The position numbers and the translations under genes are program-made. From Rhypophila decipiens (Eukaryota > Ascomycota > Sordariomycetes > Sordariales > Naviculisporaceae), in the NCBI GenBank assembly GCA_033297075.1, contig MU858149.1, forward strand, positions 62,001 to 126,000: a stretch of 64,000 nucleotides of DNA. The letters run 5' to 3'. The notes beneath the pieces were generated by a model. That model had not been told where the DNA came from and searched no databases. It saw nothing but the letters and a program-made list of their open reading frames with translations. Below, piece after piece: positions 1-64,000 of this stretch (positions within the stretch are counted from its first letter, which is position 1; every line of letters starts with the position of its first letter).

Positions 1-79
1 AACTCGAGATGGGAGACGACTGGCTAGCACGAGGCAATGCGCACGTATTCGGCTCGCGAGCGGCGAGAGGAGACGACAT
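1..79 (-). CDS. Possible N-terminus of a minus-strand protein running off the left edge
   Basis: A minus-strand ATG at 77-79 opens a frame of 26 codons that reaches the window edge without a stop. It begins M-S-S-P-L-A-A-R-E-P, with an A at -3 (AATAATGTCG). The Ser/Pro/Ala-rich start is typical of fungal proteins, but nothing in it identifies a family. If real, it would be divergently transcribed from the gene at 734. It could equally be a chance frame. Confidence 0.35.
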   Translation of the reverse strand, partial: MSSPLAAREPNTCALPRASQSSPISS

Positions 80-733
80 TATTTGCTGCGAGGGTTGTTG
101 TTTTCTCGGCGAGGTAGAGGTCCCTTGAATCGGCGACGAAGAGAGTGGTGAGGACACGGCGGGGCGGTAGTATGCCGACGCGTCGTGGCCGAAGCTAAAA
201 GTTGGTGGTGGAGGCATGATGGCGAACATGGTGTTGCTGCCTTTGTTCTGTCGGGAAGTTTCTTGGTCGTTGAGATTCGGGAAGAGCAACCCGACAGATG
301 GGATGGCAAAATTCGAGGAATTGGTCTTTGGAAATACAGTGGATTTGGTTTCTACTGTCCGGGGGAGACGGCCTGTGTTTAATGGAGGGGCGACGCGATC
401 CAACGCGCTAAAGTGGTTCGCGTGCTCCCCTGCAGGGTTCACAATCAGCGTCACACACAGGCCAGTTTTGTTTATCAGTGGCGTTCAGGGCAAGCGTGCC
501 AAGCTTTCGGGTCGGTGTAAGCCGTGCGGACTTAACGGCCCGAGCGGCGATTCACTCGATTGGAAGCAGAGGACTCAACTCCCTCACCCATTCATTCAAA
601 AAACAACACGCACCTCTCATCATCACCAGTATGGGTCATGCCTGTCTTTGGATGATATCTTTACTAATGATGGCATGAATCATGAACAACAGCCTCTCTC
701 AGGGAATTTCTCATTTTATCGAATTTTTATGTA
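80..733. other. Intergenic region, probable divergent promoter
   Basis: No convincing coding sequence was seen. Open frames here are short and of non-protein-like composition. The stretch lies between a possible minus-strand start at 79 and the plus-strand start at 734. It holds an ACGCGT hexamer at 178-183, the core of the MluI cell-cycle box. This hexamer occurs several times elsewhere in the window, so on its own it is weak evidence. Confidence 0.5.
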
Positions 734-2091
734 ATGGGCCTGCCGCCGGCTGTAAGTTTGTCAGGATCACCAACCACGCAAGCGAGACGAAAATGCTCAG
801 ATACTGACACTTTGCTTCCAAGACCCCTACACCTTCTTCACGATTTCTCGTTGTCAAGAAATCGAGCACTAGTAGTGCACAAACAACTCATCCTCATCAG
901 TATCAGACACCAGGAGCTCATCAACAATATGGAACCAGCGCGCCACGTCAGTTTTATGCCACTCCGCGGTTTTCATCCTCCGCAAAACCTCCACCCTCAT
1001 CCGACAAGGTGACATGGGGGCCAGTTGGGGCATTGACCACACCGGTCTTGCTCAAGCCTAAAACTCCCAGGAACACCCGGTCCACGCAAGATATTATCGA
1101 TAGCTCGCCTCCCTTACCAGATGATTTGGGGCGGCCGCTACCCGACAGTGCAGTTCGCGAGTTACCGGAGCCCATTGAACTACCATCGTCGCTCATACCA
1201 GAATCGTCACCTCCCGCGCCTCCAGAGTTTGAGATTGAGCGCCCAACCAAGCGCCGGCGTATTTCTATCACCTCGATCGAGTCTGAGTCTGATGTAGTAT
1301 CATTCAAAGACGTCAGGGATGAACCAGATGACTTCGACCTCATCCCAGCTTCCTCCTTTCCCGATGATGATGTTGACGAGGAGACCATTGTTAAGAGAGT
1401 AGATGAAAACGATGATATCTGTGAAATCAAGGACGACGAGTTTCCTCATAACCCTTCCTTATGTTCGTCGGATGAAGAAGCTCTCGAGGAATATTATTTC
1501 CCAGGGCATAAACGGGGAGGAGATTTGGTCTCCGGAGAACATCAGAGACCGATATTTTTCAATCCGCCGTCGTTCGTCCCGCTCAATCCTACGGAATCGG
1601 CCCCTGAAAACCGCGCCCTGCCTCCAGACCACCTAGCCGACATCTTCTCGCCATCTAAACGGAAAGGAGCCAGATACGTATCCGGGGGTCTGGCAGCAGA
1701 ACTCCGTGATTGGCTCGTTGATGTGAAAACAGAAAGCGAGAAACCAGTCTCCTCGGCTGCGATCGCCAGACTGACTATCGATAACCTTCGGAATAGTGGG
1801 CCGGGAATAATTTTCATATCAGGTAATCTGACACCTCCAGCGGTTATGCCGGATTCAGAAGCGCCAGGGTTTCGTGCCATTCTAGTCGGCGAGGGCGGGC
1901 TGGTCAACGAGGGTCATGGAAACTTGGAAGACAAGAGCAGACACAAGCAGAAAACTTCTGTTTCGCCCGGGGATGTTGTCGGGATTGCACCTCCTGCCTG
2001 GGATATAGATTTGCCCGGCCAGGGGAGGTGGTCAGTTGCGTCCCGGTGGGATGTTATGAGCAATACCCATCAATCGAGACCAGAAGGATAA
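734..2091 (+). CDS. Uncharacterised, probably nuclear, fungal protein (428 aa)
   Basis: I do not recognise the family. The model is an 18-nt first coding exon (734-751, MGLPPA), an intron at 752-822 (GTAAGT donor, CTGAC branch site, AAG acceptor) and exon 2 at 823-2091; both junctions are phase 0. Exon 2 is protein-like well upstream of the first in-frame GTG at 1009, reading TPTPSSRFL and QFYATPRF, so the upstream exon is needed. The N-terminal half is Ser/Pro-rich and disordered, with a basic nuclear-localisation-type patch (PTKRRRIS), followed by a strongly acidic middle. The C-terminal 120 residues look folded (GLAAELRDWLVDVK, FRAILVGEGG, SPGDVVGIAPPAWD, GRWSVASRWDV), alternating beta-like segments with Gly/Pro turns. 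A small OB-like domain is possible, but that is only inference from the pattern. The AAG acceptor and the start are the least certain parts. Confidence 0.6.
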
Positions 2092-2732
2092 GGTCTGGGA
2101 AGTGTTGTAATAATATCATGTAGCTCTCATGACTGATGAATAACGTGGCCTAATGCCGATATGGAGAAGAATATGGAGATCATTTACCACACGACACTTA
2201 TATCTCCCGATTGAATTTTGTTGATCGTATAGTATCCGTACCAGATCTTTGGTCATCCTTCAAGTTCCACCATGCGGTTTGAGTGTTTTCTTGCTTGCTG
2301 AATATATGTTGGCTTGGTCTTACTCAAAGTATGAGCGATTGCAAAATTGAAACCCCATTAACGTTATCTATTTTGGTGTGAATTTCCGATTCGCAGTTCC
2401 TTTTCATCAGCTCTAGACCCAAGGGGGTTCGTGGCCCGCCAAGCCGAGGTTTTACCACGCCAACGCGCTGCAACTCATACCCTGGATTTCTAGTGTTGGA
2501 ATTCATTTCCAGCTCACATCTTCGAACTGCATGTCTCGGTCCAAACCACGTCCATAAAACCACGATAAAGGGATGGTTCTGATTTCCCATTAATAGTATG
2601 GCATATGTAATGAGTCGGGCGTTATCTTTTTCTATCGCACCTTCCTTTGACAGCTCACCCTGAGCGAGCATCGGCGTGTGAGGCTTGCACTGCAGCTCAC
2701 ACTGAGAGATTACAAGTCGTCCCTGTGTCAAC
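2092..2732. other. Intergenic region between two plus-strand genes
   Basis: This holds the 3' region of the 734-2091 gene and the promoter of FMT1. A minus-strand open frame of 174 codons (2324-2848) crosses into FMT1 exon 1 but has no protein-like composition. I see no other structure. Confidence 0.5.
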
Positions 2733-4446
2733 ATGACTTGGTTGTCACCAGCTGCGTCGTCGAATTTCTTTCTGGCGAGCAGGAGGATAGTTGGGCCCCG
2801 AGGACTGGATCTACCAACGATAGCATGCAGAAACAAACATGCCCCCAACCTTACTCAACGATTCATCACTGGCGCCAGGCCTCGCGATCCTCTACGCGTT
2901 CTTTTCTGCGGCTCCGACTCTTTCAGCCAAAAGTCTTTGGACGCTCTGATCAAAGAACACAAAAGTAATCCGGACTTGATTCAGTCGATAGACGTCGCCG
3001 TGCGCCCTCTGAAGCCAGTTGGGCGTGGAATGAAACAGCTCGCCCCAAAAGGTGTGACCATCAACTCTTGTTTTTTATGAAGGCTTTGTTTACTTATAAA
3101 CAATATAACCGACTCTAGGGCCCATGCACATCCTCGCAGAACAGCATCAGCTCCCACTCCACGAGATAGACACATTTACTGGGTGGAATGTAAGTCTCTT
3201 CTTGTGCTTTTGTACGATCCATCTCATATTGCTAACATTAGCTGAATTGGTTTGTAGCTGCCCAAATATGACCTCCCCATCAACCTCATCATTGCCGTCT
3301 CATTTGGCCTCTTTGTGCCGCCACGGATTCTCCGTTCCGCCCAATTTGGCGGCCTGAATGTTCATCCGTCACTACTACCAGAGTAAGCAGTCACTGGGCG
3401 AGAGCACCTGGGTTAGAAAGCCATTCAAAGACTGGATGGACTGACAACCTGAGAACAGCCTCCGGGGCCCAGCTCCAATACACCATGCACTCCTCGCCCG
3501 TGACACGCACACAGGTGTATCTCTCCAGACTCTCTCAGACAAGACGTTCGATGCCGGTGCTGTGCTCCTCCAGACGCCCTTACCCGGCATCCCAATTGAT
3601 CCATCCTGGGACGTAGAGGCACTCACCCAACGCCTCGCTGTTGTCGGATCAGAGATGCTCATTCAAGGCCTGCGAAAAGGTCTCTACATACCCCCCCACG
3701 TTGACGTGAGCCGCCGTTCAAAATCATCCGTCGCAGTCTCAGGAGGCTTCCAGCCACGACATGCCCCCAAGCTCGAGAAATTCGACTACCAGATCCAATG
3801 GGACTCGTGGACAGCCTATGACGCAGCCATTCGCTCGACCAAGCTCCACGAAAAGCCGTGGACAACGGCCATAGACAAGAAGGGAAAAAGCCAGCGCTGG
3901 ACCATGGAAGGTGTCGAGGAGGTCCAAGACCAGGGCTCGAACGAGATGAGGGCAATCGAACGAGAGTTCAAAAAACAACAGACAGCAAACCAAAAACAGC
4001 AGACCGTCAACATACTCGAGTTTCAACAGACTTTGCATAGACCACCGCCGAAAAGGACCAAGAAGCATAGTATCTTCAACTCTCCCACCGAGACAACACT
4101 GCCCAAAAGCGACGCCTCCACAACGACTACTTCCTCAACCGGTGATCCCTCAACCAAAACACTCACAATTCGCAAGGCCTACTTCCCCTCTCCAAAGAAC
4201 GACAATACCAAATCGATAATAATCTTCCACAACGGCCGCTTCCTCCGCATCGCCAAAATCACAGTCGAGGGCAAACCAACACGGCCAGCCGCATTGGTGG
4301 CAGAGCAGTACAAAAGGACAGTACCAGTTCAGCAGCTGATAGAACTCGCTGTGGCAGAAGAAAAGCACAAGAATTCACTACTATCAAAATCAGCAGCAAC
4401 ACATGATAAAGGTAGTATCCTGTCAGGAGTCGGCATCGTCGCCTGA
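2733..4446 (+). CDS. FMT1: Mitochondrial methionyl-tRNA formyltransferase (500 aa)
   Basis: Transfers a formyl group from 10-formyl-tetrahydrofolate to Met-tRNA(fMet) for mitochondrial translation initiation. Exons: 2733-3051, 3119-3189, 3258-3382, 3459-4446. Introns of 67, 68 and 76 nt have GTGTGA/TAG, GTAAGT/TAG and GTAAGC/CAG ends, and all phases close. Visible family marks: LRVLFCGSDSFS at the start of the Rossmann-like formyltransferase fold, the active-site block N164-V-H166 followed by PSLLP and LRGPAPIHHAL, and Asp203 in TFDAG. These match the Asn, His and Asp catalytic triad of the family. A basic, hydroxylated N-terminus of about 50 residues before the fold fits a mitochondrial targeting peptide. 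The C-terminal part (from about residue 240) is longer than in bacterial Fmt and carries lysine/threonine-rich inserts, as is usual in fungi. The start is the first ATG of the open frame. Confidence 0.93.
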
Positions 4447-4552
4447 CTAGAGGGCATTCCCTCTAATATGTCCCAGGTGGGCTCCGGCGCAGAGGGAGCT
4501 GCAGAAACCGGCTCTTCGATTTTGGAAATGATCAGGTCGGTTCTGGAGATAG

Positions 4553-4588
4553 CCTGGTCAGTTACCTGGTCGGTTACCCGGTCGACCC
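4553..4588. repeat. Three imperfect 12-bp tandem copies in the FMT1 3' region
   Basis: Three consecutive 12-mers read CCTGGTCAGTTA, CCTGGTCGGTTA and CCCGGTCGACCC. The first two differ by one transition. They lie about 110 bp after the FMT1 stop. No function is apparent. Confidence 0.6.
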
Positions 4589-4819
4589 TGGAGGCGATAT
4601 GGGCTGAGCTTTTTTGATTGATTCTGGGGTCGGTGATGCATCATTACCCATTCATTGTATTCGGACGGTGTCCATCTTGTGTATCACCATATCTAGATAG
4701 TAGCTGATCTCGCACCTCATTCTCCATAATTTATGTAGTATATACGATGATATCCAAAGACACAACTGGGATTCAGAATGGCGCCTAATATTCAGGCACC
4801 TACCAGTCGAATTTGACTT

Positions 4820-5040
4820 TCCAGACCAGAGGCATTATTCGAGCCAGTCAAGGTGTTTATTCCAGTCCAGTCAAGGTATTTATTACATCAAGGTATTTAT
4901 TCCAGCCAGTCAAGGCATTTATTCCCATCTAGTCGGGACATATATTCGAGCCAGTTAAGCCATTTATTCCAGTCCAGTTAACGCCTCTATTCTAGTCTAG
5001 TTAAGGCATTTATTCTAGCTAGTTAAAGCCTCTATTCCAA
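4820..5040. repeat. Degenerate 22-23 bp minisatellite, about 9-10 units
   Basis: Successive units share the pattern TCCAGYCAGTYAAGGCATTTAT (22-23 nt). They vary mainly by C/T and A/G transitions, for example CCAGTCAAGG, CTAGTTAAGG and CCAGTTAAGC; one unit is short (TACATCAAGGTATTTAT). The array lies in the convergent spacer between two genes. The transition-rich divergence fits repeat-induced point mutation or simple age. No coding potential was seen. Confidence 0.75.
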
Positions 5041-5678
5041 CAAGAGTAGTGCATGTAAAAAATAAGACTGGTGCTTGTATACAAGAGGACCTGTGCCCGT
5101 ATATTAGGCGCCTTCAGAATCTGCCGTCTTTTGAGGGTTCACAGAGAGTACCAATCTATGGATCCGTGTCAGAGGCAACACAAATACACCTGCCTTGATG
5201 ACAATGCAAAGACCCAAAACCACGCAATCGGGACAGCATAAGCATCCGATAATAAGCATTCACAAGGACGTCTTCAGTGGTTATAATTCATCAAGGGTGG
5301 CGAGAGCCAAAGTTGAATTTCGAAAGTTTGATAGTGTACAGGAAATTAATGTAGAACGGTTGTGCCAACACCGCGTAAATAAGAAAACAGCTCATGCTAT
5401 CATTCTCCCAAAAAAGCGGGATAGCATTGAAGAAAAAGGGCACATTTCTCGGTCCTTCCCTAGCTCATATCATGTCATCAAATATCATGGTGATGTTTTG
5501 ACAGCAAGCCAAATAGAGAGGGCATCCATCAGTCCAAAAGTCAGACCGACAATGACCCATCTCCGCCGTATCCTTTGGATATGGATTCCCACAGAGAGCT
5601 GCAGGTAGCATTGCCCATCATCACGTATAGAGTGGGTTGTCTGTCATGCGACATCCCAGCCCCAAGGAACATGGATAT

Positions 5679-6222
5679 TTACATGTCCTTGGCGACTTCG
5701 CTGCCACCGGTCGAGGATGTGTCGGTCTTCTCGTCATGCTCGGGGACAGGACCATGGACGTCCTCCTCGAAGACGGGCTCGACTTCATTGATCTCGAACT
5801 TGGACTTGAGGGAATCGGGGTTGGTGGACAAGCTGCTACTGTTTGAACGGCGGCGGGCATTGGCAAAGTTGAAGCCATCGAGGATCACCTCATCGCCAAC
5901 TTCACCCCTAGAGAGAGCGAAACAGTGGTCAGTCTCGAGTCAAGGCCCATAGCGATTGAAGTAACAGATATAAAGAGACTTACCAATTGCCCTTGCCAGC
6001 GCCGTTCTTCTTTGTCTTCTTGGGATTCTCGTCGGGAAAACCATTCTTGCCAAAGAACTTGGGCACATGCTCCTGGGGCAGAGCAGTGCCCTCAGCAATG
6101 CCAGCGTGGTCCTTGGAGTTGAACTTGTGAGAGCGAGTCACTGATGAAAGAAAGGAAGATTGGTTAGCCAGCTGTCTCTCCAATGATGTCACCGTGATGA
6201 GGGGAAGACTATGAAGCTTACT
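5679..6222 (-). CDS. Stf2/Tma10-like small hydrophilin (128 aa)
   Basis: Matches the yeast Stf2 family, small hydrophilic proteins first described as ATP-synthase-stabilising factors and later as desiccation-protective hydrophilins. Marks: N-terminal MTRSHKFNSKDH (yeast Stf2 also begins MTR plus a basic stretch), then NGAGKGNWG.VGDEV, the family's Gly-Lys-Gly-Asn-Trp-Gly core, then an acidic C-terminus. Coding exons on the minus strand: a single base at 6222, then 6140-5984 and 5907-5679. The first intron (6221-6141, GTAAGC/CAG) splits the ATG after its A. An in-frame TAA lies just upstream, so no longer start is available. The second intron (5983-5908, GTAAGT/TAG) splits the Trp codon of the core motif. 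Coding length is 387 nt. The protein is Lys/Glu/Gly-rich, has no cysteine and is probably cytosolic. Confidence 0.85.
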
Positions 6223-6296
6223 CTTGATGGTTTATGTGTTGGAAGACTGAACAAAAGCCTTTGAGGAGAGTGTAGGTTGTTGCTCTTGATGGGCTA

Positions 6297-6421
6297 CTGT
6301 CGAGCAGTCAGTTACTGTCACACAATGGTGCGGGGTTCGATGGCCTGAAAGAGCGGGAGCTGCGGGAGGAGAGAGAGAAGAGCAGCCGGGGGAGAAGATG
6401 TCTGTATACGCAGAAGCTTAC
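6297..6421 (-). other. Probable 5'-UTR intron of the Stf2-like gene
   Basis: On the minus strand a GTAAGC donor (6421-6416) is followed by a CTGAC branch-like site and a CAG acceptor ending at 6297. That gives a 125-nt intron about 75 nt upstream of the split start codon. The signals are good, but there is no coding frame to confirm them. Confidence 0.5.
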
Positions 6422-6422
6422 A

Positions 6423-8690
6423 TTCGATGATCTCTGGGATGCAGTGATGGATTTGCTATGTCCAAGATGTCGGGAAATGTAGAGATGAGTAGATGTGATG
6501 TTGTTGTCGAAGAAGTGTAGTTGAGAGATGAACAGTTGATGGAAAGAGTAAACGGATATTCTTTTATGCTGGATGATGTGTAATGTAGCAGAGGGTGTGT
6601 GTCAAAGGTCGGGAGCTCCTGGCTTTTAAAGTCAGCTTCTATGACATTGGTAGGCCAGCCAGTCATAAATCGGGATCGATCAGGCGAGCAGCTCCAAAAG
6701 GAAAGAGCAGGGGGGTCACGGCATGTTTGCACCCTTGGACTGCAAGAGCTACTGGCAGAGGGAGAGGGGAGGACATGGGGATGGGCTGTCGCGTGACTTC
6801 ATGGTGTAAGAGGCCCAGAGACTGACAAGACTGGGCTGATCCCGGGCATCCAGTAGGGAGCTTTCCACTCAATTCCATCACAGGGAGCTCTCTAGAGTCA
6901 CCGGGCAATTACGTGATTCCGAGCACTTGTTTGCACCTGCCTTTCCGTCCGCCATAGCTCCCAAGCACGACGATCTCTCGGTCCAATTCAGCCATAGTGA
7001 GATCTACAAGCTCTTATCTTGTCAATTGACATTTGTCCGAAGCCTCCTCACCTCCTCGGTGCCTCTTTGTTGGCATCTTGGGTCTGGACATGAATAACGC
7101 TTGGCGTACGGGGTAGAAAGTTGAAAGAACTCCACTTGTCTCCCCACGGGCTGAGAGGACGTCTGCGGGTGACATCAGCCCGCGCTGCAAGTGTCAAGTC
7201 TCAGGGACTCCAGTCCCCTGTCTCAGCTGGCGGATTGCGGGGTATGGAGTACAGGCCCGGGACGCCATGTTCTTAGTGGTTAGCGTCATGGACCCACTGA
7301 ATACCAGGTGATATCCGGGGGCCGGGGCTCATCCGGCCAGGTGCATTTTGGGATTCGCGGTCCCTGAAAGTCTGTGCCTCAGCAGGCTCGAACCTTCTGC
7401 TGCTCTCTAGAAGCTCTTGGTTCGGTGTTGCTTGGGGAGCTGTTCCCGATCACGACAGCAACCAGCTTAGCTTCATGGCCATGAACCTACTCAAGACTGA
7501 ACGAGCTTGTTAAAGACTTCACGGATTGCACGGAGGCTTCACTATCGCCTAGTGTAGGCGCAGTTCATCTCCACTAAAGAAGCTCGTCATCGGATTCCCT
7601 GGTGAGGCGATTTCTGACTCAAACAGGAGGTCTGATGATACTCGCCAGCACTGGCATCCATTCCAGCTGGAATCCATAAAGTATCATGGAAGGGTCCAGA
7701 ACTTGCAGCCGATGGATGATATCTCCGTACGGGGTACACGCGTTCCAACAACGTGTCGACTACCTAGCAACCTGAGGAAAACAATCAACACAAGTTCCCA
7801 TTTCTTACTGACACATATTCCGATTGAAGATTCTATTCAGCTTCAACTTGAGCAGTTGTTGCGGATGTTGGACTTGTCCCGGATTCGCCTATGTGCCTGT
7901 CCAGAAGCAACCCAAGACCAGGGCCCAATCGGCTGATTTCGACAAACCCTTGATATCAACATCGGCTGATGGATCAGCCATGCCATGCCTCGCCCACGCA
8001 ACTATAAATGGCATTTAACGGCCAGTCCCGACATAGAAGCGGGTTCGTTATTCCTCCCTGTTAGATGTCATCATTCTTGTTTCCTCTGAGTTTACGGATC
8101 CGTATGGTGATATCAGAATGAATCGACCGACATCGGAGCGCGGGCGGGATCCTGAACTGCCCCCCAGTAATAAGGCTGGCAGGTGCTAAGGTAGGCAGGC
8201 TGCTGAAACCCCAAAGGCTGTTCACACTGTCTTGATTAGGTTCAAGATACCGATTTCCCGCGGAGATTACGAATACTGCACAGGAACTGGGACTGCTTGT
8301 GTACAGTACGGACGACGAGCCGAGACCAGTGGCAAAAGCTTTGTAATTCAGCATCTCCGACGCAAGTGGGGTACCGAAAACAGCATTTTCGATAAACCTC
8401 TCAGAACATGACTCCCTCAACGTTGCAGGTGTACAATTGAACGATTGGGCTTTACTGTTTAATGATACCTTTTTGTCGTCGGTGACTTTCAACGCCAAAA
8501 GGCCTGTCGCTTTCCTCTTGTCACTCTGGCACCATTCATTCACAACTGACGTAGATCGCGGGGCAAGATAACCACCACCACCAAGCGGGGTTTGCCATTT
8601 TCCCAGATAACAATCAATCACTTGCCGATTTGCGAATCTCGCATCAACATACAAACACCTTTCGTTCCGGTTCCCCGCGAATTCTACAAG
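6423..8690. other. Divergent promoter region between the Stf2-like gene and DRE2
   Basis: About 2.3 kb without a supported gene. Two AGGGG pentamers (6709-6713 and 6765-6769), the core of yeast-type stress response elements, lie upstream of the Stf2-like gene. They are short enough to be chance. A minus-strand open frame at 8061-8654 overlaps the DRE2 leader, lacks an ATG near its start and looks spurious. Confidence 0.5.
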
Positions 8691-9741
8691 ATGGCTCCCT
8701 CAACCATCGATTTCACAGACGACTTCAACCCCACCGCCCCTCCCTCAAATGGCACCTCCACGGCGGCGCAACAGCGCACCCTCCTCCTCGCGCCCCCCTC
8801 GATCGCCTCCCACGAGGAGCGCATCAGCGAGCTCTTCGCCGTCTTCAGTCGCAGCACGACCGACTTGCACATGCTAGATCGCTTGGCAGCCGGCTTAGTC
8901 ACCCTCCCGGCCGCGACCTACGATCTGATCCTTGTCCTCACCGACGCCGACGGTACTCGTCGGGCTGAAGCCCTCTCTCTTCTCTCAAGCCGCGACGTAT
9001 GGGCGCATCTCGCGCCAGCGCTCAAGGCCGGCGGAAAGCTCCGTAGCGAAGACGGCTCGATAGGGTCCAGTCCTGCTGCCCGCGAGGCTGTATTGGCAGG
9101 TCTTGTTGCGGAGAAGGATGGGGGTTTCACCAAGCCAGAGTATGCCGAGGAGGAGGTAGTACCCCTACGATTCGGGCTCAAGAAAAAGCAAAACGGTCAG
9201 ACTGCTCCAGCCCCAGCTCCGGCTCCGGCGCCAGCGCCTGCAGCAGGTGTGGGCTTTGTCGACTTTAGCGATGACTTCCTCGACGCAGAGGATGATACCG
9301 ATCTAGTTGACGAGAATGAAATCCTGACAGGGGAGGATCTCCTGAGGCCGGTCGAGGTGCCACCCGAGTGTGCGCCCGAGGTGGGCAAGAAGCGGAGGGC
9401 GTGCAAGGACTGCACCTGTGGTCTGGCGCAGCGGCTTGAGGCGGAGGACAAGGCGCGCCGAGCCAAGGCTGACAATGCCCTGATGCTGAAGGCTGAGGAC
9501 CTCAATGAGATGGAATTGGACCTCACTGTCAAGGGCAAGACTGGGTCTTGTGGGTCTTGTGCCCTTGGTGATGCGTTTAGATGTGCAGACGTAAGTTCCT
9601 TTTGCCTGGTATTATTGCTATTTAGTGACAATGGAAGGATGACTAACGAATATCACCTGGATACAGTGCCCTTATATAGGACTACCTGCGTTCAAGCCCG
9701 GCGAGGAAGTCAAGATTCTCAACAATGTGGCGCAGTTTTAG
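8691..9741 (+). CDS. DRE2: Fe-S cluster assembly protein Dre2 (anamorsin/CIAPIN1), 324 aa
   Basis: Electron-transfer partner of the diflavin reductase Tah18 in cytosolic Fe-S protein assembly. Exons 8691-9590 and 9667-9741, intron 76 nt (GTAAGT/CAG, phase 0). Domain order: an N-terminal methyltransferase-like fold without catalytic motifs (about 20-165), an Ala-Pro linker of APAPAP repeats (about 170-190), and the C-terminal CIAPIN1 domain. The first cluster motif is C227-x10-C238-x2-C241-x-C243 ([2Fe-2S]). The second is C287-x2-C290-x7-C298-x2-C301 (twin CX2C, second cluster). The intron falls directly before C301, so exon 2 is needed for the last ligand; it ends with [15 protein letters not shown] and a hydrophobic tail. 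An upstream extension of the frame to 8592 lacks an ATG, so the ATG at 8691 is chosen. Confidence 0.96.
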
Positions 9742-10458
9742 ATACGTCTTCTCGGCGAGGACGTTTGACACAAGATACCCTTTAACATAACGAAAAGATG
9801 ATGACTTGATTCATTTCTGGAGGGCTCAAGCCTTCACTCCACTTGTTACAACGTGAGGCCGTATGTCTTGACTTTTCTTGTGCTGGTCAGAAGACTGTTG
9901 AAACTTGAGCTTTGGATCGGCGGGCTGTTGGGAATATCCACCTACCTACCTTGGGCGTTCAAAGGTTACCAGTCACCTAACCTTGGATGATCTGCTGACA
10001 TGCACATGGTGTCCCTCACCCATCCTTCTATGATGATGGGTTCTGCCTCTCTGTAGTAAGGTGCTTCTGAACATTTCTCATAGAATGCAGTCAACTGCCG
10101 ACTTACCGAGGTATTGAGTCGAGTATAGATCGAACACCTGATGTCTGTTGGGAATATTCATTGAGTCCACAAAGTAGAACATCCACAGGGACTCAAAAGG
10201 CTTATTTCATGCATGTATGCCTCGAGACATCTTATTATCAAATAACGGATTGCTTGCTACCTTGACAACCTTGCCCGTGCCTGTATCTCACACCTTGATG
10301 ACCGAGGAAAAAAGACCAAAAGAAATAATCTCCCAAAGATGCCTTATTTTGGAACCTTGTTTGCAGAAAACAAAAGACATGACAAAACTCTCCTTTACGC
10401 CCGATGGACCTGATAAATGGCAAAATAATCCGGACAAGGCAGGCTTATGCGGAGGCAA
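9742..10458. other. Convergent 3' spacer between DRE2 and KEX1
   Basis: About 0.7 kb holding the 3' UTRs of DRE2 (plus) and KEX1 (minus). No coding or repeat structure was seen. Confidence 0.6.
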
Positions 10459-12553
10459 CTACCTACTAGACTGCCCGTTCTTCTCAGGATGCCTATCAGG
10501 TCCATCGCTATCATCGCTCGCCCCACCAAGACTATATCGTGCGTGATCGTCGTTATTATTCCCATTCGCGTTACTCCCCACCGCATCGACAGGCGTCCGT
10601 ATGTGCAACTCGTCCAGCTCGTTCTCGTCAAAATCAGCAGCCTCCACGTCGCGCTTATGCCCGTTGCCCGTCCTCTTGTTCCTGAAATTCTCCAAACCGG
10701 AGCGCGCGCCGCCGGCAAGGCCGCCAGCAGCAAGTCCACCCTCACCACCGGCCAGGCCCTGATACCCGCTTCTCCTCCTCCGGTCGCGCCAGACAAAGAT
10801 ACCCCATGCACCAGCGGCAACGATGACGATAACAAGCACAATTTCACCGCTCTTCCGGTAGGCTTCCCACTTCGCGGCGTCGAGCTTGGCCTTCTCGGCT
10901 TGTTGGTCAGAGGTGCTATTCCCCGCGGCCCCGCCAACAGTAGTTTCAGGGCCCTTTTCGCCATCAAGACGGGAGTCGGTCGGAGTGCCACCAATGCTAC
11001 TGATGTCCACGCCCATGAACCGATCGAGCATGTCGCGCGTCCGGCGGGGGTAGTCAAAGGGCACCATGTGGCTGCTGTTGTAGAACAAGACATAGGTGAG
11101 GTTGCGAGCCTCCTGGTAGAAGCCGGCCGACTCGCCCTCGAACATCCAGTCGCGGCGGGGCGCCCATGCGCCAGGGGAGATTTCAAAGCCTCTGCCGCCA
11201 TTGAACTGCATGTTGGAGATGAGCGCTTCGGTTCCAAGATGATTGCAGATAAGGTCCTCGGCACCGGAAAAGAGGAGAACAGGAATCTCGGAGAGGATCT
11301 CGGGGAGAAACTCGATCGTGGGGCGTGACTTTTGCACGCTAAACTGGGAGCCAACGTTTCCGTTGCACTCCATCCAGCCAGTAGCCTTGTTAGGGTTGAC
11401 GTGGAGTGCCGAGATAACGTCTGAACGGCGGAGATAGGGTGTAACAAACTCCAAATCAGGGGGCCAGTTCATACCGCACGACGGGAAAACGTCCGTCTTG
11501 CGGACATCATACATATTGTAGCACTCCGTCTTGCCATCCTTGCCGGGCTTGGCTGTCAGCCTCAAGAAGTCCTGCAGAACCGCCTCGCAAGATGCTAGGT
11601 CGATTGGCTGCTTTTCCAGGATCGACAGGTCCTTCTGGCAGATGCGAAGCTGGGCCTCGAGCTTTCCAGCGGTCGAAGTTCCCTTCACTATCAGCTTTTT
11701 GGAGAAGGCGTACTGCAGGTATGCGTCGTATTGTTCTCGTGGGGAGATCCAACCGTTGCCGATGAGCAGGCCGGATAGATTCCACTTCTGAGTCACGCCT
11801 GGGCGCTTGTTGCGGGCTAATATGTGTCTCGCGATATAAGGAATGTGTTGGCCAGCGAAGGATTCTCCAGCAAGGTAAAGCTAAAACGGCGATGTGATCA
11901 TGTTAGAAAAGCGTCACTGAGCAAGACAACGAAGACACATGGGAAGATTTTCTTACATCATCATTTTCGTACTCGGGGAAGATGGCGAACCATTTCTCGA
12001 GGAAGATGACGAATTGGGCTGCCATGTCATCGAGCTCGTGTAAGTAACTGTCGGTGTCGACATAGCTGAAGCCGGTGCCGACAGGGTTATCGACAAACAT
12101 GACATTGGCGAACTCGTTCCATGCGCCATCGTTGTACACCAAAGTCTTGTCGTCCTTGAGCCGGTAGGGGCCAATTTCCATCAAGGCGCCATCCTCGGAG
12201 CTGCAGCCCGGACCGCCGTTCAACCAAATAACCGTTCGTTGTTTATTCGCAATGTGTTTGTTCTGAAAGTGCCAGAAGAACAGGTTACCGTTGTGTTCCG
12301 GGGTGACTTCTATGTGCCTACAGGTTGGGGATACGTCCACGTCAGCTCAAGTTTTGTCCCGCGACTCTGGGACCACAACTTACCCAGCATGCATTTTTAT
12401 AAGTGGTAATGGCGCGCCGGGCAGCGATTTGACGAAGAAGTCAGCCGCCGAGGGCTCCGCGACAACCGGAGAGGTCCATGATAAGGCCAGAGCCGCTGCG
12501 ACGAGACTTGCTGGTAGTCGCCTCCAGCCTGCCAAGAACTGACCGACAGCCAT
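10459..12553 (-). CDS. KEX1: Pheromone-processing carboxypeptidase Kex1 (650 aa)
   Basis: Serine carboxypeptidase of the late Golgi that trims C-terminal Lys/Arg after Kex2 cleavage of pheromone and other secreted precursors. Exons on the minus strand: 12553-12384, 12317-11957, 11880-10459 (introns GTAAGT/TAG and GTAAGA/TAG). Features: a signal peptide (hydrophobic [10 protein letters not shown] near residue 20), NGGPGCSS oxyanion region, catalytic Ser184 in GESFAG, Asp386 in GAEDL, His448 in [10 protein letters not shown]. An acidic/Ala-rich spacer leads to one transmembrane helix at about 521-541 ([18 protein letters not shown]) flanked by WRDRRRR, then a Gly-rich acidic cytosolic tail. This order and length match fungal Kex1. 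The first ATG after the upstream non-ATG extension (12553) precedes the signal peptide and is taken as the start. Confidence 0.96.
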
Positions 12554-13906
12554 CTTTCGAAGGGTTCGCAAGGGTCCTCGAGCCAGGCTGTACGGTAATA
12601 GAGAGAACCAAAAGCGTGGTTCGAGAAAGGGATGACGGAAGTCAAGTGGCTACCGGTGTCGGCGCCAGCTAGAATGCATTGGGGATTCCCAAAAGAAAAA
12701 ATCGAGATAATCGCAAAGGAGTTGGGATTGAGTTGCTGGAATATTGGATTGGACAGGATAAGATCTGTCCTTGAGATGCGGGAGGAGAGGCTGACAATGG
12801 TCACTAGCCTTCCGCAGTTTAGCCTGCCAATCCCTGCTTAGACAGCTTTCAGGGGAGAACGGCTGAGTAACAGTGGGCACTTGGCACTGGAGTTACCACA
12901 TTTGGCGTAATATTGCTGTATCCGTATGACTGTAACTATAATGGAGGCATGGGCTGAAATTCGATTTGGAGTAGGTAAACTGCGAGACGAACACCTTGCG
13001 GTTCTTTACTGGTGGCAGTTGGCTTTGTCCAATGTTGTGGTTTTCTTCACATCTCTTGACCGTTTTCTTTTGTTTCTTGGTGGTGGATCAGTGGATATCC
13101 GGTTCCATATGGGCTTGCGTCCCGTGAGCGGGAACGTCATCCATCCGGTGAACTTGAGGTATTCGAAGATTGAGAAACACCTGGTGGGATACCGGATTCA
13201 GTCGTGAATAAGGACGGGTACGTAGACGAACCACCATGTCGAGTACAACTGGGTGACCAATTGGTGGTGTCTCATCTTGTTCACCTTGCGGATTATTGTC
13301 TGTTGAGCTGAGTGTGACTTCAGCAAGTTAGGTAATGTTACGTAATCAATAATTACGTGTACAAGTCTTCCCGTCTCGTCGAAATCGAAGTATAACTTCC
13401 AATACGACAAGCAAGACCCTGTTAAGACTTCCATCTCAAGTGACACAGCATCTTCAACTCTGATAGGACTCATATTTTATCCGTACAACAGCAGCAAAAT
13501 TCAATCTAAAGATGTCTCTAAATAGCCCTCTTTTACTGATAATAACCTGGTCCCGAAACACTGGCTCGGCAGCGCATGCGGCGGTCTTGGCAGCGGGTAT
13601 GATCTCCAGCATCCGCCGTTCGGTAGTCCCACATGCACTGCACCAACCGCAGCGACTGCTCCGGGGATGGGGTAAATAAAAGCCTAATAAATTTCTCGAT
13701 CACAAAACCTGATCCAGAAAAGTCGATACGTATCCATCTATTGTTTTAGGCGGGTCCTGAAACTTACAATCAACTTCTTCACAACCTCTGATTTATTTTA
13801 TATCTCAAAACCACGGACTTGGGCCGCGTCATTGAAGCCAAGCAGCTGAAACAAGTCGGGCTGCTACAAGTGAAAACACACCACCGTTGGCTTCGACCAG
13901 ACAAAC
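12554..13906. other. Divergent promoter region between KEX1 and SFM1
   Basis: About 1.35 kb. A minus-strand open frame at 13198-13473 (91 codons, ATG start) has no recognisable features and is not called. Nothing else is evident. Confidence 0.5.
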
Positions 13907-14812
13907 ATGGCCTCTGCTGGCGCCAAGAAGACGTATATCGTCGAACACCTGGACGAAGAGCTGGGTCCCTGGTCAGAGCTGGAATATCTCGCCATTGCAC
14001 GCGAGTCACACGATGCCGGGTCAACGTTCTGCCTCTCCTCTCTCCCTGCGGGATTCAAGGTCCCCGAGGCCTTGAATGCCGTTGCTTCGTTCAAGGCAGA
14101 GTCTCGAGGCGTTGAGGAGATTTACGCCAGTGACAAGACGCGAGTGTGTCTTCTTGATCCGGCGGCAGCCAAGGATCTGTCGCCCGAAGATGGGGACAAC
14201 TTTGACGTCTTTTTGTTTGGTGGGATTCTGGGTATGTTTCTTGATGCGAGGGACGACAGCCATTCTTCTTACTTTGGACTATCTACTAACAAGGCTATAG
14301 GAGATGACCCGCCAAGAGGTATACATCAGTCTCAGCTTTGCAATCTTTAGACTTTTTGTTGTCAGGAAGGACATTCTGACAGCCCACAGACCGGACATCG
14401 GAACTGAGAAAGAAGGGATTCGAGGGCCGTCGACTCGGCCCCAAGCAAATGACAACCGACACAGCTGTCCGGGTCACACGGATAGTTGTTGAGAAGAAAG
14501 GTCGGTCAGCCTGCCGTGTATTATGCCGATTACCTGCCCGTGAGCGTGGGACTGACGGTCTTTTCATATCCTCACAGTCCCATTGGCGGAAATTCCCTAC
14601 GTCGACTTTCCGGAGCTCAAGTTCAACGAACATGAAGCAACAGAAATGCCGTTTCGCTACGTAACAGACGAGACCGGAAAACCGATCATGCCCGAGGTCA
14701 GCCATCCCCTTTCTTTATTGACTTTGTATCTGCTGTTACTAACGGTTTCTCGCAGGGCATGGTGGAGTTGATCAAGAAGGATGCTGACAAAGCTATTGAC
14801 GACCTGTTTTGA
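13907..14812 (+). CDS. SFM1: SPOUT-type protein arginine methyltransferase Sfm1 (209 aa)
   Basis: Belongs to the DUF431/SAM-dependent methyltransferase family; yeast Sfm1 methylates an arginine of ribosomal protein Rps3. Five coding exons: 13907-14231, 14301-14318, 14390-14500, 14578-14696, 14756-14812, totalling 630 nt in frame. Marks: TYIVEHLDEELGPWSELEY at the N-terminus, LSSLPAGF, then the knot-forming block FDVFLFGGILG.DDPPRDRT joined across exons 1-3, GFEGRRLGPKQMTTDTAV, VPLAEIPYVDFPE and a C-terminal KPIMPEGM. The block from GGILG to DDPPR is rebuilt only if the 18-nt exon 2 is included. Exon 3 uses a weak GTCGGT donor and exon 4 a GTCAGC donor. The last intron has a textbook TTACTAAC branch site. 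Expected to be cytosolic and linked to ribosome biogenesis. Confidence 0.93.
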
Positions 14813-15146
14813 GCACCGCCGTGTACGTATCTCTAGGTACCTAGATATTTATCGAGCATGGCCAAGAAATACCGCTATGGTGAAAACTAACAAGTGAATT
14901 TTGATCCTGAATCGGCTTTTGAGGATGAATGATTTTTGTTTGCTTCTCACATGATTTCAGCCTGCCGTTGGCCATCCTCAGGTGGGGTTATAATGATGCA
15001 GCTATCTTATCTATACAACCCCGCCTTGTTTCCAAGGGCTCACTTATTCGACACCGTCCAGCCATCCTCATGATTGCCACGGCTCAGAACATATGTGACC
15101 TGTAAAGTCATCAAATCACGAACAGGTGGAACTTATCCAGAGCGCC
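14813..15146. other. Short intergenic region
   Basis: 334 bp between SFM1 and the dihydroorotate dehydrogenase gene, both plus strand. It contains a TAGGTACCTAG palindrome near 14834. No coding sequence was seen. Confidence 0.6.
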
Positions 15147-16277
15147 ATGAACAAACAATCAGTCCCAGTCTTGGATATATTCCCACCACTGATCAACTCA
15201 TCCAATCCCTGGGCCAGTACCCTCGAGGACCTGAGGAGCTTATACGCCTGCCCCTACACAGGGGCAGTCACCACCCGGACATCCCTCATTAACGGCTTTG
15301 AGCACGACCACCTCAAACACCAGTACGTCTTTCTCGACTCAGCATCTCAGTACGCCGTATCTCGAGACCCAGAAACAGTCCAGTCGGCCCCTCAAAATGG
15401 CAGTCTCAACTCGCTAGGGTACAGCCCTTACCCGCTCAAGACCTACCTAGACTGGATAAGGACCATCGTGGCCGAGCAATCTAGTCCTCCTCCTCCTCCT
15501 ACGGGTGCCACGACAACAACAACAACAACAAGGCCAAAGAAGAAAGCCTTTGTCGTCTCGGTAACCGGCACCCCGGAGGAAGTAGCGATTTGCTACAAAC
15601 TCATCTCGGAGACCCAATGCGATCTTTACTTTTATGAGGGGATATCCCTGGCCATGGAGGTAAACCTCAGCTGTCCTAATATACCCAACAAACCGCCACC
15701 CGCGTATTCGAAGGATGCGCTGGGAGAATATCTCGTTGCCCTGAAGGGGGTGCTAGATGAGACTGACCACATGCCGCGAATACCAATCGGTCTCAAGACG
15801 CCGCCGTATACGTACCACACGCAGTTTGTGAATCTGATGGATGCGCTGGTCGAGTCCTGCGGCGACGGTGATCAGCAGCAGTGTCTGATTAGTTTCCTCA
15901 CGGCAACGAATACATTGGGTTCGTGTTTCGCGTTTAGTTCGTCGCTGGGCTTCCCTGCGATGGTTGGCCCGACGGGGGGAATAGGCGGGCTGGCGGGGGC
16001 GCCGCTTCATCCTCTTGCACTCGGGAATGTGGTTACGCTGAGTCGGCTGTTGCGTGGTGCTGGTGAGGAAGATGGAGGAAGGAAAGTGAAAGAGAAGCTG
16101 GGGCATATTAGGATTGTTGGGATCGGAGGGGTCTTGGATGGGGATGGGTGGACGAGGATGAGGAAGGCTGGAGCGAGTGTTGTGGGCATTGGGACGGGTT
16201 TGGGGTTGAAAGGGGTGGGTATTTTTGAGGAGGTTGCGAAGGATACTGGTGAACAGTGGATTGGTTATTTTATTTAA
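15147..16277 (+). CDS. Class 1A dihydroorotate dehydrogenase family protein (376 aa)
   Basis: FMN flavoprotein of the soluble class 1A DHODH type, as in yeast Ura1 and lactococcal DHODA, oxidising dihydroorotate to orotate. Single exon. Marks: a TIM-barrel start with ACPYTGAVTTRTSL, substrate/active-site block NLSCPN with the catalytic-base cysteine at residue 176, IGLKTPPYT (FMN-contacting Lys), TATNTLG, FGGIGG-like GPTGGIGGLAGAPLHPLAL, and the phosphate-binding IVGIGGVLDG and GASVVGIGTGL. An internal low-complexity insert (P5 followed by T7, about residues 113-132) separates two barrel segments. No mitochondrial presequence or membrane helix is seen, unlike the class 2 enzymes that serve respiratory pyrimidine synthesis in most filamentous fungi, so this may be a paralogue with another role. 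The start is the first ATG; the frame extends to a GTG seven codons upstream. Confidence 0.88.
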   Translation: MNKQSVPVLDIFPPLINSSNPWASTLEDLRSLYACPYTGAVTTRTSLINGFEHDHLKHQYVFLDSASQYAVSRDPETVQSAPQNGSLNSLGYSPYPLKTYLDWIRTIVAEQSSPPPPPTGATTTTTTTRPKKKAFVVSVTGTPEEVAICYKLISETQCDLYFYEGISLAMEVNLSCPNIPNKPPPAYSKDALGEYLVALKGVLDETDHMPRIPIGLKTPPYTYHTQFVNLMDALVESCGDGDQQQCLISFLTATNTLGSCFAFSSSLGFPAMVGPTGGIGGLAGAPLHPLALGNVVTLSRLLRGAGEEDGGRKVKEKLGHIRIVGIGGVLDGDGWTRMRKAGASVVGIGTGLGLKGVGIFEEVAKDTGEQWIGYFI

Positions 16278-19200
16278 CTGGACTGATTGGAATTAGTGGT
16301 TGTGTGAATTATGATGATATTCTGGTTGTCCGTCTTGCACATTTTGATCGGGTCTCGGTCTCGGTACGGCATGATAACCCCCCGGTTACCCTTTCTTGCC
16401 CGATGGGGCTTTTCCAAGGACGTGAGGCTCCAGGATGCTGGGCTGAGCGAGGATAAGGTTCCTCGGTATGTCTGTCGGTCATCGTGACGAATGGGTCAAC
16501 AGCAGGTGGTCAATATTTTCCTCGTGGCCTGTATGCTCTCTGCGGTCCTGACGGCAGGGGAGACGTATTGTTAAAGTGTCAGATTTAGCACCATTATTGC
16601 TGGCGATGGGCTTGACAGACCGTGTGGTGTGTTAGGTGATGATGGGCTGTTTTGAGGGCAATGTTATCAGTCAGTTGCCTAGTCTTCAGAATCTGCTGTT
16701 GACGAGACTGGATATGTTCCGAGGTAGGCTTCCGTTCTTAGCATAGCTTGCGAGGACAACTGGTGATCTTGACCGTTCGGTCAAGCAATTGCCTACGTTT
16801 GCAAGGTTGTGTAGGTCTTGTCTAGCTCGAGTGCTTATGCGGTCGAATTGGGTCTTTCTGGCTATTCTCTTTGTGTGGTTATCATGGCATGGCGAGATGC
16901 TTAATTCGTGACAAACCAACTCAAAACTCCACAAGCAAAGTAAAACAAGCAACATCCTTGTGTCCGGTGTTCATTCTGGCCTTGTCGGGCTGAAGCGATA
17001 TCTTTAGTTATTATACCAAGATACAAAGGCGCAGAGCATCTCATCAGTATGCTGATCTTCATGCTGGAGACGTAAAGTGGTTACGCGTCTACTTCCCCTT
17101 GAGACAGAAAGGCATTGACTACCTTTGGATATGCGTTGCTAAAAGCAGCAATGCCCAGACAAAGTGCCGGTTGTTGGTCCCGAGCAGCAGGTTGAACTGG
17201 TGTCCAACATCCGCCTAGACTTCTTTCGGTCTATTGCTCAACCTCATGTTCATGTATTCGGGATAGATATTTCCCGCCCAACTGACGTCAATTCTCGTGC
17301 CTTCTCTTTCCTCTCTCCATCATGATTCAAGCCAGGTAGCATCACGGCTCTCCTTTCCAGGCTTCCACTCACGGCTGAAGAGCAGCTTTGTCGTTCTCTC
17401 GATTGTAGCCCATTTAACCGGCAGTAAGGTTGTCACCTATCGTGCCTTTTATCCCCTTCCAGAACCTTTCGCAATGCCTTGGCTGGTGTAGGTGAGGCTC
17501 TTCTGCCGGTTGACATATAGTAGGCCCAAGCATGACAGCCTTTATTTCTGACCTCTTTTGACGAGAGAGTCGGAGAATTCCGATCAAGAGGCCATGTACG
17601 AGGTATGCTATCGATCTACTGGCTAAACTCACATTTCGGAAAAACCGGGTAGATCTTTGACCGTTGGATTGTTGCGCACGCGAACGAAATAAACAATAAT
17701 CCGTGGGGTTCGTGGACTGTGGTTCGAGGAGGTAATGCTGGTCGGTGGTCGCAGTGGTGGTTTTTTTTATCGACGGGATATTATTCCTCTGGTCTTTGGT
17801 CGGCAGGTAGGCTGGCTAGGTATTCAGGCTGAAGTCGGGGATGCAGTTCTGGGACTGGTGAGGGCAGTTGAACGTAGTATCCCAAACTACCATCGATTCG
17901 GCAAGTTACGAAGAGTGGGGGAGGGTTTGCTGTATTACGGCCGAGATTGTATCCGTACCGGCCGCGATGCTGTCCACATTGTATCATCAGATGCTCCGGG
18001 AGAAACCGCCAGGTACAGAGGGCAGTACCAGAGCGAATATAGGCTTATGTCGTTCACCTGACAAGGTAACTGCGGAAACGCATTGAGGGTGACCGTCTGT
18101 AATTATCCAGGCGTTTGTGAGATGTTGATGCTGTGCAGGGAGTCTGGAGCCCTGGCGATCTACCTAGGAATATTTGTAAGTACTGTACATTACAAGCCCG
18201 TATGTACGGTCCTGGACTTGCCTCCTTGGGCTTCCGTACTGTCATATCCGATCATATTGTCCATGTTGTCGAGATCTCCTTCTCTCGGCTGTGGTTTGAA
18301 TAAGGTCAAGAACAAAACCATAGACGGCTGTCATTGGCGGACTTTGTCAAACAAATTCTCCAGACATGAATTGTCCGGGGTCACGGTTCATGGTTCATGG
18401 GTGATGACGGGCGGCGGACGCTACTGTCGATGTGGGGAATGCTTAAGCACCTCCCACGAGTTCCTTCCCCCAACCGTCTCAACTCCCCTCTTTTTCTTCC
18501 TCATGAAGTGGAAGTTGCGAAGGTGCAGTCGGTGTGGTGGTGCTGTGTGTCCTCTTGCCCGGATTATGGGGTGTAGTGATTCCTCCCCGAGTGGGCGATC
18601 TGTTCCCAACTTCCCAAGCCGGGAGCTCCTTCTCTGAATGTAAATATGTATGGAAGGAAGCCTTTCTCCAACTGTCAAACTCCTTCCCCAAGATACCTAG
18701 CACCTGCCCTGGCACCAGCACAAGCGACCTCCACTAGACCCCCAAGGCGCTATAATCTGCAGTTCTGCACACGGGAATCCGATAAAGCGGGTGATGGCGC
18801 AGGTGGTGGAACATTTCCGACCCTGAGGGAACTCCCGTCCAACACCACCCAACTCTGGTCGATGCAGGTTTTCCCTCCAGTGACGAGGGTCATAAACGGG
18901 TGACGAACCTGGGACCCCTTTTCAGCTGGCCGTCCAGCACGTCCTACCTCTGGAAAAGTTCCTGTGCAGTGCAGGTTTTACCAGACCAAAACCGACATGG
19001 TCCCCTGCTTGCTTTTGTCAGGATCCCGTCGTCCTGTCCATTGTATATTTGATATTACCACCCTGCTTACTTTCTGGCTTATACGATAAGGGATACAACA
19101 AGAGACGACTCCCCGCGAGCAGAATAAGACGGACTCTTTGCTGTTTTCTGTTACCACCAAAGGCTCCTTTTCCTGGGCCGGGCCCCTAACTTGGAAGTGT

Positions 19201-19641
19201 GTGCCAGCCGTCCTGACATTGAGACGGTAAAACAAACCGCGGCGGGATATTTCGGCATTACCTCCCACTTATCTATATCCGATCATCGAAGCCGACCTTC
19301 CTTTCTCATTTACTTACTACCTACTACCTGGCACCCTACCACTTTCTGGCTCTTCTTAGCCAGTACCTCTCTTCTTTCCTGATCTTCCACGGTGACGGCT
19401 TTTGCTCTGCCTTCCGAGGCCCGATCGAGTGGCTATTCCGTTGGCCAACTTCCTATCCAAACCCGCTGACCCGGTCCCGAGGAGGGGCCCTGGACTCACA
19501 TCACCTCGCATCGAGTTCCAACTTTTATCATTACCACGACGCACAACTGGCCCCTGGAAAGACGACCACATCTTCATCAGCCCCAACAGGATCATTTATC
19601 GGTGTTTATCTCTCGTGACTCGGCATCTCAACCTTTATTAG
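16278..19641. other. 3.4-kb gene-poor region upstream of the quinate-repressor-like gene
   Basis: Only short open frames without family features were found. The last kilobase (18.6-19.6 kb) is rich in C/T tracts and CTAC-type microrepeats, typical of fungal promoters and leaders. The region may hold a long 5' UTR or a noncoding transcript, but nothing in the sequence decides this. Confidence 0.5.
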
Positions 19642-22399
19642 ATGCCAGTGACAGAGACCGAGCTCATTTCCCTGCCTAAGAACACCGGCAGACCAGCCCA
19701 TAACAGCAGAACTGGCCAGGGCCTTGAGCTCGTGATATGACCAGCCGGATTTCCTACATATCGGCGAATACTATTACGCAGTTTCCCTGTCGTCCTATAT
19801 TGCGTTTCCTAGTCCTTCACCATTTTCGGTGTCTGCAAATACGAACGGCCCCCCTGAGCCGACGGACTTGAGCGTCCAGACTTTGTGGCCGTTCCAGGGC
19901 CAAACGACGAGATCCAAGTTCAGTGAACCTTTGGAGCAGGCCTGCTTTTATCCTCACTCGGTCTGGTGTTTCAACAAAGGCCACAGGCGAACATTCTCCA
20001 GATATTACGATTTTTTGTTATCCTTTTTGAAAAGTCGTCTTCCCATGGGAGCTTTTGGAGACCCACGGCTGTTACACATCCTCGACAACCCCGTGGATGT
20101 TAACATGATGACAACCATACAGCGGCCGGAGTCGGTCCCCACTCCAACACGGCCACAGAGCATCAGCGCGTTGGTCCATGCTACGGATATCGACATACGA
20201 GCAACTCTGACGCCGTCCACGACCGGGACTGGGACTGCCTTTGGAAATGGGCCGCGGAGAGGAGACACAAGGATTGTCGTTGTAATGTACGGACAAGGCC
20301 AGGATAACATCGTGAGTATCATCGCCGAGGTGTTGGGCAAGTCTTTTCGTCTAGGAGGCACCTTCAATGATGTCAGCCCTAGAGACCAGGATCTGGTGGT
20401 TGGTGTAGCTGGGGAAGCAGCCAAGGCAGATATCGAGGGACGAGACAGGACCTCAGTTGTGGCTATCAACACACACTGTGTCACTGTCGGGATGCCTCCC
20501 GATACTTACCTGTCCGCGCAGTGCGACTTCGAATTTCTCTACACTGAAAGCCCGTTTTCTAGGCGGGACCTCGCTCGCTTTTTGTCCCACACCCTTGGCC
20601 AAGTTAGCCACCACGAAACTCTGATGGCAAAGCCAAGGACGTACTTCATATCGACGACCTTCCCGGACGTGCATGCTGCACTTCCGAACATTGACATTCT
20701 CACCGTGGGCGCCGACGGAGTCGAAATCCGAGTTGATCTTTTAAAGGAGCCTTTAGGCGATGGTTCCTTTTCCGCCATACCCAGCCTTAGTTATGTTGGA
20801 GAGCAGGTGATGCTCCTTCGGCAAAAGACTGAATTGCCGATAATATTTACGACGAGGTGTACTCAGGAGAATGGACGATTTCCAATGGATAACCCGGACC
20901 TATATTATCAGTATCTCTACCGAGCGATACAATGGGGCGTCGAGTACATCGACGTGGAGGTGTGGCTTCCAGAGGCAATAAGGAGGAGCTTATATGAAAG
21001 GCGAGGGAACAGCCGTATCATGTCGGCATTTCACGACTTCTCCGGGACATTCAAGTGGCCGTCGAGACAGGCCGAATCCATATTCCTCAAATCACGACAG
21101 TACGCAGATATCGTCAAGATGATCGCCATTATCAACGACCACAACGAGAATTTTGAGCTCGAGTACTTCCGGTCCAAGATAAAAGCAGAGTATCCTGGCT
21201 CGCCCCCATTGTCAGCCGTCAACATGGGAGAGATCGGCCAGTTTTCTCGGACATTGAACAAAGTATTCACTCCCATCACCCATCCACTTCTTCCTCTGAT
21301 TGCTGCTCCTGGGCAGTTAAGTGCGGCAGAAATCAACCAAGCCTTAGCTTCTCTGGGCCAGCTCCCCAGGAAAAGCATATACGGCATTACTTGTGCGTCT
21401 TCGAGAAGTGCTACTCCGCAAGCACCCTTTTATGAGAAGTGTTTCAATGAACTAGGTTTACCACATCACTTTGCCGTAGTGGAACGGCTAGGGAAAGGCT
21501 CTGGTGGTGTTGAGGGTTGGTGCAACCAAAAGAACTTTGGAGGGGCATATCTGAGCCCTGCAGTTCCCTTAACAAGTCTTAACGCAGGAAACAGCTTCTT
21601 CTCCTCGCTGAGAAATGGCGCCGGGCCTATTCTTACCGAGGCTGCCCGTCTGATAGGAATGGTCGATACGATCGTGGTTCAAAACAGTTCAATGACCTCC
21701 GAGTCCTCAGCGCCGACATCACTCCCGCCAAGTCCTCGCCGAAACCAAGATGGGGAACCGTTTGGGCCAGTTGCATCGGCGCAGTTTGGCTTGCCAGCGA
21801 CGGCGTCGCTCGTTTTTGACAATGCGTCTTGGAAGGGGATATTAAGTACGTTGACAAGGGACCTCGCACCGTCGGCGTACTTTGGACGTGCCGCTGTCGT
21901 GCTAGCATCTTCTCCAGACGACGCGGCAAGCGCCCTCTTTGCTCTCAAGGCTCTGAAGGTCAGCAAAGTCTATACTATGGGATTCAAGGCTCCCCTAGCC
22001 CTTGCCAGGGATCTTGTGATTGAGCCCTTCAACAGCCTCGAGAGTCTACAAAGGGTTCGCATGGTTGGCGCTAACGGCACGGAAGACAAAGCCGGATCTG
22101 CTTCACCTTTCGTTGTTGTCAGCGCCTTGGGCCCAGAAAAGAGCAACCTGGTCGGGATGCTAGTCCGTGTTTTTGGCTCACGAGGCCCAGGAAAAACTCG
22201 AAAGGTGTTCCTCGATCTCGCCGACGGTTCTGTGCTTCGGAAAGGAGACCCGGGCTTGGTTGCTCAGCAAAGTGGATTTACCGCTTATGGGGCGGCGGAT
22301 GTTACGGCGTTTACGACGGTCGAGACGCTCCGTCTTTTGGTCGGACAGAATGTTCCGTATAGCTTTGTTCGGCTTGCTAGTGGACGGACCCCATTCTAA
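19642..22399 (+). CDS. Quinate repressor-like protein (QA-1S/QutR family), about 902 aa
   Basis: Resembles the fungal quinate-pathway repressors, which derive from the last three domains of the AROM enzyme and bind the activator instead of catalysing. Order: a degenerate shikimate-kinase-like region (about 140-300), a type I dehydroquinase-like domain (about 315-540) with [14 protein letters not shown], His in SAFHDF (about 447) and Lys in DIVKM (about 475), and a shikimate-dehydrogenase-like domain (about 560 to end). The kinase region has GQGQDN where a Walker A GKS/T is expected. The dehydrogenase block [10 protein letters not shown] lacks the catalytic Lys. The frame is open from 19736 with no ATG until 20045. 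My best model joins an upstream exon (19642-19731, [10 protein letters not shown]) through a 49-nt intron (19732-19780, weak GTGATA donor, CAG acceptor) to 19781-22399. Its 902 residues are close to the usual length, but the 5' end is uncertain. Confidence 0.7.
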
Positions 22400-25300
22400 G
22401 CGCTAGGCGGGATGCAAGGATGTGGTTTCGATCAGTGGAAGAGAAAGTTGGAATACGAAAAGTTATCATCCATGAGCGCGGCGGCTAGATCTTCTTCTTG
22501 GAAAGCGTTGGAAAGGACTGCAAAGTGTTTCACGAGGCTAGTAACCTATCCTATGGTGTCCCTAAACCCAACCCCGGCATCTCTTACAACGACGACATGG
22601 ATCGGGATAGATATCAAGTTTTCCGGTAATGTCAGGTCCAAAGAGCAGACAAGGAAATGTTGGTAGAAGGACGGTCGAAAATACCTTGGCGGGGTATAAC
22701 CGGGACAGCGGGGAACTTCAGTACGACTTAGCAGAAGCAGAATAACCTCGGACTACCACCGACCCGAGCCGGTTATATGCCCTGATGCCAACCGACTCGT
22801 CACGACAGCACCGTTCTGGGACTTGCAGCTCGAAAGTGATTTCGGGCCTTTGATCGGATCCCAGTCCCGCAATCATCACGGCAACAGACTCGGCTATCCT
22901 CCACACCGAGGGAGAGAGTTGATCCGATGATCTCTTCGTATCTTTCATGATCAGCTCCACGCCACTTCACAGTCTCGCCGTCATTCCGTGGTTGACCACA
23001 GGAATCCCCTCATCCAACCTTTAATTCGAAATCCGCCTCGCCGTGGCTAGCAGTTCCGTCCTGCAAGCAATTTACCCTGCCAGCTTCAGCTTCCTGGCCC
23101 ATATGGACATATTCAGGCGAGATGATCGGGATCGCCCACGGCATGGAGAAAGTTTGTTGTTTCTTTTTTATTTGCCTTCAGTTGTTTGGCTATCTGTTCA
23201 CCTTTGTACTTATTCGTTGCCCCTTCATCTTTAGAGCATTTACACTTCTTTATACCCTCTATTTTCAGCAGTCAGACATAGGTACACAACGCATATCAAT
23301 CTCATTTCCGCTTGATACGATGACTGGAGGCATCCTCATTAATAACATAATATGTAGTAGACGGGTCGTGATGACAGTGGAGAGGGCTTTTACAAGGAAT
23401 GAGCGGTCGCGTACTCTCCGACACAAATGACCTGGCTGTTCTAGAGTGCGAGTGGAGAGTCACTCTAGTTGACCCGTTCGAAACATCATGAGAATGTTGA
23501 CGACATCTGAGAATGTGGCCCAGGAGGTGGGATGCCAAACAAACAAACCACATCCATTCATGTTCCCAGAGAAGCGCGAGGTGAGATGTTCCAGATTGGG
23601 AAGACAGGTCAACGCTCAATCTCGCAACGCGGGTTGCATTCTTATGAGTTTTGCCCCACGGGGATCGGTACCAGAGATGGGCTGTCCTGTCCCAAAGTCA
23701 TTGAGTTTTCTTTGGCAAGATGCGGGATGAAGCCCACGGATTGCGACACCAATGTTGGTGTTGGGTGTGAAGGTGGTTACGGTCTTGTCTTGGACCCAGG
23801 AGGAGTTGGCTCCGACTGAAGAGGAGTTCACGTACCTGCTGAATGATGCGTTGGAGCCGGGGATAGGGGAGGCACGTTGGCGAGGTTCGGTATTGAAGCC
23901 TGGGATGAGATCGCGGTACCATGGTTCCAAGCCCTGGGGAGGTGGAGACCCGGGTCTGATGCTCCCATGAGGAAGCCATGTAACTTGATTGCCACCTCGG
24001 CAGTTGCGATGTTGCTGTCCATTATACTTGGCTGACACAGCTATGGATGGGAGCACAACTTCACAGCATGGGTAGCTTTCGAAGTTCGCAAGTTGGGCTG
24101 GTGCTTTGCCAAACCGTTGCGTGAGATGATGAGTGGCTTGAGTCGACCGGCGAGTCGGGCCTTGGTGAGACTCGCGGTCCCGGGAGACTTGATATTAGCT
24201 CGGGACGAGATTGCTCCAAATTGAAGTTCATCGTTTGTTCGGTCGGGCTGAAAATGAGGCAGTGACACACAAATCAACTGGACGAAGTCCTTGCACTCTC
24301 AGACCACAATGAACCACTAACCCCATGCCGGCCACTAAAACGTTCCGGCATATGTGAGAGATTGGGGGGTATATAGATTGGATGGACCCTCTCAAGCATT
24401 TTTCTACTTTCCCCATGCCTTGAGATTCGTGAACCGTGCTGGTCGAAGGGCCGGTAACATTTAGATGGCCGTTTTCGTCGATATATATATTAACCCCAGG
24501 ATCATGTACCTCGGCTCCGAGCTCCCGATTTTGGCCACAGATAGTGCTTTCGTGATTTTAGGCATTGTATTAGTACGCTCATTGGGCAGCCCTAACTTGA
24601 GTTTTGTAGGTAGTAGGCGAGAACCAGACCAAACGTTGGGCGAGATAAGGAGTAGGAAGGTATACCATATTACTTACCCGTGCCGTACTTCTAGTAGAGC
24701 CACTCAGCATTGTGAATGCAAAATCCAAACCCATGACAGATGAACGACGGTAGCATTGAACCATGCTAAAACAGTAGCTAGCTGGGCCAAGCAAACCCGG
24801 GGATAATCCACGGCAATGGGGAGGCGAAAGGTAGAGAATGATCAGGCGAGAACCCATTCATATCTTGTACTTGGTCAGCAGGGGCCAAGCAAAAACTGAG
24901 TGAGAGGCTGGGGTGCTCAGGCATGGTTTATTAGCGACTAATAACTCAAAGCTTAGTCGGACTTCCTGGGGCGGTTGAGAATGAGATAGAGATGGCCTCC
25001 TTTATTGGGATCGAATACATGCTGCATCGTGCTGATTTCTCCTGCTGAGCTAGCAGGGAGCAACGCTATCAACATCATGAACCTTTTATTACGTATGAGC
25101 TGTCGTGGGATGAGTTCTCCAGGGCTCGTTGCTCGAAATGGGTTTTTGAGATCACACTGCACAGGCCTTGTTAGTGTAGGTAATGTGAGGAAGGTTGATA
25201 TGTTGTTGATATGGAACGGTTATGAACGGTCCTGCTTAAGCGAAGCGGGATGGCCATTGCATGCATCCGTGGCTTGATCCAGTCCCAGAGCTGCGTGCTT

Positions 25301-28300
25301 CTGCTTTCTGGAGGAGGGGCTGGTCTCTGGTCCGCATAATGAGTCGTAGTCATGAGAATTGTGAGTCCTGATTTTGACTGAACTGTGCAATGGGTTCTGT
25401 GAGGGGGTGGTCTGCGAGAGCATCTTGTGTTGCCGTAGTAAGCAAGAGCCCGAGAAGATCGGAATGACGCTCGAGATTGACGGGCCTTTGGGGAAGAGGA
25501 GTGTCGGTCCAGGCTTGCTTCTATTGGGGCAGAAAGACACCGAACATCAAGTCTCGCCGAGGTTGTTGGATCCTCGACTCCTATTCGTGCGGCAACAAGC
25601 AAGGCATTGTGAGGCTCGGGACGGCTCCCGCGAACCCAGAAAGGGGGCACGCCTTGGGGTATCCCGTCCCCCACATAACCAGACTACCAACATGGACGAG
25701 AGAGGAGAGGGTACATGTACCCCGGATCTGCTCACCTTGGAGGCCTAGACATAGGTATGTTAGTGCTGATTGCCTCTCCATATGCCACCGGCAGACGCCC
25801 CTCTCGAATGCGCCAAGTCGGACATTTTCCATGGTTTCCCAGCCCTCAGAGAGAGGAAATCAAGCGCTTTCTGATTTCTTGTCTTGTAACAGAAACCCGA
25901 GGGAATTTTCCATAAGCTTTCAAGGGCCAGATGGCAGGTCCATGACCGCTCCGGCCTCCGGGGCAGATTGTGCCACGCTCTGTGGGCATTATGGCTTCTG
26001 GACACCTCTGGCGTGTCGAGTACAAGGTAGGGAAACACATTTTGGTGTACACCAGGTCTCGCACTGGATCGCGCGTAGATGGCCATAATCCGCAAAATGT
26101 TACGAGTTCGGATCCGGGGTGTCCATACGACGTGAAGCAGTAGTGTTACCCTTTGTGGAGGGACCGGGGCAAATGCTGTGCAAGTATGTAACCGTGATGC
26201 TTTTGGCCCATGCTGAGTAACATGGCTCTAATCCATGATGGTATGTAAGAGGAGCTGTGATGATGGGGCCAGTCGAAGCTCTGAGCAGAATACGAGATAG
26301 TTTGTTCTCGACCCGGTGAACAATCGCTACCGCTGCAGTCTGGATAGAGCACAGATCTCTGTAGACGAATGTCACCTGGGATATCCGTAGACTGGAACCT
26401 TTCATTCCGCCGTCGTCTGTTTCCTCTGATAGGAGGCTAGGAGCAGACGAGAATCTGTGTCTCCACCATCGTTTCGACGGCCCAAGGATCAGCAAAGGGT
26501 AGGTATCTGCCGAGAGGGTACCAAACTCTGGTCTCCACGGATTCCCAGGATCCTAGTCGACCGCTTGTTGAGAGATGATAAGTATCGGACGGCTTTGTGG
26601 GCGTTGATGTCACTGTGGGAAACCAAATACCGGGCGAGGAGGGTGGGAGGTTGATGCGCTAGTGCAAGAAGGGGAATCGGCGTGGCGGGTTTGACGATCC
26701 GTCAACGGTTTCAAGAGGGAGAAAAAAACGGGAAAAACGACCCGGAAGGAGCCACAACAATCCATCGGGCATTTGTCGAGCTGCCCAGAATTGAAGTTGG
26801 GAATAATTCAAAAGAAGCGTCCAAAAGATCAAATTTATTGAAGGAATGCTCTGCTTTTGGTGCCGTGGGTTTGTCCAAGGGCCAAAGACCATGGTTCTGG
26901 AAGAGTTCACGAACGATGAAAGGGGCTTGAAAGATCGACCACAACGGTCACAACCCCAACGGACCTTCCACCCGTCAATGACACCCTCCATCGACGCTTC
27001 CCCAGATTTCCTGGCTATGTGCAGGCTAGGTGGACGGGTTAGGTAGGTACGGATGACCGTACATGCCCTGAGAAGCGCCGGGACGGGTCTTGACGGGTCA
27101 AGCTTGATGCAGTTTGTTCTTTCCTGGATGGACCACTCCGAATTGACCAACAGGCAGGAACCATCACTCTCACCGTACCTTCCATATTGCACACAATTTG
27201 ATACCTCTGGTACCGAGGCCACTTGCCAGAGTTGATATTAACTTTAAAAAAGCTTCCACAGTTCGAGGTTTCATGTCTCTGGTCAACTTGGCAGCATCGC
27301 CAGCAGTGAAGCAAACATCCTCTCACCTGCACTTTCCAAGTGTAATGATGATCACGACCTTCTCTCCTCCACAACATGAAGCTGTATACGGATACTCAGG
27401 TCGAATATACAATACGTACCTACTTTAGGTACCTCGTTCCCTTGGGTACTTTTTCTAGCAACCCAACCCGGGATTGGAGGCTCACATCTCCATACACCTT
27501 CACACCCTAGTCATCCGTCCCACTTGCCATTTCTCCTCTCCGATCCCCGCACCATCACCACAACCATTTTAACATCCATCAAGTTTGCTGTGGTTGCGGA
27601 TATTAGCCTCCAAAAGAACAAGCCGTGTACGATAGATGCGGTCACCTCCCTTTCTTACCACGCTGCCAATGTACTATGCAGTAATATACAATAGCTGTCA
27701 AGTTCTGGTCCCGCCGGCAACCTCCTCGGTCAGACACGCACATTTATTCAACATGACCTACCTCTACCTGTCCATAGGATTGTGAGGTAGTAGTATGGAC
27801 TGTCACCGTCACCAATTGTTTGGGACCCGCTGCGTATTGTGATCGGTTTCGGTTTTTTTGCCTCCCGACTTGGTCGCCGACCTTGAGCTTGACTGAGCTT
27901 GTCTGCGATACCACCTCGATCCATCCTTGGACTAAGCGCACCCTTTCTGGAGTCGCCGGATGAACAAAACACACATCCTCTTTTGGGTTTCGATCCCGCT
28001 CGCCCAACTGCTTCAAGACTGACCAGGCGCCTTCACGCCCAGAACCACCGCAGCCAATTTGTGCGGCAATCATTGTTGCCGTCGCCTACCAGGTGTTATC
28101 GGACAAGTCCCCTCACTGTAAATGGTCAACAGTGAGGTTGATGGTACCTCATGACCAGACATTGATTTTGTCACCGTAGCCGGGGGTTCATTGCGAGAGG
28201 ATACGTTCGATGCCTCGGAAAATCGATCCTAAAACCTAATCAGTTACTGGCACGACACCACCAACCTAAGCCATACCATTCCCCGGTTCGGTTGCCGTAC

Positions 28301-28999
28301 CACAAGCCTCCAAGAGACTTCAGCTTCTCTACAGCTCAGGAGAAAACAACGTCGCTCCAAGCTATTAGTCTTCTGGTCCCCCTCCTACCAAGGCCGAAGG
28401 AGGCTGCTACGGAGTTCTTACGTCCTCGTTCGTCCTGGATTACATCCTATTCTGTCCAATCATCATATCACTCCTTCAAGTTTCAACCCCCCGCCAACAT
28501 CTCAACGCTGCAAGGCTACCCTGTCCTGCCATTGTTGACGTTAACCACGCATACATATCGGCAGGCGAGATCAACACCATCTGTTGGCTCATTCCCTGTT
28601 CAGTGTAGGGCTTGAGATAGGGGCTTCATGTATGAGCCCGTCGCTTTCGGGTCGTACAAATCCTCTGTCCACCTTGAATATCTGGAGATTCTGCCGCAAG
28701 ACCGCCAGCTGCCCAGACTGCACATCACAACTGCCACAGCTCATTTTTCACCAAGGGTCCTCGATCGGGGATTTGGACAACCCTCTCCGCCGCTGATTTT
28801 GGCCCGTGGTCTAGATCCTGTGTGGTTGTGTCTTCATAGCAACCTCCTCCAGAACTGAAGCCCCTGGTCCTTCTTGCCACCGAACAGCTCAAAAAGAACG
28901 ATATACTATGTATGGAAGGAGCAGGTGACCCTGAGACTTTCAAGTTTCCAGTCAGCCAGGCTTCTCACTCCACGCCTCAGTCCTAGTCCTCTTTTGGGC
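22400..28999. other. 6.6-kb region without a supported gene
   Basis: Open frames up to about 200 codons exist (for example 25477-26088, 26659-27222) but overlap on both strands, lack motifs and have no protein-like composition. The right end (27.4-29.0 kb) is rich in C/T tracts and leads into the Zn2Cys6 gene, so it is probably promoter and leader with several upstream ATGs. A short AT-rich patch lies near 24480. No repeat array or transposon end was recognised. Confidence 0.5.
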
Positions 29000-31900
29000 A
29001 TGACGGCCCAAACCTTCGAGCCCCGGACAGTCAGTGGTTTTTCCGGAATTCATGCTTTAACCATGTCTCGTCCGCAGGTGGGCATTGAGCGACTGCCCAC
29101 TCGTCGCCTGAGCAATGAACCTCGAGAGTCGATGAACTGCAAATCATGCCGGAAACGAAAGGTATGTCGATTCTAATTTGACAAACATTTAGGAACAATT
29201 TGACCTCTTGAATAACGATACGGCGCGAGAATTCTGACCGACTGCTTTGCTTCAACAGATCAAGTGCAACCGGCTAAGGCCTGCCTGCGAGGCCTGCCAG
29301 GTTTTCCAATGTCCATGTATATACGGTACGTCGTTGTGTTCTGGTTTCCCGAGACGATTTGGATGGCTTCGGCCAGTATCTCGCTTGGTTCTCGGATATT
29401 CCCGCTCATGAATGCTGACTGGAGCTTCAGATGCTGTTCCAAAGAAAAGGGGCCCCAAAACAGATGTACTGGAAGCTTTGCTGAGGCGAGTGGATGGGCT
29501 GGAAGCAAAACTCAAAGAAGGAAAGACAGAGCCTGGAGGCAGCACGTCTGAAGGGGCCGAAACAGAAACCGCCGATAAACCATCATCCGCCACGCACAAC
29601 ACCTCTGACAGTGAGATGAAGAATCGCTCATCAGCCGATGAAGCCCGTGGTTCCGACATGGGAGAGTCCCCCATGTCATCGGCGAGCCAACAGCAGTGAG
29701 TAAACACCGAACTGATACTCGTGGCTCAGTTACCATGCTGTCGGTACGTTGTGTTCTAATCTTGTGTGTTCATGTTCAGTGAATCCTCCCCAGGGGTCGA
29801 ACCAACTGCTCTTCTCGACACATACTTTAGTCGCTTTCATGCCAAACCGTTTTACATCCTGGATGAGTCTACGTTACGACAGCGTCTTCAACTCAATCAA
29901 GTACCCGGCTACCTGATTCACGCTATTTTCGCCGTCGCAGCCAGGTAAATACATGGACGAACAGACTTGATGAGCTCTCGGCTGACAAATCAGGTACACA
30001 CTACATCCAAATGGATACCAGTCTGCAGTAAGACTCAGCGAGAGCTATGCTGCCCAGTCCAGGTCAGACATAGATACAGACGAGCCATCCATCGATGCCC
30101 TTCAAGCCTTGATGCTTCTAGTCACAGCATTTACGGCGGCTGGGAAGGGCAAGAAGGCTTACATGTTATTAAGTAAGGCGAACCTCCTCTACTATTTCCA
30201 GATCTGGTATTAACATACCTTATCAATTAGCAAACGCCGTAGGGATGGCCATGGCCCTCGAGTTACACCGCGAAATGGACATCAACGCCAGAGTAACCCC
30301 AGTCGAGCGAGAATCACGACGGCGATTATTTTGGAGCTGTTATCTTCTCGACCGATTTATGGCATGCGGTTCCAAACGACCGTCCCTCATAGCAGATAAG
30401 ACTATCCTCTTAAGACTACCGTGTTGGGCGCCAAATCATGCTACATTACCAATCGAAGGCGAGTTCTTCCAGAGCGGCTCGAATCTGCAATACTTCCAAG
30501 GGGCGGGCAAGAGGGCCCAAGGAAGCAGTGGCATGTTGATCGACATCAGTCGCATACTCGGGGTCACCAACCGGTACCTTGCAGCTGGCGGTGTGAAGGG
30601 TGACTCCCATTTTCCATGGCATTCCTTGTCCAACCTCTCCAAGATCAGACAGGAGCTGGACACTTGGGCTTCCGGCGCACAAGACGTCTTTTCCAGCCTT
30701 GACACTTTATTCGGCCAACCTGACTCCACCGCTCTTGTACTCAGCAAGTTAATATACCACCTCGTCCACTGCCTAATCTATCGGCCATTCCTCCCAATCG
30801 ACCTTTCCGAGCTGGCTGGAACGGGGCAACACCAATCTTGGCAGATCGAGGCGACGAACATGTGCTTTCTCCATGCAAATGCAATCGCCGAGCTCGTGGA
30901 ACTGGGGAAGCAGGCGGCATCGATCGAATGGCCAGCCTTTGTGGGCTATTGCATTTGCACCGCCGGAACGGTACACATCCATGGCGCACATTACAGCCGG
31001 GTGGGAAATTCCAGCGAAATGAACGTCTTCACTTCGTCTGCCGACTTTATCTCGAGGGAAATGCAGCAGCTGAGCGAACTCCGGTACGCCTGGGCTAGCG
31101 TTCAACATCAGCGAGAGACCTTACAGGGCATATATAGCGCCCACTCCGAGCTGGTCAAGAGCCTGGCCGACAATCCTATGCGGTATTCACCAGTGTTTCA
31201 TCTTGAGGATTTCTTCGATCGCTACTCAAATATCGGGGGTCCCGAAGGCCAGACCTTTAGTTTTGATGCCGCCAATCTGAGCCTGTCGGATGTTATTGTC
31301 GACTTCACGACCGATACATATCCAGGGCATGATCTCTACGCACCGCGCATCAACAGTAATGACCCAGGGCCCAGCAGACCTTCTCTCAAACGCAAGAATA
31401 CGCAACCAGCAGGCCGCAAGAGACCTGACTTGAAGAACCTTTTGTCGCTACCGAGTATTTTGAACTCATTACAAAGTCCATCATTGCCTAGCCCGGCTTC
31501 TGGCAGTCGGCATCAATTCGCCACCCCATCGATGGCGCCGGAGCAGTCGCCGAGCATCCTTCATACTCCTTCATCCCTCACAGGGCCCAATGCGCACACG
31601 AATCCCGCTGGCTTTGCTCTCCCTCAGCAATCCCCACACATGAATCAAGCTGTTTTCGGCCACGGCCACAACATATCTTCATTCAGCCCATCATTCGGCT
31701 ACGCACAGCTCCAACAGTCCGCTGTCCCAGGATCGAGCAGCACGCACCCGGCGAGTTACGATCCCATGTTTGGTGAACTGGGTACCAATGCATTCTCCAG
31801 TCCCTCCGCCTGGCAAGGAGGCGACGAGGGAGGAAAGCAGCCAGCCAATCCTCATAACCCTACTGATCCAGGTCCTAGCAATCCGGGAACTTCGGCAGCT

Positions 31901-32020
31901 GTTGAAGACAAAGATCCTTTTCTCAGTCTCCTTGAGCAGTTAGCAGAAAACGAATCAGCCTTGGGTACAGGGAGAAGCGAATTGGATTTCTTCCTTGGTG
32001 CTGGGCCATCCGGCACCTAA
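29000..32020 (+). CDS. Zn2Cys6 transcription factor with fungal-specific TF domain (875 aa)
   Basis: Six exons: 29000-29161, 29259-29325, 29431-29695, 29780-29944, 29994-30172, 30231-32020 (2628 nt, all phases close). The zinc cluster is C47-x2-C50-x6-C57-x6-C64-x2-C67-x6-C74 and is split by intron 1 after Lys54. It is followed by a linker with PKKRGPK and a leucine-rich dimerisation helix ([16 protein letters not shown]). The middle region (about 190-520) carries the fungal-specific regulatory domain with [16 protein letters not shown]. The C-terminal 300 residues are Ser/Pro/Gln/Asn-rich and end in an acidic [14 protein letters not shown] patch that may activate transcription. The cluster-plus-linker resembles regulators of carbon use such as COL-26/BglR, but I cannot confirm orthology. 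The first in-frame ATG is at 29000; 29063 is an alternative. Confidence 0.88.
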
Positions 32021-34105
32021 TCAACATATTGGGGTTTGTTATAGGCAATGATTGCAAGCTGAGAGAGCAACAAGTGTTCTTTTGGCGAGAAAATGGTCGG
32101 GATAGTGGTGCATTGCTTTCTTGCTTCTCGATACTTGGATATATGTTCACCTCTTTGTCCATTTGGAAATGGTCCTAATTCCTATTTAGCGAGGGTGTTG
32201 GGCGTCTCTGACTCATTGATTCGCTACTACTATATCTGATGTTGGATAATGTCCAGGTGCAAAGGGAGTCTTAGTCTTATGTATTATAAAAGAAGGCCAT
32301 AGGGTAACTGAGTAATGAACACCGGAGCTTGATACCTCCTGAATGAATGAACATATACGTCTCACTCAGCATCTTGGACTCGGTCGATCTGGTGACTGGT
32401 ATCTATCTTATCATCTGAACTGGAGTCTTTAACAGACATTTGATGTTTCCCTATGGGAACTTGTGAAAAGTTTATGGATGTTGTCCTTCGACCATGGACC
32501 AGTGGTTCCAGCTTTGAGATTGTGATTAACGGCAACTTCAAGCTCTATGGCAGGTGCCAACAAGGAATGAACATCAAAAGCTCTCTGCTCTTCGGGAGAG
32601 TTCCGGGTAGTATATTCCCGTTGCCATGTCGTGAGAAGCTGTAAGGCACGCCCGGATCTAACACTTGACAGCGAATTCAACTGCGTCATCGGCCTGAATT
32701 ATGATAACTGCTGTGATTGGGCATGTAGGCTCAATAACTAATTTAGATGGGACAGGTGCAAATTCAGGGAACTTGGTGTGCCTCGCGCCACCTCATCATC
32801 GGGTCAAAGTTTCGCAAATTGTGAACAAAGAGACGGGTGGCCGTCATATCAACCTAACAGTCTAGAAGGCACAAGGGACCTCAGAATTTCCAAAAGGAGA
32901 CTTTTGAACTTTTTATATTCCATCCTGTATCTGAACACGTGGTGAAGTATGTCTGAGAACAAGGACGAGGGCAGCCGGGACAAAATATCCCACAATATAC
33001 ATGCACAGTTGTGAGTCAGCTACGAGTGTAGAGATGTGAACTGATGTAAACTAGAGGGCATACACACCTGCTCCATGTCTAGGTACCTAATACACTGGTA
33101 TTTCTCACTTAAAATAAAGATATTACATGTACCTACTCATTTATTATGTTTAAAAACTTCCGGCTTTACATACTCGCTACTAGTTACTCTCTCTTATTGC
33201 AGAGATCTAATGATGAGTTTGAGTGTCTGTATTAGTAGTTGGTGTATTAGCGAAATAAATATTTGTGTTATATATCATCTGGGAGATGGGATTAGAGAGG
33301 GACGTCTTTTTGGCTTTAACTTTCACTTTGAGCTCTTAATGAAGAGCTGGGGTGAGCCCCGGTGAGTATCTTATGATTTATGATGTATGTACTGACGTAT
33401 CGACTTTTTTTTTTAAAAAGATAACTGTTCGGAGCGGGAGAGACGACTAGATTCCAGTCTAGTTCAACGACCTCTGACCAATTTCCTGGTAATCGCTGCT
33501 ACTAGTGAGGCAGTTAATTTGTCTACGTTAGAATCATCCAAATTTAGATCTCCCTTATGCAAGTGCTTCGCTGTAGCTTGTTCTGCTGGTGTTAGCGGTC
33601 GCAGCTTCCTTGACATGTGCTCGGCGGGAATCGGGGCCGTCAGAGGACCGATAACCGACCGACAGGCCGACAGGCCGTTACTAGAACTGGTAGATGACCA
33701 CTGTGCGTAATCTCACCGTGTCTCAAGCCACCCGGATTGGACCCAGCGGTCTGGATCGCGGAGTTTCCCCATGGGGCAAGATCGGCTTTGGGTACGCACC
33801 TACGTACCTGCCGGATCTGTGATGCGGTACATCGGTGCAAGTACGTATGAACTATGATCCTTTGGTCACAGCCGGAGAATTATTTGGGTATATGTTGTAT
33901 TTGTGACCCCGACCGGTTGGTTGTGGTTACGCATGTCTCACCTTAGGTGATGTACATACGGGGCACGTTGCGCAGTAATGTACAGGTACAAGCCTATCAA
34001 TGGTTCGAACATTTGTTGGTCAAAACTGTAGATACGTCTTCTCTTGGAACTACTTGTTGGAAGAGAGTTGGTCATGCAAACGCACCGACCGATAGGTAGA
34101 ATATT
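32021..34105. other. Convergent AT-rich spacer
   Basis: About 2.1 kb between two converging genes. It is clearly AT-rich, above all at 33.06-33.42 kb. No gene, long open frame or repeat unit was recognised. Possibly a decayed insertion. Confidence 0.5.
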
Positions 34106-35575
34106 CTACGTTGTAGATGCCAATCCTCTTACGTATCCTCCAAGGAAAGATACCTGACGGGATATTAACGACAAGGTTATACCACCAAAAGAAGTTCCGC
34201 TGTTCTGGCTCTGTTCCAAGACCTCACTCTCTTCCCCCTGAGCCACCAACTCATCCGTGCCGAGGTTCTTCCACCAGTACTTTGCTCTATCCAGTCTCAC
34301 CCATTCCTCCTGAGTATCCATATGTACCCATCCTTCCTGATTCTCGTCATCCTCGTCCGCATGTTGAACCTCGTGGAGTCTCTTCCACTCCTTCATCATG
34401 GCGACGGCTCCCGCGACCTGGTCCGACTTCCAACCGGCCAACTCCATAGCAGCAGCTATATAATATGCCGGCCTAGTGAACGGCCAGTAGATTGACCGTC
34501 CACGAGAGCGCCTTAGAGGAATGACGTTCTCGATACCTCCATCCTTCAGTTGTGCCCATATATGATCACAGCGGCTGAAGGAAGAACCGAACTCGCCTTT
34601 CGCTTTGAAATCTAGCACGTTACGATGCCACCAGATGCAACGTCTACCCAGGGGCCGAGGGAGACCCAGGCGGTCCACCATTTCATCGGCCAGATCCATC
34701 ATGGAGGTCCGGAACTCGATGAAGTCATAGGCCTCTTGGATGTCCGCTGGAGTTGGTGACTCGTTCTCAAGAAACTTTCGGAGAATCACCCGGAATTTCC
34801 CTTGCTGTGCCATTTCCCAGTCTCCATTGCATGTGTCTTTGTGAGTTCTGGCAAGTTGCCGCACGAACGTTTTGGGGCACCGAATTGTGCCGTCATCTAG
34901 GCTCTTGAAGTCGGGCATTCTGGAGCAGCAGTCTGGTCTGATCATAATTGCGCTGTGTAGACCTTTTATGGCCGTTTCAAAGGCGTTGAACTCGAGCTGC
35001 CCAGAAGGGTACATAAATGTATCCCGGGTAGCAGGCTTAGCGGGCGAATACTCAATACGGTAGTATTCATCTTCCTCAATGTGAGGCGAAACAGGAGCGA
35101 AAAGGAGCACCACAATAGGTGCACCTGAGGCTTCTGATTCCTCCCGATATTCTTCCAGCACTTGGAAGAAGGTTTCTTTCATCTGCCCCTCTGGAACGAT
35201 GAATGGGGGTGTGATCAACTGCTCGTCGATGATACCCTTGGAAAGGACTACCTTGCGTGGTTCGTACGGATTTCCATGCGAGAAGTCTCCATAGGTTTTG
35301 ACGAGGTCATTTGGAGAGACCGGTGTGAGCCATGTTTGCTTCCATCCATGGCCTCGCAGCAAGGTGTTGAAGGCATAGAAATCCGACACGTACCAGCCTT
35401 CCGCGTCTGGATTGCTCGATTCCAAGTTGACTCCGCAAACACCGAGGATGAGAGAGTTTGGCGCGATGTCGGAAAGCTTGTTCGAAGCGAGATAGTGCGA
35501 GCATGGCACTTCTCTCCTGAGCCGGCTGTGTCCAATCTGATGGGCTCTTGTCGGCTTACGAGCGGTGGAGGTCAT
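34106..35575 (-). CDS. Uncharacterised fungal protein, single exon (489 aa)
   Basis: I do not firmly recognise it. The ATG at 35575 opens a 489-codon frame. Residues 40-110 read like the start of an alpha/beta domain (SLILGVCGVNL, DFYAFNTLLRGHGWKQTWLTP, YGDFSHGNPYEPRKVVLSK), followed by ETFFQVLEEY and the hydrophobic strand PIVVLLFAPVSP. The pattern reminds me of an expanded fungal family with a caspase-like fold that has His (FGHGD) after this strand and Cys in a later TACYSGG-like block. Here the positions read FAPVSP and IMIRPDCCS, so any such activity would be lost. That link is inference. The C-terminal half is Trp- and charge-rich (RRCIWWHRN, IYWPFTRPAYYIAAAMELAGW, WVHMDTQEEWVRLD). It is flanked by gene-poor, AT-rich DNA, as is common for accessory genes. 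Confidence 0.7.
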   Translation of the reverse strand: MTSTARKPTRAHQIGHSRLRREVPCSHYLASNKLSDIAPNSLILGVCGVNLESSNPDAEGWYVSDFYAFNTLLRGHGWKQTWLTPVSPNDLVKTYGDFSHGNPYEPRKVVLSKGIIDEQLITPPFIVPEGQMKETFFQVLEEYREESEASGAPIVVLLFAPVSPHIEEDEYYRIEYSPAKPATRDTFMYPSGQLEFNAFETAIKGLHSAIMIRPDCCSRMPDFKSLDDGTIRCPKTFVRQLARTHKDTCNGDWEMAQQGKFRVILRKFLENESPTPADIQEAYDFIEFRTSMMDLADEMVDRLGLPRPLGRRCIWWHRNVLDFKAKGEFGSSFSRCDHIWAQLKDGGIENVIPLRRSRGRSIYWPFTRPAYYIAAAMELAGWKSDQVAGAVAMMKEWKRLHEVQHADEDDENQEGWVHMDTQEEWVRLDRAKYWWKNLGTDELVAQGEESEVLEQSQNSGTSFGGITLSLISRQVSFLGGYVRGLASTT

Positions 35576-37822
35576 GTTGAAAGAAAGGTGCCCTAGAATC
35601 GTCGATTCGAAGCTGATCTGGAGAAGTTGGAATGTTTACCCTGGAATTGGCAGACAAATGGGTGTTAAGGCGTGGTGTTTCGAACGTGAATTGTTCGCCA
35701 GAAAGGAAAATACAGGGAGAGGACAGAAAGTGAAAAGAACTATTATCTAGTCCATGTCAAAGTTTTCTTCAGTTTCTTTTTTAACTTCATATTGTCGAAA
35801 CTCAAATTGATGACTCTTCCTGCCGAATAGAGTTTGTGGTGAGTACCCACGGTAGAAGCATCATTGTCGTGACCGGAAAGGTTAATTTCACAAGGTCTAC
35901 CAATCGCGATGTAAGTCACTAACACAAAGCGCAGCGGTTCTCGCCAAAACCTGTTAGTACATATTACAACTCTCACGGACCTCAAACCTTTCAAAGAATA
36001 CCTCTGGGATATGTAATACCCGTGGGACAGTGGGATCCCGTGATAATATAAGGGCATTCGTGTTCGGGACCTCATGAAATAAGGTCTTGGGAGTTCTGAA
36101 AGTCAATATAAGTCCCTAACAGTTCATTTAGTGATTCTCGGCAAGATGTGTTAGTGAGCTCTTGACCCACTGTTGTAGCCGATAACAGTCCACGACCCGT
36201 ATCTCCGTATCTTGCCGTAAAGCTCAAAACTCAAAAGATTCAACAGTTACCGAACATATCAAGACCGAGCCGCTGTCGCCACAAACCCCTCGTGGTTATC
36301 GGGAGAACGGGAGCGAGGGTTCATGACAGAAAGTGCCCTCGCCAAGGATAACTGGATCCAGACGGCTGGGGCGGCCCACCCCATTACGACATGGGATTGG
36401 ATGGATTTGATTCGCCCACGAGAATCTGCCAACGATGTCATCGGCTCTTTCGGGAAACCCACTCATCACGAACTGGCACTCGGCAAGCAACAAGGCATCA
36501 TCACTGTCATCGCCTTGGCGGTCAAGCCCGCGAGGGTCTTTTTGCTTTCTTTTTGTCTCTCTCTTGTTCCGTTTCGCTCGCTGCGGCACAGGAGAGTGAG
36601 ATCTGCCCTCAGGAGCTGTTCTTTGGTGACAACTGCCGTTGACCGCTAGATATAATCGGTGGTCAACCCGCATCAATGGAGCTGATTCTGCTGCATCCAC
36701 ATCATGCTGTGGATGCACATTGCTCACAGCACAGTCTGCAGCTTGCTTCAACCAGGACGGCACCTTGATGGTTTACCGCCTTATTTGTACCCTATCCACA
36801 TGGCCATGATGAGGAGCTAAAAAAAAACCTTTTGAAATCCCCGCCTCCAAAAAGGCCGCTCCTCCCAGCGGATGGATCTCACGCGAGGGCTCGGGATCCC
36901 TGGCTGCATGCTCTGGCAAGTTTTTCCACATCACCACCAGAGCTAATACTTAGCCTCGCCTTTCCATGACCGGTACAGCCACCACAAACGGCACTTTTCT
37001 TGTTTAAATCACGCATTGAGTTTGTCGGGCACGTTGAAACGGCCTTGGTTGGCTTCGGGGGCGAGACAAAGTGCAAAAATCGATGATCCGGGAGCAACTT
37101 AGAGACATATACATACCGAAACAACTTGTACCGTTACAGCTCATTGGCAGGATCTCAATACGACGCCCACCAGGAACTTCACCAGCCTCCCCTTCCCTGG
37201 CGCTCCACGGACGATTGAGGCTCCAGTATTCCGTTGCTTACCTCTGCTGCATATGCTTGGCCAATTGCCTGCTTGCTTCCTCGGATTTCTCGCGGTACCT
37301 AGCTTTTTCCCACTTTCAACAAGTTGTCGAGCATCACTCACAGCAACAAGCACCACCTGCATCGCATTACTTGTCAGCACCACGCCACTCCTGGCATTGA
37401 GAAGCCTTACAAAAAGACTCTCGTCTTTCACAAACGCTTCCTTCTTTGAGCTACCGGACAACGGGAATCAATACATAATGTCGAGCCTCTGAGGGGCTAC
37501 TTCCGCCTCGAACTCATACTTGAAAGTACCAACCCAACTTTCCGAACTTGGACCTCGTGGGCGCCCGACTCGGTCCTCCTTTTGCTGGAACCTCTGAAAG
37601 AAAGTCGATAAAAGACATGGTGTGAAATCCAGCGTCGGGTTGCAGCTCTCTCAACTTGGTTCACAGCCAGCATCTCATCCCATATGCATTCAACCGAAAT
37701 AGTATGGCGATACCTTGGACCGTATCAGGCTGAGGACTTGATATACCGCTGCAGACCGCCATAGACGGTCCCTCGTGGCTGGCTCTTCTTGTCTGTGTAC
37801 ATTTGCTTCAACACCGCCCAAC
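35576..37822. other. Divergent spacer upstream of the receptor-transporter fusion
   Basis: About 2.25 kb with no supported gene. The last 700 bp before 37823 hold several upstream ATGs and C/T-rich stretches, consistent with a long leader. Nothing else was recognised. Confidence 0.5.
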
Positions 37823-40800
37823 ATGGAGTCTCAACCTCCAGAAAAGTTCCCTAGCAGGGGACCTGCCGTATTTGCTGTTACCACCACTACCCTGACTGTC
37901 GCTTCGGTCTTTGTCGCCGGGAGGATGTGGTCTCGTATCGGCATCGTGCGCAGAGTTGGCTGGGACGACTATATCATAGTCTTTGCCTGGCTCATTGCCT
38001 TCTTCCTCAGTCTTACCATTGACTTTGCAACCGAGAGAGGCCTGGGCCGCCACGACGCCGACATCTCGACCCATGATAGGGCTGGCTTAAGAATGTGTGA
38101 ATACATATTCTCTGTTCTCTACGTATGTCCTAGTCTTAGCTCGAGGTACAGTTTGTCTCTGATATTCTGCTAACATGGTCAACAGAACCCAGCCCTCATG
38201 GCAACCAAGACGTCGATATTGATATTCTACCTTCGCCTGTCGAGAAACACGAACAAGATCCTTCGCATGGCGTCTTGGGTTGTTTTGGCCATTGTCAACA
38301 TTGCTGGCACCATACTCACATTCATGAACATTTTCCAGTGCCAGCCGCTAGAAGCAGCATGGGATCTCAGCGTACGACCGATTAAATGCATTCCTCTGCT
38401 CACCGAGTTCATCTGCTCAGCTCCTGTGAACGTCGTCACCGACCTGGCTATCTTGGCTCTGCCCCTCCCTGTACTCACAGGTATGCGGTTGCCGCAGAAG
38501 CAAAAGACCATATTGATCATCACCTTTACTGTGGGTATTTTCGTCACGGTGGTTGACGTGGTCAGGATCTACTATCTGCAGCAAGCCATCAATATCATTC
38601 CCACCGGCGCCTCCAACGACCCAGATGCCATATTCGGGCAAAGCGCTGGCTTTCCGTGGAACGCTTCTCTTTCCCTGATGTGGTCAGCTGTCGAGGTCAA
38701 CGTTGGAATTACTTGCGCCTGCGTGCCGACCTTGAAACCGCTGATAATCAAGATTCTTCCCGCAATGATTATTGACCCGAACAGTACACAGCAAAGCAGC
38801 ACTGGCGTTCCGGCGCCTGGGAGCCAGCAAGTCAACACCAGTGTTGGCTCTAAAACGGATCGCAGAGAAAGTAGTCAAACTGCGACATGGACGACAACCA
38901 CCATTACGAACAACACCAATACGAGCCACACACGACCTCAGGCCCCCGAGTCAGCTCATGTCAGAAATGAGGATCCAGACGAGATATCATTCAGAGACTT
39001 CCTCGCTTCGACGCCCCCGATGGACTTCCACGGCACCTGGCACAACAGGTCTTCGCTTGTGCCGGGAACACCAGGCCTCCCGCCGGCCAATACAATCCAA
39101 GAGAGCTCAGTCTATTTTGGGTTCGTCAACATGAAGAGGCCCAAGAGCATGATCCGAACTTCAGCTTCCGAGTCCTTCAAGTACTGCTCCGTCGTCAGCA
39201 TTCTTTTCTTTCTCTGGGGCTTTTCCTACGGCCTGTTGAATACTTTAAACAACGTGGTCGCCGACGTTGCGGGCATGACCCGAGCCCAGACTCTGGGGCT
39301 CACGAGTCTCTACTTCGGCGCTGGCTACCTCTTCGGCCCCATCCTTGTGGGGGAATGGCTTCTTCGTCACGATGAACACCATCGATCTACCTGGCGGGCT
39401 CGCCGACATAATCCCGAGTCGGTAGGTGGGTTCAAGGCGACCTTTATCGTCGGCCTCTTGATTTACGGAGTAGGCACCATCATGTTTTGGCCGGGGGCGG
39501 TTCTGAATGCCTATGGCGGATTCATGGTGAGCAGCTTCGTCGTTGGCTTTGGGCTGGCTGTCTTGGAGACGGCCGCCAACCCTTTCCTTGCACTCTGTGG
39601 CCCCCCGCAATATTCCGATGCGCGGTTACTTCTCGCCCAGGGTGTCCAGGCAGTTGGGAGTGTTCTGAGCGGCTTACTGGCCAACAACGTTTTCTTTACG
39701 AGGATCGAAGGGAGAAAATTTGACTCCATGACTCTCATCGACGTGCAGTGGACATACCTAGCCGCTACGCTGCTCTGTGTGTTACTGGGGCTTGTTTTCT
39801 ATTACATGCCATTACCAGAGGTTACTGACCGAGAGCTGGGTCGACTCGCCAGCCGTCTGCCGGTTGACCCCAAGAAACGTTCCATCGGTGGTATGTCGTT
39901 GAGAACGTGGTCCATTATACTTGCTGTCGCCTCCCAATGGACCTACGTGGCTGCCCAGGAGAATATGAGCATTTATTTCAACGACCTCCTAACGACGTTT
40001 GTGCCCCCCGACCGCCTTACATACAAACCACCTGGCTTTACCCTCTCAGTCCTCAATTACCTTGTCGTTGCTCACACCGTCTTCGCCATCTCTCGCTTCA
40101 CAGCAGGATTCATTGCCTACCTGTCCGTCCGGTACCCGACCGTCAAGTTCATCCCGACGCCCAGGACGATGCTTCTACTCTCGGCCATTGGTTCTGTCGT
40201 GTTCATGCTGGTGGCAGTACTAATCAAGCCATCTAATAAACCAGACATCATGGCCGTACCCATGATTCTGTTTTTCCTCGCCGAAGGGCCCATGTGGCCG
40301 CTAATATTCTCACTTGGTCTAAAGGGACAGGGGAAGAGGACGAAACGATCAGCGGCTTGGCTGACGATGGGCGCTTCTGGGCCTGCCTTTTGGCCCTTTG
40401 TTTCCTATTCTATTCTAGAAAATGGTGGGAGTATCCAGACCTCGTTCATTGTGGTTGTCGCCTTGGTGGTCGTCTCGCTATTCTACCCGCTGTTTCTGAC
40501 CTTTGTCAAAGATGCGAGGTTGATGGTCGACGCAACTATATCGTGTCAGCAAGGCACTGAGCCTGGAGGGGGCCCAGGGGTGCTCTCGAGAAGTAGAAGC
40601 GAACCGGCGGATACTACAATGACCCGGATCATTGCCGCAAGAAAGAGGCAGCGGTCCAAGGAACGGGAACGAGACGAAAAGAACCAGCGAAGGGCATCCA
40701 ATGGTGGGTTGTTTGGGAAATTCTCGTGGCCAGTGGTGGCAAGAAGGGCGACAAAAAGCGGAGGAGGAGGAGGAGGAAAGGAACTTGAGAGTATCACCAC

Positions 40801-41023
40801 TGCGATAGAAGGAACAGGAGGCGATCTCGACATGACCCTCTCGCCGTTGACAGAGCACCATGAGGGGCATGAGGTGGCCGACCAGACACTGAAAGAGAAG
40901 GCTTTGGATCGACAGGAGGCTGCCAGTGGAAGTGATGTGATACAGCCGCCGGAACCGACACGGCAACCGGAGCGTGCGCCTTGGGACGATACCGTCTTGG
41001 ACACGAAAATTCTTGAGAATTGA
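37823..41023 (+). CDS. Fusion of a PTH11-like 7-TM receptor domain with a FucP/FHS-type MFS transporter (1045 aa)
   Basis: Exons 37823-38122 and 38186-41023 (intron 63 nt, GTATGT/CAG, phase 0). Residues about 10-300 form the fungal rhodopsin/PTH11-like domain with seven hydrophobic helices and family marks GWDDYIIVFAWL, FQCQPLEAAWD, LALPLPVLTGMRLP and WSAVEVNVGITCACVPTLKPL. A Ser/Thr-rich cytosolic linker (about 300-430, ending VYFGFVNMKRPKSM) leads straight into a major-facilitator domain of the fucose/glucose-galactose permease type (about 430-870) beginning FFLWGFSYGLLNTLNN, with about 12 helices. A basic, Gly-rich cytosolic tail (873-1045) follows. Both domains lie in one exon of 2838 nt with no in-frame stop, so this is not two genes run together by a missed intron. 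PTH11-like proteins sense surfaces or nutrients; FHS permeases move sugars with protons. A transceptor role is inferred. The ATG at 37823 is the first in frame. Confidence 0.88.
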
Positions 41024-41975
41024 AAGGGAAATGAGAAAAGAAATTACATCAAGTTTTTGGGTGTTTGGATAAATCTTGCATGGATGGAAGGAGTCTAGTC
41101 GAATTTTGGAGACTATGTGAGTGGTAGAGCGAGTGAAGAATCTTGGTCTTGTCTATGAGCCTCTTATCTATGATGATACATTACGACGAAAACATTACGA
41201 CGAAAAGAATACCCCGTTGGGTTTGGTTGGACTACCAAACGAATATACTGGTCCGAAAAGAGTGATGGTCGGGTAGGAGGATGTGGAGCAATTTCATTGA
41301 GTTTAACCCTTTTCTAGGAGGAAATTCGCGAGTTTAGGAAAGAGATACCCCTTGTTATTATATGGTCTCTATTATCGATCGAGCTTTTAGCAAGCTAGCT
41401 ACTGCTGTTGGAGGAAGTTGATATCGTTTCTCAAGAGTCAATGCCAGTTCTCTGGCATTCAATGTTTGTCACACCTCGGTGCTGTTATAATATGTATTAC
41501 GCTGAAATATCGGACTGAGGTTCACAAAGTGACAGTTGAATTACATGATGTCCCTCTCTGGTATCACGAATATTGTGGAGATGAGAGACGATCAAATAAA
41601 GAACAACAAAGGAACCCTGTTTCTAAACAGGACTTTGTTTATGAGTTGGAAAAGATACAAACTGATGTAAAATGTTTGACGGGGGTCTATAGTCGGTTCC
41701 CTCACTACGAAATTTTGATAAAAATTATTGATATGTTAACTGAACTGGTGCGGTTGTTCTTGTCATAAAGGTGGATCGAATCAATTCTGAGAACATGAAA
41801 TCGAAAATGCAGCTTTAACTTTTTCATTGAATCTATTCCGACTGCAACTTGACCTGATCTGACTCGCCGTTCTTTTATCTATCCGTTCCCAAAGCCCCAA
41901 TCATCCAAGCTCCATCTGTTGAAACATCTTGACATGAATCCTAACTGAGCTAGGTTCCTGGGGAAATAAAGAAAA
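41024..41975. other. Convergent AT-rich 3' spacer
   Basis: Holds the 3' ends of the fusion gene and dihydroorotase. AT-rich, with an open frame of 116 codons (41418-41768) that has no ATG near its start and no recognisable motif. Not called. Confidence 0.5.
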
Positions 41976-43348
41976 TCACAACCACTCAACACCCCAAGTC
42001 TTCTCCCCCGCACGAAAGGGAACAATCTCGGCCCCAGTGCCCTTGAGCGAGTCAAGTACAGTCTGTCCATCGCGAGTGAGGCGGATCTTCTGCGTGGCCT
42101 GGGGGATATTGTAAAAGTTGCGTCCGTAGATGCTGAAGAATCCTGCTAGAGAGTCGTCTGTTACTTCGCTGGCGGAGGCGATATCACCGCGGACGATGGC
42201 TTCTTCGAGGGCGGTCAGGACGTAGCCTAGTGCGTAGGGCTGGGTGAAGACGCCGGCTGCGGTGTTGCCTTTTCCTTTTTTGGCCGAGATGTCGTGGGCT
42301 TTTTTTTTGGTTGTTGTTTTTTAGTATGAGTAGTGGTAGAGTATGAGTTTTGTCACTTACGGGCACTGTCGGTTCCGAGGAAGAATTTTCCTTTGCTGTG
42401 GATTACCGCGTTGAGGAGGGCTTTTCTGTCTTCTGGGCTCTTGGCGGATGGTTTGCAGTAGTTGTTCTGGATGGACGAAGGGGCGATGGGTTAGTGAGGA
42501 ATACGATGGTGATGTTGAATGGAATGAGTGTAACAGAGAGATGAGGGTGAAAGGTGTTTGTAAAAAAAAAAGTACTTACCACGTTGGCAGACCAGTCATC
42601 TACCAGCAGCGAGAGGTGATGTGCGGTCTTTAAGAGCAGAGTCAGCTTCTGAACTTGATAGGTAAATAATACAGAATTCAAGACTTACAATAGTTCCCAC
42701 AACATTCTCACCAAATGACCTCACCGTCTCGACAGCATCGGCCGTCGTGCAGTGCTCGAGCACAATCTTGAGACGGGGGTACTTGTCGACCAGGTTCTTG
42801 AGCACGGGGAGGAACTTGGACTCGGCGTTCATGACGGTCACGCCCTCGCTGGCATTGCTGGGGACCTCTCCGTGGAGGTTGAGCACGATGCCCTCCTCCT
42901 CCATGGTCTTGAGGACTTCATGGAAGGGGTCAAAGGAGACTACGCCCCATTGGGAGTTTGTCGTTGCGCCCTTGGGGTATGCCTGAGCATGTTACATTAG
43001 CATATATATGAGAGAACAATGTCTGGACTTGTAGACACTCACCTTGACACCAGCAATACCGGCTTTCTTGGCCTCGCGAATCTCGTCAGGGGTTATGCTC
43101 GAGTGAAGATACAGAGACATGAGATAGTTGATAGAGGGGTCGATGGCCTGCAGCTGGGCCTTGTACTCGAGCGCCTCGGCCACGCTAACGACGGGCTTAG
43201 GGGCCAGGTTGGGCATGACAAAGATGGTGTCCACGCCGGCCTTGCGGATGGTGGGAGTCACCAACTCGGCAATGGGGCCGGGGGCGTTGCGGAGGTGGAC
43301 GTGCATGTCCGCCGCCGCGGGGAGCTCATATGAGTCTTTGAGAGCCAT
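41976..43348 (-). CDS. URA4: Dihydroorotase (358 aa)
   Basis: Zinc amidohydrolase that closes carbamoyl-aspartate to dihydroorotate, third step of pyrimidine synthesis. Minus-strand exons: 43348-43043, 42982-42689, 42627-42580, 42466-42361, 42298-41976 (1077 nt). Metal and catalytic residues of the bacterial PyrC type are all present: H16-x-H18 in DMHVHLR, the carboxylated Lys at K102 (last codon of exon 1), H139 in LNLHGE, H179 in EHCTTAD and D249 in GTDSAPH, the last block assembled across exons 4 and 5. Numbering nearly coincides with E. coli PyrC. Introns 2 and 4 end in AAG. The last one ends in a run of A before the AG, yet only these sites restore TAHHLS and SAPHD. Expected to be cytosolic. 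Divergent from the MFS gene at 44079. Confidence 0.95.
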
Positions 43349-44078
43349 TTTGGAGGGAATACGAGGAGATACTAAGTGCTCTGCGGCCGACTTGAAGTTT
43401 TTTGGGGATGGTGTAAGTGGTAAGGAGACGGGCGTGTGATTAGTGGAAAAAGATGCCGCATCTGTAACCCCTCAGCGCCTCAGCCCCTCCTCACTTGTGG
43501 GAGTGGTGGAGCTGAAGTTCGGGCATGAGATCTGGGTTAGGGTTAGATGTGGTCAAATCACAACCAAGTCCAGTTTGCCTTTGGGATCTCTATAGGCTTA
43601 CTATTAAGCATAAATATGGGTAAGTCACCTACATATCGTACCAAACAAAGCTCTCCAAGCTCCAGGCTCCAAATGGCACATCTCACGACTTACACAATGA
43701 TGGACGGAATGGTAGTTCGCCCAATCAGGGAGGTCACCGTAGCGGCCGGTAACACGGCACGCTAGTTAACCCCGAGTCTCCTAACCTCCGACTCCCTGGT
43801 CCAACGGCGGTCGGCAACCCCAAAAAGGCAAGGGTTTCGGTGAGATTACCAATCGTTCCCCTGATCGTGGCACCAACGATGACGTTCATACTGGGGTTAC
43901 GGAAACAGGTCACCGACAGCTAGTCTGGATATCTTTGTTTTCTTAGTTTTATTTGTCTCTCATTCCAACTCATCACATGTCGTCTTTCATTAAACTTATG
44001 AATCTATTCACAATCTGAGCCACATACGCTCGTCAAGTGAAAGTCCACGCTCCGGCGCTCCCGGACTCATCCGTGAGC
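43349..44078. other. Divergent promoter between dihydroorotase and an MFS gene
   Basis: 730 bp with no open frame of note. It holds a telomere-like GGGTTAGGGTTAG at 43534-43546 (listed separately). Otherwise nothing was recognised. Confidence 0.6.
43534..43546 (+). promoter_or_regulatory. Telobox-like motif (two TTAGGG units)
   Basis: GGGTTAGGGTTAG lies about 190 bp upstream of the dihydroorotase ATG. TTAGGG-type teloboxes bind Myb-like factors (Tbf1/Teb1) in yeast promoters, and TTAGGG is also the telomere repeat of most filamentous ascomycetes. Either a binding site or a chance match. Confidence 0.35.
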
Positions 44079-46204
44079 ATGACCGTCACCAGTGCCGCCG
44101 ATGACACCGGCCACCACGCTCAACACGGAGGAGATAATGAGAGCTTCTCAACGGCCGCTACATATACGGCAACTGAGAATACTCCATTATTAGGATCTCA
44201 AACACCAATATCCTCCGACACCGTGAACGATTGCTCGGCTCTCACCGACCCAGAGGATGGCGTCACGCAAGCTCTTTCAGATCAAGATGAAGACGCATCC
44301 AGTATTTCATCCTCAGATGAGACATGGTCAAGGGGCAGGGCGGTTTGTATCATTCTGAGCATGTGGGCATTGATATTCCTTCAAGGTGAGTCTCACCTCA
44401 ATCCTGGTTGCAAAATGAGTTTATGAGCTGGCAGTCTCTAATCAACATGGGGACGTATCAGCAAGCAACATGAGCGGCATAACAACCACCCAGTCCACCA
44501 TCGCCGCCGATCTCGACGCCTACGAGTACGCAATGTGGTTCACGAGCTCGTACATGATGACCATGTCCTCCATCTCACCCCTCATGGGCCGGTTGTCCAT
44601 GATTTTTACTCCAGGCACCATGATTCTGATTTCATCTTTTTTCTTTTCCGCTGGTGCGGTTGTCACCTCTCAAGCTCAAAGCTTTGCTGTGTTCATCCTC
44701 GGGAGGATCTTGGTCGGTGTCGGCGGTGGTGGCATTCTCACCTTGGCCATGATTTTGGTCATTCAATTGACCTCCAAAAAGAGGAGAGGGCTCTGGATTG
44801 GGTTGACTAATGCTGTGAGTTTTCCATGCTGTTGTTTGGCGTGCTTATAAATAGCACAAAAGCTGCGATATGCTTCATTGATGCTAATTTCTGCAACAGG
44901 GCTTTACCGTCAGTGTATCAATGGGTGCCTTGATCTTTGGTGCTCTCCTGCCGGTTATGGGATGGGTATGTTTTGCTCCAAACCTCTCCTTATCATCCAT
45001 GAATAAACTAACAAGCCCCATTTTACCTTGTATTAGCGGGCTCTCTTCCTCGTGCAGTGCCCCATTGGTATCCTCGGCGGATTGGGCGTCTATATGAGCA
45101 TGCCCTCCTCAATCCTCCGAGCAAAGGGCTTCAAAGAAACCAAAACCACGGCCCAGAAGCTCGCAAGCATTGACTATGCTGGTGCTGTGACCTTGGTATG
45201 TCGACAAGCAACCTCCATACCTCCATATCACCTCTGAAGCCAACTAACCGTGAAATCAGACCCTAACAACGGTACTCTTCCTCTACGGCCTCGCAGGCAC
45301 CCAAATCCAACCCACTCCAATCCTCATATCCCTGCCCTGCCTATTCCTCTTCCTATTTATCGAGTCCCGCGCGCCAGATCCCATCCTCCCCCTATCAATC
45401 CTCCGCTCCCGAGGAATTCTCCTATCCTGCATAGCCCAGCTCTTCCTAATGGCCGTCCGATGGACGGTCCTCTTCTACGCCCCCATCTTCGTCCTCGCCG
45501 TACGTGGCCTATCCCCGGCGATGGCAGGATCCGTCTTAATCCCCACCAACATTGGCTTCGGCCTGGGCGGTCTTGTCGTGGGCTGGCTACACATCCGACG
45601 CTCGGGAGATTTCTACTCGCCTTCTCTAATCACAATCGTGTCCTTTGCAGCCTTTATTCTGTCTCTAGCCTACACGAGCAACTTGGAAACAGGCTGGTGG
45701 GTCTATATACTCATGTTGTTTGGAAATGGTTGGTCCACGGGGGCGCAGCTGAATTATAGTCTTGCGCATTTGTTGCACTTGTCGAGGCCGGAGACGCATT
45801 TCATCGTTACGGGCTTGTTGGCTACCTTTCGGGGGTTTGCGGGGAGTTTTGGGACGAGTATTGGTGGCGGCGTGTTTAATCGCACTTTGAGGGGGTTACT
45901 TGGTCAGGGATTTAGGAGGTTGGATGGAGGAGGGCAGTTGAGTAAGGCCCGGGAGGAGCTCATCAAGGTGTTGATTGGGAGTCCGGCCAAGGTTTATGAG
46001 GAGGGCTTGTTGAATGCCGCTGAGAGGGAGATTGCGGTTCTTGGGTATGAGGCTACCCTTAGAGTGTTGTATACTGGTGCTGCGGCGGTTTGTGTCTTGG
46101 TTTTTGTGTTACAGGCTGGTACGGGGTGGAATGCGCCGCGTCCGGTGGTTAGTGAGGAAGACATTGAGGACGAGGTCGAGGAGGCTGTTGCTGATGGGCT
46201 ATGA
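44079..46204 (+). CDS. MFS transporter, Vba/Fnx1-like drug or basic amino acid type (609 aa)
   Basis: Proton-coupled major-facilitator permease. Exons: 44079-44385, 44462-44814, 44900-44965, 45037-45195, 45260-46204 (1830 nt). After an acidic, Ser/Thr-rich cytosolic N-terminus of about 90 residues come helices with the DHA2-type signatures QSTIAADLDAYEYAMWF, LMGRLSMIF (motif A region), GRILVGVGGGGILTLAMIL (motif B region) and ALIFGALLPVMGW (motif C region), then about nine further helices and an acidic tail (EEDIEDEVEEA). The N-terminal TENTPLL is an acidic-dileucine-type sorting motif seen in vacuolar Vba proteins, which suggests a vacuolar membrane location; substrate is unknown. The frame extends upstream to a GTG at 44037, so the ATG at 44079 is preferred. 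Exons 3 and 4 are too short to stand out alone but are needed to rebuild the motif C helix. Confidence 0.9.
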
Positions 46205-46976
46205 GTTCTGGGATTGGTACTCGGAAGAGATGGCATTGGCATGTAAATGAAGGCGCATCGCTGTATTTCTACAAGGCTGGAGCAGCTTGTATATTTTGTT
46301 AGGGATATAGCTCGACTGGTGTATAGATCAACTAGACTCTAGGTTATAGATGATTGATAGGTTTGTTTGGGGCCAATATGAGACGGTTTAATGCCTTCAC
46401 TACTATGCTCAACCAGCCAAGTATGCGTTTTGTATGGTCCATGATCGACATAGGAAGCTATTCTAGGAATGCCCTACACACCCAGGTGAACCTCCAGTCG
46501 GTGGCCCCATCGCAAGTCAAGCGTGAGACGCACAATCCCAACAATGACAATGCATATAACCATGCACCTAAAAATATTAAGTATAAACAAGGAGGACATG
46601 TGGCTACGGATCATAAAGCCAATTCATAGTCCGACACATTTTGTAAAAAGCAACATGAAACAATCATAGGCAACACCAAGCCATCCGCCAACACGAACAA
46701 CAAGAGAAGAAGACACAACACCCCTACTCATCTCATGGACCAACTGAGGACCAACTTATCCTCATCATCTGCGCCAACAACACAATGTTCCTTTCGGGCA
46801 TGGCCACCCCGGACAGGGGACCCAAATCCCGACGACAGCCGTGTTCTCCCCCCCAGACTGGTAACAGTGACGGTGGTATCATCCATAGCCTCCATCAACT
46901 TCTGCCGTACAAGTCTGCCCTTCTCACCACTACTCGATTCAACTCCAGTCCCAGCGGCCCCAGCGTCTCCAGCTTT
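46205..46976. other. Convergent 3' spacer
   Basis: About 0.8 kb between the MFS gene and GCP3. Short open frames only; no motif or repeat was seen. Confidence 0.6.
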
Positions 46977-49820
46977 CTAAGCCTTAGCCGCCGCAGCAGC
47001 GGACGCAGAACCAGCCCCTGACGTCGAAGCACCAGCGACAGAAGTCGCCGCAGCAGATTTACTCTTCCTCCTAACAGGCTGATAGACATCATTAAAGTTC
47101 ATCGACACACCCAAGAACCGCATATCCACATCAGGCTGATACGCCAAATCGCCCAGCAAAACCTGCAGCCTTGTGCGAAACGTCAAACCCAGCTGTCTCA
47201 ACCTCTCTTGCAAGGCGGGGAACTCGGACTTAACAGCCCCCGCAACATTACCAAAGACATCATCCCCACCATCATGATGATACTGACTTTCATGTCTATT
47301 AGCATTCCGCATCAAACCAGCCGCATCGACCTCCTGACGTCGCGTATAGTCCGACACAGACCAGCTATACAACCCATCGACGCTATCCCGATACGCAAGC
47401 ATATTTCTTAGCAGCTCACTAAGTTGAATCATGTACGAGTTCCTGTCCTCTGCCGCCTCGGCCGTCTCTCTACCCAGCGCGGCCGCTTCCCGAAGCGAAT
47501 CATGATACTGCCGTCTCCGGGCACCCAACAAACCCTTGTGCGTGATCGAGGTGAGGTACTTTGTATGCGCCGTGATCAAATCATCCAACGTACAATCTTC
47601 CTTGTGGATATTCTTCTGCAGCTCGGTCCAGCTGCTCTCGATGACCTCGAAGAGGATGTAATACTGCAGCTGACCAACAAAGTGGATCATCTCGGCCAAC
47701 ACACCGCGGGTGCTCTTCCAGGTTTGGAGCACATTTTCGTCGTCGGACTGGAGAACGCCCCGGGACCCGGTCATGCATTTCCGCCATGTTGATTGCAAGG
47801 CAAACTCGACGCGCTTGATGCGCCAGAGAAAGTTGAACACCTTGAGATATTGTCGGTTGCCCCACTCGGTGACGACCACGTCGACGGGCGCGTCGATCTT
47901 GTACTCGAGCGTGAAGCAGTCCCAGCCTATGTCGCCGTGGCTGAGCTGTAGCATGCGAGCGTCTAGGCGGCGGAGGACCTCGTCGCTGTCGTACTGCGCG
48001 TTGGAGCCGCGGATTGCGTGCTCGAGCTGGGCCGTCAAGGTGTGTCGGTATTGCGCTCCGGCTGGACGGTCCAGGTTGGCGGCGAGAGACTCCATTAAGA
48101 GAGCGATGAAGTCGCCTTGGCCGAGTAAGATGTAGTTCTTCAGAGCCTGCAGGTGGTCGAACAAGTGGAACCGTGTGCTCATGAGCTTCATCAGCCGCTG
48201 CATGGTGGTCTTGTATGCCTCGTCGATCCAGGTTTCTAGAGTCGCTGTGTCGCCGTATTTGAGCTCCTTGGACGAAGTCTTGCTGTATGCTTCTACCCAT
48301 TGGCTGTCGCCACAGCTGTGACGGATGAAGTTCAGTGATTTGCCGATTAGAAACACCTTTTGGGCAAAGTCTGAGGTGATTATGCTGGGCACCATGGCGT
48401 CGACGACCTCGTATTTGGAATTCCAGACGCTCGTTTGGCCCCTAGCCTTGGTCTCCTTCTGGGCTTCGTCGTTCGGGCTCTGCTCCCTCACAAAGAACTC
48501 GAGGTGTGGGTCTGATAGCTCTCCGTCATAGATCCAGCGGCGCAATATGTCGTAGAAAGGACGCGTGACATCGGCAAGGAGGCGTTCGGCAAATGCAGCT
48601 ACCACAGGGTCGCCGTGCGAGGTCGAGAAGCCGTGTATCAGGCTGATCAGCTGCCCACCTCGCTTGTTGTTGCTCTCTTCTGCTATCAGGGACATCAACC
48701 TGAGCCCCATCGTCGCTTCCCGGGTCCATACCACGCAGCGCTTCAGGGTAACTCCGGCCTTGCCAATGCCACCGCGGGGAGCGTTGGCATCAAGTGAGGA
48801 GAGCGCACGCCGGATCTGACCCTCGAGTGTAGCAACCAGCGTGAGATAAGAGCGTAGTTCCGTACTGATGGCAGCTCGCAAGCTCTGGTCTAATAAGCCT
48901 CTGGCTGGTGACTTGACGAATGTGCTGAGACCCCTGTACAGTAAAGATGGCTCTGCAAGAGTATGTAAAAGCGATATTATAGGAGGTGGAAGTGTAGGGG
49001 GAAGTTTTAGAGTCGTGTCACTGGCGAAGGGAAGTGTGGTAGACGAGAGCCCTTGAAGAGTAAAGGGCAAGTCTCTCAGAAGAGCCGTCTCAGACGGTTC
49101 ATAGTCCACAGAATTGTCAGCGAGGAGCATGGACTTCAACGAGACATCCCTTCTTGCGTCCTTCTTTGGGGAGGCTGTCTCCTGAGCAGGTACTGGCTCC
49201 TCCTCCAGGCTCCTCCTTGGCCGTTCAGTAGGCAGCTTCTTCAGTCCTCCAGGCGCAAAGGCGTCAGCCAGCGCATCTTCCTCTGGTATGGTGGCCGGGG
49301 TAGAGTTCTTGGAGGTCCTCTCCTTGTCTGTAAAGCGCGGCGGCGGAGGCGCCCTCTGAACAGGTTGCCTCAGGGGACTCAGAGGGAGCGGTTCACTGGG
49401 ATCTGGCGAGTCGGAGAGCTGATAGAGCAGATAAAGAATTGCCCATTTTTGGCTGAGGACTGGGAGGGACAGCAGCCGAGTGTACAGGTTCGAGAATCGC
49501 AGTGCCTGGCTGGGATTGCTCTGGATGAGCTTCCGCTTGATAAGGTCGGAAGCATGGTTTACATCGGCCGAGATGGAAGGGTTTGGAGGTCTGAGAAGCA
49601 AAGACAGAAGAGACTTTTAGTTATCATGTTCACTTTTATATTTCTTGTTTCTTGAGTAAATAAGAACCGCTTACTCGTCAATTATAGACTTGACAATCTG
49701 AAAGCAGGCATCATGTCTATCTTGGGCTGTCTGCTCGTCGTCGCGCGGATTACTGGGAATCAGGTGGTTGATGAGGGAGTCGATCGCATTGGAGATTCGG
49801 TGGTTACGGTCTTGGGACAT
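46977..49820 (-). CDS. SPC98: Gamma-tubulin complex component 3 (GCP3/Spc98), 919 aa
   Basis: Microtubule-nucleating subunit that binds gamma-tubulin at the spindle pole body. Minus-strand exons 49820-49675 and 49590-46977, intron 84 nt (GTAAGC/CAG), 2760 coding nt. The N-terminal 100 residues (ISNAIDSLINHLIP, FSNLYTRLLSLPVLSQKW) match the GCP3-specific helical region. The GRIP1 region begins near ALLRDLPFTLQG and includes WNSKYEVVDAMVPSIIT followed by KVFLIGKSLNFIRHSCGD, a block closer to GCP3 than to GCP2. The GRIP2 region includes DHLQALKNYILLGQGDF and PVDVVVTEWGNRQYLKVFNFLW, then the FRTRLQVLLGDL segment. The C-terminus is an Ala/Ser-rich tail. Length agrees with fungal GCP3. Confidence 0.94.
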
Positions 49821-50721
49821 GGTTGCATTTTTGCCCAGGTGCTGTTAGCTCCTCACCTAACTTCGAAATAGCCTCAGCTTGAAGTCTGATTGTCTGGAAA
49901 AGTGGATTGTTGCAAAGTTGATATCTAGGCTGGGGCCTGCACGGGACATGAATCCTGGTCTGGGGTTCAAATCCAGCTCATTGGGGATCTTGTTGCTGCC
50001 AAAAACGCGGGGAGGTGGGCATCCAAAAGGTGGGATGAGTATGGAGATGTTCTGTCTTGTATTGATTTACCGTTACGCGACTCTGGCTGGTGGTGGACGC
50101 GCCTGAAGGACCGGCCCGGAGCCGAAGTGCTGGAGGGGCCAGTCTTCGGGGTGCTGGGTGAAGAAGTAGCAATCCTACATTTACAGGAACAAATAATCAA
50201 TTTGCGGGACCAGTTGCGCTGAACAATGTGCTGAAAGGACGGTAAAGAAAGGGAGCATTGTCATTTGCCTGCTCTGCACGAATGTGATAAAGGGTACTTT
50301 GTCGTACCTGCGCTTTTAGGTAGGATTCGCAGGTACATTTAGCCGGCACCCTCTTCAGGCAGTGCCCCTCGCTTACTCTCACAGCGAACGGCAGAGGGCT
50401 CCGCAAATCCAACGACATCCCAAACCAAAGAACCCATCACCTCCAATTTGGCCCGGGCGACGAACTCGCCATCCATTTGGCTGCGCCGACATGTCGAATT
50501 CATCCATCTGAAATCGGAATCGTGATCGCGTGGAAACGGCCGATCTTTTGATGCTCTCATGATTACGCTTTCGCGTCGCGACTGTGCTGCTTCCCGCACG
50601 CGACTGCGTCGACGCCAATAAATTCGGGAGCGCTCTGTCTCCATTGCCCGCACTCCCCAAATAATCCCGAACAGCGAACTTCAAGGTCCCGCATCCCGAT
50701 CGCATACGCCGGCTCGACAAC
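49821..50721. other. Divergent promoter between GCP3 and HFI1
   Basis: 900 bp shared by two divergent housekeeping genes. CG-rich words such as TTTCGCGTCGCGA (near 50568) lie close to the HFI1 side. A GGTTCAAATCC near 49965 resembles a tRNA T-loop but has no tRNA around it. Confidence 0.55.
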
Positions 50722-52290
50722 ATGGTTGATATCAACCCCGCCGCCCTGAGTCGGCCATCCGTCAGCATCTCAACTCCCATTCTGTCAAACAAGACAATAA
50801 ATGTCTCCGTTCCCTCGGCGCAAAAGCCTGTTAAGACCAGTCAATCCATACCAACGCGCATCGACTTAGAACCTATATACACTGCGCTCAGGGAAAGCAT
50901 CGGCCCCGAAGGCTGGGCCATCTACAAAGACACCACCACCCAATTCTTAATAGGTCCGTAATTTGCCCCAATCGCTCTTCTACTGTCAGTTCTAAACGCT
51001 TACTGCTGTGCCCTTTTTAGGTCGCCTCAACCAAGCCGAATTCAGCGAACGTATAGATCCTTTAATATCCTCCCCAGATGGGTCCAAGGAACACCTCCAC
51101 AATCAACTTATCGCTGCCATATATGGCAATGTTACAAGAGAAATTCCCGACCAGGGCCTTGCGCCCTGGGTCAGCGCAAACGACAAGCCCTCGACCGCAA
51201 CCGGGAGTAAACCGGTGTCCGGCGATGCTGCGGAGCGCCGTCTAAAAGGGGATGTTATGCAGCTGCCCAGCCGAGACAGGAGGAGGATCAAGGACCTCGT
51301 CCACAATGACGTATGTCAACCACCCCTGACCCGTCAAGGTCCCCAGAGCCGAGCTCTCGCGAAATCGACATACCAGCAATGCTGACCTTTGACATTATAG
51401 TATGATCCATATGAGTCGTTGGCAAGTGTCTTGTCAGACCATAGCCGGATGAAGCCCTCCAAGACCGCCGAAGTACCAGCAAGTGCAGGTCCCGGCGGTC
51501 TGGGCAGAATGAGTGAGTTGTTATCTTGTCCATGCGCCATGGCTCAACACATGCTGACGGCCTGGCTCCAGACTTTGACCTTGAAATACGAAAACGATAT
51601 GCACAGCCACTAGCTGTGGAGTCCGGCGAGTTCCCAGATGCCACCAACATCGAGGTGCGGATGACGTCTCTTTGCGCAGAGGCCGGACTTCAAGCGCACG
51701 AGCAACAAGCTGCGCAGTTCATGTCGATTGCTACCGAGACCTTTATAAAGGAGGTCATGTCAGCGGTATTCAGCCGGACTAGAGTCAATGGGCCAGGCGA
51801 CTCGGGGAATGCCGGGTTTGGTCCGACTAGTGCTTGGGTTCAGACGCACAAATATCGTCGCCAGTTGGCGCGGGAAGAGGAGGCATTTGCCCGAGGCGAG
51901 CTCACGCGCGACAAGAGTGGGTTATTACCAGTCGAAGCCAAAGCCGCGAGCGAGCGTGGTCCGTTGAGCCAGGAAGACCTCCGAATTGCCCTCGAGATGG
52001 CCGACTGCGGCATGGCCAATTTCCCAATTATTTCCAAGTCGGTCGTCTACGACTACAGGGAAGGAGAGCTCGAAAATTGGAACGACTATACTTATATCGA
52101 CGGACGAGAACCGGCTGCCCAAATCCAAGATGTGGAGATGGGCGGCATGAACGGAAACAAAGCCGATACATTACCCAACGGCGTCCACGATGATCCAATG
52201 GATATTGACACCGAGGTGGGCTGGGAGGGGGCGGACCCTGCTGATGGGGATTTCCTTGACAGTGTCTTGGATTCTTGTCTAGCTGTATGA
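50722..52290 (+). CDS. HFI1: SAGA complex subunit Hfi1/Ada1 (450 aa)
   Basis: Core subunit of the SAGA transcription coactivator, with a histone-fold region that pairs with Taf12. Exons: 50722-50953, 51021-51310, 51401-51512, 51572-52290 (1353 nt). The SAGA-Tad1 domain spans most of the protein: [25 protein letters not shown], the [11 protein letters not shown] block joined across intron 1, [23 protein letters not shown] joined to YDPYE across intron 2, and after exon 4 the [16 protein letters not shown] block with LCAEAGL and the helix [21 protein letters not shown]. An acidic C-terminus ([15 protein letters not shown]) follows. Intron donors are GTCCGT, GTATGT and GTGAGT; the first is weak, but its splice is forced by the rejoined motif. 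Nuclear. Confidence 0.93.
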
Positions 52291-53463
52291 TGATTGTGAG
52301 TTCTTTTTGTTTTGGGCGATCATGGCGTCGAACTTTTATGTGAGCATTATTGTTGGCGTTTATCGCTTGCACCTTTATTGTAACTGGATAAGGGGCAAGC
52401 TGGGTCAATGGCGTTTTACAAGCGGTCTTGGTTTGGCTTTACCAACTTATCGCAAGGCAGGCATTACATTGGCATTGGGATTTTCTTTCTTTTCTTTTTC
52501 ATTTGTTCATATACCTCTTCCCGGAGTTTGACATGGTGACTGAGTCTGCACCATGTCTTTGCACCTCGCCTGTCCATTTGGACTGCTACACAATGTAGCA
52601 ACAGCTGGGAGGTGCTTGTGTATTTGGCGAATCTGGGCGTCAGCGGAGAAAAGGATGGCAAGAGGACAATCAGAATCGATTGTCCTACACTTTTCGCAGC
52701 GACAGGAGGGGGCCTTTGTTTGCTTGCATTCATGAACGATACCCAAAAAGCTCTCACACAGGGCGGGATTCCTACACCTTTGTGTATGTCCGCCATGTCT
52801 TTTTTTGTTTCTTTTTACTTTTATATAAATATATATTCACACATTCGAATCCGACGCTTCACTCCGTGTCTTGAGCAGATATCACGTCGCATCTTGTCGT
52901 CCGTTAAATCTTAGCAGAGGTGGCTGGGATCGTTGAAAAGATATGAGACAATTGAGCTTTGATTTTATAATCTTTTTAATATGAGGAAATGCCCGCTCTT
53001 CATCTTAGTTTATTATATTCAATAGTTCGTCGGTTCTCCTGTGCCTGATTGTTTGTCATGTTAGTTCAAGGCCCCTAAGAAAAGGGGGCAGATCGTTTAG
53101 ATGAATAATCTCATCTGATAATTGCTGTATGCATCAATGCAGGGCGTATAAACGGTGGCTGGGTTCTCGCGTCAGATGGTGGGCTGCATCTGTACGGAGT
53201 ACCGTACAGAACCCTGCACGAAATGCGTGTATGTGACACGAACCACTATAACAAACGCGCTTTCAGAGCTCGAAACGCGTCTTCCCTTTAAAGCGCCCCA
53301 CTGTACAATATCAATCCAGGGCACCCTCTACGCCCGACACATTGTCGCCCAAACACAGGAACCTCAAGTTTGTCTGTTCTTGGTTTATAGGAATTTGGAA
53401 GCAGCTTTTATTCTTGTCAATTACCCCACAGACGGCCATCCGAGTATCAATTGACATCTAATC
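52291..53463. other. Intergenic region upstream of MRC1
   Basis: About 1.2 kb between HFI1 and MRC1, both plus strand. The middle (52.8-53.1 kb) is AT-rich. An MCB-type element lies 184 bp before the MRC1 ATG. Open frames are short and without features. Confidence 0.6.
53255..53280 (+). promoter_or_regulatory. Candidate MluI cell-cycle box pair upstream of MRC1
   Basis: ACGCGC at 53255-53260 and ACGCGT at 53275-53280, 20 bp apart and about 185-205 bp before the MRC1 start. ACGCGT is the binding core of MBF, which drives G1/S genes including replication-checkpoint genes in yeasts. Position and function fit, but single ACGCGT words also occur elsewhere in this window. Confidence 0.4.
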
Positions 53464-56400
53464 ATGGCATCCTCGCCCACGAGTACGCCAAAGCGCGTTT
53501 CGGTGTCCCGCGAAGCAACTCCCCCTTCGCCTCATGTCACCACGCACCCAGATCTCGTCGCCATGCTCCAGAGCTCAGACGAGGAGGAGGACAATGCCAT
53601 CCTTCGCCCAAGGGGCAGACTTGCGGCCCGAATGCTGGAAAACGCCCGCGTCCACGATTCTGATTCTGAGTCTGGGACCGAGAAAGACGCGACAAGACAA
53701 CGACAGAGTCCAGCAAAGGACACAATAAGCACAGATAATAACGAGGATGCCGAAGAAGACGAAATTATTACCACGCGGCCACGCAAACTTTTATCACGAC
53801 GACAGCGAAGCGCGACTCCAGACAGGCCACCACAGGAACATGCCGGATCCTCGCCCGGTCTCTTCGTGTCCCCTGCCAAACCCCAGTCACCAACGGCCCA
53901 GTCCAATGCTGGAGATGATTCAGGCAGTGAAGATGGTCTACCATCCGTAGCAAGTGTAGCCAAGAAATCTCGTCTTTTGGCTTTCGAGGCAAGAAAGAGG
54001 AAAGCGCGCGAGGAAAAGGAAGCAGAAGAGGCTCGCAAAAGAGAGGAGCGCCTAGCCACTCAGCAATCCTTTGAGGATGACATGGACGTTGACGCAGACT
54101 CAGATGTCTCTGACGATGACGGCGGTCATAAGCTTACCCAGAAGACAGCTCGCCCTGCCCCACGAAAAGCCAGCAAGAAGGCCCTGGAGGAGATGAACCG
54201 TGAGACACAGCGGTTGACCCGAGGTCTCCAGCTAGCACACGAGGTAAAAGTCAAAAAGAAGATCACCAAATCAGCGCTTTTTGAGCGTTTCAACTTTAAA
54301 CTTCCGGGATCCGAGACCCCAAAAGCGGCCCAAGCCGAGGTTGCGCAAAGCTCTAGTCGAGCGGCGTCGCCAGCATCGCACCGTCAAACAGACACCGAGG
54401 ATAAGGATACCCCTCCAAGCTCGCCACCGGCTGCAGTGCGAGATATCGACACTGCAAAGGATGTCCCGACAGGTACTTCCAATGTACTACCTCCCCTGGG
54501 AGACGATCTGTTGTCGGAGGATGAGAATGGGGATCTGCCGACCCTCGAGGCTGCGCTTAATGCTGCAACGGCCAAAAGGAGCCTCAACAAAGGCAAAGGC
54601 AAGGAGATAGCTGCCGCTCAGGAGGCGCCCCAGCAGCAGCCTGCTCCAAAAGTCAAGAAGAACGTTCGGGTCAAACTCCCCGTCACTCAAGTCAATACCG
54701 TCACCTTTAGCCTGGACGACGACGATGACGACCTTGCTATCCTCCCCAGAACCAAGGTCGACGCCATCTTCGATCGCCTCCCCGCCAACCTGGCTAAAGA
54801 GTCTCGCCCTATGCAAATGCTCCGGAGACTGGCACATCTGGACGACCCAGAAAAGAAACCTGCTGCCCCTAATTTTAGAAAAGAAAAGCAGGCAGATCAG
54901 CCACCGCCCATGACTGCGGGCGAGTTGGAGATGTCGCTTTTGCAACGGGCTCGTCTTCAAGCCAAGCTTGAACGGGATCGACACCTTGAGATGCTACGCT
55001 CAAAGGGCATCCATGTGCAAACTGCCGAGGAGCGCGAGAACGAAATTGCACAGGTCGAAGACATTGTGTCGCGGGCTCGGAAAGAAGCCGAGGAGCTCAT
55101 GCAGCGAGAGAGGGAAGATGCCAAGGCTGATCGAAAGGCCAGGAGGGACGCTGGTGAGGCAGATCCTCTTGGCTGGGATGACAGTGACGAGAGTGATGAT
55201 GATTACCAGGCAGAGCCCGAACAGCGTGAAGAGCAAGAAGAGGCCGAGGTTGAGTTGTCTGGGTCTGAGGAGGAGGATGCCTCAAATCAGGACTCTGCTG
55301 GTGCTTTGGTTGACGACATGGCCGACAGTGCTGAGGAGTCGGAAGACCAAGAACCAGAGGAGATTGGTGACCAAGACTCGGACGAAGAGGAGCCATTGAC
55401 TTCAAAGCAACCCCGTCGCAGACCTGTCAAACTTAAAGCGATACTCCTATCGGACAGCGAGGACGAGGAGGAGCTGACTCCTCGGAAAGCTGCCGAAGCA
55501 ACTCCGAAACCAAAAGCCAAATACCCCAAGTCACCTTCAGGTCTCAACACTGAGTCTCCCAAGATTCCTACTTCTGTCTTGCGGTCCGCCACCAAGAATT
55601 TTATTCCCGGTCTTCCAGTCGCTGGGCCTGCTGGACTCGGTCTCACCCAGATCTTCGCTGGGACTATGGACGACAGCCAGGTTGGCGGTTCAGCGATGGG
55701 CTCGCCATCGCAACCTATGCCTACCTTCCAGCCCGCATCTGCCTTTACCAAAATGTTCAACAATGGTAAATCCGCCAACAGCCAGACAGATGCATTCCAA
55801 GACCCTGAAGCTAGCGACTTTCCCGACTCCAACTTCTCGCAGACGGCTCAAGAAGTCGGCGAGGATATGATCTTGGACAGCCAGCCAGCGGGTAACGAGA
55901 CGCAAGACCCCGAGACACAAGGAGTTCAGCTGCGCTTCTCCCAGTCACAGATGCACGGGTTTGATACTTACTTGGAGCAAGGCCAGAGTGCTACTCAAGC
56001 GTCTGATCTCATCGAGCCAACTCAGGACGCCGGCTTCAAAAATTTTTCTCCTTTGAAAAAACGCTTTGTTGAACCGCCTGCTTCGACGGTGGAGACTGTC
56101 AAGCCGGACGAAGCGACCCAGGATACAGAGACGGCGGTCAGTGAATCACCTCTCGTGAGAAGAACTGGGAGGCTTCGTCGCAAGGCGGATCTCATCGCAG
56201 CAGCTGCACGGTCAAGAAGCCCCAGTGGTACTCCTGATGGCGATGATGAGGATCGAGACGGCATGGAAGGTGTAGAGACTGATGAGTTCGGCTTTGGAAC
56301 CACCGTCACTGCCACCGCCACTACTGCCACCGTTACCACGGCGTTTACAGTTATGAAAGAGGCAGCCATCAAGGAGACGAAAGCCAAGGCCCAGGCAGCG

Positions 56401-57752
56401 TTCGACAAGAAAAAGAGCAAGGCTCGCGAGATGGTTGATGCCGAGGCCGAAGAGTCCGAGGACGAATATGCCGGCCTTGGTGGTGCAGACGGCGAAGACA
56501 GCGAGGACGAGGATCAGTTGCTGGAGGAGATCATCGATGATGAGACCAAGAACACCGAGGCTGACGAGAGAAAATTGGCTGCCATGTTTGCGTAAGTTTT
56601 TCCACGTCGTACCTTGTCTGTACCATTCACCCAGATCATCATTACTAACCATTTCTTTCAAACAGCGACCAAGAGCGCGCAGCAGATGAGAAGCAGGTGG
56701 ACAAGCTGTTCCGGGACATCACGACCGGAATGCTCCGCAAGCGGGGCGCCGACTGGGATGACCTCTCGGATGATGACGACGGCGGCGAGGCGCTTCGTCG
56801 CCTGAAGCGCCAGAAGTTCGCCAAGATGCAACGCGCCCTCTTCGCGGACGAGCGTATCAGCAAGGTCGCCGAGAATCCACGGAACCAAGCCTTCCTCCGC
56901 GCCATCGAGGACGTTGGTAGCGACGACGACATGGACTTTCTCTTTGAGCCGCCACCGCCTCCTCTGGGGTCGGGAGAGGATGATAGTCAGGATACTCAGG
57001 GATCCGTCGTCAAAGAAGTAACCATCATCCCAGACAGCCAACCACAAGCTGGGTCTGAGCGTCTTGCCGCCAATGCTCGTCGCACCAAGGACGGCAAGAA
57101 GCCCTCCAATATTGGCGAAATCCGCGAGTCGCTCTCCAGTCTGCTAGAAGACCAATTGCGTGAATCTTCTATCATCCCCGCCACGGTGCTGGGCTCCGAT
57201 GACGAAGACGAAGAGATGATGGATGATGATGCCGAAGTCCAAGTCGTTGACGAGCCTTCTACCCGTAGAGACTCATCAAGCAGCGACAAGGAGAACCACA
57301 ACCCCCGACGACGCGGCATGGCTATCAACCGAGCCGCCTCCAAGGACAGCAAAGTCTCTGATGGCGCTGGTCGTAACAGATTTGCTTTTGCAGCCGCCCC
57401 GACATTGACTCGCGCCTCATCTTCCCTGCTCAAAGGACCCGGTCTACTCAGGCGAGCAACTACCAACTCCTCGCTCATCTCTGCCGGCAGCGTTTCGTCT
57501 TCTTCGTCAGGTACCACCACGCCCAAGGCCAAGGATACAGGAACTAGTGGTTCCCTATTCGGCGAGGACGCCAAGATCAAAAAGACAACCACCACAAGCA
57601 AGCGCTCGGGAATCAGCTACCTCGCGCGGGAGAACGAGCGGCGGACCCTGCTGGCCGAGAATCAGGCGCGCAGAGAGGCGAGGAAGATTAAAGGCGCCGT
57701 GGGGAGGAGTAAAGTCGTCGGGGAGCTTTTTGGGGCTGGCAAGTTTGCGTGA
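53464..57752 (+). CDS. MRC1: DNA replication checkpoint mediator Mrc1/Claspin (1404 aa)
   Basis: Travels with the replication fork with Tof1-Csm3 and passes the Mec1/ATR signal to the effector kinase. Exons 53464-56591 and 56666-57752, intron 74 nt (GTAAGT/CAG), 4215 coding nt. Very acidic and Ser-rich, with long charged helices (EARKRKAREEKEAEEARKR near 180) and the family helix KALEEMNRETQRLTRGLQL with KSALFERFNF near 240-280. The region at about 724-890 carries at least twelve SQ or TQ sites (for example GLTQI, FSQSQ, EPTQD), the expected Mec1/ATR phosphorylation cluster. The C-terminal third holds the conserved Mrc1 domain, starting around DERKLAAMFADQER (joined across the intron) and KLFRDITTGMLRKRGADWDDLSDDDD. 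Nuclear. Convergent with WEE1. Confidence 0.93.
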
Positions 57753-59183
57753 ATTTGGTTTATGCTTATTTGTCTCTTGCCTAGCCTAGCTTTGTTGCGT
57801 CTGCTTTTGATCTATTTCATGTTTCTTTTACTAGTTGGTTTTTTGCTCTGTTGGTGCTTTTTTGTCAAGTTTCTTCTAATCCCTGGGAGGCACCGGAGTC
57901 GGAGTTTTGTATGGCTGCGAACAATGGTTCTTTCTTACGCAGCTTCTGTCTATTGCGTTTGGTGAAAGGGCAAGGGCAAGGGCGAAGGATCGTTCGACTG
58001 GGCTTGGATCGTGGACGGATTCATGTATATACGATTGTGCTTTTCCAAGAGTTGGTTGTCTAGGTTTGCAATTTGTCTTGAGAGATGATAATGAAACACA
58101 ATGGGTCATTTTATTAGCACTACCTGCCTCATCTAATCGGTGATAATACCGTATTTCGCATGGACGACGGAAAAGTCGAGCACACATGGCACTGGAGAAA
58201 ACTATAACAAACCCGTCAAAAAACAGGACGTGTCAAATACCGGCTCATAACACTAATTGGTTACTAATTGATGTAGGTACTAGGTTCGTCTTGTTCATTC
58301 CATCATAAATATCGTGACGTAGCTATCGCACAACGCCCCAAAACAACAAATCACAGGGCCATAAACATGTGAGGCCGAGTATCAATATATCTGGCCAGAT
58401 ATCCCCATCATCAAAAACAAGACAACAAAAAAAACCATCAAACCAGCCCATATTAACACGCAATGTCCACCACAGTTGTGCCTATTCTATACACACCACG
58501 TAACCTCCGTTCTATGAATACAGGTAGCTTTTGTAGGGGTTTTGTTGTACCGGGTTGCGCTGTGGAGCCAAGATCCGTACCGATATATGTTCCCAAAAAC
58601 TGCAAAAGTCCAGACCGCTGAATGATCCCACACGCGACAAATTCCGTTCTCGTGTCATGTTGTCTCAAGGGGGGTTTTAATACAGGCTGATATAATGCCG
58701 CGAGTATGGAAAGTTCATTCCAAAATGCCCCAAAATGAAATAACTCTCACTCATCTGTCGTCCAGCGCGGGCTACCTCCGCGATCCTCGTCGGTTTGCTC
58801 CGGTAGAATGATATCGAATATAGCGATGTAAATGCAGTAACAAATGAAATGGTGCTGAAGAGCATAGCGTTGCTCATAAACATATTAGAGCATGCGCGTG
58901 ATAAGTCGTGACCGACGTGGCGTACAAGGTGAAAATTTGTTCAAAGGATGCCTCGCAACCGATATCGCATACAAGTCCATCCAGACATCTTGTTCGCCTC
59001 TCATGTTTCCCAAATACGGTCGACATCACATCCGCTGTGAATATCCAGCCATAAACCATGAGTGGGTCAGGTCGCGTAGAAGGAACAAGATGCTGCTGGC
59101 CAGCTCCCGATGACACTATATCCAGTATCTGAGCGATATGTCTGACAGAGCAAATATACCTGCTCGAATATGGGACAGAATGT
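57753..59183. other. Convergent 3' spacer between MRC1 and WEE1
   Basis: About 1.4 kb holding two 3' UTRs. Short open frames only; no repeats or RNA gene were recognised. Confidence 0.6.
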
Positions 59184-62100
59184 TCAAACATCTGTCATCT
59201 CGGTGTCGACAAGCTCTTCGACTGGAAAAAGGTTGGGACCCCAGCTCCCCTCGTACACTGTTGCTCCAGCAGTCCGACGGTTATACACCCAAACAAGAGG
59301 ATCGGAGGATAAGAGCTGCACCGCTGTTGGTCGATCACCGGGGCTCGGCTGAAGCATCCAGTGCTTGACAATGCTGTCGAGAGAATCTCCGTCTTTGGGG
59401 TCGACCATGAAACGTGGGGGCTCTTGGAGCTCGATTTCTCTCTGTGGTGAAGAAAAGAGGTTGCTCGGGTCATGGGTCATGCTCTGGAAAGAGGTGTTTG
59501 CAATACCCAGACTTGTCCGAAGATCGTCGTCTCCCTTAGTTTGGTTATTGGGATCCGTCGGCATGCCGTTTGCGTCCCGACTGACAGAAGACGCCGCGCC
59601 GACTGTGAGAGGAGTGACGTGCGAGAAGTCCCCTTCCCGAAGCGCTTGCCAAGCCTGACCATTCTCCGGAAGAAAGACGTTGCACGCTATCTCCAAGATA
59701 ATCAGCCCAAGAGAGAAAATGTCGGCCGGTTTGTCATATTGACCACGCAAGATCTCCGGACCGATGTATTCGCGGTCGCCCTCGCCCTCAATACCCTTGG
59801 GGGCCGGCCATTGTGTCGCCAAACCAAAGTCGCCAATCTTCAGAGAGCCATTGAAATCGATAAAGATGTTGGCGGGCTTAAGGTCGAGGTGGATGAATCC
59901 TGCCTCATGGATAGCAGCAAGTCCTTGTGCCGTTTCGAGGAGGATCTTCCAAATGCGAAAATCATCTAGTCGACCGCCGTGTCCAACAGATACGAGAAAA
60001 GTATCTAGTGAACCTTCAGAGCAAAATTCTGTCTGGATATAGAGATACTCGCCCTGCTCCCAATCGTCGACGTGTTGCACAACTCTGTCGATGCCTCTCA
60101 ACGCTTTGAGAATGGCAACCTCACGAAGCTTGGTCTCACGTTCTTTGGAGCCAGACATTCGGATCTTCTTGACGGCAAATACTCTCTCGTTGCTGCCAAA
60201 AGACGAGTTCCCGGCGCTGGGCGTGGAGGCGACGATGGACGTCGTGAATATTGGGATTGGTGATCTCTCAACCTTGTAGACCTGAGAAAATTCGCCCTTT
60301 CCGATGAGCTCGGACTTGTCGAAACGGATGGAAAGACAATCGTCAACATCGGTAGGGTGCTGGCCATGTTGGGGCGTGATACTGAAACGGCGGGCCCCGA
60401 AGTTGGAGAACAGCCTACGCCCCTGAGTAGTGGGGGTCGCTGGCGTTCGAGAAACATCTCCACTGTCCTCTTGGGCATTAGAGATGGAGAGAGAGCTAGG
60501 GTCCGGAGGAGCCATGGAATCCTGCGGCGTTCGGGGGGATTCAAACTCGGCATGCTGGAAGCTAAGTGGGCTCGCTGAAGCCGATCTGTCAGCAAAGGAG
60601 ACTCTATTCGACCATCCACTGTTGACACCAATCATGGAGGGAGCAGTGTTGGCCGAGGAGGCCAGCCTCGATGGCGTGGATTGTTGGTCGAGCCTGTTGA
60701 ACGAGGAAGGCGGAAACCCCAACGGCGAAGGAGCTCGAGTACCGGGAGTACGAGGATGGAGCGCGGCATCGGCGGCCCACGAATCCTCGTTATCGTCGTC
60801 ATCATTGGAGATATCGCGAAGCTCATGCTTGACGGAACGAGCCGATCGGGTCTCATTGAAACCAAAGCCCGACCCCGGGATAGTATATGTGCGTGACGAG
60901 ATTGGTGTTTGAGTTCCGTGCGCAGGGGTCGTGATGGATTTGAAGAAGATGTTTTTAGTTGGAGTCGGGGGCAGATCGTCTGCTGAATCAACGGCGTCCT
61001 GGTCTTCCCCGTTCAAGCTCAGAAGACTATTCTTCCGAGCATGGCTGCGCACCTGCTGGAAGAAAAGACTGTTCGGCTTGTCCTGGGTCGCAAAGAGATT
61101 ACCTCGCGATGGGCCGGCAACTGAGCCAAATGGAGTAGACGGGCTCCCGAATGATGGCCGAGACTGCCGCCGTCCGCTCCCGACCTGCGGAGGAAAGGTC
61201 GCCGAGTTGTATTGCTTCTTGCAAGGAGTGTCAGGCATAGCAGCAATCTTCGCCACAGAATTCTTCGCAGGGCCTAGATCGGGATTGCGCGTCATTTTGG
61301 AGACCAGTCCGGTCGACATGAAGGCGGCTTGGAAAGGCTTCGCTCGCTTGTACTGAGGTGTGGCGACAGGCTCTGAGTCGTTCACGGGTCGCTGACTTCC
61401 AACAGGCATGGAACGAGAGAAGTTCATGGGAGCCCTCGGCTTCACGAAGTGAACGGGCACATGAGTAGGCGAATCGTCGGGTAAGCTCGAGTTTGAAGAT
61501 GACTGTGTGAGCGTCCGGGACAGCGGATGCGGCTGTTGGTTCACTGGACGCTGCGCAAAGTGCAGAGACGGATTTGGGAGCCCCAGAGGTTGGGGAGAGA
61601 AAGGGCTTCCACGTTCGTCGGGAGGTAGATATTGATCCAAGGACAAGCGGGGTCTATTCCGGGGACCTGGCGTAGTAGTCTCATGGGATAATTGCGCAGC
61701 CTTCTCTCCACCACGGCGACCAAGAGACAAGCCGCGCTGCTGCAATGTGCTCTTCCGTAACGATGTTGCGCGCTTTAATGCAAGTGCTGGGCTGGGCGAG
61801 GCATTTGGCTCGCTGAACAGAGAAGGCGAAGTGCCCGTGAGCTGGTATTCGGGGTTTGCATCTTCGTGTACATCAAATCCTTGCTGCTCCTGAGTCTGGG
61901 GCGGCTGGAGTTGGGGTGATAGACCGAATATATTGGGCTGGGGCTCGGCACCAAAGTCGGAAATACCATGAAGACTCCGGCGCTTCGCAACGGGGCTAGC
62001 GGGATTGCTATGGTCAAGATTCATTGTCGCGTCGCTGCGTTTCAGCGGGCTAACGGACGTGGAAGTAAATGAGTCGTTGAAATCCAAAATTTTGGCGAGG

Positions 62101-62702
62101 CTCTTCGAAGATCCAGACACATCAAGGTGCACCGAGTGGCGTGCTGGCTTCTCAAGATCGTGACGAGAGACAGGACTCAGGGCCAAAGAAAAATCGCCAA
62201 AGTTGAGGTTTTCCTGACCGCGCGTTTCTGGGGTAGCGGTGGACGGCGGATACGAGTTCCCAAAGTCCTGAGAGGGGACCAGGGCACGTTTCAATGGACT
62301 CTTTGGCGAAACACGCGTTCGCGACAGCGGCCTTGAAATTCCCGTCTTTGCCCGCGCCGACCGCACCGATAGTTTTACCGACGATCTGAGTGGAGAGGTC
62401 GGAGTGGGCTGTGGTGTCGAGAAGATTGAGGGTCGGGCCGCTTCACCCCCAGCCACGCCGGTGGGATGGGCAGCGGTGGAGAAATTGTCGAACCGTGCAG
62501 CGGGCGCAGGTGTTGTTGACGACTGACCAAAGTTGAAGGAGGATTCAGGCGAAGGCGATGAGCGTCCAGTTAGCTTGAACTTTGATGGTGAGCGGGAAAG
62601 CGACCTTCGTAAGGATCGGACTGCGGAGCCAACGTCGACGTGGTGAACATGAGTGGGGGAAGGTAGGGTAAGGGTTCCCCCGCTACCATTCGAGAAGGAC
62701 AT
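59184..62702 (-). CDS. WEE1: Wee1/Swe1-type mitotic inhibitor kinase (1172 aa)
   Basis: Dual-specificity kinase that phosphorylates Cdk1 on the inhibitory tyrosine and delays mitosis. Single exon. The first 780 residues are disordered, Ser/Pro-rich and full of SP/TP sites, as expected for a Cdk-regulated N-terminus. The kinase domain (about 787-1140) shows LIGKGEFSQVYKV (glycine loop), FAVKKIRM (ATP Lys), the catalytic HLDLKPANIFI (Asp near 940), DFGLAT, and EGDREYIGPEIL with the Wee1-type GDREY before the APE-equivalent PEIL. Two Wee-family features are visible: HLDLKP in place of HRDLKP, and EGD.EY in the activation segment. An insert rich in Asn/Ser (about 1030-1090) splits the C-lobe. The frame extends 18 codons upstream only to non-ATG codons, so the ATG at 62702 is used. 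Confidence 0.94.
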   Translation of the reverse strand: MSFSNGSGGTLTLPSPTHVHHVDVGSAVRSLRRSLSRSPSKFKLTGRSSPSPESSFNFGQSSTTPAPAARFDNFSTAAHPTGVAGGEAARPSIFSTPQPTPTSPLRSSVKLSVRSARAKTGISRPLSRTRVSPKSPLKRALVPSQDFGNSYPPSTATPETRGQENLNFGDFSLALSPVSRHDLEKPARHSVHLDVSGSSKSLAKILDFNDSFTSTSVSPLKRSDATMNLDHSNPASPVAKRRSLHGISDFGAEPQPNIFGLSPQLQPPQTQEQQGFDVHEDANPEYQLTGTSPSLFSEPNASPSPALALKRATSLRKSTLQQRGLSLGRRGGEKAAQLSHETTTPGPRNRPRLSLDQYLPPDERGSPFSPQPLGLPNPSLHFAQRPVNQQPHPLSRTLTQSSSNSSLPDDSPTHVPVHFVKPRAPMNFSRSMPVGSQRPVNDSEPVATPQYKRAKPFQAAFMSTGLVSKMTRNPDLGPAKNSVAKIAAMPDTPCKKQYNSATFPPQVGSGRRQSRPSFGSPSTPFGSVAGPSRGNLFATQDKPNSLFFQQVRSHARKNSLLSLNGEDQDAVDSADDLPPTPTKNIFFKSITTPAHGTQTPISSRTYTIPGSGFGFNETRSARSVKHELRDISNDDDDNEDSWAADAALHPRTPGTRAPSPLGFPPSSFNRLDQQSTPSRLASSANTAPSMIGVNSGWSNRVSFADRSASASPLSFQHAEFESPRTPQDSMAPPDPSSLSISNAQEDSGDVSRTPATPTTQGRRLFSNFGARRFSITPQHGQHPTDVDDCLSIRFDKSELIGKGEFSQVYKVERSPIPIFTTSIVASTPSAGNSSFGSNERVFAVKKIRMSGSKERETKLREVAILKALRGIDRVVQHVDDWEQGEYLYIQTEFCSEGSLDTFLVSVGHGGRLDDFRIWKILLETAQGLAAIHEAGFIHLDLKPANIFIDFNGSLKIGDFGLATQWPAPKGIEGEGDREYIGPEILRGQYDKPADIFSLGLIILEIACNVFLPENGQAWQALREGDFSHVTPLTVGAASSVSRDANGMPTDPNNQTKGDDDLRTSLGIANTSFQSMTHDPSNLFSSPQREIELQEPPRFMVDPKDGDSLDSIVKHWMLQPSPGDRPTAVQLLSSDPLVWVYNRRTAGATVYEGSWGPNLFPVEELVDTEMTDV

Positions 62703-64000
62703 TTCGATCAAGTGATTGGCGGTGGGTGCTTTTCGGCAACCAAGAGATGGGATCAAAAGGATCCCCGGAGATGGTCCAGGCTCCAGTCCGCCGAGCTTTT
62801 TGTTGTGTTGCTGTCAGTGGAGATAGGCACTGAGGACAGAATACGCTCTGGATGAAAGCGATCGTTTCCGTTGTCAAAGATGAAGCGATCGAAGTCCAGT
62901 AGAACTGACAAACAATCGGATAGGGAATAAAAAAAACAGAGCTGGTTCAAGAACGAAAGTGCCGCAAGCGCGAACTCAAGCTCAATCTAGGCTGACGGAG
63001 GCGTAAATTGTGGCACGCTGTCGTGAGTTGGAAAAAAAGAAAAAAACTATCGTCGCTGATATATTCCCCAGAAGCGAAGCCAGTCGGCAACGAAAGGTAG
63101 AGAGTGTCTGGGGGTATCGGTGATTGGTGATGACGGTGGGGTTGTGAGTTGGTGGGAGAAGTTCGAATTATTGTTCGAGCTGGTGGGGGAAAAGAAACTG
63201 TTGGAGTTTGGAGCCTTCCGCTATCGACGTCAACAGAGGAAAGAGTGGTTGGGAGCGTAGACACGTCAGATCATGTGGTCTCGATCGGTCATCTTCCAAA
63301 AGCGTCGGGTGAGTTGTTGTGTGGTCACTCCTTCCTGCCTGACCAACCCCTCCTGCTCCTCTCCTTTCCTTCCACGAATATCTTGGCCTGGGGGACGTCG
63401 TTCCTCTCCAGAAATGGTTCCAGCCTCAGTTGTCGACCATGCGCATGTTTATCGATGTGGAAAGCGCAAGGTGAGATGCCGTCCTGCCTGTCGCACGTGT
63501 CGGGTCGCGGTTCGCAACAGGTCCGCTCGTCAGAACACGCCGTTAGTCGCGACGTGCGGGGAGTTTTAGTAGCGACAAGTCTCCCGGCGGGTTTGCGCGA
63601 ATCAGCGGGGCCTAATACAAGAATGAGATGATGTTGTTTTAGATGCCGGACATGAGTTGAGAACAAGGTCGACCAGATAATCGAGAGCAAAGCGGTCGCC
63701 AGGAAGCTCGATGATGAAAAAAGAAGAGGGTTGTGTGTGGAAGTCGGTGATGCAGCGATCGACCGCTTTACCTGGTTGCAGAAAGATGTCGGGAAGTGGT
63801 CACAGGCGAGAGACAGGGCAAGGAAGGCACGAGATTCCTCTTGTTTACACCACACTTGACAGATCCACACGCGTTTCGCGTTGGAGTCGCGGAAGGTGGC
63901 AAGGGCACCCCGGTCGTGCCTGAGCTTAGCGTAGTAATAGCCCCACCTGCCGAGCCAGGGGTGGCTTTGTGGCGTGGCCCCAGGACCTGCCACAAGGTTT
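62703..64000. other. Upstream region of WEE1 to the window edge
   Basis: No supported gene. Polypyrimidine and A-rich tracts near 62930-63060 fit a promoter or leader on the minus strand. ACGCGTTTCGCG at 63869-63880 combines an MCB-like and an SBF/E2F-like word about 1.2 kb upstream of the WEE1 start. A minus-strand frame at 63325-63993 looks spurious. Confidence 0.45.

Follow-up and report, generated by a model that had tools for sequence, protein, structure and literature searches.

A candidate receptor-permease polypeptide of filamentous fungi: a Pth11-like seven-helix domain joined to a FucP-like transporter domain with asparagine at the proton-coupling position

Human LYCHOS/GPR155 carries a PIN-like transporter and a GPCR-like domain in one chain. 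It serves lysosomal sterol sensing and differs from the protein described here, encoded in the ascomycete Rhypophila decipiens, in having an unrelated transporter fold and the opposite domain order. Among fungi, the transceptors Pho84, Gap1 and Neurospora CDT-1/2 employ a transporter fold for sensing, with signaling that is separable from transport, as set out in passages of two publications (PMC3824880, PMC12892961). In those proteins one transporter fold performs both tasks, whereas here a receptor-type membrane domain is added. In the case of yeast Pho84, mutation of a proposed proton-binding Asp is described in an excerpt as abolishing transport while leaving signaling largely intact (PMC3824880). 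The GprK-type hybrid GPCR likewise joins a fungal 7-TM receptor to a second functional domain, which in GprK, as characterized in part of one source (PMC5008803), is a cytoplasmic RGS domain and here is a 12-TM permease.

Pth11-like/PF20684 proteins of Pezizomycotina share the PF20684 domain, seven helices and basic inner loops with the fused protein, the C-terminus of which, unlike theirs, runs on into a permease; no Pfam match to a CFEM domain was found in the receptor-permease protein, which sets it apart from Pth11 proteins in the narrow sense that bear one. In N. crassa, GPR-25 is given in a passage of PMC4683645 as the sole CFEM-bearing GPCR, so that most Pth11-related proteins there are without CFEM, and the same passage source reports cellulose growth phenotypes in three N. 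crassa Pth11-class mutants. Physical binding of a G-alpha by M. oryzae Pth11 is described in an excerpt of PMC7701987. On the permease side, the nearest solved relative indicated by Pfam and fold searches is FucP of E. coli, an L-fucose:H+ symporter of the FHS family (PDB 3o7p, 3o7q). Asp46 of FucP is believed to be essential to proton-dependent transport and Glu135 is a possible element of substrate recognition, and the published model contains a hydrogen bond between Y365 and E135 (PMC3824880, in part). The D46N variant is transport-deficient and does not translocate H+, yet it gives L-fucose-specific binding currents, while replacement of Asn162 by Ala drastically reduces transport (both from passages of PMC8784342).

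The window analyzed here is a stretch of 64,000 nucleotides from an R. decipiens assembly of 45.7 Mb in 408 contigs. Within it, positions 37823-41023 of the plus strand yield, as a spliced ORF, one protein of 1045 residues in two exons, which in a protein database search matched the annotated R. decipiens protein P0001 (Sordariomycetes, Sordariales, Naviculisporaceae) along all 1045 residues with 100% identity. Exon 1 (37823..38122, +; ATG at 37823) encodes residues 1-100, comprising receptor helices 1 and 2 with the first part of helix 3, and matches PF20684 with E 2.2e-10. The intron (38123..38185, +) measures 63 nt, has the form GTATGT...CAG with a CTAAC-like branch site, and is the sole one of six donor/acceptor pairs tried by script that leaves the frame open to the end. 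Exon 2 (38186..41023, +; 2838 nt, TGA at 41021-41023) begins inside receptor helix 3 (residues 83-119 in the model) and continues through the linker and permease into the tail. A first-pass annotation, based on the letters of the DNA, had described a single 2838-nt exon without a stop from the third receptor helix through the MFS domain, which the coordinates match exactly, and intact family marks in both halves, all of which (CQPLEAAWD, NVGITCACVPTLKPL and FFLWGFSYGLLNTLNN) were found; its central proposal, a receptor and a permease fused in one chain, is borne out by the single ORF and by full-length matches elsewhere.

The product is predicted to be a PF20684 seven-helix receptor domain of the Pth11-like superfamily joined to a FucP-like MFS permease. 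The PF20684 scores in the two exons are 151.4 and 40.9 bits (Pfam gathering cut-off 27), and what remains of the rhodopsin-type fungal 7-TM receptor after exon 1 occupies 38186..38773 (+; residues 101-296; PF20684 E 4e-44), with model helices up to residue 295. The FucP-like 12-helix permease domain lies at 39176..40510 (+; residues 431-875) and has a Pfam MFS_1 match at E 1.7e-14. AlphaFold2 modeling of the full protein, with broken helices counted as one, predicts 7 + 12 membrane helices, in agreement with an earlier estimate of about 19; seven of them precede the linker, and the 12 of the MFS domain are mostly confident. Fold searches against the PDB returned MFS proteins in all 50 rows shown by each, so they bear little on the receptor part. 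The receptor's inner loops carry net charges of +3, +4 and +3 and its outer loops 0, 0, 0 and -2, a distribution that fits an N-out/C-in orientation and thereby predicts that the linker and the MFS N-terminus lie in the cytosol. The order of the conserved polypeptide is, by prediction, a Pth11-like 7-TM receptor, a cytosolic linker, a FucP/FHS-type MFS domain and a cytosolic tail.

The linker (38774..39175, +; residues 297-430) has a variable, disordered middle, with pLDDT under 50 for residues 302-400, and includes a DFLTTP-like stretch, here FRDFLASTPP (residues 369-378), and the conserved segment SVYFGFVNMKRPKSM (residues 408-422). Regular-expression searches of 182 linkers recovered (V/I)(Y/F)FGF in 152 and RPKSM in 82; the DFLTTP-like motif, present in 72, is not universal by that test. 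The tail with the stop codon (40511..41023, +; residues 876-1045) contains one predicted helix at 912-934. A long cytosolic tail had also been proposed earlier; it does exist, but it is mostly disordered in the model and poorly conserved, with a mean top-residue frequency of 0.24, compared with 0.38 for the linker.

Conservation of the fusion was followed in protein databases. In the whole-protein search, both halves were covered by at least 80% in 111 of the best 120 of 1220 matches listed; in the remaining nine, the permease was 98-100% covered and the receptor 67-76%. The permease-half search was confined to proteins of 826 aa or less, hence favoring truncated proteins, and among its best 120 of 1856 matches listed, five cover more than 70% of both halves, while in 90 receptor helix 7 is joined to 70% or more of the permease. 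The 30 that fail the helix-7 test include P0187 and P0203, in which the receptor is present and the permease reaches only 65-69%; the other 28 are without most or all of helix 7. Most of the 30 look truncated, beginning at a point inside the family's own frame. Hosts named among the listed matches are Sordariomycetes and at least one Leotiomycete, Cadophora gregata, and the genera Neurospora, Sordaria, Trichoderma and Podospora carry the fused gene. We take the genera of the listed matches to include members of Sordariales, Coniochaetales, Diaporthales, Magnaporthales, Xylariales, Glomerellales, Hypocreales and Ophiostomatales. These results, with the conserved part of the linker and one clade for each half (see below), uphold the suggestion that the fusion is conserved in other Sordariomycetes; a pattern of only stand-alone proteins in close relatives, against which the suggestion was checked, is not what the databases contain, and a local accident was rejected, as fused homologues recur across species.

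The gene model itself was questioned on the same material. Two adjacent genes might have been merged, as Met 416 or Met 422 offers a possible start for a stand-alone permease, some metagenomic ORFs begin at the matching Met (P0121, P0197, P0229), and four Ophiostomatales models are permease-only; yet the junction lies inside a single open exon, ORFs of further species and of metagenomic sequences are joined in the same way, conservation extends to the linker end, and 46 of 240 proteins (both searches pooled), all shorter than 830 aa, have the first exon 2 Met as their start, which an intron-blind gene caller would be expected to produce. Such an artefact is extremely improbable. An open linker of 134 codons arose by chance in 3.3% of first-order simulations with the linker's own composition and in 0.9% with that of the upstream flank, figures which, taken alone, are only moderate evidence against chance; the strong evidence is that proteins of other species match the whole 1045 aa. 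Gene-model artefact and chance open frame were both rejected on the single open exon, the whole-length matches and the conserved linker end. The four Ophiostomatales models (P0163, P0165, P0166 and P0221) have no receptor and lack at least permease helix 1, and could represent model error or true fission; two other Sporothrix proteins, P0091 and P0132, contain PF20684 and MFS_1.

Both halves are under similar constraint, with mean top-residue frequencies of 0.75 and 0.73 and mean pairwise divergences of 0.29 and 0.35, so that neither looks as if it were decaying. A tree built from 73 permease domains places the 42 fused rows in one clade with an SH-aLRT value of 100, apart from 21 stand-alone fungal rows (87) and 10 bacterial rows; the branch to the fused clade is long, at 3.09 changes per column, and the program cautions that such branches may be grouped falsely. 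A second tree, of 50 receptor domains, unites 24 fused rows in one clade (SH-aLRT 99) against 26 receptors of the own genome. Between the two halves, pairwise distances are correlated with r 0.80 (56 of 111 rows). This pattern fits a single fusion followed by vertical descent, although the trees are quick ones and no proof. Within the R. decipiens genome, 44 of 119 candidates were scored and included no second fused copy; the 44 consisted of the gene itself, two pieces of a permease on contig C9 and 41 receptor-only matches; a search of the genome for the FFLWGF DNA pattern gave 0 matches and is uninformative as a test. The receptor relatives of the same genome (28 loci) are 23-33% identical to the fused receptor over the longest match, and the stand-alone permease paralogue on C9 shares 98% identity with P0241 of Rhypophila sp. 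PSN 637. Manual reading of the listed matches gives 23 or more named species or strains that have a fused protein alongside a stand-alone one, and in these the stand-alone permease could perform sugar uptake.

To compare the permease halves at the level of single residues, 226 of 240 were aligned (14 with coverage of 85% or less were dropped; some of the 226 are truncated ORFs without the receptor part) with the own-genome paralogue, 40 bacterial relatives, E. coli FucP and 120 stand-alone fungal permeases; the last are the best 120 matches to one fungal paralogue and no census of fungal FHS proteins. They belong to the same MFS family and the same genomes as the fused protein, from which they are set apart by a separate clade and the absence of a receptor. 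At the position of FucP D46, the H+-coupling Asp in TM1, the R. decipiens protein has N452 (codon 39239..39241, +). In the fused family N occupies this position in 211 of 226 and D in 4; three members show a gap, three have F and two G, and Y, H and S occur once each. D is found in 120/120 stand-alone fungal and 39/40 bacterial sequences, the bacterial exception (L071) being a distant match. With Asp, F, G, Y, H, S or a gap in 15 of 226, Asn at the D46 position is not absolute, and the D-to-N changes across the family may amount to one event, related sequences being non-independent. The four members with Asp at the lost proton site are P0094 together with P0059, P0062 and P0069 (Cytospora by name), and a divergent group (P0173, P0176, P0178) has Phe at position 452 and lacks the FFLWGFSYGLLN motif.

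Much of the remaining polar path is kept. The equivalent of E135 in TM4, E561 (codon 39566..39568, +), is E in 225/226 fused, 120/120 stand-alone and 39/40 bacterial proteins, and the equivalents of Q159, Q267, Y270, Q274 and R312 are retained in at least 220 of 226 fused permease halves. At sequence level, the H+-coupling Asp has been lost, and most of the sugar path's other polar residues persist. Other positions have been remodeled relative to FucP: at that of N162 in TM5 the fused family has Gln in 223/226 (here Q588, codon 39647..39649, +), while Asn occupies it in 119/120 stand-alone and 40/40 bacterial sequences. In light of the effect of the Ala replacement in FucP, this Gln may mean another ligand. 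Y365 has become mostly Trp (W 190, F 30, Y 6); as the stand-alone proteins also lack the Tyr (F in 120/120), its loss is not special to the fusion. S362-I363 are replaced by G-P in the fused family (224 and 226 of 226), so that P802 is found in 226/226, and the T367 position is likewise altered. Taken with the Gln at N162, the changes at S362, I363 and T367 leave room for a changed or even abolished binding of sugar, and no substrate should be assigned from the database name 'fucose permease'. The fused protein also differs from FucP in the attached receptor and in a lengthened TM2-TM3 loop (G489-F516, GEWLLRHDEHHR...GGF; 39350..39433, +), whose median length is 27 in the fused family versus 10 in stand-alone proteins and which contains HDEH, a His/Asp/Glu-rich stretch, in 110/226 versus 0/120.

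Asn at the coupling position points to a sensor or to a carrier that lacks proton coupling. The earlier proposal of a sensor-transporter therefore stands in part: receptor and permease do share one chain, but H+-linked sugar carriage is disfavored by the Asn in 211/226. In one alternative, the protein is a true sensor-transporter and a redesigned proton symporter in which E561 or E800 takes the proton; both are highly conserved in the fused family (225/226 and 219/226), but E800 is also E in 119/120 of the stand-alone proteins that keep the Asp and so does not look compensatory, and we regard this as quite improbable. We favor, with a probability of roughly 0.4, a sugar receptor in one piece in which proton symport has been lost and the 7-TM half may do the signaling. 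In the proposed mechanism, the permease half would bind a sugar or sugar-like molecule without H+ symport and thereby sense a ligand from inside the chain, the resulting change in its conformation would pass to the 7-TM half through the short conserved linker end (YFGFVNMKRPKSM), and the 7-TM half would then give a heterotrimeric G protein signal, as has been proposed for Pth11-like receptors. The G-protein output is extrapolated from Pth11-like proteins, on the strength of a passage in PMC7701987. What favors a ligand sensor over a proton symporter is that the natural Asn reproduces FucP D46N, along with the separation of signaling from transport in the Pho84 Asp mutant.

The main rival of the sensor reading is an uncoupled carrier, with which the Asn alone is still compatible in the form of facilitated diffusion. 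In this alternative, the permease half moves a sugar or other metabolite without proton coupling, by facilitated diffusion or exchange, and the receptor senses something different and gates or sorts the carrier. The 12 mostly confident MFS helices and the retained path residues, including the E135 and R312 equivalents, would suit a working carrier, and a uniporter would be consistent with the lost coupling Asp. This alternative leaves the need for a fixed 1:1 receptor without explanation, however, and the remodeled N162 position and TM10 segment (G-P for S362-I363) speak against it; we regard it as somewhat less likely than the sensor. The MFS half could instead be a ligand-free structural or trafficking partner, a scaffold or pseudotransporter beside a receptor that alone senses. 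The long branch to the fused clade and the many altered positions agree with such a role, but the strong conservation within the clade, path residues included, speaks for a retained binding cavity, and we consider it improbable. Returning to the receptor that senses through its permease half, it would bear on sugar sensing by filamentous fungi and on the ligands of the large orphan Pth11-like class, as a receptor with a sugar-binding partner in the same chain would point directly to a class of ligand. With the natural D-to-N change, sensing could be cleanly examined apart from transport, and Neurospora, Sordaria, Trichoderma and Podospora, which carry the gene, are genera in laboratory use.

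In public databases, the fused proteins go by the names 'major facilitator', 'fucose permease' or 'rhodopsin domain'. The sequences themselves are already known in this sense, as are the related kinds, namely transceptors, 7-TM/RGS hybrids and LYCHOS. New here is the occupation of the FucP D46 position by Asn across most permease halves of the fused family. A bolder reading, which we put at somewhat below even odds, is a fungal family with a GPCR-type receptor and an MFS sugar sensor in one chain, symport lost through a D-to-N change that in FucP separates binding from transport, maintenance as a unit in at least two classes, and a build that would escape a published GPCR census. A large GPCR census, as described in part of PMC12842992, retained only proteins with 6-7 TM helices and required more than 75% mutual coverage in its BLAST step, filters by which fused proteins would be discarded. 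No description of a Pth11-like receptor fused to a permease was found in the part of the openly licensed literature that was surveyed, a result that does not prove absence, and term look-ups in PMC12842992, PMC4683645, PMC3664084, PMC13308352 and PMC11943073 turned up nothing on such a fusion. Pams1 of M. oryzae was rejected as a known case, being described in a passage as a 14-TM MFS protein (PMC9500233).

Four further features were noted in the window. Upstream of the fused gene, 30245-32020 contains a fungal-specific transcription factor domain. An 856-aa ORF at 19829-22399 has a type I 3-dehydroquinase domain and is possibly an AROM- or quinate-repressor-like protein. Downstream, 45449-46204 gives a second MFS_1 match that falls below the Pfam cut-off (27.8 versus 33.4 bits), and the ORF at 46977-49601 carries the N- and C-terminal domains of a gamma-tubulin complex protein.
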